Shown here: piece by piece, positions 1-53,102 of the stretch
How positions within the stretch are numbered: the first letter of the stretch is position 1
Layout of the letters: every line of letters begins with the position of its first letter
Program-made: the position numbers and the translations under genes
Assembly: GCA_025054955.1 (NCBI GenBank)
Contig: JANWZE010000102.1
Coordinates: 1 to 53,102, forward strand
Reading direction: 5' to 3'
DNA: 53,102 bases
Source: Blastocatellia bacterium
GTDB lineage: Bacteria > Acidobacteriota > Blastocatellia > HR10 > J050
The notes under the pieces: generated by a model
The model's database searches: none
What the model saw: only the letters and a program-made list of their open reading frames with translations
Told to the model about the DNA's origin: nothing

Positions 1-312
1 TTCACTGTGCCGACAGGGCAAGCTCACTGGGAAGTTCTGTTGCGAGCGCGGGCGATTGAAAACCAGGTATTCATTCTTGCTCCAGCTCAAACTGGGCAGC
101 ACTCCGAGCGCCGCAGCAGTTTTGGACATAGTTTAATTGCAGACCCATGGGGTGATGTCATCGCTGCGGCTGGGCAAGAAGAGACGATTGTTTGGGCGAC
201 GCTCGATCTGGAACAGATTCCAAAGGTGCGCCAGCGGATGCCCTGTTTGGAACATCGTCGGTTTGATGTAAGCGGCCCGCATGTTCACGTAAGCAGCCCG
301 CAGGGTGTGTGA
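1..312 (+). CDS. Carbon-nitrogen hydrolase (nitrilase family), C-terminal part
   Basis: The reading frame is open from the first base, so the gene is cut by the window edge and only about 103 C-terminal residues are present. The segment [18 protein letters not shown], followed by [18 protein letters not shown] and [13 protein letters not shown], matches the end of the nitrilase/omega-amidase fold (Nit1/Nit2-like amidohydrolases). The Arg-Ala-Ile-Glu-Asn stretch and the SLIADPWG strand are conserved in that family. The Glu-Lys-Cys catalytic residues would lie mostly upstream, so the substrate cannot be judged. The last codons lie in a short near-repeat (GTAAGCxGCCCGCA twice, about 267-303), so the true C-terminus may have been extended. 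The family call is fairly secure. Confidence 0.8.
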
Positions 313-447
313 GCGTGAGTGAGAATGCTTAGAGTCTGATAACCTCCTGAAAAAACAACGAAAGCAGCTTGCGAACAACCCTGCCCGGGAGCACACACCT
401 AGAACTCTGTCTCGGTTCGCGCCGGTGGTCGTCCCACAAAAATCCCA

Positions 448-1011
448 ATGATCATCATCAACGAGATCCTCATCAGCGACGAGATAAAACAACAACCCTT
501 CGCCTGCGACCTGGCCGCTTGCAAAGGTGCCTGCTGCATCGAAGGCGACATAGGCGCGCCACTGGAAGAAGCTGAAGCTGAGTTCCTCCAGTCACACATT
601 AAGCTGCTCGAGCCTTATCTACGCCGCGCCGGCGTCGAAACCATCCAGCGTCATGGAGCATATACACAGGACGCGCAAGGAGTCTTACGAACGCCGTTGA
701 TCGAAAGCGGGGCATGTGCTTACGCGGTACTCGAAAATGGCGTCGCCTTCTGCGCGATCGAAAAAGCCTATGAGGCAGGAATTATCCAATTTCGCAAACC
801 ACTCTCGTGCCACCTTTATCCGATCAAACTCAAAAAACTGTCCACGACTGAGGCATTGAATTTCGACCGTTGGCATATCTGTGAGCCAGCCTGTCACCTC
901 GGCCGGCAACGTGGCATACCGGTATACGAATTTGTTAAAGACGGTCTCATCAGAAAGTATGGCGAAGCATTCTATCGCGCATTGGCCGAGGCCTCCAATC
1001 CATCAATGTAA
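448..1011 (+). CDS. DUF3109 family Cys-rich protein
   Basis: A 187-residue soluble protein starting MIIINEILIS. Cysteines occur as ACDLAACKGACCIEG near residues 19-31, ESGACAYAV and FCAIEKAYEAG in the middle, and LSCHLYPIK and HICEPACHLG towards the end. This is the Cys-cluster pattern of DUF3109, a small family related to the YkgJ-type Zn/Fe-S-binding proteins and found in Bacteroidota and Acidobacteriota. The function is unknown; the cysteines suggest a metal or Fe-S site. It is a stand-alone gene, followed about 10 bases after its stop by repeat family D. Length and ends fit a full-length protein. Confidence 0.8.
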   Translation: MIIINEILISDEIKQQPFACDLAACKGACCIEGDIGAPLEEAEAEFLQSHIKLLEPYLRRAGVETIQRHGAYTQDAQGVLRTPLIESGACAYAVLENGVAFCAIEKAYEAGIIQFRKPLSCHLYPIKLKKLSTTEALNFDRWHICEPACHLGRQRGIPVYEFVKDGLIRKYGEAFYRALAEASNPSM

Positions 1012-1013
1012 CT

Positions 1014-1100
1014 CCTCAGAGAAAGTGGTACAAGCGTCCACGCCTGTGGCGTTTTTCATCGTTTCTGGGCGTCGTCCGGACGACATGAACAACTCTTCTG
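1014..1100 (-). repeat. Repeat D, copy 1
   Basis: About 90 bp matching, in reverse complement, the sequence just before ctaD (about 16753-16845). Shared parts include GTCGTCCGGACGAC, AAACGATGAAAAACGCCAC and the TCTGAGGAG end. Read on the minus strand it contains a weak hairpin, ACAGGCG-TGGA-CGCTTGT, where the other copy has ACAGGCA-GGAA-TGCCTGT. Confidence 0.7.
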
Positions 1101-1109
1101 AAAATAGAA

Positions 1110-1580
1110 TTTTCATCGTTCGTTGTGGGCTCATTGCCCATGAGCGATTCCTCTGAAGATAGCCTACGAAACACGCAAATCTCACGAAAGAATTGTCTTC
1201 TCATCCTTCGTGGCGAGCGCGAAGCTCATGGGCGATTCGCTTGAAAATAACATTTGAGCGTTTCCTCGGAAACACCATTGATGAACACAGATGGAGACAG
1301 AGTAACACCAATCGCGGGTTGAAGAATTCGGTCCTATCCACTCACACGCATTCTACGCGGGGGCCCACAGCGAGGCCCCCATACAGGCCTCCCTGCCTGC
1401 CCGCTTTCCTGGCAAAAACGCGAGCCCACAGCCACCCTGTACGGGCGGCTCGCCGTGGCCGCCTGACTCTTCTCCTCTGCATATAACCATTTTCATCCTT
1501 CGTGGTGAACGTACGTTCATGGGCGATTCCCTCGAAAAATAAGCCCACGAAACACGCAATCAGCGCGAAAGAATCTCTTT
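1110..1580. repeat. Repeat F cluster (three copies)
   Basis: The unit runs TTTTCATCCTTCGTGG, a short hairpin, GGGCGATTCC, TCGAAAATA, and is followed in copies 1 and 3 by ACGAAACACGCAA and CGAAAGAAT. Copies lie at 1110-1200, 1196-1253 and 1488-1580. The hairpin arms differ between copies (GCTCAT/ATGAGC, GAGC/GCTC, TGAACGT/ACGTTCA), so pairing is kept while sequence changes. Confidence 0.6.
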
Positions 1581-1693
1581 ATCGAATTTCGGGAAATTTT
1601 TGGCACTTCTCCAGATTGATCGTATAGGCGATTCCCCTTGACACAAGCCAGCGCAGGCTTAATCATCCGCCTTCAACACACGTGACACATCCG

Positions 1694-1806
1694 TGAACCG
1701 TGGACCGTGGACCGGGGATCGTGGCTCGCAGACCGTGGCCTGTAGACCACAACTTGAATCACGGATCACGAACCACGGAGCACGAATCACGGATCACGAA
1801 TGACGC
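1694..1806. repeat. Repeat C block
   Basis: Tandem, degenerate 10-base words of the types CCGTGGACCG and ATCACGGATC/ATCACGAACC. The block ends directly before the GAGGAGGAG ribosome binding site of the S9 peptidase gene. Related blocks occur at about 6336-6362, 20736-20830, 23645-23770, 45343-45415, 46355-46390 and 50949-51008. Confidence 0.65.
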
Positions 1807-1825
1807 CAATGAGGAGGAGCATACC

Positions 1826-3910
1826 ATGCGTTCACCAGCATTATGGTTACTTTTGCTCATCACGTGGAGTTTCTCATCGGTTCAGGCAGAAGCGATCAGA
1901 AACACGCATCCGTTTTCGGTGCATGACATGCTTGCGATGGATCGAATCCAGGACCCGCAGGTTTCGCCCGATGGCCGTCAGATTGTTTTTGTGGTGAGTA
2001 AAACAGACCTCGACGCCAATCGTCGTCGAACAGACCTCTGGTTGGTTAACATTGATGGAACAGGGCTGCGGCAACTCACGGTGCATCCGGCCAGCGACTT
2101 TCATCCGCGCTGGGCTCCAAATGGGAAAGACATTTGGTTTCTCTCGACCCGCGCTGGCTCATCGCAAGTTTACAAGATGCCCGTTGATGGCGGCGAGCCG
2201 GAACGAATGACGAACTTGCCGTTGGATGTCGGCGTGTTTGTGCTTTCACCGGATGGTTCGCATCTGGCGTTGACCATGGAGGTCTTTCCTGATTGTCAAA
2301 CGGTTGAATGCACGGTCAAGCGCCTGGATGAGCTCAGCAAGCGGAAGGCCAGCGGTCGGATTTACGAGAAACTATTCATTCGGCACTGGGACACCTGGAA
2401 AGATGGGCGACGATCGCACCTATTTGTCATGCCCGTAGGCGGCACAACCGCTGTTGACGTGATGAAAGGAATGGACGCCGATACGCCATCAAAGCCGTTT
2501 GGCGGCACTGAAGAAATCACGTTTACGCCGGATGGGCGCTCGCTCATCTTCACGGCTCGCGATGCTGGCCGCGAAGAAGCGTGGTCAACTGATTTCGACC
2601 TGTATCTTGTGCCAGCGGATGGTTCTCGGCCGCCGCGCTGTCTGACAGAGGCCAATAAGGCATGGGATACAATGCCGCGTTTTTCGCCTGATGGCAGGAC
2701 GCTGGCCTACCTAGCAATGTCGCGGCCCGGTTACGAATCAGACCGCTACCGCATCATGCTGCGTCCATGGCCTGACGGGCCTGAGCGCGTCTTGACGCAA
2801 GCATGGGACCGGTCTGCGGCGACAATCGTTTGGTCGGCTGACAGCCAAACGATTTACACCGTGGCTGACAATATCGGTCAGACATCGTTGTTTGCCATCA
2901 ACGTAGCATCTGGGCAAGTGAGCACGGTGGTCAAGGATGGAACGGTCAGCTCACCGGGCATTGCCGGTCAACGAATCGTCTACGGCTTGGATAATCTCTA
3001 CTCGCCGGTTGAGCTCTTCTCGGTCAATCCCGACGGCAGCGATGTTCGCCAGATCACACGTATCAATGCTGAGAAAGTCGCTGCGGCTCGGATGGGAGCG
3101 TTTGAACAATTTTCGTTCAAGGGCTGGAACAACGAAACCGTCTACGCTTATGTGGTCAAGCCCGTTGACTTCGACCCAGCGAAGAAATATCCGGTCGCCT
3201 TTTTGATCCACGGTGGCCCACAGGGTTCATTTGGCAATCACTTCCATTACCGTTGGAATCCGCAAGCCTACGCGGGCGCCGGCTATGGAGTCATCATGGT
3301 GGACTTTCATGGCTCGACAGGCTATGGGCAAGCGTTCACCGATTCGATTCGCGGCGACTGGGGTGGAAAACCGCTTGAAGACCTCAAACGAGGGCTGGCG
3401 GCAGCGCTCAAGAAATATCCGTGGCTGGACGGCAATCGCGTGGCTGCGCTTGGCGCTTCGTATGGCGGTTACATGGTCAATTGGATCGCCGGCGTTTGGT
3501 CGGAACCATTCCGCTGTCTGGTGGCTCATGCTGGTAACCTGGACGAGCGGTTGGCCTACTTTAACACAGAAGAGTTATGGTTCCCCGAATGGGACCATGT
3601 CGGAACGCCGTGGGAGAATCCGCGCAGCTACGAAAAACATAATCCCATCAACCTGGTCAACAAGTGGAAGAAGCCGATGCTCGTGATTCACGGCGCGCTC
3701 GATTTTCGCGTGGTTGAGACGCAAGGCATGGCTACGTTCACCGCGTTGCAACGGCGCGGCATTCCGAGCAAATTCCTATACTTTCCTGACGAGAACCACT
3801 GGATTCTGAAACCACACAATAGCATTTTGTGGCATGAGACAGTTATTGGTTGGCTCGATCAGTGGCTCAAAGAGCCGGCGCCGACGGCCAGACTGGAGCA
3901 GGGGAGATAG
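1826..3910 (+). CDS. Secreted S9 family peptidase (prolyl oligopeptidase/acylaminoacyl-peptidase type)
   Basis: A 694-residue protein. The start at MRSPALWLLLLITWS is chosen because GAGGAGGAG precedes it and a signal peptide follows directly (cleavage likely near SVQA-EA). The open frame continues upstream only through repeat C. The N-terminal part has PD40/beta-propeller strands (QVSPDGRQIVFV, RWAPNGKDIWFLS, FSPDGRTLAYLA). The C-terminal alpha/beta-hydrolase has the nucleophile in GASYGGYM (Ser545), Asp626 in HGALDFRV and His658 in DENHWI, with normal spacing for family S9C. Export to the periplasm and peptide cleavage are expected. The final codons are part of a 46-bp tandem duplication that runs past the stop. 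Confidence 0.93.
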   Translation: MRSPALWLLLLITWSFSSVQAEAIRNTHPFSVHDMLAMDRIQDPQVSPDGRQIVFVVSKTDLDANRRRTDLWLVNIDGTGLRQLTVHPASDFHPRWAPNGKDIWFLSTRAGSSQVYKMPVDGGEPERMTNLPLDVGVFVLSPDGSHLALTMEVFPDCQTVECTVKRLDELSKRKASGRIYEKLFIRHWDTWKDGRRSHLFVMPVGGTTAVDVMKGMDADTPSKPFGGTEEITFTPDGRSLIFTARDAGREEAWSTDFDLYLVPADGSRPPRCLTEANKAWDTMPRFSPDGRTLAYLAMSRPGYESDRYRIMLRPWPDGPERVLTQAWDRSAATIVWSADSQTIYTVADNIGQTSLFAINVASGQVSTVVKDGTVSSPGIAGQRIVYGLDNLYSPVELFSVNPDGSDVRQITRINAEKVAAARMGAFEQFSFKGWNNETVYAYVVKPVDFDPAKKYPVAFLIHGGPQGSFGNHFHYRWNPQAYAGAGYGVIMVDFHGSTGYGQAFTDSIRGDWGGKPLEDLKRGLAAALKKYPWLDGNRVAALGASYGGYMVNWIAGVWSEPFRCLVAHAGNLDERLAYFNTEELWFPEWDHVGTPWENPRSYEKHNPINLVNKWKKPMLVIHGALDFRVVETQGMATFTALQRRGIPSKFLYFPDENHWILKPHNSILWHETVIGWLDQWLKEPAPTARLEQGR

Positions 3911-3986
3911 CCGAGTTGACGTTCCCCATCGCATCAGGTCGGAGCAGGGAAGATGGCCGAGTTGACATTGCCCAGTGCATCAACTA
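3895..3986. repeat. 46-bp tandem duplication over the end of the S9 peptidase gene
   Basis: GGAGCAGGGGAGATAGCCGA at 3895 recurs 46 bases later as GGAGCAGGGAAGATGGCCGA. Both are followed by GTTGAC, CCC, GTGCATCA or close variants. The first copy contains the stop codon of the peptidase gene. Confidence 0.75.
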
Positions 3987-3990
3987 GAGT
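3962..3990 (+). promoter_or_regulatory. Possible sigma70-type promoter before bchID
   Basis: TTGACA (3962-3967), 17 bases, then TAGAGT (3985-3990). It would give a leader of about 280 nt containing the long repeat A copy. The -10 box is only a fair match and the sequence lies in the tandem duplication, so this is tentative. Confidence 0.35.
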
Positions 3991-4101
3991 TTCGTTCAAT
4001 TGCTGACGGAGACGTCAATTCGCGCTGCATTATCCGCAACGATTATTGATGGGCAAGAGGCTGAAGACAGTCAAGACCTCTTATGGCGGCAGCCTCGCTA
4101 A

Positions 4102-4270
4102 CCCCTGTGGGGAAACTCGAAGCTCCAAATCCGAAATTCAAAACAAATTCCAATGACCAAACTCTCAAATGTGAAACAAGGATTGGGGCAGTGTTTGGAA
4201 CATTGGGATTTTGACGTTTGAACTTGTTTCGGATTTCGTGCTTGGGATTTCGGATTTCCCTCGAAGAGGG
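4102..4270. repeat. Repeat A, long subtype (L1)
   Basis: Bounded by CCCCTGTGGGG and CCCTCGAAGAGGG. It has the inner segment CAAACTCTCAAATGTGAAAC shared with copies at 21064-21230 and 22387-22559. Its right end lies 4 bases before the bchID start codon and can act as ribosome binding site. Confidence 0.8.
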
Positions 4271-4274
4271 TTGC

Positions 4275-6443
4275 ATGTCAAAGATCAAACGCACAAGAAA
4301 ATCTGAACAGGCGCAGCACGACCAACCCGGATTGATCGCCCAGCCGGTCTATCCCTTCACCGCAATTGTCGGACAGGAGGAGATGAAGCTGGCGCTCATT
4401 CTGAACGTGATTGACCCGTTGATCGGCGGCGTGCTGATCATGGGACATCGGGGCACAGGCAAATCAACAGCCGTTCGCGCGCTGGCTGATTTGCTGCCGC
4501 CGATTCTCAAGGTCAAGAATTGTCCATACGGATGCGACCCGAACAATCCGGCGTGGCTCTGCTCCGATTGCGTAGCAAAACGTCGCCGCGGCCGTCTGCC
4601 GGTTGTTTCAAGCGCGGTCCCAGTTGTGGAGCTTCCCATCGGCGCAACAGAAGACCGCGTATGTGGAACGCTCAACATTGAGCGTGCTCTCACCACGGGC
4701 GTGCGAGCTTTTGAGCCGGGTTTGCTGGCTCAGGCGAATCGCGGTTTTCTGTATATTGACGAAGTAAATTTGCTAGAGGACCACCTCGTTGATCTGCTGC
4801 TGGATGTGGCAGCCAGCGGACGCAACATCGTTGAACGCGAAGGGATCAGCATAAGCCATCCGGCTCGATTTGTGCTGGTCGGCTCCGGTAATCCCGAAGA
4901 AGGCGAGCTGCGCCCCCAGCTTCTGGACCGATTCGGACTGCACACACACGTGGAAACAATCACCGATGTGGATGCCAGAGTGCAGATCATTCAACGACGG
5001 GAACAATTCGACCAAAATCCTACGAACTTTCGCGCCCAGATGGAGTCGCAGCAAGAACAACTCCGTCAGCAGATCATCCAAGCGCAGCAATTGGTTGGAT
5101 CGGTCACGATTGATCCGGTGCGGCTCCGGCAGATTGCTCAGTTATGTCTCCAGTTAGGCATTGATGGGCATCGGGGCGAGCTGACGATTATGCGCGCTGC
5201 CAAGGCGTTGGCTGCGTTTGATGGTCGCACGAGCGTGTCTGACGAGGACATCAGGGCCGTTGCGCCGATGTCACTGCGTCACCGCTTCCGCAAGGACCCA
5301 CTCGGAGAAATTGACCCTGGCATGCGGATCGAGCGAGCGCTCGACGATTGTTTTCAGGGAGCGCCTCGGGAAAAATCCCAAGCACCAAATCCGAAATTCC
5401 CGCCGGCCGAAAATCCGAAGCACGAAATCCCAAATCCGGAACGTTTCGGATTTCGAGATTCGGACTTGGAATTTCCCTCGAAGAGGGCTTCGGATTTCGA
5501 GATTCGGATGTCGGATTTCCCCCGGCGGGGGTTAGCGAAGCCATCTCGTCGGCGTCGCACAAGCGCATTGAGCCATCAGCATGGACGGGTCGTTGGAACC
5601 GAGCCGACCAAGCCACAAGCTGGTCAAATCGCTTTGACCGCAACGTTGCGCGTGGCCGCGCCGGCTCAGCCGCTAAGGCGACATTCGCGCCAGGAGCGCC
5701 GGCTACGGATCGCGCCGGCTGATCTGCGGTGGAAACGGTTTCGGCATCGCGCAGGCTTGCTCATTATCTTCGTATTGGATGCCAGTGGGAGCATGGCAGC
5801 AAACCGCATTCACCAAGCAAAAGCAGCGGTCATCAGGCTTCTGCAACAGGCTTACATTCACCGAGACCAGGTTGCGCTCATCAGCTTTCGCCACCAGTCG
5901 GCTGATATAATGCTGCCACCCACGCAGAGCGTTGAACGCGCAAAACGCCTCATTGACGCATTGCCGGTTGGCGGCAGCACGCCGCTCGGGGCAGGCTTGC
6001 TCGCAGCCCTGGCTTTGGCCAAACGCGCTGATAGGCGCGGCGCGCGGCCAGCAATGATGGTGATTCTGACCGACGGGCGAGCCAATGTGAGTTCAAGCGG
6101 CCAACCTGACGTATGGGGCGAACTGGAGCGAATCAGCGCTTCATTTGTTAGAGAACGAATTCCCGCGCTGGTCATCAACACGCAGAGCCGATTCTCGCTC
6201 ACCGGTGAAGTGAGCAAACTCGCCGCATGGCTGAACGCGCGATATATCCACTTGCCGCAGCCAACGGCTCAAACCATTTCGGACTCGGTGACGCGCATGG
6301 TCGAATCCGCCCGGCAGGAACTATCGCAAGTCCGTGGCCCGTGGTCCGTAATCCGTGATCCGCAGCCCCTACAGGGAAAATCCGAAGGACCCGAAATCCG
6401 AAACGTTTCGGATTTCGAGATTCGGACTGGGAATTTCCCCTAG
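4275..6443 (+). CDS. bchI-bchD: Magnesium chelatase, fused BchI-BchD (AAA+ and VWA subunits)
   Basis: A 722-residue fusion. The N-terminal AAA+ domain (about 25-360) has Walker A GHRGTGKST (57-65), Walker B FLYIDEVNLL, a sensor strand GSGNPEEGELRPQLLDRFG and a Cys-containing insert (CPYGC..CSDC) like that of some BchI proteins. The C-terminal von Willebrand A domain (about 495-690) has the MIDAS motif DASGS starting at Asp502. With BchH it inserts Mg2+ into protoporphyrin IX using ATP. In-frame repeat A makes up about residues 364-419 in the linker, where a normal BchD has an acidic/Pro-rich linker. Repeats C and A make up about 688-722 and supply the stop. The start follows GAAGAGGG from repeat L1. 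A fused I-D protein is also known as partner of cobaltochelatase CobN, but the neighbouring H subunit is of BchH type. Confidence 0.88.
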   Translation: MSKIKRTRKSEQAQHDQPGLIAQPVYPFTAIVGQEEMKLALILNVIDPLIGGVLIMGHRGTGKSTAVRALADLLPPILKVKNCPYGCDPNNPAWLCSDCVAKRRRGRLPVVSSAVPVVELPIGATEDRVCGTLNIERALTTGVRAFEPGLLAQANRGFLYIDEVNLLEDHLVDLLLDVAASGRNIVEREGISISHPARFVLVGSGNPEEGELRPQLLDRFGLHTHVETITDVDARVQIIQRREQFDQNPTNFRAQMESQQEQLRQQIIQAQQLVGSVTIDPVRLRQIAQLCLQLGIDGHRGELTIMRAAKALAAFDGRTSVSDEDIRAVAPMSLRHRFRKDPLGEIDPGMRIERALDDCFQGAPREKSQAPNPKFPPAENPKHEIPNPERFGFRDSDLEFPSKRASDFEIRMSDFPRRGLAKPSRRRRTSALSHQHGRVVGTEPTKPQAGQIALTATLRVAAPAQPLRRHSRQERRLRIAPADLRWKRFRHRAGLLIIFVLDASGSMAANRIHQAKAAVIRLLQQAYIHRDQVALISFRHQSADIMLPPTQSVERAKRLIDALPVGGSTPLGAGLLAALALAKRADRRGARPAMMVILTDGRANVSSSGQPDVWGELERISASFVRERIPALVINTQSRFSLTGEVSKLAAWLNARYIHLPQPTAQTISDSVTRMVESARQELSQVRGPWSVIRDPQPLQGKSEGPEIRNVSDFEIRTGNFP
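5364..5531. repeat. Repeat A inside bchID (double copy)
   Basis: Two partly overlapping A units within the coding sequence, in frame and without stop codons. They are translated as segments such as NPKHEIPNPERFGFRDSD, between the AAA+ and VWA domains. Confidence 0.85.
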
Positions 6444-6534
6444 CCACAGATTACACAGGTTAACTCAGATGTTGAACCCTATGCTAATCTGTGCAATCTG
6501 TGGCTTCATTCTGGCGAATTTCCCCCGAAGAGGG
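6365..6534. repeat. Repeat A with nested repeat B
   Basis: A full A unit (6365-6440) closes the bchID reading frame. It is followed by repeat B (6441-6512; CCACAGATTACACAG ... CTGTGCAATCTGTGGC) and an extra A right end (ATTTCCCCCGAAGAGGG, to 6534) that sits 4 bases before the next start codon. Confidence 0.8.
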
Positions 6535-6538
6535 CAGT

Positions 6539-8404
6539 ATGAATCAGCGTGATCAATTCGTCGAAACGCTCTACGAGAAGCTGCTGGAGATTGAAGGGCG
6601 GCTCATCCCGACCGGATTGCACGTGGTGGGACGCGCGCCGGCAGGGAATAACCTGGTTGACATACTGTGCGCCGTGGCGTCGTTCGACCGCCCTGAGCTG
6701 CAGATTCGGTCGCTTCACGCGCTGGTCGCCGCCGGACTTGGCCTCGATGCTCCCTTCGAGGGAACTCCGAAATCCGAATCTCGAAATCCCAAGCCCTCTT
6801 CGAGGGAAATTCCAAGTCCGAATCTCGAAATCCCAAACGTTTCGGATTTGGGATTTCGTGCTTCGAATTTCCCCCCGCGGGGGCAACAGGTTGAAGCACT
6901 GGTGAAAGCTGGTATTAGCCAGTTTCTAGCCATGCCGGCTGATGATTCGGCTGTTCGGAGCGCGGTTGAGTTCTTTCGACGAGAAGCGTCAGTGCCGCCT
7001 GAGCAATCGGTTCGCGTCTTTCAGTTGCTCCAGCGGATTCGCGTTCACCTGGTTGCCAATCGGGAACTCGATGCGTTGGTTGCCGCGTTGCGTGGCGAAT
7101 ACATCGAACCGGGGCCAGGCGCCGACATTGTGCAAAACCCCGATATTCTGCCGACCGGGCGCAATACCTATGCGGTGAATCCGTACAGCGTCCCCTCACC
7201 GTGGGCGTTTCAGAAATCCGAAGCGGTTGTCACAACTTTGCTCGAACGCTTTCGCCGTGAGCAGGGACGGTTCCCGCAAACGATTGCGATGGTGCTGTGG
7301 GGTATGGACAACATCAAGTCGCAAGGAGAAGGCGTGGCGCAGGCCCTGTGGCTGCTGGGAGTTCGACCGCGACGCGACGCCATGAACCGAGTGGTGGATG
7401 TGGAGGTGATACCACTTGGCCAACTGGGTCGCCCGCGCATTGACGTCGTCATGACGGTGTCAGGCATTTTCCGTGACCTATTCGCTCCCACCATGAATCT
7501 GCTAGACAAAGCCGTGAGAACCGTGGTGGCGCTGGATGAACCGCTCCAGATGAATTTCCCCCGGCAGCATGTCCTAGCACAAGTGCAGCAAGGCGACTCG
7601 TATGAGGAGAGCATGATTCGCGTCTTCTCCAATGCTGCCGGCAACTATGGCACCAATGTTGACTTCATGGTGTTGGACAGTCAGTGGGAATCGGCGCGAG
7701 AGCTGGGCGACTTGTTCGTTACACGCAAAAGTTTCGCTTACGGGCATGGCCTGGAAGGCCGGCCAGCACGTGAGCTGATGGACCGCGCGCTGGCGCGTGT
7801 TGAACTGACGTACCAAAACATTGATAGCTACGAAGTCGGCTTGACCGACGTGGATCACTACTTTGAATATCTGGGCGGCGTCACCCAAGCTGTTGAACAA
7901 CGATCTGGGAAGCGGCCGCGCGTCTTCCTGTGCGATGGACTCGCCATGCAACCGAAAATTCGCTCACTCGAAGAGACATTGAAACTGGAAACAAGGACGA
8001 AAACGCTCAACCCGAAATGGTACGAAGGCATGCTTGAACACGGTTACAGCGGCGTCGCGCAGATTGAGCGGCACGTCAGTAACACATTCGGGTGGAGCGC
8101 CACAACGCGCGCGGTGGAAGATTGGGTTTATGACGAAATTTCCAGCACGTTCCTGCAAGATCCTGGCATGCTCAGCCGTCTTCGCCAGTTGAATCCTCAC
8201 TCGACGCGCGCCCTCGTTGGCCGGTTGCTGGAAGCGCATGGGCGCGGTTTGTGGCAAACTGATCCGCAGGTGATTGAAGACCTGCGCCATATCTATGGAC
8301 AGATCGAAGACGAGCTTGAAGGAGTCAGCAGCCCTCTTCCAGCGAAATCCGAAATCCTAATATCGAAATCCGAAACCCTCTTCCAGCGAAATCCGAAGTC
8401 CTAG
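6539..8404 (+). CDS. bchH: BchH-type Mg chelatase large subunit, C-terminal half
   Basis: 621 residues matching only the second half of BchH. The start MNQRDQFVETLYEKLLEIEG aligns with the region after the middle of normal BchH (WEKLLETEG.LI..GLHVVG). Then come the BchH signatures NPYSVPSPWAFQKSEAV, LWGMDNIKSQGE (Trp254) and SGIFRDLFAPTMNLLD, and near the end NTFGWSATTRAVEDWVYDE. Repeat A is inserted in frame at about 72-115 (translated in part as EIPNVSDLGFRASNF) and again forms the tail from about 599. The start is chosen because GAAGAGGG from a repeat A end precedes it by 4 bases. The N-terminal half is encoded by the next gene. The two products must associate to make a working porphyrin-binding subunit, if this chelatase is active. 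Confidence 0.87.
   Translation: MNQRDQFVETLYEKLLEIEGRLIPTGLHVVGRAPAGNNLVDILCAVASFDRPELQIRSLHALVAAGLGLDAPFEGTPKSESRNPKPSSREIPSPNLEIPNVSDLGFRASNFPPRGQQVEALVKAGISQFLAMPADDSAVRSAVEFFRREASVPPEQSVRVFQLLQRIRVHLVANRELDALVAALRGEYIEPGPGADIVQNPDILPTGRNTYAVNPYSVPSPWAFQKSEAVVTTLLERFRREQGRFPQTIAMVLWGMDNIKSQGEGVAQALWLLGVRPRRDAMNRVVDVEVIPLGQLGRPRIDVVMTVSGIFRDLFAPTMNLLDKAVRTVVALDEPLQMNFPRQHVLAQVQQGDSYEESMIRVFSNAAGNYGTNVDFMVLDSQWESARELGDLFVTRKSFAYGHGLEGRPARELMDRALARVELTYQNIDSYEVGLTDVDHYFEYLGGVTQAVEQRSGKRPRVFLCDGLAMQPKIRSLEETLKLETRTKTLNPKWYEGMLEHGYSGVAQIERHVSNTFGWSATTRAVEDWVYDEISSTFLQDPGMLSRLRQLNPHSTRALVGRLLEAHGRGLWQTDPQVIEDLRHIYGQIEDELEGVSSPLPAKSEILISKSETLFQRNPKS
6752..6883. repeat. Repeat A inside the bchH C-half gene
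   Basis: One and a half A units (two left ends: CCCTTCGAGGG and CCCTCTTCGAGGG; right end CCCCCGCGGGGG) lying in frame in coding sequence. Confidence 0.85.
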
Positions 8405-8463
8405 TATCGAAATCCCAAACGTTTCGGATTTGGAACTTGGTGCTTCGGATTTCCCCGCAGGGG
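8332..8463. repeat. Repeat A between the two bchH halves
   Basis: Begins in the last codons of the C-half gene, supplies its stop and ends (CCCCGCAGGGG) 2 bases before the ATG of the N-half gene. The left end is duplicated (CCCTCTTCCAGCGAAATCCG twice, with slight changes). Confidence 0.85.
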
Positions 8464-8465
8464 CT

Positions 8466-10658
8466 ATGAAGCTCACCGTTTTCTACGTCGGCTCAAGTTT
8501 GCTGGCGCCGCTGATGCGGGCCGAAGTTGACATCAATCAAGCCTTGAATTTAGGCCTGCGGCTGAAGGCTTACAATTGCACACTGCCGATCCGAGATGCT
8601 GATTGGCTGGCCGTAGAGCGTGACATCGCCGAGTCAGATATTATTTTTCTCATCCATGTGACCGATCCGGACAACGCGACTCGCTTGGCTGCTGCACTCG
8701 ACCGGCATCAGGCTCGCCATCATGCAGTTGTTGTCATCAACTGCATGCCCGAGCTGATGCGACGCATGCGCATGGGCCGATTGCGCGGTTCATGGTTCGC
8801 GCCACGTGGCGCACAGGACCGCTCATCAGAGGCGCTCGCCCTGCTGCGGAAGTTGGGAGCCTGGATGTCGCACTTCTCGGTACGCAATGGGAGAAATGGA
8901 GCCCGTCGTGAAAATCAAAGCACAAACCAATACCTCAAATTGGTCGAGTACATTCCTCGCCTGCTTCGCTTTGTTCCTGCAACGGGTCGGCTGAAAGACG
9001 CCAGGCACTACCTTCAGCTCTTTTGCTATTTCATGCAGCCGACACCAACCAATATCCGGCAGATGCTGCTCTATGCGATCAAGCACTACGTTCCGGGTTA
9101 TCACCGTCGAATCACGGTCAGTCCACCCGAGAGTCATCCGGTGGTGGGAATATACCACCCAGATGCTCCGGCACTCTTTCAATCATTCGATGAATACCTT
9201 GCATGGTACAACATGCGGGGGAATCCGAAGCACCAAATTCCAAATCCGAAACGTTTGGGATTTCGAGATTCGGATTTCGGATTTCCCTCGAAGGGGGCTT
9301 TTGATCCTGAGCAGGCCATCGGGTTCCTCTTGCTGCGACCACAACTGATCAGTGGCGCTCATCGGCATTACGATGCCTTGATTCGCGCCTGTGAAGCAGA
9401 GGGCCTTTCTGTTTTACCCATTATCTCGACGCTCATGGATAATCGTCAGGCTGCCCAATCGTTCTTCGTGGACGCCGCCACTGGGCAGCCGCGTGTGAGT
9501 CAGATTGTTTCGCTCACCGGGTTCAGTTTTGTCGGTGGTCCTGGTCGCAATGACAGCGCGGCGGCTGTGGCCTGGCTCGCTGCGCTCAAACGACCGCTGC
9601 GCACTGTCGTGAGCATGGACATGCAAACCATTGAGCAATGGTCAAGCAGTCGAATTGGATTGAACCCGGTGCAGACGACGATGCAAATCGCTATTCCAGA
9701 GATAGACGGAGCGACCGAGCCATTGGTTTTTGCCGGCGTGCCATCAGGCCACGATCAACCGGAACCGATCCCAGAACGAACAGAGCGGATTGCGCGGCGA
9801 TTGTCGCGGTGGAATCGGCTGCAACGATTGCCACGCGCTGCGGTGCGGCTCGGATTCGTCATTTATTGTTTCCCTCCGAACAAAGGGAATGTGGGAACGG
9901 CTGCCGACCTTGACGTGTTCGCCAGCCTGTGGGAAATCTTGCGCCGGTTGCAGGCCGAAGGCTATACCGTGCAAGCGCCGGAATCTCCTGATCAATTGCG
10001 CCACCTGGTGCTGGGGGATGATCACGCGGCTCTCGGCCAGGTGGCTTACCGGCTGCCTGCGGACGAATACTGGCGATTGTGTCCCTACGTTGAAGAGATT
10101 GAAGCTGAGTGGGGCCCTGCCCCCGGCTCGATCAACACGCATGGGAGCGACATCCTTATATACGGCGCTCAATTGGGTCACGTGTTCATCGGGATTCAAC
10201 CGACGTTCGGCTACGAAGGTGATCCAACACGGCTGCTGCTGGCTGAAAGCGGCGCGCCTCACCATGCGTTCATGGGTTTCTACTGTTATCTCAACCACAT
10301 TTTTCGCGCCGATGCGTTGGTGCACGTCGGCACGCATGGGGCACTAGAATTTATGCCCGGCAAACAGGTTGGCCTGTCCGATAGATGTTGGCCTGACCGA
10401 TTGATCGGTGACTTCCCCAACATCTATCTGTACAGTGTGAACAATCCGTCGGAAGGCACGATTGCTAAACGCCGGTCGTATGCCGAGCTGATTTCGTACT
10501 TGACGCCGCCGATGGAAAACGCCGGCCTCTACAAGGAATTGGCCTCACTGAAAGAATTGATCATGGCTTACCGACAATCGCCGGATCGCCATCAGCGCGA
10601 ACAGCTCTACGGGCTAATTGAACAGCAAGCACGCGCGCTTCACCTGGAGAACGACTGA
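8466..10658 (+). CDS. bchH: BchH-type Mg chelatase large subunit, N-terminal half
   Basis: 730 residues matching the first half of BchH. Recognisable parts are the N-terminal domain (LPIRDADWLAVERDIAESDI), LLRFVPATGRLKDARHYLQ, VSLTGFSFVGGPGRNDSAAA, PEIDGATEPLVFAG, FCFPPNKGN-like VIYCFPPNKGNVGTAADL, QPTFGYEGDPTRLL and VGTHGALEFMPGKQ (His624, Glu628), then NPSEGTIAKRRSYAELISYL. It ends at EQLYGLIEQQARALHL, just where the upstream gene picks up in a normal BchH. Together the halves cover a full-length BchH with no obvious gap. Repeat A is inserted in frame at about 251-278. The ATG directly follows the repeat end; the AGGGG is only 2 bases away, so the ribosome site is weak. Confidence 0.88.
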   Translation: MKLTVFYVGSSLLAPLMRAEVDINQALNLGLRLKAYNCTLPIRDADWLAVERDIAESDIIFLIHVTDPDNATRLAAALDRHQARHHAVVVINCMPELMRRMRMGRLRGSWFAPRGAQDRSSEALALLRKLGAWMSHFSVRNGRNGARRENQSTNQYLKLVEYIPRLLRFVPATGRLKDARHYLQLFCYFMQPTPTNIRQMLLYAIKHYVPGYHRRITVSPPESHPVVGIYHPDAPALFQSFDEYLAWYNMRGNPKHQIPNPKRLGFRDSDFGFPSKGAFDPEQAIGFLLLRPQLISGAHRHYDALIRACEAEGLSVLPIISTLMDNRQAAQSFFVDAATGQPRVSQIVSLTGFSFVGGPGRNDSAAAVAWLAALKRPLRTVVSMDMQTIEQWSSSRIGLNPVQTTMQIAIPEIDGATEPLVFAGVPSGHDQPEPIPERTERIARRLSRWNRLQRLPRAAVRLGFVIYCFPPNKGNVGTAADLDVFASLWEILRRLQAEGYTVQAPESPDQLRHLVLGDDHAALGQVAYRLPADEYWRLCPYVEEIEAEWGPAPGSINTHGSDILIYGAQLGHVFIGIQPTFGYEGDPTRLLLAESGAPHHAFMGFYCYLNHIFRADALVHVGTHGALEFMPGKQVGLSDRCWPDRLIGDFPNIYLYSVNNPSEGTIAKRRSYAELISYLTPPMENAGLYKELASLKELIMAYRQSPDRHQREQLYGLIEQQARALHLEND
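9216..9297. repeat. Repeat A inside the bchH N-half gene
   Basis: One A unit in frame (centre CCGAAACGTTTGGG, right end CCCTCGAAGGGGG). It is translated as GNPKHQIPNPKRLGFRDSDF in the linker between two BchH subdomains. Confidence 0.87.
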
Positions 10659-10742
10659 TGGCGACATCGGACTGCGGTCTGGACAATTTTGAGCGCAACC
10701 ACGCGATTCATGAACTTGGAGAATGACTGATGGCCACATCGG
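10643..10742. repeat. 72-bp tandem duplication after the bchH N-half
   Basis: TGGAGAACGACTGATGGCGA, around the stop of the N-half gene, recurs 72 bases later as TGGAGAATGACTGATGGCCA. The second copy provides the ribosome site (GGAG) and ATG of the small membrane protein at 10730. Confidence 0.75.
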
Positions 10743-10927
10743 GCCGCGATAGGCCTTTTCACTTCTTGATCTATCTGATCGCCGGAGCCGCGATGGGCGG
10801 ATTTTTGGACATGACGGCTTTCAGGATGGAAACGCCCATCTACGGGTTTATCAGCGGCGCTCTCATCGCCGTTTTGTTTCAACTGGTAATCTGGGCCAGA
10901 AGTAGGAAAAAAGGTAACGCCCCTTAG
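10730..10927 (+). CDS. Small two-helix membrane protein
   Basis: 65 residues: a short N-terminus, helix 1 about FLIYLIAGAAMGGFLDM, a loop, helix 2 about GFISGALIAVLFQLVIWA, then the basic tail RSRKKGNAP. I do not recognise the family. The start lies in the second copy of a tandem duplication (GGAG, then ATGGCC), and the last codons run into repeat A. It sits between bchH and the cytochrome bc genes on the same strand, so it is probably cotranscribed. It could be a real small subunit or a chance frame; the hydrophobic pattern and the start signal favour a real gene. Confidence 0.55.
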   Translation: MATSGRDRPFHFLIYLIAGAAMGGFLDMTAFRMETPIYGFISGALIAVLFQLVIWARSRKKGNAP

Positions 10928-11046
10928 CGGGGAAATCCCAAGCACGAAATTTGAAACCCGAAACGTTTCAGATTTCGAGATTCGGATTTCCCTCGAAGCG
11001 GGCTCCTGATTCCGACATTCGGATTTGGAGCTTCCCTCGGAGAGGG
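10921..11046. repeat. Repeat A (extended right arm)
   Basis: Left end CCCCTTAGCGGGG, centre CCGAAACGTTTCAG, then two right ends, the last (CCCTCGGAGAGGG) 2 bases before the start codon of the gene at 11049. Confidence 0.8.
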
Positions 11047-11048
11047 CT

Positions 11049-11216
11049 ATGGACACGATCATAAGTGTGGGGCTAGTGATCGGGATATTGGGCATTAGCG
11101 CCGTGCTCACACAGCTACTGACTCGGAGCATGTATAATCGCTGTCCCTCATGTGGCAATTTGAATGCCAAGCGTCGTTTGAGATGTCGAGTGTGTGATCA
11201 CCCGATCGGCGGTTGA
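11049..11216 (+). CDS. Small membrane protein with a zinc-ribbon-like tail
   Basis: 55 residues: one membrane helix (about 4-25, ISVGLVIGILGISAVLTQLL), then RCPSCGNLNAKRRLRCRVCDHP, a four-cysteine CxxC...CxxC ribbon. The ATG follows a repeat A end (GAGAGGGCT). I do not recognise a named family. The Cys pattern is what makes it believable. It is on the same strand just before the Rieske gene and may be part of that operon. Confidence 0.6.
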   Translation: MDTIISVGLVIGILGISAVLTQLLTRSMYNRCPSCGNLNAKRRLRCRVCDHPIGG

Positions 11217-11357
11217 GTGCTGGTCTTATGAAGTAGCGCGCTAGCGGCCTTCTGACGGATGTCCCGTTGGCCAGGCCCACCAGAGGCATTTCTTGACAAA
11301 AACAATGACGCAGCCATATAATCCGGCCTCTCCATGAAACCGGGGTAGGGAGCTCAT

Positions 11358-12005
11358 TTGTCAGATATGGAACAACTGCAGCCTTCGAGCATTGCCACAG
11401 AGCACACATCTGGGCAAACTCCTCAACCAAAGCCGTCTACCACTGTGCCGGCCAAGACAGCCAAGCCTGCGACGCGAGCCGCGACAGAGGCGACTGAGGA
11501 ATCGAGCAAGAATGCGTCAGCGTCGCCCATTGCCAAAGCCCGCCGGCGCTTCACATGGACCTTTGTGGCCGGGTTTCTGGCGGCAAACTTTCTGATGTTT
11601 TTGCGCTTTTTCTTTCCTCGCGCCCTGTTTGAGCCAAGCCCAGTGTTCCGCATTGGATCGCCATCAGATTTCAACTTGGGTGTTGATGAGCGCTTCAAGG
11701 AAGCCTACCGCGTGTGGGTTGTGCGTCAGCCGGATAAGTTGTTCGTGATTTACGCGCGCTGTACCCATCTGGGTTGCACGCCCAACTGGAACGAAAGCGA
11801 GAAGAAATTCAAATGTCCCTGCCACGGGAGCGGCTTCGATATTGAAGGCATCAACTTTGAAGGTCCGGCGCCGCGCCCATTAGATCGGGCGCACATCGAG
11901 CTGGATGCAACAGGTCAGATCGTCGTCAACACGAGCCGCCTCTATAAGTGCCCACCCGGTGAACCGTGTGGGTTTGAGACGGAGGGCTCGTTTCTGGTTG
12001 TGTGA
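11358..12005 (+). CDS. petC: Rieske iron-sulfur protein of a cytochrome bc/b6f-type complex
   Basis: 215 residues starting at TTG (GGGAG lies 5 bases upstream; the next ATG at 11367 is too far from it). A disordered Pro/Thr/Ala-rich N-terminus is followed by a membrane anchor (about 69-89, FTWTFVAGFLAANFLMFLRF). The soluble [2Fe-2S] domain has CTHLGC (Cys135, His137, Cys140) and CPCHGSGF (Cys153, Cys155, His156). It passes electrons from quinol oxidation to a cytochrome c-type carrier. It heads the Rieske-cytochrome b-subunit IV gene set. The extra Cys pair near the C-terminus (YKCPPGEPCG) is unusual. Confidence 0.95.
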   Translation: MSDMEQLQPSSIATEHTSGQTPQPKPSTTVPAKTAKPATRAATEATEESSKNASASPIAKARRRFTWTFVAGFLAANFLMFLRFFFPRALFEPSPVFRIGSPSDFNLGVDERFKEAYRVWVVRQPDKLFVIYARCTHLGCTPNWNESEKKFKCPCHGSGFDIEGINFEGPAPRPLDRAHIELDATGQIVVNTSRLYKCPPGEPCGFETEGSFLVV

Positions 12006-12029
12006 GTTTTCGCTCGGAGAGCTGCAACG

Positions 12030-12105
12030 CCCTCTTCGAGGGAAATCCGAATATCGAAATCTGAAACGTTTCGGGTTTCATGCTTCGGATTTCCCCCGGC
12101 GGGGG
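12030..12105. repeat. Repeat A between the Rieske and cytochrome b genes
   Basis: CCCTCTTCGAGGG ... CTGAAACGTTTCGG ... CCCCCGGCGGGGG. The cytochrome b ribosome site (GGGAG) follows just after it. Confidence 0.85.
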
Positions 12106-12121
12106 CTAGGGAGAAACGCCT

Positions 12122-13033
12122 ATGGAACCGGACGGCAAGAATGTACCAAAGAGCGGCGTTGGCCTGATTGATCAGGTCCGTCAAGACGCGGAGTTGCTGA
12201 AACAGAAATACGAAGAGGAAATCGCTCTTCGGAAAGCTGATCTAGAGGACCCGCAAAACACACAGCTTTGGAAATCCATCTTTCGGGTCAAGCACGAGCG
12301 CTATGACCCGCGCACTCGTTCGCTGGCCGTCCTCTCGAATGTGTTTCTTCATTTGCATCCGGCGCGCATCAATCGCGATGCGGTCCGTTACGGGTTCACC
12401 TGGGGCATGGGCGGCATCACGTTTTATCTGTTCATTGTGCTCACGTGGACAGGTGTGTTGTTGATGTTCTATTACCATCCGTCGAAGGTGGTGGCCTTTC
12501 GTGACATTCTCTACCTGGCGCACGATGTTCCATTCGGTCGGTTGCTCAGGAATATGCACCGATGGGCGGCTCACTTGATGGTGATCACGACGTGGCTGCA
12601 CATGTTCCGTGTGGTCATGACCGGCTCCTATAAGAAGCCGCGTGAGTTCAATTGGTGCGTTGGTGTGGTGCTACTTGTGCTGACCATGTTGCTGTCGTTC
12701 ACCGGTTACTTGTTGCCCGATGATCAGCTCGGTTTCTGGGCTGTGACCGTGGGGACCAATATGGCTCGCGCCACACCGTTGCTGGGTCACGAAGGGCCGT
12801 TCGGACCTCAACTGGGGATGACGCCATACAATGATGTGCGATTCGCGCTTCTTGGCGGTTCGATTGTGGATTCCAACGCGCTGCTGCGGGCTTACATCTG
12901 GCATTGCATTGCGATTCCGCTGTTCGCCGCGATCCTGATGGCTGTGCATTTCTGGCGCGTGCGCAAAGATGGCGGCATTTCTGGTCCGGCGCCCGTCATG
13001 CTGGAATCGGAGATGAAACCGGAGAAAAAGTGA
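12122..13033 (+). CDS. petB: Cytochrome b, b6-type N-terminal subunit
   Basis: 303 residues with a soluble N-terminal extension of about 80, then four core helices. Haem ligands are His146 and His160 in HRWAAHLMVITTWLH (14 apart), and His261 and His276 in HCIAIPLFAAILMAVH (15 apart). The extra residue in the second pair is the cytochrome b6 pattern, not the mitochondrial bc1 pattern. The C-terminal helices are on the next gene, as in b6f and many Gram-positive and Nitrospira-like complexes. It forms the quinol-oxidising core with the Rieske protein. I see no Cys suited to the extra b6f haem. Confidence 0.93.
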   Translation: MEPDGKNVPKSGVGLIDQVRQDAELLKQKYEEEIALRKADLEDPQNTQLWKSIFRVKHERYDPRTRSLAVLSNVFLHLHPARINRDAVRYGFTWGMGGITFYLFIVLTWTGVLLMFYYHPSKVVAFRDILYLAHDVPFGRLLRNMHRWAAHLMVITTWLHMFRVVMTGSYKKPREFNWCVGVVLLVLTMLLSFTGYLLPDDQLGFWAVTVGTNMARATPLLGHEGPFGPQLGMTPYNDVRFALLGGSIVDSNALLRAYIWHCIAIPLFAAILMAVHFWRVRKDGGISGPAPVMLESEMKPEKK

Positions 13034-13040
13034 TCCCAAA

Positions 13041-13130
13041 CCCTCTTCGAGGGAAATTCCAAATCCGAATCTGGAAATCCGAAACGTTTCGAATTTCGGA
13101 TTTAGGATTTCGGATTTCCCCCGAAGAGGG
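13041..13130. repeat. Repeat A between petB and the subunit IV gene
   Basis: A clear whole-element palindrome: the left half from CCCTCTTCGAGGG pairs nearly end to end with the right half down to CCCGAAGAGGG. Confidence 0.87.
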
Positions 13131-13145
13131 CTACGGAGGAGATAG

Positions 13146-14147
13146 ATGATGGCTGAAGGGTTGTGGAATTTATCACCGACCGCCGTTCCAATAGCCCTGC
13201 TGTTGGGGATCAAGCAGCTTTGGGAGATTCTCACCCTACCGGACAATATTCCGATTGCTGCGCTGGCCATTCTCGTGCCGTTTTATACCTGGCTGGCCGT
13301 CCGTCAAGCCAGACAGACTGACCGCCTCATTGAGCAACTGGAAGCTGACAAGGAATTGGCCAAGACGCATCACCGCAAAATCTATCCGTTCAAGCAAGGC
13401 TGGGCGCGCGAGCTGCCGGTTTGGCCATACCTGCTGCGCGTGGAATTCCTCGCGTTCATCATTGTGACGCTGATTTTGATGGTCTGGTCTATCACGCTTG
13501 ACGCTCCCTTGGAGGAACCGGCCAATGCCAGTTTGACCCCGTTGACCTCGAAGGCGCCTTGGTACTTTGTCGGGCTACAAGAGATGCTGGTCTATTTCGA
13601 TCCCTGGTTTGCCGGCGTCGTTCTGCCCACGCTGTTGATCATCGGCCTGATGGTGTTTCCGTACGTGGACTCCAATCCGCTAGGCTCGGGCTACTACACC
13701 ATCAAACAGCGGAAGGTCGCCATCCTGAGTTTTGGGGCCGGCTTCTTTATCTGGCTGATGTTGGTGTTTATCGGCACGTTCATGCGTGGCCCCGGTTGGT
13801 TGTGGTTTTGGCCCGGCCAGACCTGGGACCATAGCATGGTGGTCTATGAGGTGAATCGGAATTTACCCGATCTGTTCCCCGACTTCATCGGCCAGACGGT
13901 CATCGGACGAATTGTGATCGGCGTGGTGGCCATCGCGCTCTTCTACGCCGTGTCCGGCTGGGCTATTCATCGCTGGGTCACACGCACCGAGTTCGATCGA
14001 AAGATTTTCGCGCGCACAAGTCTGTTGCAGTACCTGACATTTCAGTTCTTCGCCATTACCGTTCTGATCGGCTTGCCCGCAAAGATGATTTTGCGGCTTG
14101 TTTTCCGGATCAAGTATGTGCTGGTGTCGCCGTGGTTGAACATTTAA
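13146..14147 (+). CDS. petD: Cytochrome b C-terminal/subunit-IV-like protein
   Basis: 333 residues, about seven membrane helices, longer than b6f subunit IV (about 160). The quinol-site motif appears as KAPWYFVGLQEML, so Glu of the classic PEWY is missing; such PWY variants are known in menaquinol-using complexes. The following FDPWFAGVVLPTLLIIGLMVFPYVD fits the subunit IV core. The extra C-terminal helices carry no haem c motif. The start MMAEG follows GGAGGAG; ATG at 13149 is an alternative. It partners with the upstream cytochrome b. Confidence 0.88.
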   Translation: MMAEGLWNLSPTAVPIALLLGIKQLWEILTLPDNIPIAALAILVPFYTWLAVRQARQTDRLIEQLEADKELAKTHHRKIYPFKQGWARELPVWPYLLRVEFLAFIIVTLILMVWSITLDAPLEEPANASLTPLTSKAPWYFVGLQEMLVYFDPWFAGVVLPTLLIIGLMVFPYVDSNPLGSGYYTIKQRKVAILSFGAGFFIWLMLVFIGTFMRGPGWLWFWPGQTWDHSMVVYEVNRNLPDLFPDFIGQTVIGRIVIGVVAIALFYAVSGWAIHRWVTRTEFDRKIFARTSLLQYLTFQFFAITVLIGLPAKMILRLVFRIKYVLVSPWLNI

Positions 14148-14155
14148 ATCCCAAA

Positions 14156-14224
14156 CCCGCGCAGCGGGAAATCCCAAGCACGAAATTCGAAATCCCAAAC
14201 GTTCCGAATCTCCCCCGGCGGGGG
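14156..14224. repeat. Repeat A after the subunit IV gene
   Basis: CCCGCGCAGCGGG left end, centre CCCAAACGTTCCG and right end CCCCCGGCGGGGG; a short copy. Confidence 0.8.
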
Positions 14225-14253
14225 CTGATGAGAGAATCCGCTTCGCCGCGACC

Positions 14254-14688
14254 ATGGGCACAGCGGCTGTCATCGCCATCTTCGTGCAGCTCCTGCTGGG
14301 CGCCGCTTTCCGTCACGGTTGGCTGGGGATCATTCCGCATCTGCTCGGTGCCGTGCTAGTAGCGATTTTGCTTGGCTGGACATTGCTGACGATTCTGAAG
14401 CATATACCATCAATCTATCTGCAACGGCCGGCGCGGTGGACTCTTGGGTTACTGGTTGTGCAATTGGCGCTGGGGATTGCAGCTTATTTTGCCCGCGTCG
14501 CTTCATACGATGATCCTCAGCCGCTCTTCTACATGGTCTCGCTGACTGTAGCCCATGTCGCCGGAGGCGCGTTGACCTTAGCGATGGCTGTCGTCATTGT
14601 GCTCCGGCTCTACAGAATCAAAATTCAGGCTTCGGAGGCGAGTTCCCAAACGTCTGATGTGAGGAACATCTCATGGTCTGATGTGTGA
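14254..14688 (+). CDS. CtaA/COX15-like membrane protein (half-length)
   Basis: 144 residues with four membrane helices, starting MGTAAVIAIFVQLLLGAAFRHG. The GAAFRHG segment and the later VSLTVAHVAGGALTLAMAVV resemble one half of haem A synthase, with His residues (FRHG, AHVAG) in likely haem-binding places. Full CtaA has eight helices, so this is either a half-size homologue working as a dimer or a diverged relative. It sits directly before ctaB, which supports a role in haem A formation. The frame stays open upstream through repeat A without a better start, and the ATG has no strong ribosome site. Confidence 0.65.
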   Translation: MGTAAVIAIFVQLLLGAAFRHGWLGIIPHLLGAVLVAILLGWTLLTILKHIPSIYLQRPARWTLGLLVVQLALGIAAYFARVASYDDPQPLFYMVSLTVAHVAGGALTLAMAVVIVLRLYRIKIQASEASSQTSDVRNISWSDV

Positions 14689-14699
14689 GCGTGGATGAG

Positions 14700-14764
14700 G
14701 GCCACAGATTGCACAGATTAGCACAGAGTGCAATATCTGAATTAATCTGTGCAATCTGTGGCTA
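14700..14764. repeat. Repeat B, complete copy
   Basis: GCCACAGATTGCACAGATTA ... TAATCTGTGCAATCTGTGGC: a nearly perfect 64-bp inverted repeat between the CtaA-like gene and ctaB. It could act as an RNA hairpin, but no U run follows. Confidence 0.85.
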
Positions 14765-14815
14765 TTGAGCAGCCGATGCTGCAGCGCATCGGCTGTGAGC
14801 TGAGAACATATTACG

Positions 14816-15766
14816 ATGATTGATCAAGACGCACTGATGAAAGCTGGCCTTGTTCGGTTGGACTGGGCTGCATCGAGTCGGCGGCCCATGCGGGCTGTCT
14901 GGCGTGATTATCTGGAATTGACCAAGCCGCGCCTGAGCATGCTGATTTTGCTCGTGGCAATGGCTGGGTTCTGCTTGGGGTCGCGAGCCTCGTTTGATGT
15001 GGGCCGATTCCTCTGGACCATCGCCGGGATTGGCCTGCTCAGTGGCGGCATCTTTGCATTGAACCAGTATCAGGAGCGGCGCGTGGACGGCCTGATGAAG
15101 CGCACTGAGCAGCGCCCGCTGCCGGCTGGCCGGCTGCATCCAACTGAAGCGTTTTGGTTCGGCGCATTGTTGTCTATAGCGGCCATCGGCGTGCTTGCTC
15201 TGTGTGTGAATGGGTTGAGCGGATGGATTGGGCTGTTCACATTGCTCAGTTATCTGTTGATGTATACCCCGCTGAAAACAAGAAGCCCGCTGTGCACGCT
15301 CGTTGGCGCGATGCCGGGCGCGGTGCCGCCCTTGTTGGGCTGGGTGGCTGCTCGCGGTCATTTCGATAGCGAAGCGTGGCTCTTATTTTTTGTGCTATTT
15401 CTCTGGCAATACCCGCACTTCTTAGCCATCGGCTGGTTGTACAGAGAAGATTACGCGCGCGCCGGGATTCGCATGTTGCCCGCGATCGAATCGGAAGGCA
15501 GGGCGACATCTCGGCAAATCGTCGCTTTCACCGCGCTGTTGCTGCCGGTCAGCTTGCTGCCCACGTGGATGGGGCTTTCCGGCCAGATGTACTTAGTCGG
15601 GGCGTTGATCCTGGGGTCGCTGTTTTTGGTTGCGGCAATCCGCATGGCGTTGTTCAAAACGAAATGGGAAGCGCGCCGACTCTTGCTGGCCTCGGTTCTT
15701 TATTTGCCGTTGCTGTTTGGACTAATGGTGCTTAATCCTGTTGGCATGAAATTCGGTTTGATGTAA
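14816..15766 (+). CDS. ctaB: Haem O synthase (protohaem IX farnesyltransferase)
   Basis: 316 residues, UbiA family, with about eight or nine membrane helices. The first prenyl-diphosphate-binding motif is NQYQERRVDGLMKRTEQRPL, the CtaB version of NxxxD; the usual Asn-Asp order is partly changed, but DxxMxRTxxRP is kept. The later GWLYREDYARAGIRMLP matches the second conserved loop (YxxDYxxAGxxMLP). It adds a farnesyl group to haem B for the oxidase below. Another AUG lies at 14837 (MKAG), so the N-terminus is a little uncertain. Confidence 0.94.
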   Translation: MIDQDALMKAGLVRLDWAASSRRPMRAVWRDYLELTKPRLSMLILLVAMAGFCLGSRASFDVGRFLWTIAGIGLLSGGIFALNQYQERRVDGLMKRTEQRPLPAGRLHPTEAFWFGALLSIAAIGVLALCVNGLSGWIGLFTLLSYLLMYTPLKTRSPLCTLVGAMPGAVPPLLGWVAARGHFDSEAWLLFFVLFLWQYPHFLAIGWLYREDYARAGIRMLPAIESEGRATSRQIVAFTALLLPVSLLPTWMGLSGQMYLVGALILGSLFLVAAIRMALFKTKWEARRLLLASVLYLPLLFGLMVLNPVGMKFGLM

Positions 15767-15770
15767 TGGT

Positions 15771-15859
15771 CCCCTTCGAGGGAAATCCGAAGCATGAAAT
15801 CCGAAATTCGAAACGTTTGGGATTTCGAGATTCGGATTTCGGATTTCCCTGGAAGAGGG
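15771..15859. repeat. Repeat A between ctaB and ctaC
   Basis: CCCCTTCGAGGG to CCCTGGAAGAGGG. The ctaC ribosome site GAGGAGG starts 5 bases further on. Confidence 0.85.
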
Positions 15860-15874
15860 CTTCGAGGAGGCATC

Positions 15875-16666
15875 ATGGGGGCGACTGTAGCTATACTAAT
15901 TTGGGCTGTCACAGCGGCCACATTGTGGATGTTTCTCTCCGGCCGGTGGCCAATGCCGGAGCTGATCTCACTTCACGGACAGGGATGGGATTCGCAATAC
16001 TTAATGACGATCATCATTGTCGGCATCGCGTTCACGCTGGCGCAAATCGGGCTTGGGTGGTGCGTCTTCAAGTTCACTGACAAGAAACCCGGCCCGGCCA
16101 CCTACACCGAAGGGAGCGCCAAGGTGGAGACCACGTGGACGCTGATCACGGCTGCCGTTTTTGTCATGCTGGGCATTACCGGCCAACGCGTGTGGGCTCA
16201 CTTCCACCTCACAGACCCGCCCCGGGATGCCCTCATGATCGAAGTCACCGGGCAGCAATTTGCCTGGAATGTTCGCTACCCTGGTCCCGATGGCGTGTTT
16301 GGACGAACCGATGTCAAGTTGGTTGACGATGCGGCCGGCAACCCGCTTGGCCTCGATGATAAAGACCCGGCGGCACGCGACGACGTGGTCACCCAAAATC
16401 AAGTGGCCGTTCCGGTCAATCGCCCGATCCGCCTTATCCTGAAATCCAAAGATGTGACCCATAACTTCTTCGTCCCTCACGCCCGCATGAAACAAGACGC
16501 CGTGCCGGGGTTGGCGACGTTCATGCATTTCACACTGACCAAGCCCGGCAAATATGAAGTCGCATGCGCTGAGTTATGCGGCCAACTTCACTGGCAGATG
16601 AAAGCCTTCATCAACGTGATGTCAGACGAGGAATTCCAAAACTGGCTCAAGGAACGAGCGCCGTAG
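15875..16666 (+). CDS. ctaC: Cytochrome c oxidase subunit II
   Basis: 263 residues. The start MGATVAILIW is chosen because GAGGAGG lies 4 bases upstream; the longer open frame above it is only repeat A. Two membrane helices are followed by a periplasmic cupredoxin domain. The CuA ligands are visible: His196 (THNFFVPH), then Cys231-x3-Cys235-x3-His239-x2-Met242 in CAELCGQLHWQM. There is no fused cytochrome c domain, so an external cytochrome c must be the electron donor. It is followed by repeat A, repeat D and ctaD. Confidence 0.96.
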   Translation: MGATVAILIWAVTAATLWMFLSGRWPMPELISLHGQGWDSQYLMTIIIVGIAFTLAQIGLGWCVFKFTDKKPGPATYTEGSAKVETTWTLITAAVFVMLGITGQRVWAHFHLTDPPRDALMIEVTGQQFAWNVRYPGPDGVFGRTDVKLVDDAAGNPLGLDDKDPAARDDVVTQNQVAVPVNRPIRLILKSKDVTHNFFVPHARMKQDAVPGLATFMHFTLTKPGKYEVACAELCGQLHWQMKAFINVMSDEEFQNWLKERAP

Positions 16667-16748
16667 CCCTCTTCGAGGGAAATCCCAAGCACGAAATCCG
16701 AAATTCGAAACGTTTCGGATTTCATGCTTCGGATTTCCCCCAGCGGGG
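16667..16748. repeat. Repeat A between ctaC and ctaD
   Basis: CCCTCTTCGAGGG to CCCCCAGCGGGG, with centre TTCGAAACGTTTCGGA; it starts at the ctaC stop codon. Confidence 0.85.
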
Positions 16749-16752
16749 ATTG

Positions 16753-16845
16753 CAGAGGAGTTGTTCATGTCGTCCGGACGACGCGAGAGAAACGATGAAA
16801 AACGCCACAGGCAGGAATGCCTGTGCCACTTTTTCTGAGGAGAGA
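16753..16845 (+). repeat. Repeat D, copy 2 (leader of ctaD)
   Basis: An inverted copy of 1014-1100. It contains the perfect hairpin CCACAGGCA-GGAA-TGCCTGTG and ends in TTTTCTGAGGAGA, whose GAGGAGA (16837-16843) is the ribosome binding site of ctaD. Confidence 0.8.
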
Positions 16846-16847
16846 CG

Positions 16848-18620
16848 ATGGAACCGACAACCACCATTCATCATCACGCACCGCCGAGCAGTTTCATCCG
16901 GAAGTATATTTTCAGCACCGACCATAAGATCATTGGGCTGCAGTACTACTTTCTTGCGCTGGTCGCTGCATTTATAGGGATGGGCTTATCATTATTGATG
17001 CGCATCAAACTGGCCTGGCCGACCGAGACCTGGCCGACACTAGCGGCCCTCTTTCCCGAAGGCTTCGCCGGCGGTCAAATGAAGCCGGAGTTTTACCTGG
17101 CCATGCTGACGATGCACGGGACGATCATGGTCTTCTTTGTGCTGACGACTGCGCCACAAGGTGGATTTGGCAACTATTTTCTGCCCATGCAAATCGGCGC
17201 AGCCGACATGGCCTTCCCAGTCCTCAATATGCTTTCCTTCTGGTTCACCTTCGTCGGCTTTGTTGTCCTGATGGCCGCTTTCTTCGTAACGGGTGGCGCG
17301 CCAATATCGGGCTGGACCGGTTACCCACCATTGAGCGCACTGGGGCAGATTGCCGGTCCTGGCTTAGGTCTTGGACAAGACTTATGGGTTATCAGCATCG
17401 CCATTTTCTGTGTCGCCTCACTGCTGGGCGCGTTGAATTTCATCTCAACGATGCTGAATATGCGGACGAAGGGGCTAGATCTCTTCAAACTGCCACTGAC
17501 CTGCTGGGCCTGGTTCACGACGGCTGTGTTGGCGCTGCTGGCCTTTCCTGTGTTACTGGCCGGCGGCGTGCTGCTGTTGCTAGACCGGAATGCCGGATCA
17601 AGCTTTTTCCTCCCTGAAGGCTTGATTGTGAGCGGCAAAGTGATCAATCGGAGCGGCGGCTCGCCGATTCTCTGGCAACATCTGTTCTGGTACTTCGGGC
17701 ACCCGGAAGTCTATATCGCCATCCTGCCCGGCATGGGCGCAACATCGCAGATTCTGGCTACGTTTGCCCGCAAACCCGTTTATGGCTACCGCGCAATGGT
17801 GATCGCTATCTTCGCCATCGGCCTGCTAGGATTTTTCGTTTGGGGGCATCACATGTTCGTCAGCGGCATGAGTCCATTCAGCGGGTTGGCTTTTTCCGTC
17901 ATCACGCTGACCATCGGCATTCCATCAGCCATCAAGACGTTCAACTGGCTCGGCACGCTGTGGGGTGGACGCATCCGGTTTACCAGCGCCATGCTGTTTT
18001 CTATTGGCTTCGTGTCGCTGTTCGTCTCCGGCGGCGTCACCGGCATGGTGCTTGGGCAGTCATCGCTCGACCTGTTTTACCACGACACCTATTTCGTCGT
18101 TGGTCACTTCCACATGATTATGGGCGTGGCGGCCATCTTCGCTATGTTCGCCGGAACATACTACTGGTTTCCGAAGATGTTCGGTCGCATGATGCACGAG
18201 GGGCTGGGACGATTACATTTCTGGTTATCGTTCATCGGCGTCTACGCCATCTTCGTGCCGATGCACATCCTGGGCGTGATGGGACATCCGCGACGATACG
18301 CTCAGTCAACAGCATACGAATTTCTGGGGAGTGCGTTGCCGCTGCATGAATTCATCACCGTCGCTGCGATCATTATGGCGCTCGGTCAATTCATCTTCTT
18401 GTTCAATCTGTTTTGGAGCATGAAGAAGGGCGCAAAGGCGCCGGACAATCCATGGGAAGCGACAACGCTTGAGTGGGCGACGAGCTCACCGCCGCCGTTC
18501 GATAATTTCGGCGGTCGCCAGCTCGTTGTCCATCACGGGCCATACGAATACTCAGTGCCAGGGGCGCCCAAGGATTACATCATGCAGACGGACCCGCCAC
18601 TGGCCGTCGCCAAACACTGA
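16848..18620 (+). CDS. ctaD: Cytochrome c oxidase subunit I
   Basis: 590 residues, about 12 core helices. Metal ligands are visible: His90 and His422 for low-spin haem a, His420 for haem a3, and His285, His334 and His335 for CuB, with Tyr289 of the His-Tyr pair. YFGHPEVY, with Glu287, marks an A1-type (mitochondrial-like) oxidase with the D-channel glutamate. It reduces O2 to water and pumps protons. The ribosome site GAGGAGA, 4 bases before the ATG, belongs to repeat D. Confidence 0.97.
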   Translation: MEPTTTIHHHAPPSSFIRKYIFSTDHKIIGLQYYFLALVAAFIGMGLSLLMRIKLAWPTETWPTLAALFPEGFAGGQMKPEFYLAMLTMHGTIMVFFVLTTAPQGGFGNYFLPMQIGAADMAFPVLNMLSFWFTFVGFVVLMAAFFVTGGAPISGWTGYPPLSALGQIAGPGLGLGQDLWVISIAIFCVASLLGALNFISTMLNMRTKGLDLFKLPLTCWAWFTTAVLALLAFPVLLAGGVLLLLDRNAGSSFFLPEGLIVSGKVINRSGGSPILWQHLFWYFGHPEVYIAILPGMGATSQILATFARKPVYGYRAMVIAIFAIGLLGFFVWGHHMFVSGMSPFSGLAFSVITLTIGIPSAIKTFNWLGTLWGGRIRFTSAMLFSIGFVSLFVSGGVTGMVLGQSSLDLFYHDTYFVVGHFHMIMGVAAIFAMFAGTYYWFPKMFGRMMHEGLGRLHFWLSFIGVYAIFVPMHILGVMGHPRRYAQSTAYEFLGSALPLHEFITVAAIIMALGQFIFLFNLFWSMKKGAKAPDNPWEATTLEWATSSPPPFDNFGGRQLVVHHGPYEYSVPGAPKDYIMQTDPPLAVAKH

Positions 18621-18641
18621 CCGAGCAGGGAGCAAAGTGAG

Positions 18642-19322
18642 ATGGTTGCAACACTACCGCCCAAGCCAGAGACATACGGCCGCGCGCCCGGTTGGCCACC
18701 AGACGATGGGGGAAACAGGGATAACGGCGGCGGCTTCGATAAACCGAGTCCTCCGCCTTCGGCCTACCGCTTAGGCATGGGTCTGGCGCTGGTCTCCATT
18801 TTCATGCTCTTTGTGGCGTTCACCAGCGCCTATGTCATTCGTCAGGGCCAGGGCCAGGATTGGCAACCGATCAACCTGCCTGTTGTCCTCTGGTTGACAA
18901 CTGCGCTTTTACTGCTGAGCAGCGTGACGCTGGAGCGCGCACGGCAGCGCTTGCGACATGGCGATGAGTTGATGTGCAATCGCTGGCTGACGGCGACCAC
19001 GCTGCTGGGATTGGGCTTCCTCATCGGTCAGTTCGTGGCCTGGCGACAACTGGCCGCCGATGGGATTTACATCAACACAAACCCGCATAGCTCCTTTTTC
19101 TACATGCTCACTGCGGCGCATGGCCTGCATTTAGCCGGAGGTCTTGTGGGACTTGGCTATATCACGGTTAAAATGTGGCGCCAAAGCTACCAGCTCGCGC
19201 TGGCCGCTGGCCTGTGGACGCACCCGAAGAAGGAACTGGCAATTGATTTGATGAGCCTTTACTGGCACTTCATGGATGGGCTCTGGGTTTATCTGTTTGT
19301 GTTGTTGTTTGCTTGGACGTGA
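18642..19322 (+). CDS. ctaE: Cytochrome c oxidase subunit III
   Basis: 226 residues. A Pro/Gly-rich N-terminus (PGWPPDDGGNRDNGGG) is followed by five helices. Typical subunit III features are FMLFVAFTSAYVIRQG, the SSFFYMLTAAHGLHLAGGL segment and the end LMSLYWHFMDGLWVYLFVLLF. It supports proton uptake and stability of subunit I. It lies 21 bases after ctaD, so it is cotranscribed. The gene is followed by repeat A. Confidence 0.94.
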   Translation: MVATLPPKPETYGRAPGWPPDDGGNRDNGGGFDKPSPPPSAYRLGMGLALVSIFMLFVAFTSAYVIRQGQGQDWQPINLPVVLWLTTALLLLSSVTLERARQRLRHGDELMCNRWLTATTLLGLGFLIGQFVAWRQLAADGIYINTNPHSSFFYMLTAAHGLHLAGGLVGLGYITVKMWRQSYQLALAAGLWTHPKKELAIDLMSLYWHFMDGLWVYLFVLLFAWT

Positions 19323-19338
19323 AAGCCCACGCAGGGCT

Positions 19339-19457
19339 CCCCTGCGGGGGAAATCCGAAGCACGAAATCCGAAATCCGAAACGTTTCGGATTTGGAGATT
19401 CGGATTTGGAATTTCCCTCGAAGAGGGTTTGGGAGTTCCGATTTCCCTCGAAGAGGG
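19339..19457. repeat. Repeat A between the two subunit III genes
   Basis: Left end CCCCTGCGGGGG, centre CCGAAACGTTTCGG, and two successive right ends CCCTCGAAGAGGG and CCCTCGAAGAGGGG. Confidence 0.85.
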
Positions 19458-19505
19458 GAAGAGGGTTTGGGAGGATACGCCATGCTCACATGGGAGGGAC
19501 AAACC

Positions 19506-20402
19506 ATGCGAGAACGCCTGATCATGAATGGCCTTTGTCTTCTAATCGCCCTGGCGGCTCTGGCGTATGCCGGCTGGGGCATCTTCACCGGTCAAATCTG
19601 GATTCAAGGCGTTGATGGGTTGTTTCTGATTCTGATCAGTCTGTTCATTGCGTTTCTGTTCGGATTAAATCCATTGCTGGAGATCAAACGCGATGGGCTT
19701 CAAGGCCTGCTGGGCAGCACGGGCCTACCGCGCGCCCGGGCAGTCGCCTCAAACCCGGAGGAGATGACGATGGTTCACGCACCAGTACATGAATACACAG
19801 ATGTAGGCTGGGGCGGCGCTGCGCTGCCTTACGCCATCGGGTCGAAGAAGCTCGGCATGTGGTTGTTCATTGTCTCCGACTCGCTCACGTTTGCTGCGTT
19901 GCTGTTCGGTTACAGCTATCTCCGTATCTCAACGCCGGACTGGCCAACCCCATTCCACTTCAACCCCAGTATTATCTACGCCACCGTGATGACCTTCTTC
20001 CTGCTGCTCAGCAGCGTGACCATGGCATTGGCCGTGCGAGAAGCCGGGCGGGGCAATATCAAGAAAACGGCTCTGTTCATCCTGGCGACAATTGGTGGCG
20101 GGGCGATGTTCATCATTCTCCACGCCAACGAGTGGAACCATCTGATCCATGAAGGTGTGCGCATGTTCAGAAATCCATGGGGCGTCCCTCTCTTTGGCGC
20201 CACATTCTTCACGCTGACCGGTCTGCATATGCTGCACGTTGCCTCCGGTTTGGTTTATCTGTTTGTGATTATGATCGGGTTCTCACGGCGTAAGTTTTCA
20301 GCAGAAGACGTCGAAATCAGTGGCCTCTACTGGCACTTCGTTGACCTCGTGTGGATGTTCATCTTCCCACTAGTTTACTTGCTATCCGTCAAAATGGAGT
20401 AA
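19506..20402 (+). CDS. Second subunit III-like protein with a two-helix N-terminal domain
   Basis: 298 residues. Residues 1-60 form two extra helices (LIMNGLCLLIALAALAYAGW and LFLILISLFIAFLFGLNPLL). The rest is a COX3 domain: LGMWLFIVSDSLTFAALLFGY, FFLLLSSVTMALAVREA, GATFFTLTGLHMLHVASGL and GLYWHFVDLVWMFIFPLVYLL. The start at 19506 has GGGAGGG 7 bases upstream; 19482 (MLTWEGQT) also has a good ribosome site and would add eight residues. Two subunit III genes in a row are seen in several Acidobacteriota and Planctomycetes oxidase operons. It may replace or accompany CtaE in the complex. Confidence 0.88.
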   Translation: MRERLIMNGLCLLIALAALAYAGWGIFTGQIWIQGVDGLFLILISLFIAFLFGLNPLLEIKRDGLQGLLGSTGLPRARAVASNPEEMTMVHAPVHEYTDVGWGGAALPYAIGSKKLGMWLFIVSDSLTFAALLFGYSYLRISTPDWPTPFHFNPSIIYATVMTFFLLLSSVTMALAVREAGRGNIKKTALFILATIGGGAMFIILHANEWNHLIHEGVRMFRNPWGVPLFGATFFTLTGLHMLHVASGLVYLFVIMIGFSRRKFSAEDVEISGLYWHFVDLVWMFIFPLVYLLSVKME

Positions 20403-20420
20403 CCAATACAAGGAGCTGTC

Positions 20421-20729
20421 ATGGGAAATCACCAATCCGCGCACGTTGATCTACCAACAAGTAAATACTTCGGCGTCTGGGGATATTTGCTGGCGCTGAC
20501 TGCTATCGAAGTGTATCTGGCTTACATTCACTTAAATGTCACGCTCATGCTCGTCTTGCTCATGGGGCTGTCCATTGTGAAGGCAGCCTTGATCATGGCT
20601 TACTTCATGCATCTGAAATTCGAACGCATGAGCCTGATCATCACGCTCATTCCCGCGATGGTCATTTGCATCTCGCTGCTCGCCATCGTATTTCCAGATA
20701 GCTTCCGCTTGCTGGAGTTTAGGAAATGA
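20421..20729 (+). CDS. ctaF: Cytochrome c oxidase subunit IV (bacterial small subunit)
   Basis: 102 residues, three helices, with YFGVWGYLLALTAIEVYLAY and the conserved KAALIMAYFMHLKFE. This is the bacterial COX4 family (CyoD/CtaF-like), an accessory membrane subunit. AAGGAG lies ahead of ATGGGA, and the gene begins 18 bases after the previous one, so it closes the oxidase structural operon. Confidence 0.92.
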   Translation: MGNHQSAHVDLPTSKYFGVWGYLLALTAIEVYLAYIHLNVTLMLVLLMGLSIVKAALIMAYFMHLKFERMSLIITLIPAMVICISLLAIVFPDSFRLLEFRK

Positions 20730-20751
20730 GCTTTCGTGATCCGTGATTCGT

Positions 20752-21135
20752 ATGCTGTCATTCAATTCACGATCCTCAGTCCACAGACCACGGTCCACGG
20801 ACCACAGTTCACGGACCACAGTCCACTTCTGGATTCTCGCGTTGGCCGCTGCTACGTGTTGGTTGCTGCCTCCCGAGGTCTTGGCCCAATGCGCAATGTG
20901 CAAAACGGCAGCCGCTTCACAACAAGCTGAAGCCATCCGCAGCCTTAATATCGGCATTCTCATCCTCCTGGTCCCATCGCTGCTGTGCTTTGCTGGCATA
21001 TTTGCCGTGGCACTACGGCTGATGCATCGCCCCGCGGGGGAAATCCGAAGCACGAAATCCGAACCCCTGCGGGGAAACTCGAAGCTCCAAATCCGAATCC
21101 GAAACAAACTCCAATGGCCAAACCCTCAAATGTAA
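20752..21135 (+). CDS. CAMCK small membrane protein with repeat-derived ends
   Basis: The believable core is a signal-like helix (FWILALAAATCWLLPPEVLA) followed by QCAMCKTAAASQQAEAIRSLN and a membrane helix (IGILILLVPSLLCFAGIFAV). Small proteins with such a CAMC motif and one C-terminal helix occur near oxidase genes in several phyla; the CxxC may bind copper or haem, or be redox active. The N-terminal 27 residues come from repeat C, and the last 35 from repeat A, which also supplies the stop. The start could be GTG at 20743 or ATG at 20752. Function unknown. Confidence 0.6.
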   Translation: MLSFNSRSSVHRPRSTDHSSRTTVHFWILALAAATCWLLPPEVLAQCAMCKTAAASQQAEAIRSLNIGILILLVPSLLCFAGIFAVALRLMHRPAGEIRSTKSEPLRGNSKLQIRIRNKLQWPNPQM

Positions 21136-21230
21136 AACAAGGAGTGAGGCAGTGTTTGGAACATCGAGATTTTGACGTTTGAACTTGTCTCGGATTCCGT
21201 GCTTGGGGCTTCAGATTTCCCTCGAAGATG
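21030..21230. repeat. Repeat A half unit joined to a long A copy (L2)
   Basis: A left arm (CCCCGCGGGGG, 21030-21063) is followed by L2 (21064-21230), with CCAAACCCTCAAATGTAAAA and CAGTGTTTGGAACATCGAGA. The right end CCCTCGAAGATGG contains the first ATG of the next gene. Confidence 0.8.
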
Positions 21231-21476
21231 GTTATGGACACCGACCTGGCGTTAGATATTCTCCGGTTGTTCGACGAGTCTCACACGCAGGGCTGGGACT
21301 TACACGGCTTTTTTGAACTCCTCGCCGGCGACGACCAAGAGAAACGCCTCGCCGTTTTGGATACTGTTGATGAGCTAGCAGCCGCCGGCTTCTTGTGCAA
21401 CCGCGGCAGCGATTTCTATACGCTCACTGATAAAGGCATGCGAGCCGCTGTACGAGGTTCATTCGATGTTGAGTAG
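21228..21476 (+). CDS. Small winged-helix-like protein
   Basis: 82 residues starting MVMDTDLALDILRLFDESH; the inner ATG at 21234 is equally possible. The body, LDTVDELAAAGFLCNRGSDFYTLTDKGMRAA, looks like the recognition helix and wing of a winged-helix domain (LxxLxxxGxL...YxLTxxG). A regulatory or adaptor role is inferred only from that. Its first codon lies in the right end of repeat L2, and its stop overlaps the next gene by 11 bases, so the two are translationally coupled. Confidence 0.6.
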   Translation: MVMDTDLALDILRLFDESHTQGWDLHGFFELLAGDDQEKRLAVLDTVDELAAAGFLCNRGSDFYTLTDKGMRAAVRGSFDVE

Positions 21477-22383
21477 TCGCGCATCAATCGGGCTGGTCAA
21501 GCAACTGACCGTCATACACGTCCTGCTCTGCCTGCTGTGCCTGCTTCCGATCGGTTGTCGAAGCAATAAGCAGCAGGGAACTCGCACGTTTCAGGTTCAA
21601 GGCCGCGTCGTCTCAATCGGCGAGGATAAGCGCTCAATCGGCATAGAACACGAGGACATTCCCGGATTCATGCCGGCAATGACCATGTCGTTTCCCATCA
21701 AAGACCCAAATCTCATAGAGGGTTTGTCACCCAACGATCTGGTTCGCTTTGAACTCGTCGTGACCCCCTATGAATCGTGGATCAGCCGGATCGAAAAAAC
21801 AGGACGCGCGGAGAACACCCAAAACAGCCAAAAGAGCAGGGAAAACGAACCGGCGATTCTCAGACCGGGCGAAGCGATACCTCCTTTCAACCTGATAGAT
21901 CAGAACGGGCGACGCGTGTCACACGCTGACTTTCGTAACAAAGCGCTGGCCATAACCTTCATCTTTACGCGATGCCCACTACCAGATTACTGCCCGCGAT
22001 TCACGAGCCACTTCGTTGACGTGCAAAAGCAACTCCTGCCAAAATACAACGGCCGGTTTCATCTGATCTCGGTGACCATTGACCCGCAATACGACACGCC
22101 GAAGGTGCTCAAGCAATACGCCGCTTTGTACAACGCTGACCTGTCCAGTTGGAGCTGGCTGACTGGGCCGGACGAATCCATTCGAGAAATGGCAGCACGA
22201 TACGGAGTCCGCTATTGGAACGAAGAAGGAACCATCTCACATACAGCAGCCTGCGCTGTCATCACCCCCTCAGGACGACTCTATAAACTGCGGACCGGTA
22301 ACACCTGGACAGCAGAAGATGTTATCGGCGACCTAACCGCCGTGCTGGAGAAACCACAAGAAATCGCAACTGGCGAGAAATAG
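21466..22383 (+). CDS. SCO1/SenC-type copper chaperone lipoprotein with N-terminal Cu-binding domain
   Basis: 305 residues. A lipoprotein signal with lipobox LPIGC is followed by a CusF-like domain (about 35-105), with HEDIPGFMPAMTMSFPI, whose Met/His pattern binds Cu(I). The thioredoxin-like SCO domain has TRCPLPDYCPRF as the Cu-binding cysteine pair (longer than the classic CxxxC) and the distal His in ISHTAACAV. It delivers copper to the CuA site of CtaC. Position after the oxidase operon and overlap with the previous gene fit this role. The CPLPDYC form is found in a recognised subset of SCO proteins. Confidence 0.92.
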   Translation: MLSSRASIGLVKQLTVIHVLLCLLCLLPIGCRSNKQQGTRTFQVQGRVVSIGEDKRSIGIEHEDIPGFMPAMTMSFPIKDPNLIEGLSPNDLVRFELVVTPYESWISRIEKTGRAENTQNSQKSRENEPAILRPGEAIPPFNLIDQNGRRVSHADFRNKALAITFIFTRCPLPDYCPRFTSHFVDVQKQLLPKYNGRFHLISVTIDPQYDTPKVLKQYAALYNADLSSWSWLTGPDESIREMAARYGVRYWNEEGTISHTAACAVITPSGRLYKLRTGNTWTAEDVIGDLTAVLEKPQEIATGEK

Positions 22384-22386
22384 CAA

Positions 22387-22559
22387 TGCGGGGAAATCCC
22401 AAGCACCAAATCCGAAACAAACTCCAATGACCAAACTCTCAAATGTGAAACAAGGATTGGAGCTTGGAACATTGAGATTTTGACATGTGAACTTGTTTTG
22501 GATTTCGTGTTTCGGGTTTCGAATTTCCCTCCAAGAGGGGTCGGATTTCCCCGCAGGGG
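22387..22559. repeat. Repeat A, long subtype (L3), with extra right end
   Basis: Shares CAAACTCTCAAATGTGAAAC and TGGAACATTGAGATTTTGAC with L1 and L2. It ends in CCCTCCAAGAGGGG, then a second end CCCCGCAGGGG. This is the last A copy before a gap of 21 kb. Confidence 0.8.
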
Positions 22560-22601
22560 CCGAGGAACCTCCCTGCTGCCAGCAACCACTAGAACAAGAG
22601 T

Positions 22602-23027
22602 ATGCAAGGAATTCAATTGTCAGATTTACCTTCGCTCAACGCCGTCCTAAACACAGTCAGCGCCGTCCTGTTATGCGCTGGTTATTATTTCATCAAGCAG
22701 CGAAACATTGAACTGCACCGGGCTTGTATGCTGGGGGCTTTTTGCGTCTCGGTGGCGTTCCTGGTCTCCTACCTGACCTACCATTACTTTTATGGATCAA
22801 CCAAGTTCACAGGGCAAGGGGGATGGCGGCTGCTCTATTTCACTATTCTGTTGTCCCACACGATTCTGGCTGCTGTCAACTTGCCTATGGTACTGATCAC
22901 ACTATCCCGCGCCTGGCGACAGCAATTCACCACCCATAGGCGTATTGCCAAATGGACCCTGCCAATATGGCTCTACGTCTCCGTCACGGGCGTTCTCGTT
23001 TACCTGATGCTCTATCACCTGGGCTGA
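22602..23027 (+). CDS. DUF420 membrane protein (CtaM/YozB-like)
   Basis: 141 residues, four membrane helices. LHRACMLGAFCVSVAFLVSY, THRRIAKWTLPIWLYVSVTG and the repeated His near the membrane are the DUF420 pattern. Members in Bacillus and others (CtaM/YozB) are needed to mature haem-copper oxidases, so position at the end of the oxidase cluster fits. The exact biochemical role is not known. AAGAG precedes the ATG. Confidence 0.88.
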   Translation: MQGIQLSDLPSLNAVLNTVSAVLLCAGYYFIKQRNIELHRACMLGAFCVSVAFLVSYLTYHYFYGSTKFTGQGGWRLLYFTILLSHTILAAVNLPMVLITLSRAWRQQFTTHRRIAKWTLPIWLYVSVTGVLVYLMLYHLG

Positions 23028-23044
23028 TCTCGCAGCGAGCGTTC

Positions 23045-23374
23045 TCAACCCAACGCTACTCGGGCAACGTTCAATGACTCATTCCAATCAGGCAATCGCA
23101 GGCACTCCTTATCACAAACAATTCGGCAAGGATCATCCATCGCCGTGCAATAGATCGTGTCCATGACCTTCAAGTCATGGAGCGTGTTCTCTGTTTGCAA
23201 AACGCCCACTTTGACTGCCGTCTTTTTAACAGGACAACGAAATGACCGCCAAATAACTTTGGCTTGCGCGGCACGACGAGAACGAGCAAAGAAAACAAAG
23301 CCAAGAATGAGCAAGGGAATGACCCAAAAAACCAGCGCAAGCCCAACAGCCGCCATGATCCACTGGCTTGGCAT
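23045..23374 (-). CDS. Conserved-looking single-helix protein with Cys residues
   Basis: 109 residues from MPSQWIMAAVG (chosen for AAGGGGG just upstream; the frame extends to 23449). One membrane helix (about 6-30) and a basic stretch precede a soluble tail with FRCPVKKTAVKV, IYCTAMDDPCRIVCDKECL. The Cys pattern could bind a metal. I recall similar unnamed proteins (RCP...C...CDKxCL) in Acidobacteriota and Nitrospira-like genomes, but no function. It faces the oxidase cluster on the opposite strand. Confidence 0.6.
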   Translation of the reverse strand: MPSQWIMAAVGLALVFWVIPLLILGFVFFARSRRAAQAKVIWRSFRCPVKKTAVKVGVLQTENTLHDLKVMDTIYCTAMDDPCRIVCDKECLRLPDWNESLNVARVALG

Positions 23375-23644
23375 AAGCACCCCCTTTTGAGTGCAACGCA
23401 CACCGCTCGGGCACGCTACACTCACTGCATAATCTTTCTCTTCGATCAATAAACAACCGAAGAGTCACCAATTTTTGAGCAAAACGCGTGCCACTCCAGC
23501 AGGATGGCAATGCTTTTTACGCTCCTCGGGCTGATCGCTTGGCTTCAAAACCAGTTAAGGAGCGTGGAGCCATTCTACGGTACTGCTATAACAGCCATGC
23601 AGGCTGCGCAATTAGACACAGGTTTGTGGGAAATGCCTCGCACG

Positions 23645-23770
23645 AGAAACCGGGGCCGGGGATCGTGGACCGCAAGTTGAATCACGGGTCATGAACCACG
23701 AATCACGAATTCTGTGCTAATCTGTGTAATCTATGGCTTCATGCCACGGATCACGGATCACGAAGACTGG
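23645..23770. repeat. Repeat C/B/C composite
   Basis: C words (GGGGCCGGGGATCGTGGACC, ATCACGGGTCATGAACCACG), then half of repeat B (CTGTGCTAATCTGTGTAATC, about 23711-23740), then C words again (ACGGATCACGGATCACGAAG). It lies just ahead of the HEAT-repeat gene. Confidence 0.7.
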
Positions 23771-23793
23771 GTCACTGGGTCTTGGGAAACTAC

Positions 23794-24663
23794 ATGATGC
23801 CTGATCATTACGATGATGCTCAAAACTCACCCCGGCATCGAGCCAATAAACCGGCGCTTTTGATGCTGGGTCTGGGCGTCCTGATCGTTGTTGTCTCGTT
23901 CTGGTTCTGGCACGAGGTCTGGTTTGGCCGACATTTAAGCGAAGATGAAGTCGGTCAATATCTGAGCGATTCAAAGTCTCCACGAAAAATACAACATGCT
24001 CTGTCGCAAATCGCCGACCGGATTATGCAGCGTGATCCATCGGTCCAGCGTTGGTACGCACAGGTCATTGAAGCGGCTAAGCACGAGGACCCAGCTATTC
24101 GTGTGATGGCTGCCTGGGTTATGGGTCACGATCATACTGCCGACCGCTTTCACCAAGCTTTGCTTGCGCTGCTCGACGATCCTGATCTGCGTGTCCGACG
24201 CAACGCTGCCTTGAGTCTGGTTCGATTCGGCGACAGCAGCGGTCATGAAGAAATCGTGAGTATGCTGCGGCCCATCACAATCACCGCCCCTACTCAGGGA
24301 CGAGTTATGATTGACTTGAGTGTTGGTCAAATCATCGGAGCTGGAGACTTGGTGTGTAAGATTGTTGGCCCAGACGGGCAAACGATTGATGTGAGGACGC
24401 CGGCAAGTGGGAAGATTCAAGCAGTGAGCGTGAAGGATGGTTCGCTCACTGGGTTATCAGACGTGCTTGCAACCATCGCGCCAGATCAACAGGTTGCGTG
24501 GGAGGCACTGCGCGGGCTCTTTCTTATAGGAACTGAAGAGGACATTGACGAGATCGAACGCTACGTCCTCGATGCTCCCGACGTAGCTGAGCCTGTTCGC
24601 CAACAAGCAAAAAACACTGTTGAGGCTATACGAAAGCGATCGGCACGTAACCCCACTCACTAG
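23794..24663 (+). CDS. HEAT-repeat membrane protein with a lipoyl-like insert
   Basis: 289 residues. Membrane anchor at about 24-45 (ALLMLGLGVLIVVVSFWFWH), then HEAT-type helices (DPAIRVMAAWVMGHDH, DPDLRVRRNAALSLVRFGD). A beta-rich stretch follows (ITITAPTQGRVMIDLSVGQ, then VRTPASGKIQAVSVKDGS) that looks like the biotinyl/lipoyl or HlyD hammerhead fold, twice, without a clear modified Lys. More helices end the protein (QQVAWEALRGLFLIGTEEDI). The function is unknown; a scaffold role at the membrane is inferred. TTG at 23782 is an alternative start; no strong ribosome site is visible. Its 3' end overlaps the ferredoxin gene by 38 bases, tail to tail. Confidence 0.75.
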   Translation: MMPDHYDDAQNSPRHRANKPALLMLGLGVLIVVVSFWFWHEVWFGRHLSEDEVGQYLSDSKSPRKIQHALSQIADRIMQRDPSVQRWYAQVIEAAKHEDPAIRVMAAWVMGHDHTADRFHQALLALLDDPDLRVRRNAALSLVRFGDSSGHEEIVSMLRPITITAPTQGRVMIDLSVGQIIGAGDLVCKIVGPDGQTIDVRTPASGKIQAVSVKDGSLTGLSDVLATIAPDQQVAWEALRGLFLIGTEEDIDEIERYVLDAPDVAEPVRQQAKNTVEAIRKRSARNPTH

Positions 24664-25039
24664 CCGGGCGGTCCGGCGCGTCCGGTAAAATGACGCCGTG
24701 AGCCGCCTCCCATTCTGCTGTGTTGTGCATCTCAATGGCATCCCACGGGCAGCCGTCCAGGAACGTACCATCAGGCCCTTTACTCGTGCATTTGGCGCAA
24801 CCAATGCAGAGAGCTTTATCCACTTCAATTCTGCCAAACGGCGGGTGATCCTCATCGGGAACCCAAAACATGCACGAATCAACCGGACAATACGCTATAC
24901 ACACAGGCGAACCAGCACAGCCAGTACAGTTTTCGTTGATTACAGCGAGTTGTTTAGGTTTTCGCTTCCGCAGGTCTGTTCGACCTGATGACATGGGATA
25001 TAACTTGACGATGACCTCAGTAGCTTCCGTTGTTACCAT
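24626..25039 (-). CDS. 4Fe-4S dicluster ferredoxin-like protein
   Basis: 137 residues. The first cluster is ENCTGCAGSPVCIAYCPVD (CxxC-x5-C-x3-C). The second is LCIGCAKC, an insert (TSKGPDGTFLDG), then CPWDAIEM, so the last Cys is 12 residues away instead of the usual 3. The N-terminal 30 residues are basic (RTDLRKRKPK). GGAGG lies 9 bases upstream. A soluble electron carrier is expected; the partner is unknown. Similar ferredoxins with this second-cluster insert serve ETF or quinone-linked pathways in some bacteria, and an ETF-quinone oxidoreductase lies 8 kb away, but no direct link is shown. Confidence 0.88.
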   Translation of the reverse strand: MVTTEATEVIVKLYPMSSGRTDLRKRKPKQLAVINENCTGCAGSPVCIAYCPVDSCMFWVPDEDHPPFGRIEVDKALCIGCAKCTSKGPDGTFLDGCPWDAIEMHNTAEWEAAHGVILPDAPDRPASEWGYVPIAFV

Positions 25040-25472
25040 GTTGTAGGTCCTCCGAGTATCGGGCGCGTAACTTTAGCATACCTGGCAAACATCTTTCAAC
25101 GAGGAGACGATGGCCACGAACCAGAACCGGGCATGAGAATCCACATAAGGCCGATTATCGGACGACATACATCAATGAATCCCCTCCTCGCCAACCGCAC
25201 CACTCACATTCTTCATAGAGCGACCTTTAATTGCATTTAGCCTGGGACTCCACATCTTGCGGGCTAATGCACGCTGCGTGCGCTGCCACGTAAACTCCTT
25301 CACAAACCGCTCTAGGAGGTAGAAATCGAACCTGCTCTTGAAAGTCTCATCAAGCAGGCCTTCTGCGGTGGAATCGTGACTGACGGCCTTGGGCAACCTT
25401 GAAAGTTGCTCCTATGGCTCGTTCCAAAGGCATCGGTATTCACAACTCATACCTTGATTACAGGGAGCCCCA
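25040..25472. other. Gap with a doubtful small frame
   Basis: 433 bases with no secure gene. A minus-strand frame (25172-25396, 74 residues, with FKSRFDFYLLERFVKEFTWQ) has some protein-like character and could be a remnant or small gene, but has no recognisable domain or ribosome site. Confidence 0.4.
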
Positions 25473-25964
25473 TTGATTATTCGACCCTACAAACCTCAAG
25501 ATTTACTAGCCCTCCACAAGATTGAGACAATCTGCTTTCCTAAAGGCATCGCATACACACAGGCCGAACTTCGTCACTACATAACCACCCCACGTAGCTT
25601 AACACTCGTAGCAGAAGATGATAACGGCCAGATTGTCGGGTTCATTGTCGCTCAAGTGGAGTGCTGGAGAAAACAAGCACCTCAGCCTCCTCAGCTTTGG
25701 GGGCACATCATCACCATTGATATTCTGCCTTCCTTTCGCCGACATGGGCTGGGCCAAGCGTTGTTAAAAGAAGCCGAGCAATGGTTGATGAGCCAAGGTT
25801 GCGTTCTCATTGAGCTTGAGGTTTCAATAGAAAACGCTCCTGCCATTGCCTTCTATCAAAAGAACGGGTACCGCCCGTGCTGGCTACTTAGCCGCTACTA
25901 TCCCGATGGTACCGATGCCTACCTAATGCAGAAAGAAGTGAGTAGCCCCGCTGATGCCATCTGA
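25473..25964 (+). CDS. GNAT family N-acetyltransferase (RimI-like)
   Basis: 163 residues with a TTG start (GGGAG 5 bases upstream). It has the GNAT core: MIIRPYKPQDLLALHKIE, acetyl-CoA motif A ILPSFRRHGLGQALLKEAE (R/QxxGxG/A) and motif B LEVSIENAPAIAFYQKNGY. It transfers an acetyl group from acetyl-CoA to an amine. RimI-type action on a ribosomal protein N-terminus is likely but not provable; DAYLM near the end is also RimI-like. Single gene. Confidence 0.9.
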   Translation: MIIRPYKPQDLLALHKIETICFPKGIAYTQAELRHYITTPRSLTLVAEDDNGQIVGFIVAQVECWRKQAPQPPQLWGHIITIDILPSFRRHGLGQALLKEAEQWLMSQGCVLIELEVSIENAPAIAFYQKNGYRPCWLLSRYYPDGTDAYLMQKEVSSPADAI

Positions 25965-26055
25965 ACCTGCCCTAATTTTTTCTGCCCATGCCTTCCGGCG
26001 GGCACCATTGGGTATGCACAAAACTTTAGACTGACGCTTGGGGCCACGCACGGAC

Positions 26056-26116
26056 ACATACTGCACAGATTAGCACAGAGTGAAATATCTGATTAATCTG
26101 TGTAATCTGTGGCTCT
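26056..26116. repeat. Repeat B, complete copy
   Basis: CTGCACAGATTAGCACAGAG ... TTAATCTGTGTAATCTGTGG, an inverted repeat between the convergent GNAT and kinase genes. It is the last A/B-family repeat before the repeat-poor segment. Confidence 0.8.
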
Positions 26117-26144
26117 GGTGAATTCGCACTGAACCAGCTTGCGC

Positions 26145-28106
26145 TTAAAACGTCGGCAGCTCCTTTGGTAACGTAAAGAAAACCGTCGTTCCGGCTCCCG
26201 GTTGAGATCGAATCCAGATTCTTCCCCCGTGTGACTCAATAATACGCCGGCAAATAGCCAGGCCGGCGCCCGTCCCAGCCGTCTCTTCTGTTTTGCCCAA
26301 GCGATGAAAGAGCCTGAAAACGGACTCATGATAAGGCTCCTCAATCCCCACACCATTGTCTTTCACATAGAAGGTATATGCTTCCTCATCTTCCTTGACC
26401 ATGCCGACTTCAATAATTGGATTGCTTTTATCGTTAAACTTGAGAGCATTAGTGATGAGCTCCACCAGTAACTCCATCATCCTTTCCCGGTCTGCCCGCA
26501 CGACTGGTAGATTTGGCGCAACTTTCAGCGTGGCGCCCCTGGCTGCTATGTCGTTGGCGACAGCATCCTCAACTAAACCGAGAAGCTGTGCCATGGAGAC
26601 ATCTTCATAGGCATTACTCTGCGCGTTGATCCTGGCATAATGAACGAGGTCTTCAATCATCTCCTTCATTCTGCCACCAGCCTGCTCAATCGAACGGATG
26701 TAGCCTTGCGCTTGCTCGTCCAACCGACCCACTGATTCCTCGCGCAGGAATTGACACAACACCAAAATCGCATGCAACGGCTGCCTCAAATCATGAGAGA
26801 TGATCGAAGCCATTGAACTGAGCTCTTCATTGGTATTGTGAATGACACGCTTCAACCGCTCGATCTCTTCCTCACGCTCTTGAACCAGCAAGGTGGCTGG
26901 GACGACCTGCAAGGCGCACCGAGTCATGGCAAACCGACCCTGAGAATCATACAGAGCGGTGAGCGTAGCGTCTGTGTGGACAGAGGCCCCGTCGGAAGAT
27001 TTGAAATGCAACTTGATTTGCGCAATGCCCTTCTCAACCAACCGATCAAAGGCTCGGGTCAGGTGCTGGCGAGATTCATGAACCAGAAAACTGGTGAACG
27101 GCCGCGCCATGATGTCGGTCTTGGAGTAGCCCAGCATACGAGCGAAGTCCTCGTTGCAGTAGATGAGATTCCCACTCGGATCAAACGTGCACTCAGGAGC
27201 CAGTTGGGCCGAAACAGGCGCTTGCGCCGGTTCAGCAGCCGTGATCGGCGTTTCTGGCGCCGGCGCAGGCTCAGGCTCGCGCACCTGACTTCTCAGCTCC
27301 TGATATTTTTGGTTGAGTTCCTCAACCATATCAGAGAATGCATTTGTGATGGCACGAGCTTCTTTAGCTCCATTCAGTCTGGTTCTGGTGAGCTTGGTTA
27401 CCAACTGATATAACTCACTGTTGAACGCTTGGAAGCCGTCCAGGATTTCCAGAGTGGGAATTCCCTGAACTGCCTCAGGATCAAAGACCAGATTGGTAAT
27501 TTGGCTCTGTTCCAACTGCCGGAAAAATTGATAGCGAGCGCCAGCTTTCTCGATGGCCCGGTCCATTAGCACAGTTGTCACATGAGCTCCCATGAACACG
27601 CTCATGGTGTCCCGTACGTGCTTATTGAATGAACCGAATAACGTCTTGAGCAGCTCCAACGGCGTTTGAGTACGCGCCACAGGCTGCATAACCGACAGAT
27701 CAAGCGAATCGGTAGGGCTGACCAGCCCAATGCGCCGTTCGCCTAAAATCTTTCGCACATTGTTGAGAAAATCCTCGGAGCTGAGTGTTTTGATAATGAA
27801 GTCATCAGCGCCGGCTTCAATTCCCCGCAAGCAATCAATGAACTGATCGCGAATGGTATAAAGAACGGTGGCAATGTCGCGCGTATCCGGGTCAGCTTTC
27901 AATTGCTGACACACCTGATAGCCATCCATCTTTGGCATCGTCACGTCCAGCAGAATCAGGTCCGGATGAAGCTGACGGGCTACGCCGAGCGCTTCCATCG
28001 AATCGTGGATGATTGTGGAGGTATAACCGGCCTCCGAAAGAATTTTTGAAGCGAACCGCGCATCAATGGGTGAATCGTCAATGATCAAAATTTTCTCTGT
28101 TGGCAT
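26145..28106 (-). CDS. Receiver-PAS-histidine kinase hybrid
   Basis: 653 residues from MPTEKILIIDD (GAGGAG 9 bases upstream). The order is: CheY-like receiver (1-120, with phosphorylated Asp54 in LLDVTMPK), a helical linker with a coiled-coil stretch, an Ala/Pro-rich spacer (PAPAPETPITAAEPAQAPVS), a PAS domain (about 315-425), an HisKA dimerisation helix with SHDLRQPLHAIL, and HATPase_c with ELITNALKFND, DNGVGIEEP and GTGAGLAICRRI. No membrane segment, so it is cytoplasmic. A receiver placed first suggests that phosphorylation of Asp54 by another kinase controls its own activity. The output partner is not in the window. Confidence 0.93.
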   Translation of the reverse strand: MPTEKILIIDDSPIDARFASKILSEAGYTSTIIHDSMEALGVARQLHPDLILLDVTMPKMDGYQVCQQLKADPDTRDIATVLYTIRDQFIDCLRGIEAGADDFIIKTLSSEDFLNNVRKILGERRIGLVSPTDSLDLSVMQPVARTQTPLELLKTLFGSFNKHVRDTMSVFMGAHVTTVLMDRAIEKAGARYQFFRQLEQSQITNLVFDPEAVQGIPTLEILDGFQAFNSELYQLVTKLTRTRLNGAKEARAITNAFSDMVEELNQKYQELRSQVREPEPAPAPETPITAAEPAQAPVSAQLAPECTFDPSGNLIYCNEDFARMLGYSKTDIMARPFTSFLVHESRQHLTRAFDRLVEKGIAQIKLHFKSSDGASVHTDATLTALYDSQGRFAMTRCALQVVPATLLVQEREEEIERLKRVIHNTNEELSSMASIISHDLRQPLHAILVLCQFLREESVGRLDEQAQGYIRSIEQAGGRMKEMIEDLVHYARINAQSNAYEDVSMAQLLGLVEDAVANDIAARGATLKVAPNLPVVRADRERMMELLVELITNALKFNDKSNPIIEVGMVKEDEEAYTFYVKDNGVGIEEPYHESVFRLFHRLGKTEETAGTGAGLAICRRIIESHGGRIWIRSQPGAGTTVFFTLPKELPTF

Positions 28107-28228
28107 AGTCGAAATCTCCTCTCGTGTGCAGCACAACCGAGATAGGCTGGCCAATCAAAGCCACCACCTTCGCTGAACACTCAGCAATCTTACACATGCC
28201 CAAGTTCAAAAGAATTTGGTTTTGCCAT

Positions 28229-28257
28229 ATTATGCAGGTTAAGCAGACGGTTTTCAA
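28229..28257 (-). promoter_or_regulatory. Likely promoter of the receiver-kinase gene
   Basis: On the minus strand TTGAAA (28257-28252), 17 bases, then CATAAT (28234-28229). The leader would be about 115 nt. Confidence 0.45.
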
Positions 28258-28290
28258 GAGAAATCAGGAATTTTGCTCTGGCACGCGAAG

Positions 28291-28701
28291 TCACAACTTA
28301 AAGAGCTTGTCAAACGCCTGACGCGGGTCCTTGATCTGCCCAAGCGAGGTGGATGTCTCCCGCTCGACTGTGATTTTCACCTTGAAGTACTCACACGCGT
28401 TGCGCTTATCCTTTGGGGCAACGCGCGCAGGAATAGGTTGAGTACATTCAAAGCGACTCCCCGTATCAAAAAACAGGCAATTCTTGCAGGTATGAAGATC
28501 AGCTCCACAGCGCTGACACTGGCTGTCAGTTGAAATACCAAATTGCACAGGCATCAGATGCCCACACAATCCACAACGAAAGACCTCACGAACACCAGGC
28601 AACTTCGGCGCGCGTTTCTCAGTGGATCGGCTCAGAGAATCGCGCGGCTTCTCCTGCTGGTATGCTTCCATGTAACCGCGTTGTTTATATTTCCTTTCCA
28701 T
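28291..28701 (-). CDS. Small Cys-rich zinc-ribbon-like protein
   Basis: 136 residues from MERKYKQRGYMEAYQ (GAGGAG three bases before the ATG). After a charged N-terminus come FRCGLCGHLM, SQCQRCGADLHTCKNCLFFD and FECTQPIPARV, then NACEYF. The cysteines form at least two CxxC pairs, typical of zinc ribbons, and the CKNC..F..C..P....K..C.YF end is a known small-protein motif. No named function. It may share the upstream region of the kinase gene but is transcribed towards it. Confidence 0.72.
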   Translation of the reverse strand: MERKYKQRGYMEAYQQEKPRDSLSRSTEKRAPKLPGVREVFRCGLCGHLMPVQFGISTDSQCQRCGADLHTCKNCLFFDTGSRFECTQPIPARVAPKDKRNACEYFKVKITVERETSTSLGQIKDPRQAFDKLFKL

Positions 28702-29268
28702 TTTCTCCTCACGTATGAACGAAAATACTGCTCTGTTAAACAAGCCCCGGTTGAGCGCCCGTCTGAACGGTTCTCAACAGCGGGTGTAACACAATCAACA
28801 CAATCACATCACGTCATGACGTACTTTCCTTTTGCATGATGTGATCCCAAATTCCTCGCCCGTATCACCCTCCATCTGCAATGAGCAGGAGCGTAGATGG
28901 CCATTGGCCGCCTCAAAATAATGCTCCAGACAACAACCGTTCAAGCTCTAATCCCGCTTCTCAGCGGCGCCCGGTGCAGCTCAGCGAATGCTGCCCCTTT
29001 TAAACACACTCAGGAGAACGCTGTTTATTGTACAGCCCAATCTACATTAAAGTAAATCCATATTTTCACTCGTCCCCCAACTTCATCTCTGCCTTGTACT
29101 GATGACCGGCAAGGCGCTGAACAACGGCGCGGGCACTGAAACAGGCCTGGGCGTTCAGACTATCGCGGAGGGGTCATGGGAAAAGTATCCGGACAGCTAA
29201 ATCCTACCCATGTAGATGTTGGTTTTGCCTGCGACACACCGGCCATGTCAATTGAAGAGTCTTCCGGC
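28702..29268. other. Gene-free stretch with an inverted repeat
   Basis: 567 bases without a convincing gene. It holds an inverted repeat ATCACATCA (28803-28811) / TGATGTGAT (28837-28845) enclosing the palindrome CGTCATGACG (28812-28821), a possible operator. The rest shows nothing I can name. Confidence 0.5.
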
Positions 29269-29826
29269 TCATTTCCCTCGCTGACTAAAAACAGCACTCT
29301 CTTCGGCCAGCCCTGACCGTTTGTTAACAACCCGAGCCATCACAAAAAGCAGGTCTGAGAGCCTATTGATATAGGGCAACACGCAGGGATTGATCTGTTC
29401 CTCATGGCTGAGAGCAACAATCGCTCGCTCCGCTCGCCGCGCTACAGTTCGAGCCACATGAAGCAAGCTCGCAACCTTACACCCGCCCGGCAAAATGAAT
29501 TCTTCGAGTGGAGGCACCTCTTCGTTCAATTGATCGAGGACCTCCTCCAAATGCGTGACCCATTCCATGGGCACACGGGGAACTTCAATCCGGCTGGGAC
29601 TCGCTAAATCAGCGCCGACCGTGAACAACTCGTTCTGGATCATTTGAAGAATTTGATTAATCTGCTGATCCGAGCTTTCAGAACGGATCACTCCCAGCAA
29701 AGAATTTAACTCATCTATCTCTCCATAGGCCTGAACGCGAGACGAAGCCTTACTGACCCTTTGGCCATCCACCAACGACGTTTCGCCGCCATCTCCCCCA
29801 CGTGTATAAACCCTCGTAATACGCAT
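29269..29826 (-). CDS. pduO: Cob(I)alamin adenosyltransferase, PduO type
   Basis: 185 residues from [31 protein letters not shown] is the ATP-binding signature of the PduO family. [13 protein letters not shown] and [12 protein letters not shown], followed by [13 protein letters not shown], complete the conserved set. It adds the adenosyl group to cob(I)alamin to make coenzyme B12. It starts 4 bases after the DUF169 gene stops, so the two form an operon. Confidence 0.94.
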
Positions 29827-29830
29827 AGTC

Positions 29831-30613
29831 CTATTCTGTCTCCCCGCTTCGCCAAATCTGTTCCAAGCGTTCATAGCTGGCGGGAAACTGACCACTATAT
29901 CTGAGGAATGACGGAATAGGATAGCGGATGCCACCCTTTTGTGTTCCGTGTAGACCCTCGATAAGCTCATCAGCTCGGCACGCCGGCAACGCAAATGCCA
30001 TTTCGTGATCCTCGGTCTGACCGAATACGCGATCACCATAACATGGCAAGATCACTTGGTACTCTTGTGTCTGCATCGTCCGGATGATCTCATCAGAGCA
30101 ATCTAGCCGTCCGGTGAAGCTCGAATGAATCGCTCCGCCACGACGGTAAAGCGCCCCTGTCACCAGTCTTAAAACCTGGGCAGGATTGGCATAAATCAAA
30201 AAAACATCCGGCTCAAACGCCGTCCGCGCAGCCGGCGCGATCAAAATAGCCTCATACTGCCCATAGGCGAACCGGTGTGTCTCGGCCTCCGTTTTCGCGC
30301 CGGCTTCTAGCGTCTCCGTGTACATCCCGCAACTACAGTGTCCCTCCAGGTAGTAGCGGGTTTCCTGCTCAAATCCAAACACCGTTTTGGTCAGCACGCA
30401 GTTTAAGTCTTCCCTGCCCACTGCCAACGTCCAGCCATACCGACGGGCCATTGAAACGGCCTGACAGGTGGCGATCTGAATGCCCCAATCACGATGAGGC
30501 CGCTTGGCTTTCTCTGGCACAGGCTCGCCTCGGCCGAGCATCTTTATAGCCAAAGGAAACGTCTGTGGGCGCACTAATAACTCTATCTCTCGAGCAAATG
30601 ATCCAGCGTCCAT
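29831..30613 (-). CDS. DUF169 family protein
   Basis: 260 residues. [20 protein letters not shown] near the start, [21 protein letters not shown] and [20 protein letters not shown] are the DUF169 pattern. The Cys-containing part [12 protein letters not shown] and [20 protein letters not shown] are also typical. The family is widespread and uncharacterised, and often found near radical or corrinoid enzymes. Adjacency to a B12 adenosyltransferase is suggestive only. Confidence 0.85.
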
Positions 30614-30751
30614 AGGGGCAGGATTCTACCTCAGCCCGCCTCCATGAGCAAACGAGAACAACGTTTTCCTCAACCTTTCTATTCGCGGAAGCAGAGGGAG
30701 CTCTGCTGGTCAAGCGCCAAGCCGCAACCGATTCTCTGCTCTGGCAGCAGC

Positions 30752-31600
30752 TCAAGCGGTTTTTCGCTCCGGATTATCCCGGATGCGAGCACGGGCTTGA
30801 TGAAACCTTGAATCAAACGAGGTCTTGAAAACGCGGTGGCTCTCAGCCTTCACGCGAGGAGCGAGCAGATTTCCCAATCCACGCCTGTGCAGTCCATTAA
30901 AAAGGGCTGGCAAATTCCTATACCCCAAGCGACGGCCTAGCTTCCAGGCGCTGATCGTTTGATCCCGATTATAGAGCTCAATCGCTTGGATGATTCGTTC
31001 GCTCCGAAAATATCCGAAATGCTTGGGAACCAACCCGTGCTCCCGCAACTTCCCAAGATGCCAATACACCTTCCATAAAGGAATGTTGAGCGCGTGGGCA
31101 ATTCCGCGGCTGGTCATCAGCGGCTTCTGGCCGGCAAGAGCCTGCATTCTGGCGCAGATGTCACACCGCCCAATCCAGTGCCCAGCCTGCGGGAGGCGTT
31201 TTTCCACAAGCAGCCCTTCCCGCCTGGCTTTGGCCACGATCTGATGGACGCGCTGCCGCGTTACACCAAACTGCCGCCCAATTTGCTCCAACGTTGGATG
31301 ACTCGGCGAACGGTACATCTCAAGAATGCGCGCATTGCGTTCTTCACTATCTTGGCTGGCAGCTAGTTGCCGCTCCACCCATTCCAGTTGCGGGAGCCTC
31401 TTTTTACGCCTCACTTCATCGTAGCTCACTCCCAACGCTTTCGAGGCGTTGACAACCGTCGCCGGCGATATGCCAAAGTGCTTGGCAATTGAGCCAATAT
31501 CCCAATGCTTGTCTCGAGCGAATTTGACAATCTCCAAATATCTTTTTGCTGTTTGGGGCCGCCTCGGCAATTTGATCACTTTAGCGATGTCGTTATTCAT
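30752..31600 (-). CDS. Multi-HTH DNA-binding protein
   Basis: 282 residues, strongly basic. At least two helix-turn-helix units are visible: DIGSIAKHFGISPATVVNAS (about 35-55) and PTLEQIGRQFGVTRQRVHQI (about 99-118, like sigma70 region 4), with further helical repeats (SRGIAHALNIPLWKVYWHLG, SAWKLGRRLGYRNLPALFNG). A CDIC motif lies between them. The GGGAGAG ribosome site precedes the ATG. No family name comes to mind; a plasmid-, phage- or homing-type DNA-binding protein is possible. It is not obviously coupled to its neighbours. Confidence 0.7.
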   Translation of the reverse strand: MNNDIAKVIKLPRRPQTAKRYLEIVKFARDKHWDIGSIAKHFGISPATVVNASKALGVSYDEVRRKKRLPQLEWVERQLAASQDSEERNARILEMYRSPSHPTLEQIGRQFGVTRQRVHQIVAKARREGLLVEKRLPQAGHWIGRCDICARMQALAGQKPLMTSRGIAHALNIPLWKVYWHLGKLREHGLVPKHFGYFRSERIIQAIELYNRDQTISAWKLGRRLGYRNLPALFNGLHRRGLGNLLAPRVKAESHRVFKTSFDSRFHQARARIRDNPERKTA

Positions 31601-31699
31601 TATGCTCTCCCTTCAGTCGGCGTCAAGCAAACATGACTCCCTTTTGATGCAGACAACCTGCAAAGAGTTCATGATTGCCCTGTTTTTGGTCTATTGAAT

Positions 31700-31860
31700 T
31701 GGCATTGCCTAGACTGGCACCACGCCCAATGATGTGAGAGAGCTTGCGCTACTGGACGACCGCAGATTGTTAACTATGCCTGGATTGGCATCGCGCCTGG
31801 CACAACCTGGACTCGCATTATGCCCAATGATGTGAGAGAACGGGGCATCCACGCCCAATG
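31700..31860. repeat. Imperfect duplication around the thiD 3' end
   Basis: GCCCAATGATGTGAGAGA occurs at 31724 and again at 31822, where it is the thiD C-terminus. ATTGGCAT..GCCT.G.CTGGCAC parts are also doubled. A third short match (CACGCCCAATG) lies at about 31851. Confidence 0.6.
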
Positions 31861-32642
31861 TAGTAGCGACGTTTGATGGCTTCCGTCAGATAGGTTTTTG
31901 CATTCTCCACTGACTGATAGAGCGTTTGACCCCGCGCCAGCCCGGCCGCTATAGCCGACGCTAAGGCGCATCCTGTGCCATGAATCCCTTCGGCCACATC
32001 TATTCGCTCTGCTCGAAATTCATGGAAGGCATCTCCGTCAAACAGTATGTCAACAGCTTCGGCTGAAGCTAAGTGCCCACCTTTAACAAGCGCAGCGGCG
32101 GCGCCACGCCGGATCAATGCTTCAGCAGCGCGCTTCATATCACGCTCGGATTCAATCTTGATAGAAACCAGTTCCTCGGCTTCCGGGATATTCGGCGTCA
32201 CTAGAGATGCCAAGGGGATTAAATGTTCGAGCAAGCTGTCCTTTGCAGAAGCAGCAAGTAACGGGTCGCCAGACTTCGCACGCATAACCGGGTCAAGCAC
32301 GATATTCCCTACTCTTCCCTTCCTCAGCTCTGAGGCAACTGTCTTGATGATCGTCTCGTTCGATAACATCCCTATTTTCACCGCATCCACACGAATGTCA
32401 GACATCACAGACCTTAATTGCTTCCGCACAATGGAGGCTGGAAGATCAAAGACTGCTTCCACCCCCGTGGTGTTTTGAGCGGTCACCGACGTTAAGACGG
32501 TTAAGCTGTAAACATGAAATGCCTCGAAGGTTTTTATGTCGCCTTGAATGCCAGCTCCGCCACATGAATCTGAGCCGGCGATTGTCAGCACCGTCGGTTC
32601 TCTTGCCTTCAACGATGTGGAGCTTTTGAGCAAGTTGGTCAT
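31818..32642 (-). CDS. thiD: Hydroxymethylpyrimidine/phosphomethylpyrimidine kinase
   Basis: 274 residues from MTNLLKSSTS. VLTIAGSDSCGGAGIQGDIK is the ThiD signature; VTAQNTTGV, DAVKIGMLSN, VLDPVMRAKSG, PNIPEAEEL and the ATP-site end EGIHGTGCALASAIAAGLA all fit. It phosphorylates HMP and HMP-P in thiamine synthesis. It starts 33 bases after the ETF-quinone oxidoreductase, in an apparent operon. No TPP riboswitch is visible just ahead of it. The C-terminal residues GCPVLSHHWA lie in the duplicated segment noted at 31700-31860. Confidence 0.95.
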   Translation of the reverse strand: MTNLLKSSTSLKAREPTVLTIAGSDSCGGAGIQGDIKTFEAFHVYSLTVLTSVTAQNTTGVEAVFDLPASIVRKQLRSVMSDIRVDAVKIGMLSNETIIKTVASELRKGRVGNIVLDPVMRAKSGDPLLAASAKDSLLEHLIPLASLVTPNIPEAEELVSIKIESERDMKRAAEALIRRGAAAALVKGGHLASAEAVDILFDGDAFHEFRAERIDVAEGIHGTGCALASAIAAGLARGQTLYQSVENAKTYLTEAIKRRYYIGRGCPVLSHHWA

Positions 32643-32675
32643 CTTACAATACCGTGCTGAACTCAACGGAAGGCG

Positions 32676-34349
32676 CTACATATTCTGCCAATCCGGACCA
32701 CCACCACCCTCGGGAGGCACCCACGTAATGATGCCAAATGGGTCCATAATGTCGCAGGTTTTGCAATGCACGCAATTAGAGGCATTGATCTGAAGTCGCC
32801 GTTTTGCCCCTTCGCCGTCAACCATCTCGTAAACACTGGCAGGACAGAAATACTGGCAAGGATTCCCGTATTGCTCAGCGCACTGCGTACTACAGATTTC
32901 ATAGTCAGCAACTAGTAAATGTACCGGTTGGTCTTCTATATGCGATGTTCTTGAGTAGTAGACATCGGTCAATTTATCGAACGTGACTTTTCCATCAAAT
33001 TGTGACCTGGTAACGACGCCTCGATCCTGTTGGGTAGCTACCAGCGTCTTCATCCGCTTGTGACCCGGCTCAACGGCCATTCGCTCAATCAATCCACGCC
33101 CACCTGTCACCATTTGAAGAGCCCCATTGAGCAGGCCGAACCACAATCCATGATGGAAGCTTTGGTGGAAATTTCTCACCTTGTAGAGCTCCTTCTCAAC
33201 CCAACTTTGCGCCACTAGGTGCTCGTACCGAGCGAGTTGGTTAGAGGAGAAATCATCCTGCTTGATGGCTTCATAAATCGCCTCTGCTGCAAGCATGCCT
33301 GACTTCATCGCCAGGTGGATGCCCTTGAGGCGCTGCGAGTTCAAAAATCCAGCAGAATCTCCCACGATCAGAAGCCCATCAGCATAGAGCTTGGGAATTG
33401 AGAAGTACCCACCTTCAGGCAGCGCCTTGGCGCCATATCGGATGAGCTGACCACCTTCAAGCAACGGACGGATGGCAGGATGAGCCTTGAGCCGTTGCAG
33501 TTGCAAGTGAGGATCCATGCGCGGGTCCTCATAGCTCAACCCTATAACCAGGCCTATGCTCAACACAGTTTCAGAAAGCGAATAAATGAACGAACCGCCA
33601 AACGTTTTTGAATCGAGCGGGTAACCCATCGTATGGATGACCGTGCCCGGCGCGAGGCGACCAGCAGGTACCTCCCAGAGCTCCTTGACTCCGACCGAAT
33701 AAACCTGAGGATTTTTTCCTCTGTCCAGTCCTAACCTGCTCACAACTTCCTTGGTTAACGAGCCACGAACGCCCTCCCCTAAGACGACTACTTTCGTGCG
33801 AATTTCAACGCCTGGCTCATAATTCGGTTTGGGACGACCATGTTTGTCAACCCCTTTGTCGCCAGTTTGAACACCAACGACTCGATCACCTTCATACAAA
33901 AGCTTCACGCCGGGGAACTCAGGGAATATATCAACACCAGCCGCCTCAACCTGGCTAGCAAGCCATTTGACAAACTGTCCAAGAGAGATGACATAGTTGC
34001 CATGATTTTGTAGCGGCTTTGGAATAATCGGGGCTGATATTTTCCGGCTCTCCGTTAAGAACCAAAGATACTCGTTGGTGACCGGCGCGCTCAAAGGCGC
34101 CTGTCGCTGTTCATAATCGGGAATTAGCTCCTTCAAGGCAATTGGGTCAAGCACAGCGCCAGAAAGAGTGTGCGCGCCTACCTCTTTTCCCTTCTCTATG
34201 ATAGCAATTGAAACTTCAATGGGCGGTTGATCTGCCCGCTTATTGTGATCGCTGATCAGGTTTGCAAGGTGCAACGCACCGCTGAGGCTGGCTGGCCCAG
34301 CTCCAACAAAAAGCACGTCTATGTCAAGCGTGTCTCGCTTTACGTCCAT
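32676..34349 (-). CDS. Electron transfer flavoprotein-ubiquinone oxidoreductase
   Basis: 557 residues from MDVKRDTLDIDVLFVGAGPA (GGAGG 5 bases upstream; the longer frame has no ribosome site). FAD-binding motif GAGPASLSGALHLA near residue 14; KEVGAHTLSGAVLDPIAL and GDSAGFLNSQRLKGIHLAMK are ETF-QO signatures. The C-terminal [4Fe-4S] ferredoxin part is CSTQCAEQYGNPCQYFCPA and NCVHCKTCDI, ending in WVPPEGGGGPDW. It passes electrons from ETF (acyl-CoA and amino-acid dehydrogenases) to quinone at the membrane. The genes for ETF itself are not in the window. Confidence 0.96.
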   Translation of the reverse strand: MDVKRDTLDIDVLFVGAGPASLSGALHLANLISDHNKRADQPPIEVSIAIIEKGKEVGAHTLSGAVLDPIALKELIPDYEQRQAPLSAPVTNEYLWFLTESRKISAPIIPKPLQNHGNYVISLGQFVKWLASQVEAAGVDIFPEFPGVKLLYEGDRVVGVQTGDKGVDKHGRPKPNYEPGVEIRTKVVVLGEGVRGSLTKEVVSRLGLDRGKNPQVYSVGVKELWEVPAGRLAPGTVIHTMGYPLDSKTFGGSFIYSLSETVLSIGLVIGLSYEDPRMDPHLQLQRLKAHPAIRPLLEGGQLIRYGAKALPEGGYFSIPKLYADGLLIVGDSAGFLNSQRLKGIHLAMKSGMLAAEAIYEAIKQDDFSSNQLARYEHLVAQSWVEKELYKVRNFHQSFHHGLWFGLLNGALQMVTGGRGLIERMAVEPGHKRMKTLVATQQDRGVVTRSQFDGKVTFDKLTDVYYSRTSHIEDQPVHLLVADYEICSTQCAEQYGNPCQYFCPASVYEMVDGEGAKRRLQINASNCVHCKTCDIMDPFGIITWVPPEGGGGPDWQNM

Positions 34350-34382
34350 CAAAACCTCCGACGCGTTTGCTACGAGTCTGTG

Positions 34383-34409
34383 ATTGTAACACAGCGACCC
34401 CTTTTCCAA
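34383..34409 (-). promoter_or_regulatory. Possible promoter of the ETF-QO/thiD operon
   Basis: On the minus strand TTGGAA (34409-34404), 15 bases, then TACAAT (34388-34383). The spacer is short, so this is tentative. It is divergent from the DUF2203 promoter. Confidence 0.3.
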
Positions 34410-34445
34410 AAGAAATACAAATTTTCCGGTTTGCGAAGCGCCCGC

Positions 34446-34474
34446 TTGCACTGCCACAGAGCCACCAATATAAT
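34446..34474 (+). promoter_or_regulatory. Promoter of the DUF2203 gene
   Basis: TTGCAC (34446-34451), 17 bases, TATAAT (34469-34474): an almost ideal vegetative promoter 25 bases ahead of the ATG. Confidence 0.68.
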
Positions 34475-34498
34475 CTCGACCTTACCCAAGAGGTCACC

Positions 34499-34876
34499 AT
34501 GAAATTATTCTCCATTGAAGAAGCCAACGCGCTACTTCCCTTCCTTCGGGTGTCGCTGCAAAAAGCGCAGGCTGAACGCAATGCCATCCGTCAACTGGCT
34601 CCAAAAATCCGTCGTGCCCAAGAAAAAGCCCTCCTGGGAGGAGGAGCGCCCTACGGTCCGGCCTTTGTCCGCCACGTCATTCGCTACCAAGAGGTAGCAC
34701 ACGCGATTCACTCTACAGGCGTCATTGTAAAAGACTTTGACATCGGATTATGCGACTTTCCATTCTACCTGGACGACCACGTCGTCTATCTGTGTTGGAA
34801 ACCTGACGAAGAACGCATTGAGTGGTGGCACGAACTCGATGCAGGTTTCGCAGGGCGGCAGGCATTATACAAATAA
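34499..34876 (+). CDS. DUF2203 family protein
   Basis: 125 residues: MKLFSIEEANALLPFLR at the start and VKDFDIGLCDFPFYLDDHVVYLCWKPDEE..IEWWHELDAGFAGR at the end are the DUF2203 signatures (a small cytosolic family of unknown role, widespread in Acidobacteriota, Bacillota and cyanobacteria). The middle is helical and charged. AAGAGGT precedes the ATG. Monocistronic, with its own promoter. Confidence 0.9.
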   Translation: MKLFSIEEANALLPFLRVSLQKAQAERNAIRQLAPKIRRAQEKALLGGGAPYGPAFVRHVIRYQEVAHAIHSTGVIVKDFDIGLCDFPFYLDDHVVYLCWKPDEERIEWWHELDAGFAGRQALYK

Positions 34877-34881
34877 ATAGC

Positions 34882-34910
34882 TTGACATCAGTCTACATTG
34901 CTGCTACAAA
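34882..34910 (+). promoter_or_regulatory. Promoter of the HTH-parA-rep module
   Basis: TTGACA (34882-34887), 17 bases, TACAAA (34905-34910), then an A-rich leader of about 40 nt. It starts right after the DUF2203 stop codon. Confidence 0.6.
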
Positions 34911-34951
34911 GCAGAAAATAAAAATCGGTCAAATGGAGGTTTTTTAAGTCA

Positions 34952-35137
34952 ATGATGGGCAAAAATGACATCATGACCTCTCGCGAAGTAATGGCTTATC
35001 TCAAAATCAGTAAACCAACCCTCTACCGAATGATCCAAGACGGCAATTTGAAGGCAGTGAAAATTGGCAAGAACTATCGGTTTCTCAAACAAGACATCGA
35101 AAATCTTCTCCGGACAAACCAGTCGTATGGAGGGTAG
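34952..35137 (+). CDS. Excisionase-type helix-turn-helix protein
   Basis: 61 residues: DIMTSREVMAYLKISKPTLYRMIQDGNLKAVKIGKNYRFLKQDIENLL is the MerR/Xis-type DNA-binding fold (helix_turn_helix_17) of excisionases and small plasmid regulators. Start at 34952 or 34955; GGAGG lies 12-15 bases ahead. It begins the module with parA (6 bases between the genes) and probably controls its expression or binds the nearby repeated sites. Confidence 0.88.
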   Translation: MMGKNDIMTSREVMAYLKISKPTLYRMIQDGNLKAVKIGKNYRFLKQDIENLLRTNQSYGG

Positions 35138-35143
35138 TCACCT

Positions 35144-35917
35144 ATGGCCAAGATCACGGCAATTGCTAACCAAAAAGGTGGTGTTGGTAAAACGACAGTG
35201 GCAGTGAATCTGTCCATTGCTGCAGCCCGAAATGGATTGCAAACACTGCTTGTTGACGCTGATTCCCAGGCCAATGCTACAAGCACCTTCTTTCCGAAGG
35301 AAGGAATCACACAGTCGCTCTACCACGTTCTGGAAGAAGGGTTGTCAGCTAGCCGTGTTATCTTGCAAACAAACATCATCAATCTCGATATTTTGCCATC
35401 TACTATACAACTGGCCAGGGAGGAGACCAACTTTCATCCGGACACCTTTTTCCGCCTCGAAGATGCCTTACAAGGGTTGAATTACGATCTGATCTTCATT
35501 GATGCCCCGCCCAGTCTTGGGGTCTGCTTCACACAGGCGCTTGTCGCTGCCGATTATCTCCTCATTGTGAGCGTAGCCGGCAAGTTCGCTGCCGAAGGGA
35601 TCGAAGACTTGAACGATTCATACGAACGAATCAAGCGACGCTTCAATCACGACCTTCAGCTTCTTGGGTGCCTGCTGAACAAATTCGATGCCCGTATCAC
35701 CGGCCATAAAGAGTCCAAGCTCTGGCTCAGGGGCGTTTTTGGCAAGAAAGCGTTCAACACCGTCATCCCAACTCATGCTGCACTGGAAACCAATCCAATC
35801 GCTGCGCCAACTTCTAAAAGCGACCTGGCATTCCAGGAGCTTTTTGAAGAGATCTGTGTTCGCTTGCAACTGCCGATAGTACCAAAGGAGGTCGCTCTTG
35901 GCACGAAAGAAAGTTAA
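35144..35917 (+). CDS. parA: ParA-family partition ATPase
   Basis: 257 residues. The deviant Walker A KGGVGKTT (residues 10-17), VDADSQANAT, LIFIDAPPSLG and the later LLGCLLNKFDAR are ParA/Soj motifs. No N-terminal HTH is fused, as in type Ib or chromosomal ParA. It would move DNA through a ParB-like partner bound to a centromere. No ParB gene follows; the next gene may take that place or be a replication protein. The ribosome site is GGAGGG; the 3' end overlaps the next gene by 20 bases. Confidence 0.93.
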   Translation: MAKITAIANQKGGVGKTTVAVNLSIAAARNGLQTLLVDADSQANATSTFFPKEGITQSLYHVLEEGLSASRVILQTNIINLDILPSTIQLAREETNFHPDTFFRLEDALQGLNYDLIFIDAPPSLGVCFTQALVAADYLLIVSVAGKFAAEGIEDLNDSYERIKRRFNHDLQLLGCLLNKFDARITGHKESKLWLRGVFGKKAFNTVIPTHAALETNPIAAPTSKSDLAFQELFEEICVRLQLPIVPKEVALGTKES

Positions 35918-37175
35918 ATTGCCAACCCGCGAAGGAACCAAGTTGCCACCGTTGTCAGAGGAAGAGCGGTTACAACGTAGGAGAGTCGGCCATCCATTGG
36001 ATGACTTTCCCGTCAGCCCACGCATGTCACAGTGGCGAGAAGTTGATATTCAAACTGAACAAAACGCGCCGGCTGATTCAGAAACGATGAAACGTTCAAT
36101 TGAACGTTCAATGAAACGTTCAATTGAACATATACAAAATCAAAAGACAGATTCTGTTGCAAATCGAGAAAATAAAGAACTATTTGATGAGATTGAATTT
36201 ATAAATCAAACATCAATAGCTAATCAAAGACGAAGTAAAAACAAATCTGAACGTTTAATTGAACGTTCAGATGAACGTTTAATTGAACATTTAGAATCCA
36301 AACAAATCAAAGAAGCTTACATCGCTCTGGATGCCACTCACACGGCCTCAGAAGCGAAAGTGTATGGCTACCTCTATCGGCTCTCCATTGTGCGTGGCCA
36401 AAACACCTGTCGCGCGTCCCTCTCAGAGATGCAACAATCGCTGGGACTGGCTAAAAACACGCTTATTCGGGCAATTCGCGGCCTTATCGAGAAGCTTTCC
36501 ATTGAAGCACTCGACCGACGCGCCGGCTCAAAAATCGGATCGCTCTTTAGAATTTATCCAGTCAAAGACATCCTGACGCGCCGAAAAGAGGCCGGCATTG
36601 AGATTGACGAGATGAAGCGAATCGTGCCTAATAGTTCAATTGAACGTTCAATTGAACGTATAAATGAACGTTCAAAAATTGAACCATTGAACGTTCAAAA
36701 ATTGAACGTTCAATTGAACGTTCAACCACCAACTAAACAATTGACAAAAAATAACTTAAGCGACGCCCTCCGGAAAACTAAACATTTTTATTTAAGAAAT
36801 GACGATGATTTACAATCATCGTCAATAGGGGACGATGACTTTTCGCGGCTTCTGCTGATCAAAGACGTCTATTGCGGCATCACGGGAAACGACTGGCGAG
36901 AGACAGACGAAACAGAAGCAAAAAACATCTGCCATATAGGAATTGGCCACGTCATTCTGGGCATCTGCTATTCGATAGACCGAGCTAGCAACCATCATGT
37001 AGGGAGTTTGAAATACTGCATCCCGGCTATCCTCGATCACTACGACGCAATGAAATCATTTCCTGAAGAAGCTCTCATGAGCATAGCCTACTCACACATG
37101 ATGAGAATCAAGCTGGCCCAGAAAAGAAATGCTTGGGATCCACACTCGGAACGGGAGGAACACAGGATGGGTTGA
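35898..37175 (+). CDS. Winged-helix, Rep-like protein with intragenic iteron arrays
   Basis: 425 residues, TTG start with a perfect AAGGAGG six bases upstream, coupled to parA. The N-terminal 130 residues are charged and low-complexity, with peptide repeats SIERSMKRSIEH and RLIERSDERLIEH. The middle (about 135-225) holds a winged-helix region: AKVYGYLYRLSIVRGQNTCR and SLSEMQQSLGLAKNTLIRAI, then LFRIYPVK. A second repeat block follows (SIERSIERINERSK, LNVQKLNVQLNVQ), then a C-terminal helical domain. DNA clusters of TTGAACGTTCAA-type palindromes encode these peptide repeats. The layout resembles initiators such as lambda O, whose gene contains the origin. Replication or partition role is inferred. 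Confidence 0.65.
   Translation: MARKKVKLPTREGTKLPPLSEEERLQRRRVGHPLDDFPVSPRMSQWREVDIQTEQNAPADSETMKRSIERSMKRSIEHIQNQKTDSVANRENKELFDEIEFINQTSIANQRRSKNKSERLIERSDERLIEHLESKQIKEAYIALDATHTASEAKVYGYLYRLSIVRGQNTCRASLSEMQQSLGLAKNTLIRAIRGLIEKLSIEALDRRAGSKIGSLFRIYPVKDILTRRKEAGIEIDEMKRIVPNSSIERSIERINERSKIEPLNVQKLNVQLNVQPPTKQLTKNNLSDALRKTKHFYLRNDDDLQSSSIGDDDFSRLLLIKDVYCGITGNDWRETDETEAKNICHIGIGHVILGICYSIDRASNHHVGSLKYCIPAILDHYDAMKSFPEEALMSIAYSHMMRIKLAQKRNAWDPHSEREEHRMG
36090..36130. repeat. Iteron-like cluster 1
   Basis: AACGTTCAATTGAACGTTCA, ATGA, AACGTTCAATTGAACAT: alternating palindromes GAACGTTC and TTCAATTGAA, inside the coding sequence. Confidence 0.85.
36248..36293. repeat. Iteron-like cluster 2
   Basis: TGAACGTTTAATTGAACGTT, CAGA, TGAACGTTTAATTGAACATT: the same units with a TTTAATTGAA variant. 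The DNA between clusters 1 and 2 is strongly AT-rich. Confidence 0.85.
36634..36725. repeat. Iteron-like cluster 3
   Basis: Seven GAACGTT/AACGTTC units in 92 bases, including AGTTCAATTGAACGTTCAAT and AAAAATTGAACGTTCAATTG. An AT-rich stretch follows (36735-36800). Confidence 0.87.
36801..36823. repeat. Perfect hairpin inside the Rep-like gene
   Basis: GACGATGATT-TAC-AATCATCGTC: a 10-bp stem with a 3-base loop, followed by a third GACGATGA at 36831. It is in coding sequence and at the edge of the AT-rich stretch. Confidence 0.8.
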
Positions 37176-37288
37176 AATCAGTTGAGCTTGCTTATGAAAA
37201 CTTGCCACATACTCAAGTGGATCAAACAGCGGCGGCAAAACCGGAGCGCAAATGAGCGAACTCACCAAGGAGCACTGATATTGAACAA

Positions 37289-37846
37289 ATGGCATTGAAT
37301 CAACGGTTAGCGAAGTATCCGTCGAAAACAAGCCTCACACAGAAATTGCTTGGATGGATTCAGGCTGTCACGCTAGCAACGTGGTTTGGAAGCATGGTTT
37401 TTGTCAGCTTCATTGGAGCTCCAACGGCCTTTCAGGTGGTTAACGACACAAGAACAGCCGGCGCAATTGTAGGGGGAATGCTCAATAAAGTTTACCTGAT
37501 GAGTTACGGCGTGGGTGTGATTGTCTTTTGCCTGTGGATCATCCAATTCGCTTTGGGGCATCTATCGGGCTTGCGGCTTGCTGGGTTGGTGCTAGTTTTA
37601 TTTATTGGCCTTGGAATGAACGTTTATGCTCGCGAGGTTGTGGCCCGCAGGATGGCAGAAATCCGCAGAAACATAGACCAGGTGAACAATACCGCTGATC
37701 AGCAGCAACTGCGTGCCACATTCGATCGGCTGCATCGGTATTCTGTCTGGTTGATGGGTGGTAGTATGATTGCCGGCTTGATACTGATTTCTGCGATTGG
37801 TGTAGGGACTGAGCCACGAAAAGAGACGAATCGCTGGCGAATGTAG
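37289..37846 (+). CDS. DUF4149 membrane protein
   Basis: 185 residues with four membrane helices (about 24-48, 70-92, 95-113, 150-172). TLATWFGSMVFVSFIGAPTAF and the end RLHRYSVWLMGGSMIAGLIL are the DUF4149 pattern, a family of unknown function common in Acidobacteriota and Proteobacteria. The ribosome site is not clear (AAGGAG lies 16 bases ahead). It is not evidently part of the parA module. Confidence 0.82.
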   Translation: MALNQRLAKYPSKTSLTQKLLGWIQAVTLATWFGSMVFVSFIGAPTAFQVVNDTRTAGAIVGGMLNKVYLMSYGVGVIVFCLWIIQFALGHLSGLRLAGLVLVLFIGLGMNVYAREVVARRMAEIRRNIDQVNNTADQQQLRATFDRLHRYSVWLMGGSMIAGLILISAIGVGTEPRKETNRWRM

Positions 37847-37923
37847 AGAGGCATACTGGTGCTCGAGGGAAGGGCGTTTTGTTATTGCATTTCTAAGGTA
37901 ACAACAACAGGAGACAACAAACG

Positions 37924-38559
37924 ATGAGCTATATTGTCGAAAGTCAGGTTGAGCGCTACATGGAACAACTCATTCCCGAGCGGGACCCTGTTTTGCAGGA
38001 GATGGAGCAGTTGGCGGCAGAGAAGGGAATTCCGATTGTTGGGCCTGTGGTTGGGCGGTTTTTGTTTCAGCAAGCGCTCTTGCTACAGGCGCGGCGCATT
38101 TTTGAGTTGGGGTCGGCCATTGGTTATTCAACGATCTGGCTTGCGTGGGCGGTGAGTGATGCAGGCGTTGTTTATTACACCGATAGCAGCCCTGAGTATG
38201 CTGAGATGGCTCGTGAATTTTGCCGGCGAGCAGGGGTTGAGCAGCGTGTTCGGTTCCTCGTTGGAGAGGCGTTGGAGTCGCTCGACAGCGTGGATGGTCA
38301 GTTTGACATTGTCTTCAACGACGTCAACAAGTATCAATACCCGCAAGTCTTCCTCAAAGCTGCTTCGCGCGTGCGGCAAGGCGGTCTGCTAATAGCCGAC
38401 AACGTGCTTTGGGGCGGGCGGGTCGCCAGAGGTGATCAAGATAGTTGGACGGAAGGCATTCGCCAGTATAACCGGCTGATTTACGAAGCGCCCGACTTTC
38501 TAACAACAATTGTGCCGCTCCGTGATGGAGTTTCGTTAAGTTTGAAATTGTACTCGTAG
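37924..38559 (+). CDS. SAM-dependent O-methyltransferase (family 3, CCoAMT-like)
   Basis: 211 residues. The SAM-binding loop is IFELGSAIGYSTIWLA; TDSSPEYAEMAREFCRRAGV and VRFLVGEALESL are the next motifs. FNDVNKYQYPQVF takes the place of the usual FIDADK, and GGLLIADNVLWGGRV binds the metal and substrate in family members. Catechol-type or small-acid methylation is expected, but the substrate is unknown. GGAG precedes the ATG; the gene lies 36 bases before nadA. Confidence 0.93.
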   Translation: MSYIVESQVERYMEQLIPERDPVLQEMEQLAAEKGIPIVGPVVGRFLFQQALLLQARRIFELGSAIGYSTIWLAWAVSDAGVVYYTDSSPEYAEMAREFCRRAGVEQRVRFLVGEALESLDSVDGQFDIVFNDVNKYQYPQVFLKAASRVRQGGLLIADNVLWGGRVARGDQDSWTEGIRQYNRLIYEAPDFLTTIVPLRDGVSLSLKLYS

Positions 38560-38595
38560 GCTTTCTCATGAGGGCTGCCGGAGGAGTCAGTAGCG

Positions 38596-39579
38596 ATGAC
38601 GAACACAGCAAATAGTGTCAAGCCGCTTGGGCCGGCGGAGCAGGTGAAAGCAATCGAAGAGATCCAGCAGCTCAAGCGAGAAAGAAACGCCATCATTCTA
38701 GCTCACAACTATCAAATCCCAGAGATTCAGGACCTCGCTGACTATGTGGGAGACTCGTTGGGCTTATCCATGCAGGCTGCTCAGACGCAGGCCGATGTCA
38801 TCGTGTTCTGCGGCGTCCATTTCATGGCAGAGACGGCAGCCGTTTTGTGTCCGCAAAAAACGGTGCTCATTCCCAGTCTGGAGGCCGGTTGCTCGTTGGC
38901 AGCAACGATCAATGCTGAGCAGTTGCGTCAGTGGAAGGCTGAGCATCCGAATGCCGTCGTGGTCTCTTACATCAACACGACGGCTGAGGTGAAAGCAGAA
39001 ACAGATTACTGTTGTACGTCCAGCAATGCCGAAAAAGTGATTCGGGCAATTCCCGAAGAGAAGGAGATATTGTTTCTTCCTGACATGTTTCTCGGAGCCT
39101 ACTTACAGAGGGTGACAGGACGCAAGATGCACCTTTGGTTGGGAGAGTGCCACGTGCATGCTGGCATACGCCCAGATCACGTCAAGACGATGCGTCAGGA
39201 GCATCCCCACGCTGAATTCTTGATTCATCCTGAGTGTGGGTGCGCGTCGCCCTTCATGTACCACGTCGCTGAACAGGAGATCGCTCCAACTGGAACTCAC
39301 ATTCTTTCGACAGGCCACATGATTAGGCATGCCAAGCAATCGCCCACACGAGAATTCATTGTGGCGACAGAGATAGGAATTTTGCACCAACTTCGTAAAC
39401 AGAACCCCGATAAAACATTCATCCCAGCCCATCGCGAAGCCGTCTGTCAGTACATGAAGATGATCACGTTAGAAAATCTACGTCGCTCGCTGCGCGAGAT
39501 GATTTATCGGGTGATCGTTCCTGAGGAAATTGCTCGCCGCGCTCGGCGCTCCATTGAGCGAATGCTTGAGCTAGCGTGA
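38596..39579 (+). CDS. nadA: Quinolinate synthase
   Basis: 327 residues. ILAHNYQIPEIQDLADYVGDSLGLS is the NadA signature, then FCGVHFMAETAAVL, LEAGCSLA, CHVHAGI and HPECGC. [4Fe-4S] ligand cysteines are expected near the LEAGCSLA, HPECGC and late EAVCQYMKM segments, one per repeated domain. It condenses iminoaspartate with dihydroxyacetone phosphate to quinolinate, in NAD synthesis. GGAGGAG lies 9 bases upstream. The 3' end overlaps the convergent ROK gene by 9 bases. Confidence 0.96.
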   Translation: MTNTANSVKPLGPAEQVKAIEEIQQLKRERNAIILAHNYQIPEIQDLADYVGDSLGLSMQAAQTQADVIVFCGVHFMAETAAVLCPQKTVLIPSLEAGCSLAATINAEQLRQWKAEHPNAVVVSYINTTAEVKAETDYCCTSSNAEKVIRAIPEEKEILFLPDMFLGAYLQRVTGRKMHLWLGECHVHAGIRPDHVKTMRQEHPHAEFLIHPECGCASPFMYHVAEQEIAPTGTHILSTGHMIRHAKQSPTREFIVATEIGILHQLRKQNPDKTFIPAHREAVCQYMKMITLENLRRSLREMIYRVIVPEEIARRARRSIERMLELA

Positions 39580-40569
39580 CGCTCCGCGTGGAGACGAGTA
39601 TTGGCGCAAGTGCAACGCGGCAGCGCCAAGGATGCCGACATCCTCCTTGAAGTGAGCGCCAACGATGGGCGTGTTAGCGACGAAGGGATTGAGCGTGTAG
39701 CTGGGCAGATGCGCCCTGATCGTGTCGAACAGCAAGTCACCGATGGCAGAGACGCCACCGCCGATGATGACGACATCCGGGTCAAGCAAGTTAAGCATCC
39801 CGCCCAGCCAAATGGACAGGTATAGACCGGTTTCCTCAATGAGCTGCCCAGCCAGCGCGTCGCCTTGTTGAGCGGCTTGCGCGATCACGATCGGGTTGAT
39901 GCGGGATACATCGCCGTCGACAAGGTCTAGGATTTTGCTTGGCGTCGCTGACGTTGTAATGCGCTCCACCGCACGCTTAGTCAACGCTGTGCCTGAAGCG
40001 TAGGCCTCAATGCAGCCGCGCCTTCCACAACCGCACAATCGGCCTTGATGGTCAATGGTGACATGACCACCCTCGCCGGCTGAGCCATTCTTTCCATGAT
40101 AAATGCGTTGGCGGTGGATTAGGCCGGTGCCGATACCTGTGCTGACGGTCACGTACAGCACATGATCGTAGCCCACGCCCGCGCCAAACAGCGCTTCAGC
40201 CAAACCCGCGGCGTTTGCATCGTTGTCAACCAGAGTTGGTTTCCCAAAGCGGGCCTGTACCAGCTCCAACAAAGGAACATTTTTGAACGCAGGAATGTTC
40301 GGCGCATGGAAGATGACGCCGTGTTGTGGGTCCAGCGGCCCTGGAGCGACCACACCGATGCCGGCGATTTGATCGAGTGTGATCGAGCCTTGGCTGAGCG
40401 TTCGTTCGATGGATTCATAAATCTGCTGCATGACGACGTTCAGATCGTCGTCCGGTGGTGTGGGTGAGAGCGTTTTAGTCACGATGGTGTTGGTCGCAGC
40501 GACCACGCCTGTGGCTATTTTCGTTCCTCCCACATCAACACCGAGAATCAAAGGTTCTTTATCTTTCAT
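39571..40569 (-). CDS. ROK family sugar kinase (glucokinase-like)
   Basis: 332 residues from MKDKEPLILGVDVGGTKIAT. DVGGTK phosphate loop, IGVVAPGPLDPQHG, VDNDANAAGLAEALFGAG with the catalytic Asp, STGIGTGL, and the ROK zinc motif GHVTIDHQGRLCGCGRRGCIEAYAS (CGCGxxGCxE). IIGGGVSAIG lies near the end. ATP-dependent phosphorylation of glucose or a related hexose is likely; the motif set fits glucokinase better than a repressor, as no HTH is present. GTG at 40575 would add two residues. Confidence 0.94.
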   Translation of the reverse strand: MKDKEPLILGVDVGGTKIATGVVAATNTIVTKTLSPTPPDDDLNVVMQQIYESIERTLSQGSITLDQIAGIGVVAPGPLDPQHGVIFHAPNIPAFKNVPLLELVQARFGKPTLVDNDANAAGLAEALFGAGVGYDHVLYVTVSTGIGTGLIHRQRIYHGKNGSAGEGGHVTIDHQGRLCGCGRRGCIEAYASGTALTKRAVERITTSATPSKILDLVDGDVSRINPIVIAQAAQQGDALAGQLIEETGLYLSIWLGGMLNLLDPDVVIIGGGVSAIGDLLFDTIRAHLPSYTLNPFVANTPIVGAHFKEDVGILGAAALHLRQYSSPRGASR

Positions 40570-40901
40570 TCTCACATCCGCCCGAAGCGTGAAATGGCGC
40601 GACGCAGACTATATGTGAGCGATTCGTTTGGTGTCAAGCAATAAGAATTTTCTTAATGTGGCGCTTGACAGATCGAGCGGCTTGTTATAAGGTCATGACA
40701 ACTCGGCTAATAGGAAGGGTAGTTTGAAGCCTCTGTCGAGGAACGAAACGACAGCGGTGAGCCGTTTTTCACGAGCACGCCGGAGGCGGCAGCCTGCCTA
40801 TACCAGCACTCCTTCAGCAGCGATGCGGTCTTGCAGTAAATTTGCAGTTGCTCGCTGCCAGCTTGCTAGAGGTCAGTCTCAAGGTTTATAAGTTGGGGGT
40901 C
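40570..40901. other. Divergent promoter region of ROK kinase and TonB receptor genes
   Basis: 332 bases. TTGACA (40665-40670) and TTATAAG (40685-40691) form a plausible but short-spaced plus-strand promoter. Downstream is a GC-rich leader with CGGAGGCGGCAGCCTGCC (about 40790-40807) and a short CTGTCG...CGACAG inverted repeat. No known riboswitch is recognised. Confidence 0.4.
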
Positions 40902-43646
40902 ATGATGAAGCGAGAAAATGGCCAACGGCGTAGAGTAACTGATTTCTTGATAACTCTTGCCATCGTGCTTGCTTTGTTCGAGTCGGTGAGTGGCCAACCA
41001 AGCGGTGAAATTCGTGGGCAGATCACCGACCCGACCGGCGCTGCATTATCAGGGGCATTGGTCTCCGTCAAGAACCTCGCTACTGAGTTAGAACAAGAGG
41101 CGATCACCGATAGTGCTGGCCGATTTGTTTTTGGCGGGATTTCGATTGGCATCTATCGCGTCAAGGTTCAGCTGACAGGCTTTTCTGACGCGGCGCGGAC
41201 CGTGACGTTGGCTGAGCCTGGCGAGGTGCTCGAAGTGAATTTTGAGATCGCGCCGGGCAGTATTGCTGAGACAGTGACGGTGACGGCCAGTCGTGGTGAG
41301 CGCGATGTGCTGGAGGTGCCGGTTCGCGCTTCTGTGCAATTGGAGGAGATCATTCATCGTGAGAATCCGGCGACCACCGGAGATGTTTTATTGAGCTTGC
41401 CCAGTTTGACGCCGGTCAACAGTGGTCCGTACTTGGTGCGGCCGCGCCTACGCGGTTTGGATTCGACGCGCCTTGTGTTGATGGTTGATGGCGAGCGGCT
41501 GAACACCGCGCGGGTGGCCACCGACCGCGCAGGCCCAGAATTAGGGCTGGTTGATCCAAGTCAGGTCCAGTCCATCGAGGTCGTGCATGGGGCTGGCTCG
41601 GCGCTGTATGGCACGGATGCGCTCTCAGGAACAATCAACGTGATTACGGATATGCCTGAGCCGACCGACCGACGGTTCAGAGTTGGTGGGAGCTTTAACG
41701 GCTTTTTCAGTTCCAATGAGATTGCGCGGCGGGGCACGGGCAAACTGGACATCGCCGGTCGCAAGTTCGCTGTCAGAACCTCTCTGATGTTGGAGCGGTT
41801 TCCCAACTACAACGCGGGGCGACCGTACGGTGAGTCTTCTGTGCCTGTCATTCAGCCGGTCACGGTCTTTAGCGACACGGCAACCACGAATCCGGCGGTG
41901 CTTGTTCCTCCGCCGGGGCGGGTCATTCAGCAGATCCTGCTCGGAATTGCTCCAGACCCGTTCAATGCGCCGTTTACGCGCACGAGCTCAGAAATTCCTA
42001 ACTCGCAGTCGCACGGCAGCAATCTCAGCCTGACGGGGCGCATCTTTCCTGCGACAGGTCACTCGATTCGACTGCGGTTAACCCAGCGTCGCACGTCATT
42101 CATCGGGTTCCCAGACTTCAAGCAGCCGACCTTTTTCCAGGTCATCAATCTTCCGTTTAGCGATTTGGACAAGGCGAGCCTGCGGTATGACGGGTCTGGT
42201 TTTTCGTCGTGGTTGACGCGAATTTCTGGTGGCGGTTACTGGCAGGATCAAGACCGTCTGCTGCGAAATGATTTTACGGTTCTCGGCGTAAGCCCCGTTG
42301 CCGACATCCCGAATCGTGATAATCTGACGCGCGTTTCTGTTTTGAGCAATACTCGTCAGAACGTGAAATCATTCGGGTTTAATGCGAACGCTGGGTTGTT
42401 AGTGGCGGGCAAGAATGTGCTCACGGTGGGCATGGATTTCTTCCGCGATCACAGTCGAGACACGCGCACAACCATGACGCGGGTTGAAATCATTGGGCAG
42501 GGCGACCGCGTGACAAGGCGAGCGCGGCTTTTCTCAACGCCGAGCGTCATTGTTCCCAGCGCGATCAGTCAACCGCAGCGCGTGCCGATTGCCAGGTTTC
42601 GTAACGCTGCCTTTTTTGTCGAGGATGAGCTGGAGGTCAACCGTTGGTTGCGACTGCTGGGCAGTTTCCGTGTGGATCGCATCAAGGTGGAAACCCTCCC
42701 GACTGTCGGATACGTTCCGCGCATCCCCAACGCAGACCCGCCGTTTGATCCGGAGACGTTTCCTGCTGCCGGGGGGGATACGATCAGCAGAACGGCATAC
42801 ACCGGCAATTTTGGTTTTGTCCTTCGGCCGCGCGATGTGCTCAGCGTGACAGCCCGCATTGGCCGAAGTTTCCGTCATCCGAACCTCGAAGAACTATTGT
42901 TTTATGGGCCTGCCACCATTGGGGCAATCGTGCCGAATCTGAAGGTCAAGCCGGAGCAGGGCGTCAATCTGGACATTGGGGCGAAGCTGCGCACGGCGCG
43001 GCTGGCCGGCGAGTTCACCTACTTCAACAACACGTTCACCAACTTCATCTCGACTGAAATTGTCACGGTCGCCAAGGATGACGCCGAGTTTGCCAATGGA
43101 AGCCCGATTTCGCAAGCTGGCAACTTCCTATCCAGGCTCCGCATTCAAGGCATCGAGGCGAATCTGGAGCTGCCTATATCCTATCGCACCACGGTCTTCA
43201 CCTGGTTTGGGAATTTGCATTACTTGCATGGTGAAATCCTGCGCGGCAAGACGGCTCTGAGGACAACATCGGGCATTCGCGAAGTGGACATTGACGGCGC
43301 GCCAGCGGACAACATTTCTCCGTTCAAGTCGGTGCTCGGCGTGCGCTGGAATGACGGCCCGTTCCGCTACTGGTGGGAGTATAACGTTCGTATTCAGACG
43401 CGCGTGAATCGGGTTTCGCCGTTCATCCTGGAGTCTCCGTTTTTGATCCCGCAAGACCTATTCGGTTTGTATGGATTCAGCGTTCACACGGCGCGGGCCG
43501 GATATAACTTCAATCGCGAGCGGTACACATTAAGCCTCTCGGTCGCGCTCGAAAATCTTGGGAATAAATTTTATCGCGAGCACTTTCAGTTTGCGCCGGC
43601 GCGCGGCCGTAGTTTGACGATCGGAGTAAATTACCGGTTTTTCTAA
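40902..43646 (+). CDS. TonB-dependent outer-membrane receptor 1
   Basis: 914 residues from MMKRENGQRRRVTDF. A signal peptide (cleavage near SVSGQ) is followed by a carboxypeptidase-regulatory-like domain (about 30-120: IRGQITDPTGAALSGALVSV, SAGRFVFGGISIGIYRVKV) and a plug domain with VRPRLRGLDSTRLVLMVDGE and VHGAGSALYGTDALSGTINV. The rest is a 22-strand barrel ending in aromatic Phe (NYRFF). This is the SusC/CirA-like arrangement common in Acidobacteriota. The ligand is unknown. The paralogue at 47535 shares the plug motifs almost word for word. Confidence 0.94.
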   Translation: MMKRENGQRRRVTDFLITLAIVLALFESVSGQPSGEIRGQITDPTGAALSGALVSVKNLATELEQEAITDSAGRFVFGGISIGIYRVKVQLTGFSDAARTVTLAEPGEVLEVNFEIAPGSIAETVTVTASRGERDVLEVPVRASVQLEEIIHRENPATTGDVLLSLPSLTPVNSGPYLVRPRLRGLDSTRLVLMVDGERLNTARVATDRAGPELGLVDPSQVQSIEVVHGAGSALYGTDALSGTINVITDMPEPTDRRFRVGGSFNGFFSSNEIARRGTGKLDIAGRKFAVRTSLMLERFPNYNAGRPYGESSVPVIQPVTVFSDTATTNPAVLVPPPGRVIQQILLGIAPDPFNAPFTRTSSEIPNSQSHGSNLSLTGRIFPATGHSIRLRLTQRRTSFIGFPDFKQPTFFQVINLPFSDLDKASLRYDGSGFSSWLTRISGGGYWQDQDRLLRNDFTVLGVSPVADIPNRDNLTRVSVLSNTRQNVKSFGFNANAGLLVAGKNVLTVGMDFFRDHSRDTRTTMTRVEIIGQGDRVTRRARLFSTPSVIVPSAISQPQRVPIARFRNAAFFVEDELEVNRWLRLLGSFRVDRIKVETLPTVGYVPRIPNADPPFDPETFPAAGGDTISRTAYTGNFGFVLRPRDVLSVTARIGRSFRHPNLEELLFYGPATIGAIVPNLKVKPEQGVNLDIGAKLRTARLAGEFTYFNNTFTNFISTEIVTVAKDDAEFANGSPISQAGNFLSRLRIQGIEANLELPISYRTTVFTWFGNLHYLHGEILRGKTALRTTSGIREVDIDGAPADNISPFKSVLGVRWNDGPFRYWWEYNVRIQTRVNRVSPFILESPFLIPQDLFGLYGFSVHTARAGYNFNRERYTLSLSVALENLGNKFYREHFQFAPARGRSLTIGVNYRFF

Positions 43647-43692
43647 GAATTTTCTAAGACGTGGACCGTTGTCCACTATCGAGGGTGTAAAG

Positions 43693-45201
43693 ATGTTACG
43701 AGCAAAGTCCTCAATGTCGCGAGCAAACCCATTCCAGAGAAATCCCAAGCACGAAATCCGAAATCCCAAATGTTTCGGATTTCGGATTTGGGATTTCGGA
43801 TTTCCCCTGGCAGGGGCTGTAGTGGGTTTTGCGCTCTCCGTGTGTGTTGCGTTGATGGTCACGCTCATCGCCGCTGTAAGAGCTACTCAGCCGACGGAGT
43901 CGCCGATCAAGGTTGATATTGCTTCGTACTTCCCGATCGAGCTGGGTCGCACGTGGACCTATACGTGGCACGTGCAGTTTGCTGATGGGCGTAAAGAGAT
44001 GGTGATTCGAACCAGGAGCTTTGAAGGGCCTGAGCTTCTGCCCAGCGGTTATGCTTACAAGTTCATCAGCGACTTAGGCGATTACACCTACTGGTCGGTG
44101 CAGAACAAGCAGTTGCTGCTGCACGGCGTGATTGAGCCTCATCGCAATATTCGGCTGATGCTCTCGCCGCCGGTTGCAGTCTATTCGCCTGAGCAGGCGG
44201 TTGGTCGGCCTTTGTCCACGACCCGCACAACCGATGATGGCGCGGGGACACAGACGTGGACGACCACGATCGAGGGATTTGAAGACGTCGCTACCCCGAT
44301 GGGCGTTTTTAAGAACTGCTTGAAAATCCGCCTTGAGATGAGCGGTCCGACAGGGCGCACCAAAGCGGTTTACGCTTATGCAAAACAGATGGGGCTCGTC
44401 GCCTCCAGTTATCAAGCGTGGATTGGCAACCGGCAGCAGCCGGAGCTTACGGTTCAATCGGCGCTGAAACTGGCCGAGGTGGCAGGTCGCAGCGTTTCCT
44501 CGGTGGAGCAATGGGAGAAAGTCCTGGCTGCGCCGATAGTCGCCGCGGCGCCGGCCGATGATCCAGAAGCGCGCAAAGTGTTTCAACAGGCTTATGAGCG
44601 GTTATACCGCTGGCCCGCGTCGTTTGCTGGATTTCAGGCAGACTTCCTACTGAAGCGTCGAGAAGGCGATCAGCCAATGGTCGGCTCAGTGGTGGTGACG
44701 CCCGACTACAAGGTCAAGGTTCAATGCGCTGACAAGCAGGCCGCCCAGATGGTTGAACATGAAATGGTGCAGGTCGTCACGCATTTGAAGCCCAGGCCTT
44801 TCGCCTCTGAGTTTCAGGGCGCTACATTCACCTTTGGCGACCGCGATCCAAACTTGGGCGCCCGAGTGGACGTCACAGGCGGCGCCTCGCGAGCGCGGAG
44901 TTTTCGCACCAAGGATGGCGAGATTACGCAAATTGCCCACTCGTTCGGTCGGATTCGCTTTCTGGCCAATCATACCAGCTACATGAAGACGCACGAGCGG
45001 AGTTTAATTCCGACCGCTTTTAGCATTACCTACTATTCCAACGAGACGGATCAGGTGATTAGTTACACCGAGTTTCGGGACGAGTACGCGCAGGTCGGGA
45101 ACTTCTGGCTTCCGCGTCGCCGGATAAAGACTGAAACGCTGAAAGACAAGACAACGCAACTGGAGATTGAACTCACGAATCATCACGTGCACAACAAATA
45201 G
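43693..45201 (+). CDS. Exported protein with a DUF3386-like domain and an in-frame repeat
   Basis: 502 residues. Repeat A encodes about residues 13-41 (NPKHEIRNPKCFGFRIWDFG), followed by a membrane/signal helix (VVGFALSVCVALMVTLIAAV). Part 1 (about 75-260) is beta-rich: YFPIELGRTWTYTWHV, VFKNCLKIRLEMSGP. Part 2 (about 292-495) resembles cyanobacterial DUF3386: KVFQQAYERLYRWPASFAGF, LIPTAFSITYYSNET and FWLPRRRIKTET. GAGGG lies 7 bases before the ATG. Function unknown; the position between two TonB receptors suggests an envelope or uptake role. Confidence 0.72.
   Translation: MLRAKSSMSRANPFQRNPKHEIRNPKCFGFRIWDFGFPLAGAVVGFALSVCVALMVTLIAAVRATQPTESPIKVDIASYFPIELGRTWTYTWHVQFADGRKEMVIRTRSFEGPELLPSGYAYKFISDLGDYTYWSVQNKQLLLHGVIEPHRNIRLMLSPPVAVYSPEQAVGRPLSTTRTTDDGAGTQTWTTTIEGFEDVATPMGVFKNCLKIRLEMSGPTGRTKAVYAYAKQMGLVASSYQAWIGNRQQPELTVQSALKLAEVAGRSVSSVEQWEKVLAAPIVAAAPADDPEARKVFQQAYERLYRWPASFAGFQADFLLKRREGDQPMVGSVVVTPDYKVKVQCADKQAAQMVEHEMVQVVTHLKPRPFASEFQGATFTFGDRDPNLGARVDVTGGASRARSFRTKDGEITQIAHSFGRIRFLANHTSYMKTHERSLIPTAFSITYYSNETDQVISYTEFRDEYAQVGNFWLPRRRIKTETLKDKTTQLEIELTNHHVHNK
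43728..43816. repeat. Repeat A inside the DUF3386-like gene
   Basis: CATTCCAGAGAAATCC to CCCCTGGCAGGGG, centre CCAAATGTTTCGG. It lies in frame between the start codon and the signal helix. Confidence 0.85.
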
Positions 45202-45209
45202 GGAAACAG

Positions 45210-45341
45210 CCCTCTTCGAGGGAAATCCGAAATTCCAAATCCGAAATCCCAAACCCTCTTCGAGGGAAATCCGAAATCCGAATCTCGAGATCCGAAACGT
45301 TTCGAATTTCGGATTTCGTGCTTCGGATTTCCCCGCAGGGG
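45210..45341. repeat. Repeat A (one and a half units)
   Basis: Two left ends CCCTCTTCGAGGG (45210 and 45256), centre CCGAAACGTTTCGA, right end CCCCGCAGGGG. It is followed by repeats C and B up to the GntR gene. Confidence 0.85.
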
Positions 45342-45415
45342 TCACGAATCACGAGTCACGAATTCTGTGCTAATCTGCGCAATCTGTGGCTCCATTGCAT
45401 GGATCACGAGTTGAG
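45342..45415. repeat. Repeats C and B upstream of the GntR gene
   Basis: CACGAATCACGAGTCACGAA (C), CTGTGCTAATCTGCGCAATC (half of B, about 45365-45392), then GGATCACGAG (C), ending 6 bases before the ATG. Confidence 0.7.
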
Positions 45416-45417
45416 TT

Positions 45418-46179
45418 ATGCAACTGAAAAACAGAAAAGTTCCGCTCTATTATCAACTGGAAAGCATCTTGCGCGATAAGATTACCTCCGGTGAGTTGAG
45501 GCCAGGTGATCGTCTACCGACAGAAGCTCAATTGAGCCGTGAGTACGGGGTCAGTCGCATCACGGTGCGCCAGGCCTTAGCCGCGCTGGTGGACGACGGG
45601 TTGATTGAGCGCCGTCAAGGCTCTGGCACCTTTGTGTTGCAGCAAACACCATTGCGGGGCGCGACGCCATTGACGGGATTCATCGAAGACCTGATTGCGA
45701 TGGGGGTTGAAACAAGCGTCCGCGTTTTGGATGTCGAGGTGGTGGACTCAACAGCCCAGGAGGCCAGTAAGCTAGGATTGGCGCCAGGCACGCCCATCTT
45801 TCAGATCAAGCGGCTCCGGTATTATCACAACACCCCGTTTAGTTACGTCTTGATTTACCTGCCAGAGCCAATAGGACGGAAGTTGTCCATCGAAGACCTG
45901 ACCAAAGGTTCATTGCTCAAAATCCTCGAAGACAAGCAGCACGTTCAATTGGGCGAGGCGTTTCAGGTCATTAGCGCAGCGTTGGCTGATGGGCACGTTG
46001 CCAGCTTACTGGAAACGAACATCGGCGCTCCGCTGCTGTCAATTGAGCGGACTGTCTACACGCAGAAGGGCGACCCGATTCAATACGTCAAGACTTACTA
46101 TCGCAGCGATATGTACTATTACACCGTCCGATTGGCCCGTGCGCGCAAGGGCCGCGCGAGGCGCTGGGTTCATCAGTAG
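45418..46179 (+). CDS. GntR family regulator with UTRA domain
   Basis: 253 residues. N-terminal winged helix: VPLYYQLESILRDKITSGEL, RLPTEAQLSREYGVSRITVR and DDGLIERRQGSGTFV. The C-terminal UTRA ligand domain (about 80-240) has LTGFIEDLIAMG, IFQIKRLRYYHNTPFSYVLI and the typical end TVYTQKGDPIQYVKTYYRSD. A HutC/FarR-subfamily repressor released by a small ligand is expected. It probably controls the neighbouring TonB receptor or propeller genes. No operator is proven. Confidence 0.92.
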   Translation: MQLKNRKVPLYYQLESILRDKITSGELRPGDRLPTEAQLSREYGVSRITVRQALAALVDDGLIERRQGSGTFVLQQTPLRGATPLTGFIEDLIAMGVETSVRVLDVEVVDSTAQEASKLGLAPGTPIFQIKRLRYYHNTPFSYVLIYLPEPIGRKLSIEDLTKGSLLKILEDKQHVQLGEAFQVISAALADGHVASLLETNIGAPLLSIERTVYTQKGDPIQYVKTYYRSDMYYYTVRLARARKGRARRWVHQ

Positions 46180-46244
46180 GGACTCCTCCGTGAGTCCAGG
46201 AACGTCGCCCGAAGGGCCGCGCGAGGCGCTGCGCTCTGTGCCAG

Positions 46245-46290
46245 GGCAAAGCGGCGTCGCGCCCTGCGGGCTTGCCGCCGCACTCCAAAT
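46245..46290 (+). repeat. Repeat E, copy 1
   Basis: AAAGCGGCGTCGCGCCCTGC, GGGCTTGCCGCCGCACTCCA. It matches the reverse complement of about 52829-52869. Intergenic, with a self-complementary GGCG...CGCC pattern. Confidence 0.65.
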
Positions 46291-46337
46291 GTTTGGTTTT
46301 TCACTCTAATCCATTCACTCTTTATGGAGGGCTTGTC

Positions 46338-47393
46338 ATGAAGCAGTCTCGCATTTCCGTGGTCTGTGGTCTGTGGTCCGTGGTCCGACAGCTCATGTTC
46401 GTCCCGTCTGTGTTAATCTGTGCAATCTGTGGCTTCGTTTGGTGGGTCAGCCTCGCTGACCTGCGAGTTGCTCATATATCTGGGCAGCAGTCTTCTGATC
46501 CGCGCGAGCTGCCGGTGCGCAAGGTCGGTAATTTCGCTTCTGCTGCTGAGGCCTACTTCTCACCGGATGGAAAGCAGTTGATTGTCACCGCGCGGATGCC
46601 TGATCATCCCAACCACAACGTCTACATCCTGAACATTGATGGAACCAACGTGCGCCGCATTACTGACAAGGGCCACGATGCCTGCACCTATTTCTTCCCG
46701 GATGGCAAGCACATCTTATTCTCGTCTGACCGCGACGCAGACACGTTGCCGCCGGGCAACTACGCCGATAGCGCCAATTATCCTGCCGGCTCGGAAGTCT
46801 ATGTTGCGAAGATTGATGGAAGCGGCATTCGCCGGCTCACTTTCAACACGGCCTATGAAGCCGAAACGTCGGTTTCGCCCAACGGCAAGTGGATTCTCTA
46901 CACGTCGAACCAGGACGGCAATCTGGAACTGTACCGCATGACCCCGGATGGCAAGAAAAAGGTCCGCATCACACGAACGCCGGAGCTGCAAGAAGGCGGG
47001 GCTTTCTACATGCCTGATGGAAAGCGCATCGTTTTTCGCGCCTGGAAAAAGGGGGAAGAAGCCAACAAAAGTCGGGTCTCGCAGCTCTACCTGATCAACG
47101 ACGATGGCACAGGACTGCAACAGTTGACCGACACGCAGGAGTTTAATTGGTCGCCCTATCCCTCACCCGACGGCACGCGCATTGTGTTTGCGCATCGCGG
47201 CACGGGCGATTTTGAAGTTTACATGTTGAATCTGAAAACAAAGAAAACCACCCGCCTCACCTATCACCCGGCGTTTGACTCTTATCCGGTCTTCTCTCCG
47301 GATGGGAAGACGCTGGCCTTTACCTCAAGTCGTGAAGGCGCGCCTGCTATCTATCTGATGGACCTCACACCGGTGCTGGAACAGGACAAATGA
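46338..47393 (+). CDS. TolB-like beta-propeller protein with repeat-derived signal anchor
   Basis: 351 residues from MKQSRISVVCGLWSVV (GGAGGG 6 bases upstream). The N-terminal hydrophobic segment (SVVCGLWSVV and PSVLICAICGFVWWVSLA) is encoded by repeats C and B, not by ordinary coding sequence. Then PD40 propeller blades follow: EAYFSPDGKQLIVTARM, YFFPDGKHILFSSD, SVSPNGKWILYTSNQDG, FYMPDGKRIVFRAW, YPSPDGTRIVFAHRGTGDFE and FSPDGKTLAFTSSREG. It may bind proteins or oligosaccharides in the periplasm; the function is not known. Its operon partner is probably the TonB receptor that follows. Confidence 0.87.
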   Translation: MKQSRISVVCGLWSVVRQLMFVPSVLICAICGFVWWVSLADLRVAHISGQQSSDPRELPVRKVGNFASAAEAYFSPDGKQLIVTARMPDHPNHNVYILNIDGTNVRRITDKGHDACTYFFPDGKHILFSSDRDADTLPPGNYADSANYPAGSEVYVAKIDGSGIRRLTFNTAYEAETSVSPNGKWILYTSNQDGNLELYRMTPDGKKKVRITRTPELQEGGAFYMPDGKRIVFRAWKKGEEANKSRVSQLYLINDDGTGLQQLTDTQEFNWSPYPSPDGTRIVFAHRGTGDFEVYMLNLKTKKTTRLTYHPAFDSYPVFSPDGKTLAFTSSREGAPAIYLMDLTPVLEQDK

Positions 47394-47401
47394 GACGGCA
47401 G

Positions 47402-47518
47402 CCCTCTTCCAGGGAAATCCCCAATCCGAATCTCTAAATCCGAAACGTTTCGGATTTCGTGCTTCGGATTTCCCCGGCGGGGGCTTGGGATTTCGTGCTT
47501 CGGATTTCCCCGCAGGGG
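47402..47518. repeat. Repeat A with a second right arm
   Basis: CCCTCTTCCAGGG, centre CCGAAACGTTTCGG, right ends CCCCGGCGGGGG and CCCCGCAGGGG (the last arm GATTTCGTGCTTCGGATTTC is repeated). Confidence 0.85.
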
Positions 47519-47534
47519 TTTTTGGAGTTTGTCT

Positions 47535-50207
47535 ATGAAACAGCTACGCCTCGCTGTTTGGTACTCTCTGCTAGTGGTATTGCTCTGTCCGTTATGCGCG
47601 GTTGCGCAGCCGAGTGGGCAGATATACGGGCGACTGGTAGACCCCAATGGAGCGGCCGTCGTAGGTGCCACGGTCACTCTGCAAAACATCGCCACTGGAG
47701 CAGTCATAGAGGCATTCTCTGATGCTGCGGGCCGCTACGAATTCACTGGCGTTGTCATTGGTATTTATCGCGTTCGCGTCAAAGCTGTGGGATTTTCAGA
47801 AGTCAGTCGGCAGGTGGAAATAAGCGAACCAGGTGAATCGTCGGAGGTCAATTTTGATCTGTATGCTGGCCGACTAACCGAAGAAGTCACCGTGACGGCC
47901 ACACGCGGCGAACGAGACGCATTGAGCGTGCCCGTGCGCACCGAGACGCTCGATGAAACCGTCTTAGCACGGCAAAACGTCGCCGGCACGGGCGATGCGT
48001 TGTTGAACATACCGAATCTGACGCCGGTCAATAGCGGCCCATATCTAGTGCGACCGCGCCTGCGAGGATTTGATTCGACGCGCCTGCTTATATTGGTGGA
48101 TGGTGAGCGATTGAACAACTCGCGCACATCCACCGGCGCAGCCGGCGTGGAAGTCGGCCTTATTGATCCAAGCTTGATTGAGACGGTCGAGATCGTGCAT
48201 GGCGCCGGCTCAGCCTTGTACGGCACGGATGCGTTGTCTGGCACTATCAACATCCTGACGCAGTCACCCCAGCCGATCAAGGATGGCTTCCGTGTGGGAG
48301 GCAGTTTCACCGGCTATTACAGCAGCAACGAGCCGGGCCGACGTGGCACAGCCCGATTGGATGTTGCAGGACGGCGGTTCGCCACGCGACTGTCTGGCAT
48401 GCTCGAACGGTTTGCCAATTATCATGCGGGACGCCCATTCAACGAGTCAAACATCCCGCTGATTCAGGCTGGCACTATTCGCCACGTGACCTATGGCCCA
48501 ATTCCCGATAACTTCAACGAGCCATTTGTCAGAACCAGCTCGGAGATTCCTAACTCGCAGGTTCATGGCAACAGCCTGAATGCAGTCAGCCGGTTCTTCT
48601 TTTCCGAGCGGCAGTCACTGAAGGCGACGTGGCTGCGGCGTCGCGCTCTTGATATTGGCTTTCCCGATTTTACGCCGCCGTATTTCTTCCAGAATATTCG
48701 GCTGCCCATCAGCAAGCTCGATAAAGCCAGCATGCGTTACGAAGTGACCGGACTGGCGCCATGGTTCAGTCGGTTAGCTGCCGGCGGCTACTGGCAGCAT
48801 CAAGATCGGCAGTTGGCCACCGACTTTTTCGTGCTGTCGCGCAGCGAGCCGCGGCCGGGCGACCCACCGTTTGACACGCTCACGCGCGTGGACATTGCCA
48901 GCGATACAGGGCAAAACGTCAAAAGCTGGGGCTATGATATACAGGCTAATTTTCTGCTCGGCACAAAGAACCTGCTGACAGCCGGCTCCAGCCTCTTTTA
49001 CGATCACAGCAAGGACTTTCGTCAGGTTATTGTAGACGTCACGCAACTGGGCTTGCTGACCCGGCCGCCGCGTCCTGTTCGGTTTATCTCGTTGCCGGCG
49101 GCGATTGTCCGCGGCGCGGCCAGTTTCGAGCAGCGCGTGCCGATCTCAAATTTCCAGAACCTCGCCTTCTTCGTTCAAGACGAACATGAGCTGAGCGCCG
49201 CGCTTCGTGTGATTGGCAGCCTGCGGGTAGATCGCTTCGACATTGATTCGCGCCAGACCCCCAACTACAATCCTCGCCCGCGCCGATTGGGATGCGCGCG
49301 CCCGCCTGTTGATCCTGGGACCGTTCCACCCATTGAAGGCATCCGGTTCACTCGAACGACTGTCACAGGCGATGGTGGCGTCGTCTACCGCGTGAAGCCA
49401 TCTGTCAGTTTGACGGCGCGAGTAGGTCGCAGCTATCGCCACCCGAATCTGTCGGAGCTCTTCTTCTCCGGGCCGGCTGAAGCTGGCACGCTCGTGCCCA
49501 ACATTGATCTCCGGCCGGAGACGGGCATCAACGTTGACGTGGGAGCCAAAGTGCGGCTGCCTCGGTTCAGCGGCTCGCTGACCTACTTCCATAATCGCTA
49601 TCGTGACTTTCTCTCCCGTCAACCTGTGGCGGCCTGCCGACCCGAAGATATTCAAGACCCGGCCGACGCTGATCTGGTGGGCACGATTTATCAAGCGCTG
49701 AACTTTTCTCGCGTGCGCATCCAGGGCGTAGAGGCCAGCAGCGAGCTGCCCTTTGAGGCGGTTTCGTCGTTTTTCTCGCTGTTTGTTGACTTCAGCTATT
49801 TGCATGGCGTGGTGATTGAAGGGCAGAACCCGCTGGCCCAAACCCGGCTTGAAAATGCGCCAGCCAACAATATCACCCCTGCCAAGTTCGTTGGCGGCTT
49901 GCGATGGAATGATCGCTCTGGCCGGCTGTGGGGTGAGTATTCGTTTCGCTCCCAATTGCATGTTCATCGTGTCTCACCGATCCTGTTTACCTCTCCGCTG
50001 TTGCAAGCGCCCGATCTATGGAACCTCAACGGTTTCACCATTCACACGGTGCGAGCTGGTGTAGAGCTGATTGAGCGCGAACGATCTCGCGTCAGTGTGA
50101 CGCTTGCGATGGAGAACCTTGGCAACAAGTTTTACCGTGAACAGTTTCAGTATGCCCCGGCCCGTGGTCGCAGTTTCACGCTTGGTCTCACACTCAAGTA
50201 TTTTTAA
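47535..50207 (+). CDS. TonB-dependent outer-membrane receptor 2
   Basis: 890 residues from MKQLRLAVWYSLLVVLL, GGAG seven bases upstream. Signal peptide (cleavage near CAVAQ), regulatory-like domain (QIYGRLVDPNGAAVVGATVT), plug (TPVNSGPYLVRPRLRGFDST, VHGAGSALYGTDALSGTINI) and a barrel ending in LTLKYF. It is a clear paralogue of the receptor at 40902: plug and final strands (ENLGNKFYREQFQYAPARGR) are nearly the same, while the barrel loops differ, which suggests related but different ligands or partners. A loop with CARPPVDPG and CRPEDIQD has two cysteines likely to pair. Confidence 0.93.
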   Translation: MKQLRLAVWYSLLVVLLCPLCAVAQPSGQIYGRLVDPNGAAVVGATVTLQNIATGAVIEAFSDAAGRYEFTGVVIGIYRVRVKAVGFSEVSRQVEISEPGESSEVNFDLYAGRLTEEVTVTATRGERDALSVPVRTETLDETVLARQNVAGTGDALLNIPNLTPVNSGPYLVRPRLRGFDSTRLLILVDGERLNNSRTSTGAAGVEVGLIDPSLIETVEIVHGAGSALYGTDALSGTINILTQSPQPIKDGFRVGGSFTGYYSSNEPGRRGTARLDVAGRRFATRLSGMLERFANYHAGRPFNESNIPLIQAGTIRHVTYGPIPDNFNEPFVRTSSEIPNSQVHGNSLNAVSRFFFSERQSLKATWLRRRALDIGFPDFTPPYFFQNIRLPISKLDKASMRYEVTGLAPWFSRLAAGGYWQHQDRQLATDFFVLSRSEPRPGDPPFDTLTRVDIASDTGQNVKSWGYDIQANFLLGTKNLLTAGSSLFYDHSKDFRQVIVDVTQLGLLTRPPRPVRFISLPAAIVRGAASFEQRVPISNFQNLAFFVQDEHELSAALRVIGSLRVDRFDIDSRQTPNYNPRPRRLGCARPPVDPGTVPPIEGIRFTRTTVTGDGGVVYRVKPSVSLTARVGRSYRHPNLSELFFSGPAEAGTLVPNIDLRPETGINVDVGAKVRLPRFSGSLTYFHNRYRDFLSRQPVAACRPEDIQDPADADLVGTIYQALNFSRVRIQGVEASSELPFEAVSSFFSLFVDFSYLHGVVIEGQNPLAQTRLENAPANNITPAKFVGGLRWNDRSGRLWGEYSFRSQLHVHRVSPILFTSPLLQAPDLWNLNGFTIHTVRAGVELIERERSRVSVTLAMENLGNKFYREQFQYAPARGRSFTLGLTLKYF

Positions 50208-50218
50208 GCGCGCGGCGT

Positions 50219-50305
50219 CCCTATGGGGAAATCCGAAATCCGAATATCTAACTCCGAAACGTTTCGGATTTCGGATTTGGGATTTCCGATTTCCCTCGAA
50301 GAGGG
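50219..50305. repeat. Repeat A after TonB receptor 2
   Basis: CCCTATGGGGAAATCC to CCCTCGAAGAGGG, centre CCGAAACGTTTCGG. Confidence 0.85.
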
Positions 50306-50345
50306 CTTCGGATTTCAATTAACAACACTGTGAAGGAGGAAAAAT

Positions 50346-50906
50346 ATGGTTCGAATCTCTACGATCGTTTCAGTTGTGGTGCTCATAGCAACATTCGGGT
50401 TCTCCCCGATGCCGGTTGTGCAAGCCCAAAACACGTTTGTTGGCGTCTGGCGATTAACGTTGGATTTTTCACCAGGCCCGATTCAAACCTTTGGCGTGAT
50501 CGTCAAGGCCAGTGAAGGGTACAAGGCTGATGAAGATGGGCCGCAACCACTGACGACATTGGGACATGGACTGGTGATTGGGCCATGTGGGTCAGGACCG
50601 GCCGGGCGCGCGATGGGACTGGCCTGGCGCCACGTGCCGCTCAGTGGCAATCCGGCTACCGGCTTTGACATGACATTTGAATTCACCAGCGCGCGGACGC
50701 CATTCACGGCCATCATCCGCGCTAGCTTTCCCGCTCAGGGCAACCGAATCACCGGTCAAGCCGCCATTATCGGCGATACCACGGATCCGTCGCGAATAAC
50801 ACCGCCGACCGTGTTCGACCCAGTCCTTGGGCGCGAGGTCAACATGATTCCATTCATCCTGGAGCGCGTTGATTCGTTCCAGTGTGGGTTGATCACCGTT
50901 CCGTGA
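50346..50906 (+). CDS. Small secreted protein of unknown function
   Basis: 186 residues, AAGGAGG six bases before the ATG. Signal peptide with cleavage near VVQAQ. The mature part starts NTFVGVWRLTLDFSPGPIQT and is beta-rich with two Cys (GPCGSGP, FQCGLI) that could form a disulfide. GVWxL near the mature N-terminus is like lipocalin-type or calycin folds, but I do not recognise the family. It follows TonB receptor 2 in the same direction and may be cotranscribed. Confidence 0.72.
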   Translation: MVRISTIVSVVVLIATFGFSPMPVVQAQNTFVGVWRLTLDFSPGPIQTFGVIVKASEGYKADEDGPQPLTTLGHGLVIGPCGSGPAGRAMGLAWRHVPLSGNPATGFDMTFEFTSARTPFTAIIRASFPAQGNRITGQAAIIGDTTDPSRITPPTVFDPVLGREVNMIPFILERVDSFQCGLITVP

Positions 50907-50919
50907 TCCCGTGCAATGA

Positions 50920-51008
50920 AGCCACAGATTACGCAGATTAGCACAGAATTCGTGATTCGTGATTCGTGGTTCGTGATCCGGGTTTGTGATTCGTGATTCG
51001 TGATCCGT
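50920..51008. repeat. Repeats B and C
   Basis: GCCACAGATTACGCAGATTA (half of B), then C words (CGTGATTCGTGATTCGTGGT ... TGATTCGTGATTCGTGATCC). Confidence 0.75.
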
Positions 51009-51010
51009 AA

Positions 51011-51100
51011 CCCTCTTCGAGGGAAATCCGAAATCCCAAGTCCGAAATCCCAAACGTTTCGAGTTTCGGATTTCGTGCTTGGGATTTCCCTCATAGAGGG
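51011..51100. repeat. Repeat A before the CoA-ligase gene
   Basis: CCCTCTTCGAGGG to CCCTCATAGAGGG, followed by a further GAAGAGGG (51103-51110) that serves as ribosome binding site of the next gene. Confidence 0.85.
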
Positions 51101-51115
51101 CTGAAGAGGGCTTCT

Positions 51116-52720
51116 GTGGCTCGACTGCACGAGTATCAGGGTAAGTCTATCCTCCGGGAGCACGGCATTGCTGTGCCTGAAGGGCAACCGGCCAGCAGCG
51201 CCGACGAAGCGCGACGGATTGCCGCCCGGATGCGCCGACCGGTTGTCATCAAAGCGCAGGTGTGGACAACAGGGCGCGCCGGCATCGGCGGGATTCGGTT
51301 TGCCGATACGCCGGAGCAAGCTGAGCAGGCAGCTCGCGAGATGCTGGCCATGACCGTGCAAAGTTTTCCGGTCCAGCGCGTGTTGGTCGAAGAGAAGATC
51401 GCCATTGAACGAGAATTCTATGCCGGGTTGATTATTGATGACGGCCAGCGAGCGCCGGTGATGATCTTCAGCTCGGTTGGCGGCACAGGGATTGAGCAAA
51501 TCGCGCGTGCTCATCCCGGTCATGTCAGTCAACAGGTGATTGATGTCACGACAGGGCTGACGTCCTATCAAGCTCGGAATCTGGTTCGTCGAGTCGGCAT
51601 TCGTGGAACACTGCAAACGCAACTGGCCGACGTTCTGTTGAAACTGTACCGCGTTGCCCGAAGCGTCGAAGCGCGCGCTGCCGAAATCAATCCGCTGGCG
51701 CTGACGCCGGCAGGCCAACTGGTAGCTGCTGATTGCCGCATCACGGTTGATGATTATGCTGTGTTTCGTCATCCTGAGTTGGGGATTGAGATTGCTCGCG
51801 AGTTGAATCATCCGCCAACCGTGTTGGATCGGATTGCTTATGAGATTGAGAAGAACGACTATCGCGGCACGTTCTACTTCATCCAGATGGAGCAAGAGTT
51901 CAGCCCCCAACAGCAGTACGTTGGATTTCACGGCGCTGGCGGCGGCGGCTCGATGATGGCCATGGACGCAATCACGCGCCGAGGCTTCAGGGTCGCCAAT
52001 TTTTGTGACACCAGCGGCAATCCGCCGGCCTCGAAAGTCTATCGCGCGGCCAAGCTGATCCTGTCGCAGCCGGGCATCGTCGCGTATTTTGGCTCCGGTT
52101 CAGGCGTGGCCAGCCAGGAGCAATTTCATCTGGCACGCGCGTTGGTCAAGGCGTTTCGTGAGGAGAACCTCTCTATTCCGGCGGTGATGCGGTTGGGCGG
52201 CAACGGCGAGGACGAAGCGGTCGAGATTCTGGAAAACTACACGCGGGATTTGCCAGCGCCTGTCAAAGGCTTCAAGAAGGACGACTCGGTTGAGCAGTGC
52301 GCTGACTATTTGCGTCGGTTAGTTGACGAGCGCAGCCGGCAAGCGGCCGACCGTCAGCCCGATCAGCAGCCCAGCGAACCGCTCTTTCGGCTGCCTCTTG
52401 GTCCGGTCGAGCGTCCCTATCAGTTCGACATTCGCACAGGTCAAATCACCTACGATCACGCCGTCTGCGCCCGTTGCGAATCGAAAATCTGCGTTCAGGT
52501 CTGTGGTCCGCAGATTTTGACGTTGCAGGATGGTTTGCCTGTTTTGGCGATCACTCGTGATGAAGCCAAGAACGGCGGGTGCATTGAATGTCTGGCGTGC
52601 GAAGTCGAATGTTGGTTCCATGGTGAGGGCGGCGCGCGCATCAACTTACCGATGCCTGAGCTGCGCGCCGAACAGGAGCGGGTCATGAGCGATCAGGTGC
52701 CACGGATGAACACGGATTAA
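51116..52720 (+). CDS. ATP-grasp acyl-CoA ligase beta subunit fused to a ferredoxin domain
   Basis: 534 residues, GTG start 5 bases after GAAGAGGG. Residues about 1-385 are a SucC-type ligase: RLHEYQGKSILREHGIAVPE, the ATP-grasp fold with IKAQVWTTGR and AEINPLAL, then GAGGGGSMMAMDAI and MRLGGNGEDEAVEIL. A linker leads to a C-terminal 2[4Fe-4S] ferredoxin: CARCESKICVQVC (from Cys451) and CIECLACEVEC. The next gene is the SucD-like alpha subunit. Succinyl-CoA synthetase does not normally carry Fe-S; the fusion suggests coupling to a redox step or a regulatory role. The substrate (succinate, malate, citrate or other acid) is open. The last residues (VPRMNTD) come from a B-like repeat that gives the stop. 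Confidence 0.87.
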   Translation: MARLHEYQGKSILREHGIAVPEGQPASSADEARRIAARMRRPVVIKAQVWTTGRAGIGGIRFADTPEQAEQAAREMLAMTVQSFPVQRVLVEEKIAIEREFYAGLIIDDGQRAPVMIFSSVGGTGIEQIARAHPGHVSQQVIDVTTGLTSYQARNLVRRVGIRGTLQTQLADVLLKLYRVARSVEARAAEINPLALTPAGQLVAADCRITVDDYAVFRHPELGIEIARELNHPPTVLDRIAYEIEKNDYRGTFYFIQMEQEFSPQQQYVGFHGAGGGGSMMAMDAITRRGFRVANFCDTSGNPPASKVYRAAKLILSQPGIVAYFGSGSGVASQEQFHLARALVKAFREENLSIPAVMRLGGNGEDEAVEILENYTRDLPAPVKGFKKDDSVEQCADYLRRLVDERSRQAADRQPDQQPSEPLFRLPLGPVERPYQFDIRTGQITYDHAVCARCESKICVQVCGPQILTLQDGLPVLAITRDEAKNGGCIECLACEVECWFHGEGGARINLPMPELRAEQERVMSDQVPRMNTD

Positions 52721-52982
52721 CACGGATTCCTGTTTGTGTTTCGCCTTGAAAATCCGCGGAGCGCTTGGGGAGAAAGCGCCGTCGCCGCTTCGCTTTGCCG
52801 GCGCACTCCAGAGGTATTTGAATGCACTTTGGAGCGCGGCGGCAAGCCGGCAGGGCGCGACGCCGCTTTGCAAACCCATCCTGTTGCGCCGAGACAGCAA
52901 TGCCGTACACGACCAGCCCGTCGCTGCTCCCAGCGTGCATCCGTGGTTTCATTTGCGCGCCGTCGGCTGATGATCGTGAGTG
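52706..52982. repeat. Repeat B-like and repeat E region between the ligase subunits
   Basis: ATGAACACGGATTAACACGG (B-like) runs into the stop of the beta-subunit gene. Repeat E copy 2 (about 52829-52869, TTGGAGCGCGGCGGCAAGCC) is inverted relative to 46245-46290. Another GCGCCGTCGCCGCTTCGC segment lies at about 52777. No gene is seen in this 260-base gap, although the subunits are normally adjacent. Confidence 0.6.
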
Positions 52983-53102
52983 ATGGCGATTTTGATAGAC
53001 CAAACCAAGCGCGTGCTGGTGCAGGGCATCACGGGCCGTGAAGGGCTGCTGCGCACACGGCTCATGCTTGAGTATGGAACGCAGGTTGTGGCGGGCTGCA
53101 CC
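52983..53102 (+). CDS. sucD: Acyl-CoA ligase alpha subunit (SucD-like), N-terminal part
   Basis: 40 residues up to the window edge: [48 protein letters not shown]...HxxxMxxYGTxVVAG is the CoA-binding Rossmann start of SucD-type subunits. It pairs with the ferredoxin-fused beta subunit. No strong ribosome site (GATCGTGAGTG precedes). Confidence 0.85.

Follow-up and report, generated by a model that had tools for sequence, protein, structure and literature searches.

Genes and features of the locus

The window, by which we mean the whole stretch of DNA that was analysed, is a contig of 53,102 bases from a genome of 4.69 Mb (99.5% complete, 152 contigs). It carries two neighbouring genes which, judged by their sequences, each encode the half of a BchH-type H subunit that the other lacks. 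In magnesium chelatase, the H subunit is the protein with the buried active site. A gene for a fused motor protein lies upstream, genes of the Rieske-cytochrome b type lie downstream, and copies of a palindromic repeat are interspersed. The features are as follows.

4275..6443, + strand: bchID, a BchI-like AAA+ domain fused to a BchD/CobT-like VWA domain (integrin I, MIDAS DASGS), 722 aa
6539..8404, + strand: bchH-C, C-terminal half of the H subunit (native ChlH about 741-1331), with the H1174 equivalent in LTDVDHYFEYLGG
6768..6859, no strand assigned: repeat copy in frame in bchH-C, giving extra residues in a variable region
8343..8453, no strand assigned: repeat copy covering the end of bchH-C (its last approximately 20 residues) and the short gap before bchH-N
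8466..10658, + strand: bchH-N, N-terminal half of the H subunit (native ChlH about 36-727), with the H621/E625 and E660 equivalents
9242..9285, no strand assigned: repeat copy in frame in bchH-N
11367..12005, + strand: Rieske protein (PF00355), conserved downstream in 11 of 16 split loci
12122..13033, + strand: cytochrome b N-terminal or b6-like subunit (PF00033), conserved downstream in 10 of 16 loci
13146..14147, + strand: cytochrome b C-terminal or subunit IV-like protein (PF00032), conserved downstream in 9 of 16 loci
5387-5519, 15783-15847 and 43752-43804: further repeat copies, with about a dozen more elsewhere

The sequence-only reading had taken the two genes for halves of BchH, the C-terminal half standing upstream, and this was borne out by the models NF009140 and TIGR02025 and by alignment to ChlH. 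The products of bchH-C and bchH-N comprise 621 and 730 aa, respectively, and neither reaches the length of about 1200-1330 aa expected of a single-polypeptide BchH/ChlH. The bchH-C product matches positions 723-1311 of NF009140 and 698-1271 of TIGR02025, and the bchH-N product matches the N-terminal half alone (24-709 and 1-691). Either half singly remains below the cut-offs, whereas the halves summed reach 1442 bits against a cut-off of 1300 for NF009140 and 1369 against 829 for TIGR02025. The head domain DUF3479, which is of the BchH type, was found in the split H subunit. As the only matches of PF02514 in the whole genome are the two halves, no intact bchH is present elsewhere in it. AlphaFold models of the separate halves were of low confidence (pLDDT 62); a Foldseek search with these models returned ChlH as the top match for both, which added little to the sequence match.

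When aligned to the solved structure of ChlH (4zhj), the bchH-N product spans residues 36-727 and the bchH-C product begins at residue 741. These native numbers are the 4zhj chain numbers minus the 20-residue tag; on this count E660 falls, as it should, in the NNPSE motif. The break falls within residues 728-740, a linker of about 13 unconserved residues, and involves neither gap nor overlap. The concatenate of N and C from the window lacks 12 of 1205 core columns, in agreement with the earlier claim that the two genes cover the subunit without an evident gap, and large missing or overlapping parts were not seen on alignment to ChlH. Domain IV of ChlH has been described as an insertion in domain III (PMC12583661), and domains III and V meet at A942 (PMC5098175), so the break probably lies near the start of the helical domain IV. 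The C protein probably holds most of domain IV, the end of domain III, and domains V and VI. The initial placement of the break between two domains was approximately right, but the position is a loop at the edge of or inside domain IV and probably not a clean boundary.

With regard to the catalytic site, the porphyrin of ChlH is held between domain III on one side and domains V/VI on the other (PMC12583661, PMC5098175). Catalytic roles have been assigned to H621, E625, E660 and H1174, of which H621, E660 and H1174 aim at the chelating nitrogens (PMC13297055). The equivalents of H621 and E625 (in VGTHGALEF) and of E660 (in NNPSEGT) are located on the N protein and that of H1174 on the C protein. 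All four are invariant in 21 of 21 cases, and the signatures recognised at the outset are thus intact in both halves. Since the catalytic residues are divided between two proteins, an active site would be possible only in a complex of N and C. The active-site loop of the H subunit, TDVDHYFEYLGG, nearly equals the loop DIDHYYEYLGG of Chloracidobacterium and Chloroflexi BchH and is unlike that of CobN.

About 18 copies of the palindromic repeat, with the core AAACGTTTCGGATTTC, are present in the window, where GAAATCCGAA occurs 48 times, on both strands. The repeat brings to mind the Rickettsia palindromic elements. Several copies are read in frame within genes, including all three chelatase genes. 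The presence of a copy exactly at 8343-8453 could suggest that the two genes arose from an assembly or frameshift artefact at 8.4 kb. This explanation is refuted, with a probability that we consider negligible, because numerous other assemblies show the same C-then-N order, and in these the genes often overlap by 4 nt, which leaves no space for the repeat. An assembly join at 8.4 kb, which the sequence-only reading had named as fatal to its proposal, is thereby excluded. For the same reason, namely that members of the clade share the break with a 4-nt overlap, the repeat is not the cause of the split.

Distribution, origin and selection

The split form is present in many soil bacteria of the acidobacterial class Blastocatellia, which are seemingly non-photosynthetic. 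A scan of 162 genomes of this class was carried out with the C half only, and the N half was confirmed in 21 loci, not in all of the matching genomes. The C half matched 52 of the 162 genomes. In 44 of them, distributed over three families (f1, f4 and f5), it is of the split form, with an open frame of at most 655 aa. The remaining eight constitute family f6, Chloracidobacterium-like phototrophs, in which the frame is unsplit (1291-1329 aa) in seven cases and interrupted by a contig end in one.

A C-half scan of 84,980 species genomes yielded at least 15 acidobacterial loci at 59-65% identity, followed, among the matches listed, by cyanobacteria and Chloroflexota at 51% or less. The swapped order first noticed in the window recurs in these related genomes: in all 15 acidobacterial loci listed, the C half precedes the N half, both genes being read from one strand, and in most the two are adjacent. 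The non-acidobacterial loci among the matches listed are single-chain in 64 of 65 cases, the other being truncated by a contig end. Within a sample of 396 genomes of the phylum, the high-scoring split form was confined to the class of the window, and no open frame fusing C to N was found. A fused or permuted intermediate was found neither in the 162 class genomes nor in the 396 phylum genomes, and a trace of duplication is likewise absent, the break being clean and non-overlapping. Candidate routes to the swapped order are a tandem duplication in which the outer halves were lost, a circular permutation followed by fission, and a fission combined with rearrangement. Most of the genomes are draft metagenome assemblies, and absences are called on 10-18 genomes with named controls. 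A description of a split bchH was not found in the open-access papers searched.

All 21 concatenates of N and C share the same break point and form one clade (SH-aLRT 100). This clade is separate from the BchH of cyanobacteria, Chloroflexota, proteobacteria and Chloracidobacterium in a quick tree in which long branches were flagged and the deep order is unsettled. The trees of the C and N halves are broadly congruent, with patristic distances correlated at r = 0.90 and 10 of 18 splits in common. The two genes overlap by 4 nt in eight of the 19 linked pairs, which suggests translational coupling. In two genomes of one genus (G017 and G025), the halves lie on different contigs and both are retained, so that they evidently persist as separate genes. 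Their new neighbours are alike in the two genomes, with the C half by family 35 and the N half by families 36 and 37.

Pairwise dN/dS ranged from 0.05 to 0.21 for the C half and from 0.07 to 0.17 for the N half, with dS saturated for several pairs, and both halves are under purifying selection. Together with the intact signatures, this fits the earlier judgement that both halves are apparently functional. The genes might instead be relics of a lost phototrophy, fragmenting and decaying. Chloracidobacterium, which belongs to the same class, is phototrophic and has BchL adjoining an intact bchH, and none of the ten split genomes tested gave a match to BchM or BchL over the cut-off, the controls and Chloracidobacterium being positive and the f6 genomes tested having both over the cut-off. 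Nevertheless, the identical break, the intact frames, the invariant catalytic residues, the dN/dS near 0.1 and the retention in 44 genomes of three families contradict decay, and we consider this explanation highly improbable.

Motor, neighbourhood and possible function

The bchID sequence includes a Walker A motif (GHRGTGKST) in addition to the MIDAS motif and scores over the cut-off for both TIGR02030 (BchI, 526.9 bits) and TIGR02031 (BchD, 511 bits). A BchI/BchD partner was found in the window, as a fused I-D protein, and in most split genomes checked; I and D are separate in most f4 genomes and in L036, sometimes on other contigs. Proteins of TIGR02442, annotated as 'putative cobaltochelatase', typically have AAA and VWA fused in one subunit, which could point to a split CobN cobaltochelatase for vitamin B12; bchID itself scores 693.8 bits with this model, which is below its cut-off. 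The H halves, however, score only 394.9 + 266.4 bits against a CobN cut-off of 1468 and 375.4 + 250.2 against 822, far below the BchH models, and they possess the BchH-type head domain. In addition, none of the 18 genomes tested had the corrin-ring enzyme CbiC/CobH, for which seven control genomes were positive. A split CobN is thus largely refuted, and we hold it to be very unlikely. Given that BchM, BchL and CbiC are absent in the split genomes tested, bacteriochlorophyll and B12 are both unlikely products.

The explanation that we regard as probable overall is an H subunit that was split once, whose halves assemble, and which is driven by the motor towards a product other than bacteriochlorophyll. 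An ancestral BchH-type H subunit would have been broken once, in the loop near the start of domain IV, resulting in a C-half gene followed by an N-half gene. The two products would combine to form a single H subunit, and only in this complex would the porphyrin cavity be complete, the N protein supplying the H621/E625/E660 face and the C protein the H1174 face. The fused BchI-BchD protein encoded upstream would drive H with ATP, as in magnesium and cobalt chelatases. The reaction would be a metal change in a porphyrin. In the genomes with I and D, we thus envisage a putative ATP-driven metal-porphyrin chelatase, for which the insertion of magnesium into protoporphyrin IX is the simplest choice of metal and substrate, and one that we propose tentatively.

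As the host is seemingly non-photosynthetic, the product would be used for something other than bacteriochlorophyll, and that the genes are conserved where the following steps of bacteriochlorophyll synthesis are missing suggests that a metalloporphyrin is employed in some way not yet described. The chelatase complex has no known structure (PMC13297055); the natural split, which puts the two faces of the active site on separate proteins, offers a ready tool to dissect substrate entry and closure.

Ferrochelatase (hemH) was found in the other nine split genomes tested. In the genome of the window, 99.5% complete as it is, neither hemE nor hemH was found, and a relative (G001) has both, close together; the absence is probably a local assembly gap. 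A replacement of ferrochelatase by the split protein was considered and rejected, as the genome of the window also lacks hemE and the nine other genomes have hemH.

In four genomes (G053, G402 and those of L043 and L044), the search for BchI/BchD gave nothing above the background of the chelatase-free genome G011. Three or four of these genomes form one clade: all four group together in the C and joint trees, and the N tree puts L042 elsewhere, with weak support. Their H halves differ at only three of the 276 positions conserved elsewhere (control groups: 0-2) and count as no more altered than those of the controls. Because these genomes keep the H halves without BchI/BchD, ATP-driven insertion cannot be the universal role. 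The group is the strongest hint that H acts without ATP in some lineages, and it raises the question of whether the fold can do so, as reported for HmuS.

The main rival explanation is accordingly a two-subunit, HmuS-like protein that handles porphyrins or removes their metal, with a dispensable motor and a haem-related role reflected in its cytochrome neighbours. The haem de-chelatase HmuS, a homologue of the class I chelatases, needs no ATP for its activity (PMC12583661), and the hardly altered H halves of the motor-less genomes would agree with such a role. So would the gene neighbourhood, since the split genes often precede Rieske-cytochrome b genes and, in f5, are also found after divergent ccm genes. 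On the other hand, I and D are kept in most split genomes checked, the halves score best on BchH models and not on CobN/HmuS, and the methionine-rich insertion of HmuS was not seen in the alignments. The Rieske/ccm neighbourhood is, moreover, present without the chelatase in G011. We consider the HmuS-like explanation unlikely, although it is the most serious of the alternatives.

The loci L193 (G402) and L194 (G011) belong to the same genus and exhibit the same order of Rieske/cytochrome b, glutaredoxin-like and ccm genes. The split chelatase lies between Rieske/cytochrome b and ccm in G402 only and is missing in G011, which makes this site a clean presence/absence comparison for what the chelatase adds. 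In the f4 genomes, the chelatase is located elsewhere, away from Rieske/cytochrome b. Given these two observations, the link to the respiratory chain is suggestive at most. Two related genes for TonB-dependent receptors (40905-43643 and 47529-50204), about 4 kb apart in the window, have no evident link to the chelatase.

To return to the motor-driven chelatase, its broadest form would be a class-wide, BchH-type two-subunit enzyme for a metalloporphyrin reaction that belongs to neither the chlorophyll nor the B12 nor the haem-uptake pathway. It would possibly be tied to the respiratory cytochrome b complex encoded beside it in part of the class, and in one lineage it would act without its AAA+ motor. 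We advance this broader version with reserve, as a possibility that falls somewhat short of probable.

Comparison with known chelatases

According to a 2025 survey, sequences of the superfamily that are far from the few characterised anchors are mostly not reliably annotatable (PMC12583661). Other members of the family were also encountered in Acidobacteriota. L010 (G037:C88) is a CobN/Mg-chelatase family protein of 1627 aa with the motif SLDHVYEFMGG, near the published HmuS signature, and its host is an acidobacterium, outside the Bacteroidota. L003-L008 represent a second full-length family protein of Chloracidobacterium, in which D takes the place of H1174 and which clusters with CobN, not with BchH.

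The split proteins most likely constitute a two-subunit class I chelatase. They resemble HmuS (PDB 9d26) in that HmuS is an H-like protein of class I whose action does not involve I/D, which would also have to hold for the split proteins of the motor-less genomes. In contrast, HmuS is a single membrane-anchored chain with a methionine-rich insertion in domain IV, and its similarity to the split proteins is distant. A large insertion and an hmu-like gene order were not seen at the split loci. With CobN and its fused ChlID-like subunit (TIGR02442), they share the class I chelatase fold and the AAA-VWA fused motor of the window, but CobN has its own loop, DSDDYYQFEGG, the split proteins score lower with it, and the split hosts are without the corrin pathway. 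The BchH of Chloracidobacterium, from the same class, has 39-45% identity and the nearly shared loop noted above. It differs as a single chain of 1275-1278 aa whose gene adjoins bchL in a phototroph, and it is not the direct parent in the tree.

Synechocystis ChlH (PDB 4zhj/6ysg) has in common with the split form the DUF3479 head, the CobN/Mg-chelatase body and the residues H621, E625, E660 and H1174, and, as for BchH/ChlH, a BchI/BchD-type motor is encoded nearby in many genomes. Unlike BchH/ChlH, the split form consists of two polypeptides encoded in swapped order, its hosts are apparently without bacteriochlorophyll synthesis, and four genomes are motor-less. The split form thus has the fold and the residues of BchH but departs from it in its division into two genes of reversed order and in hosts that are apparently not phototrophic.
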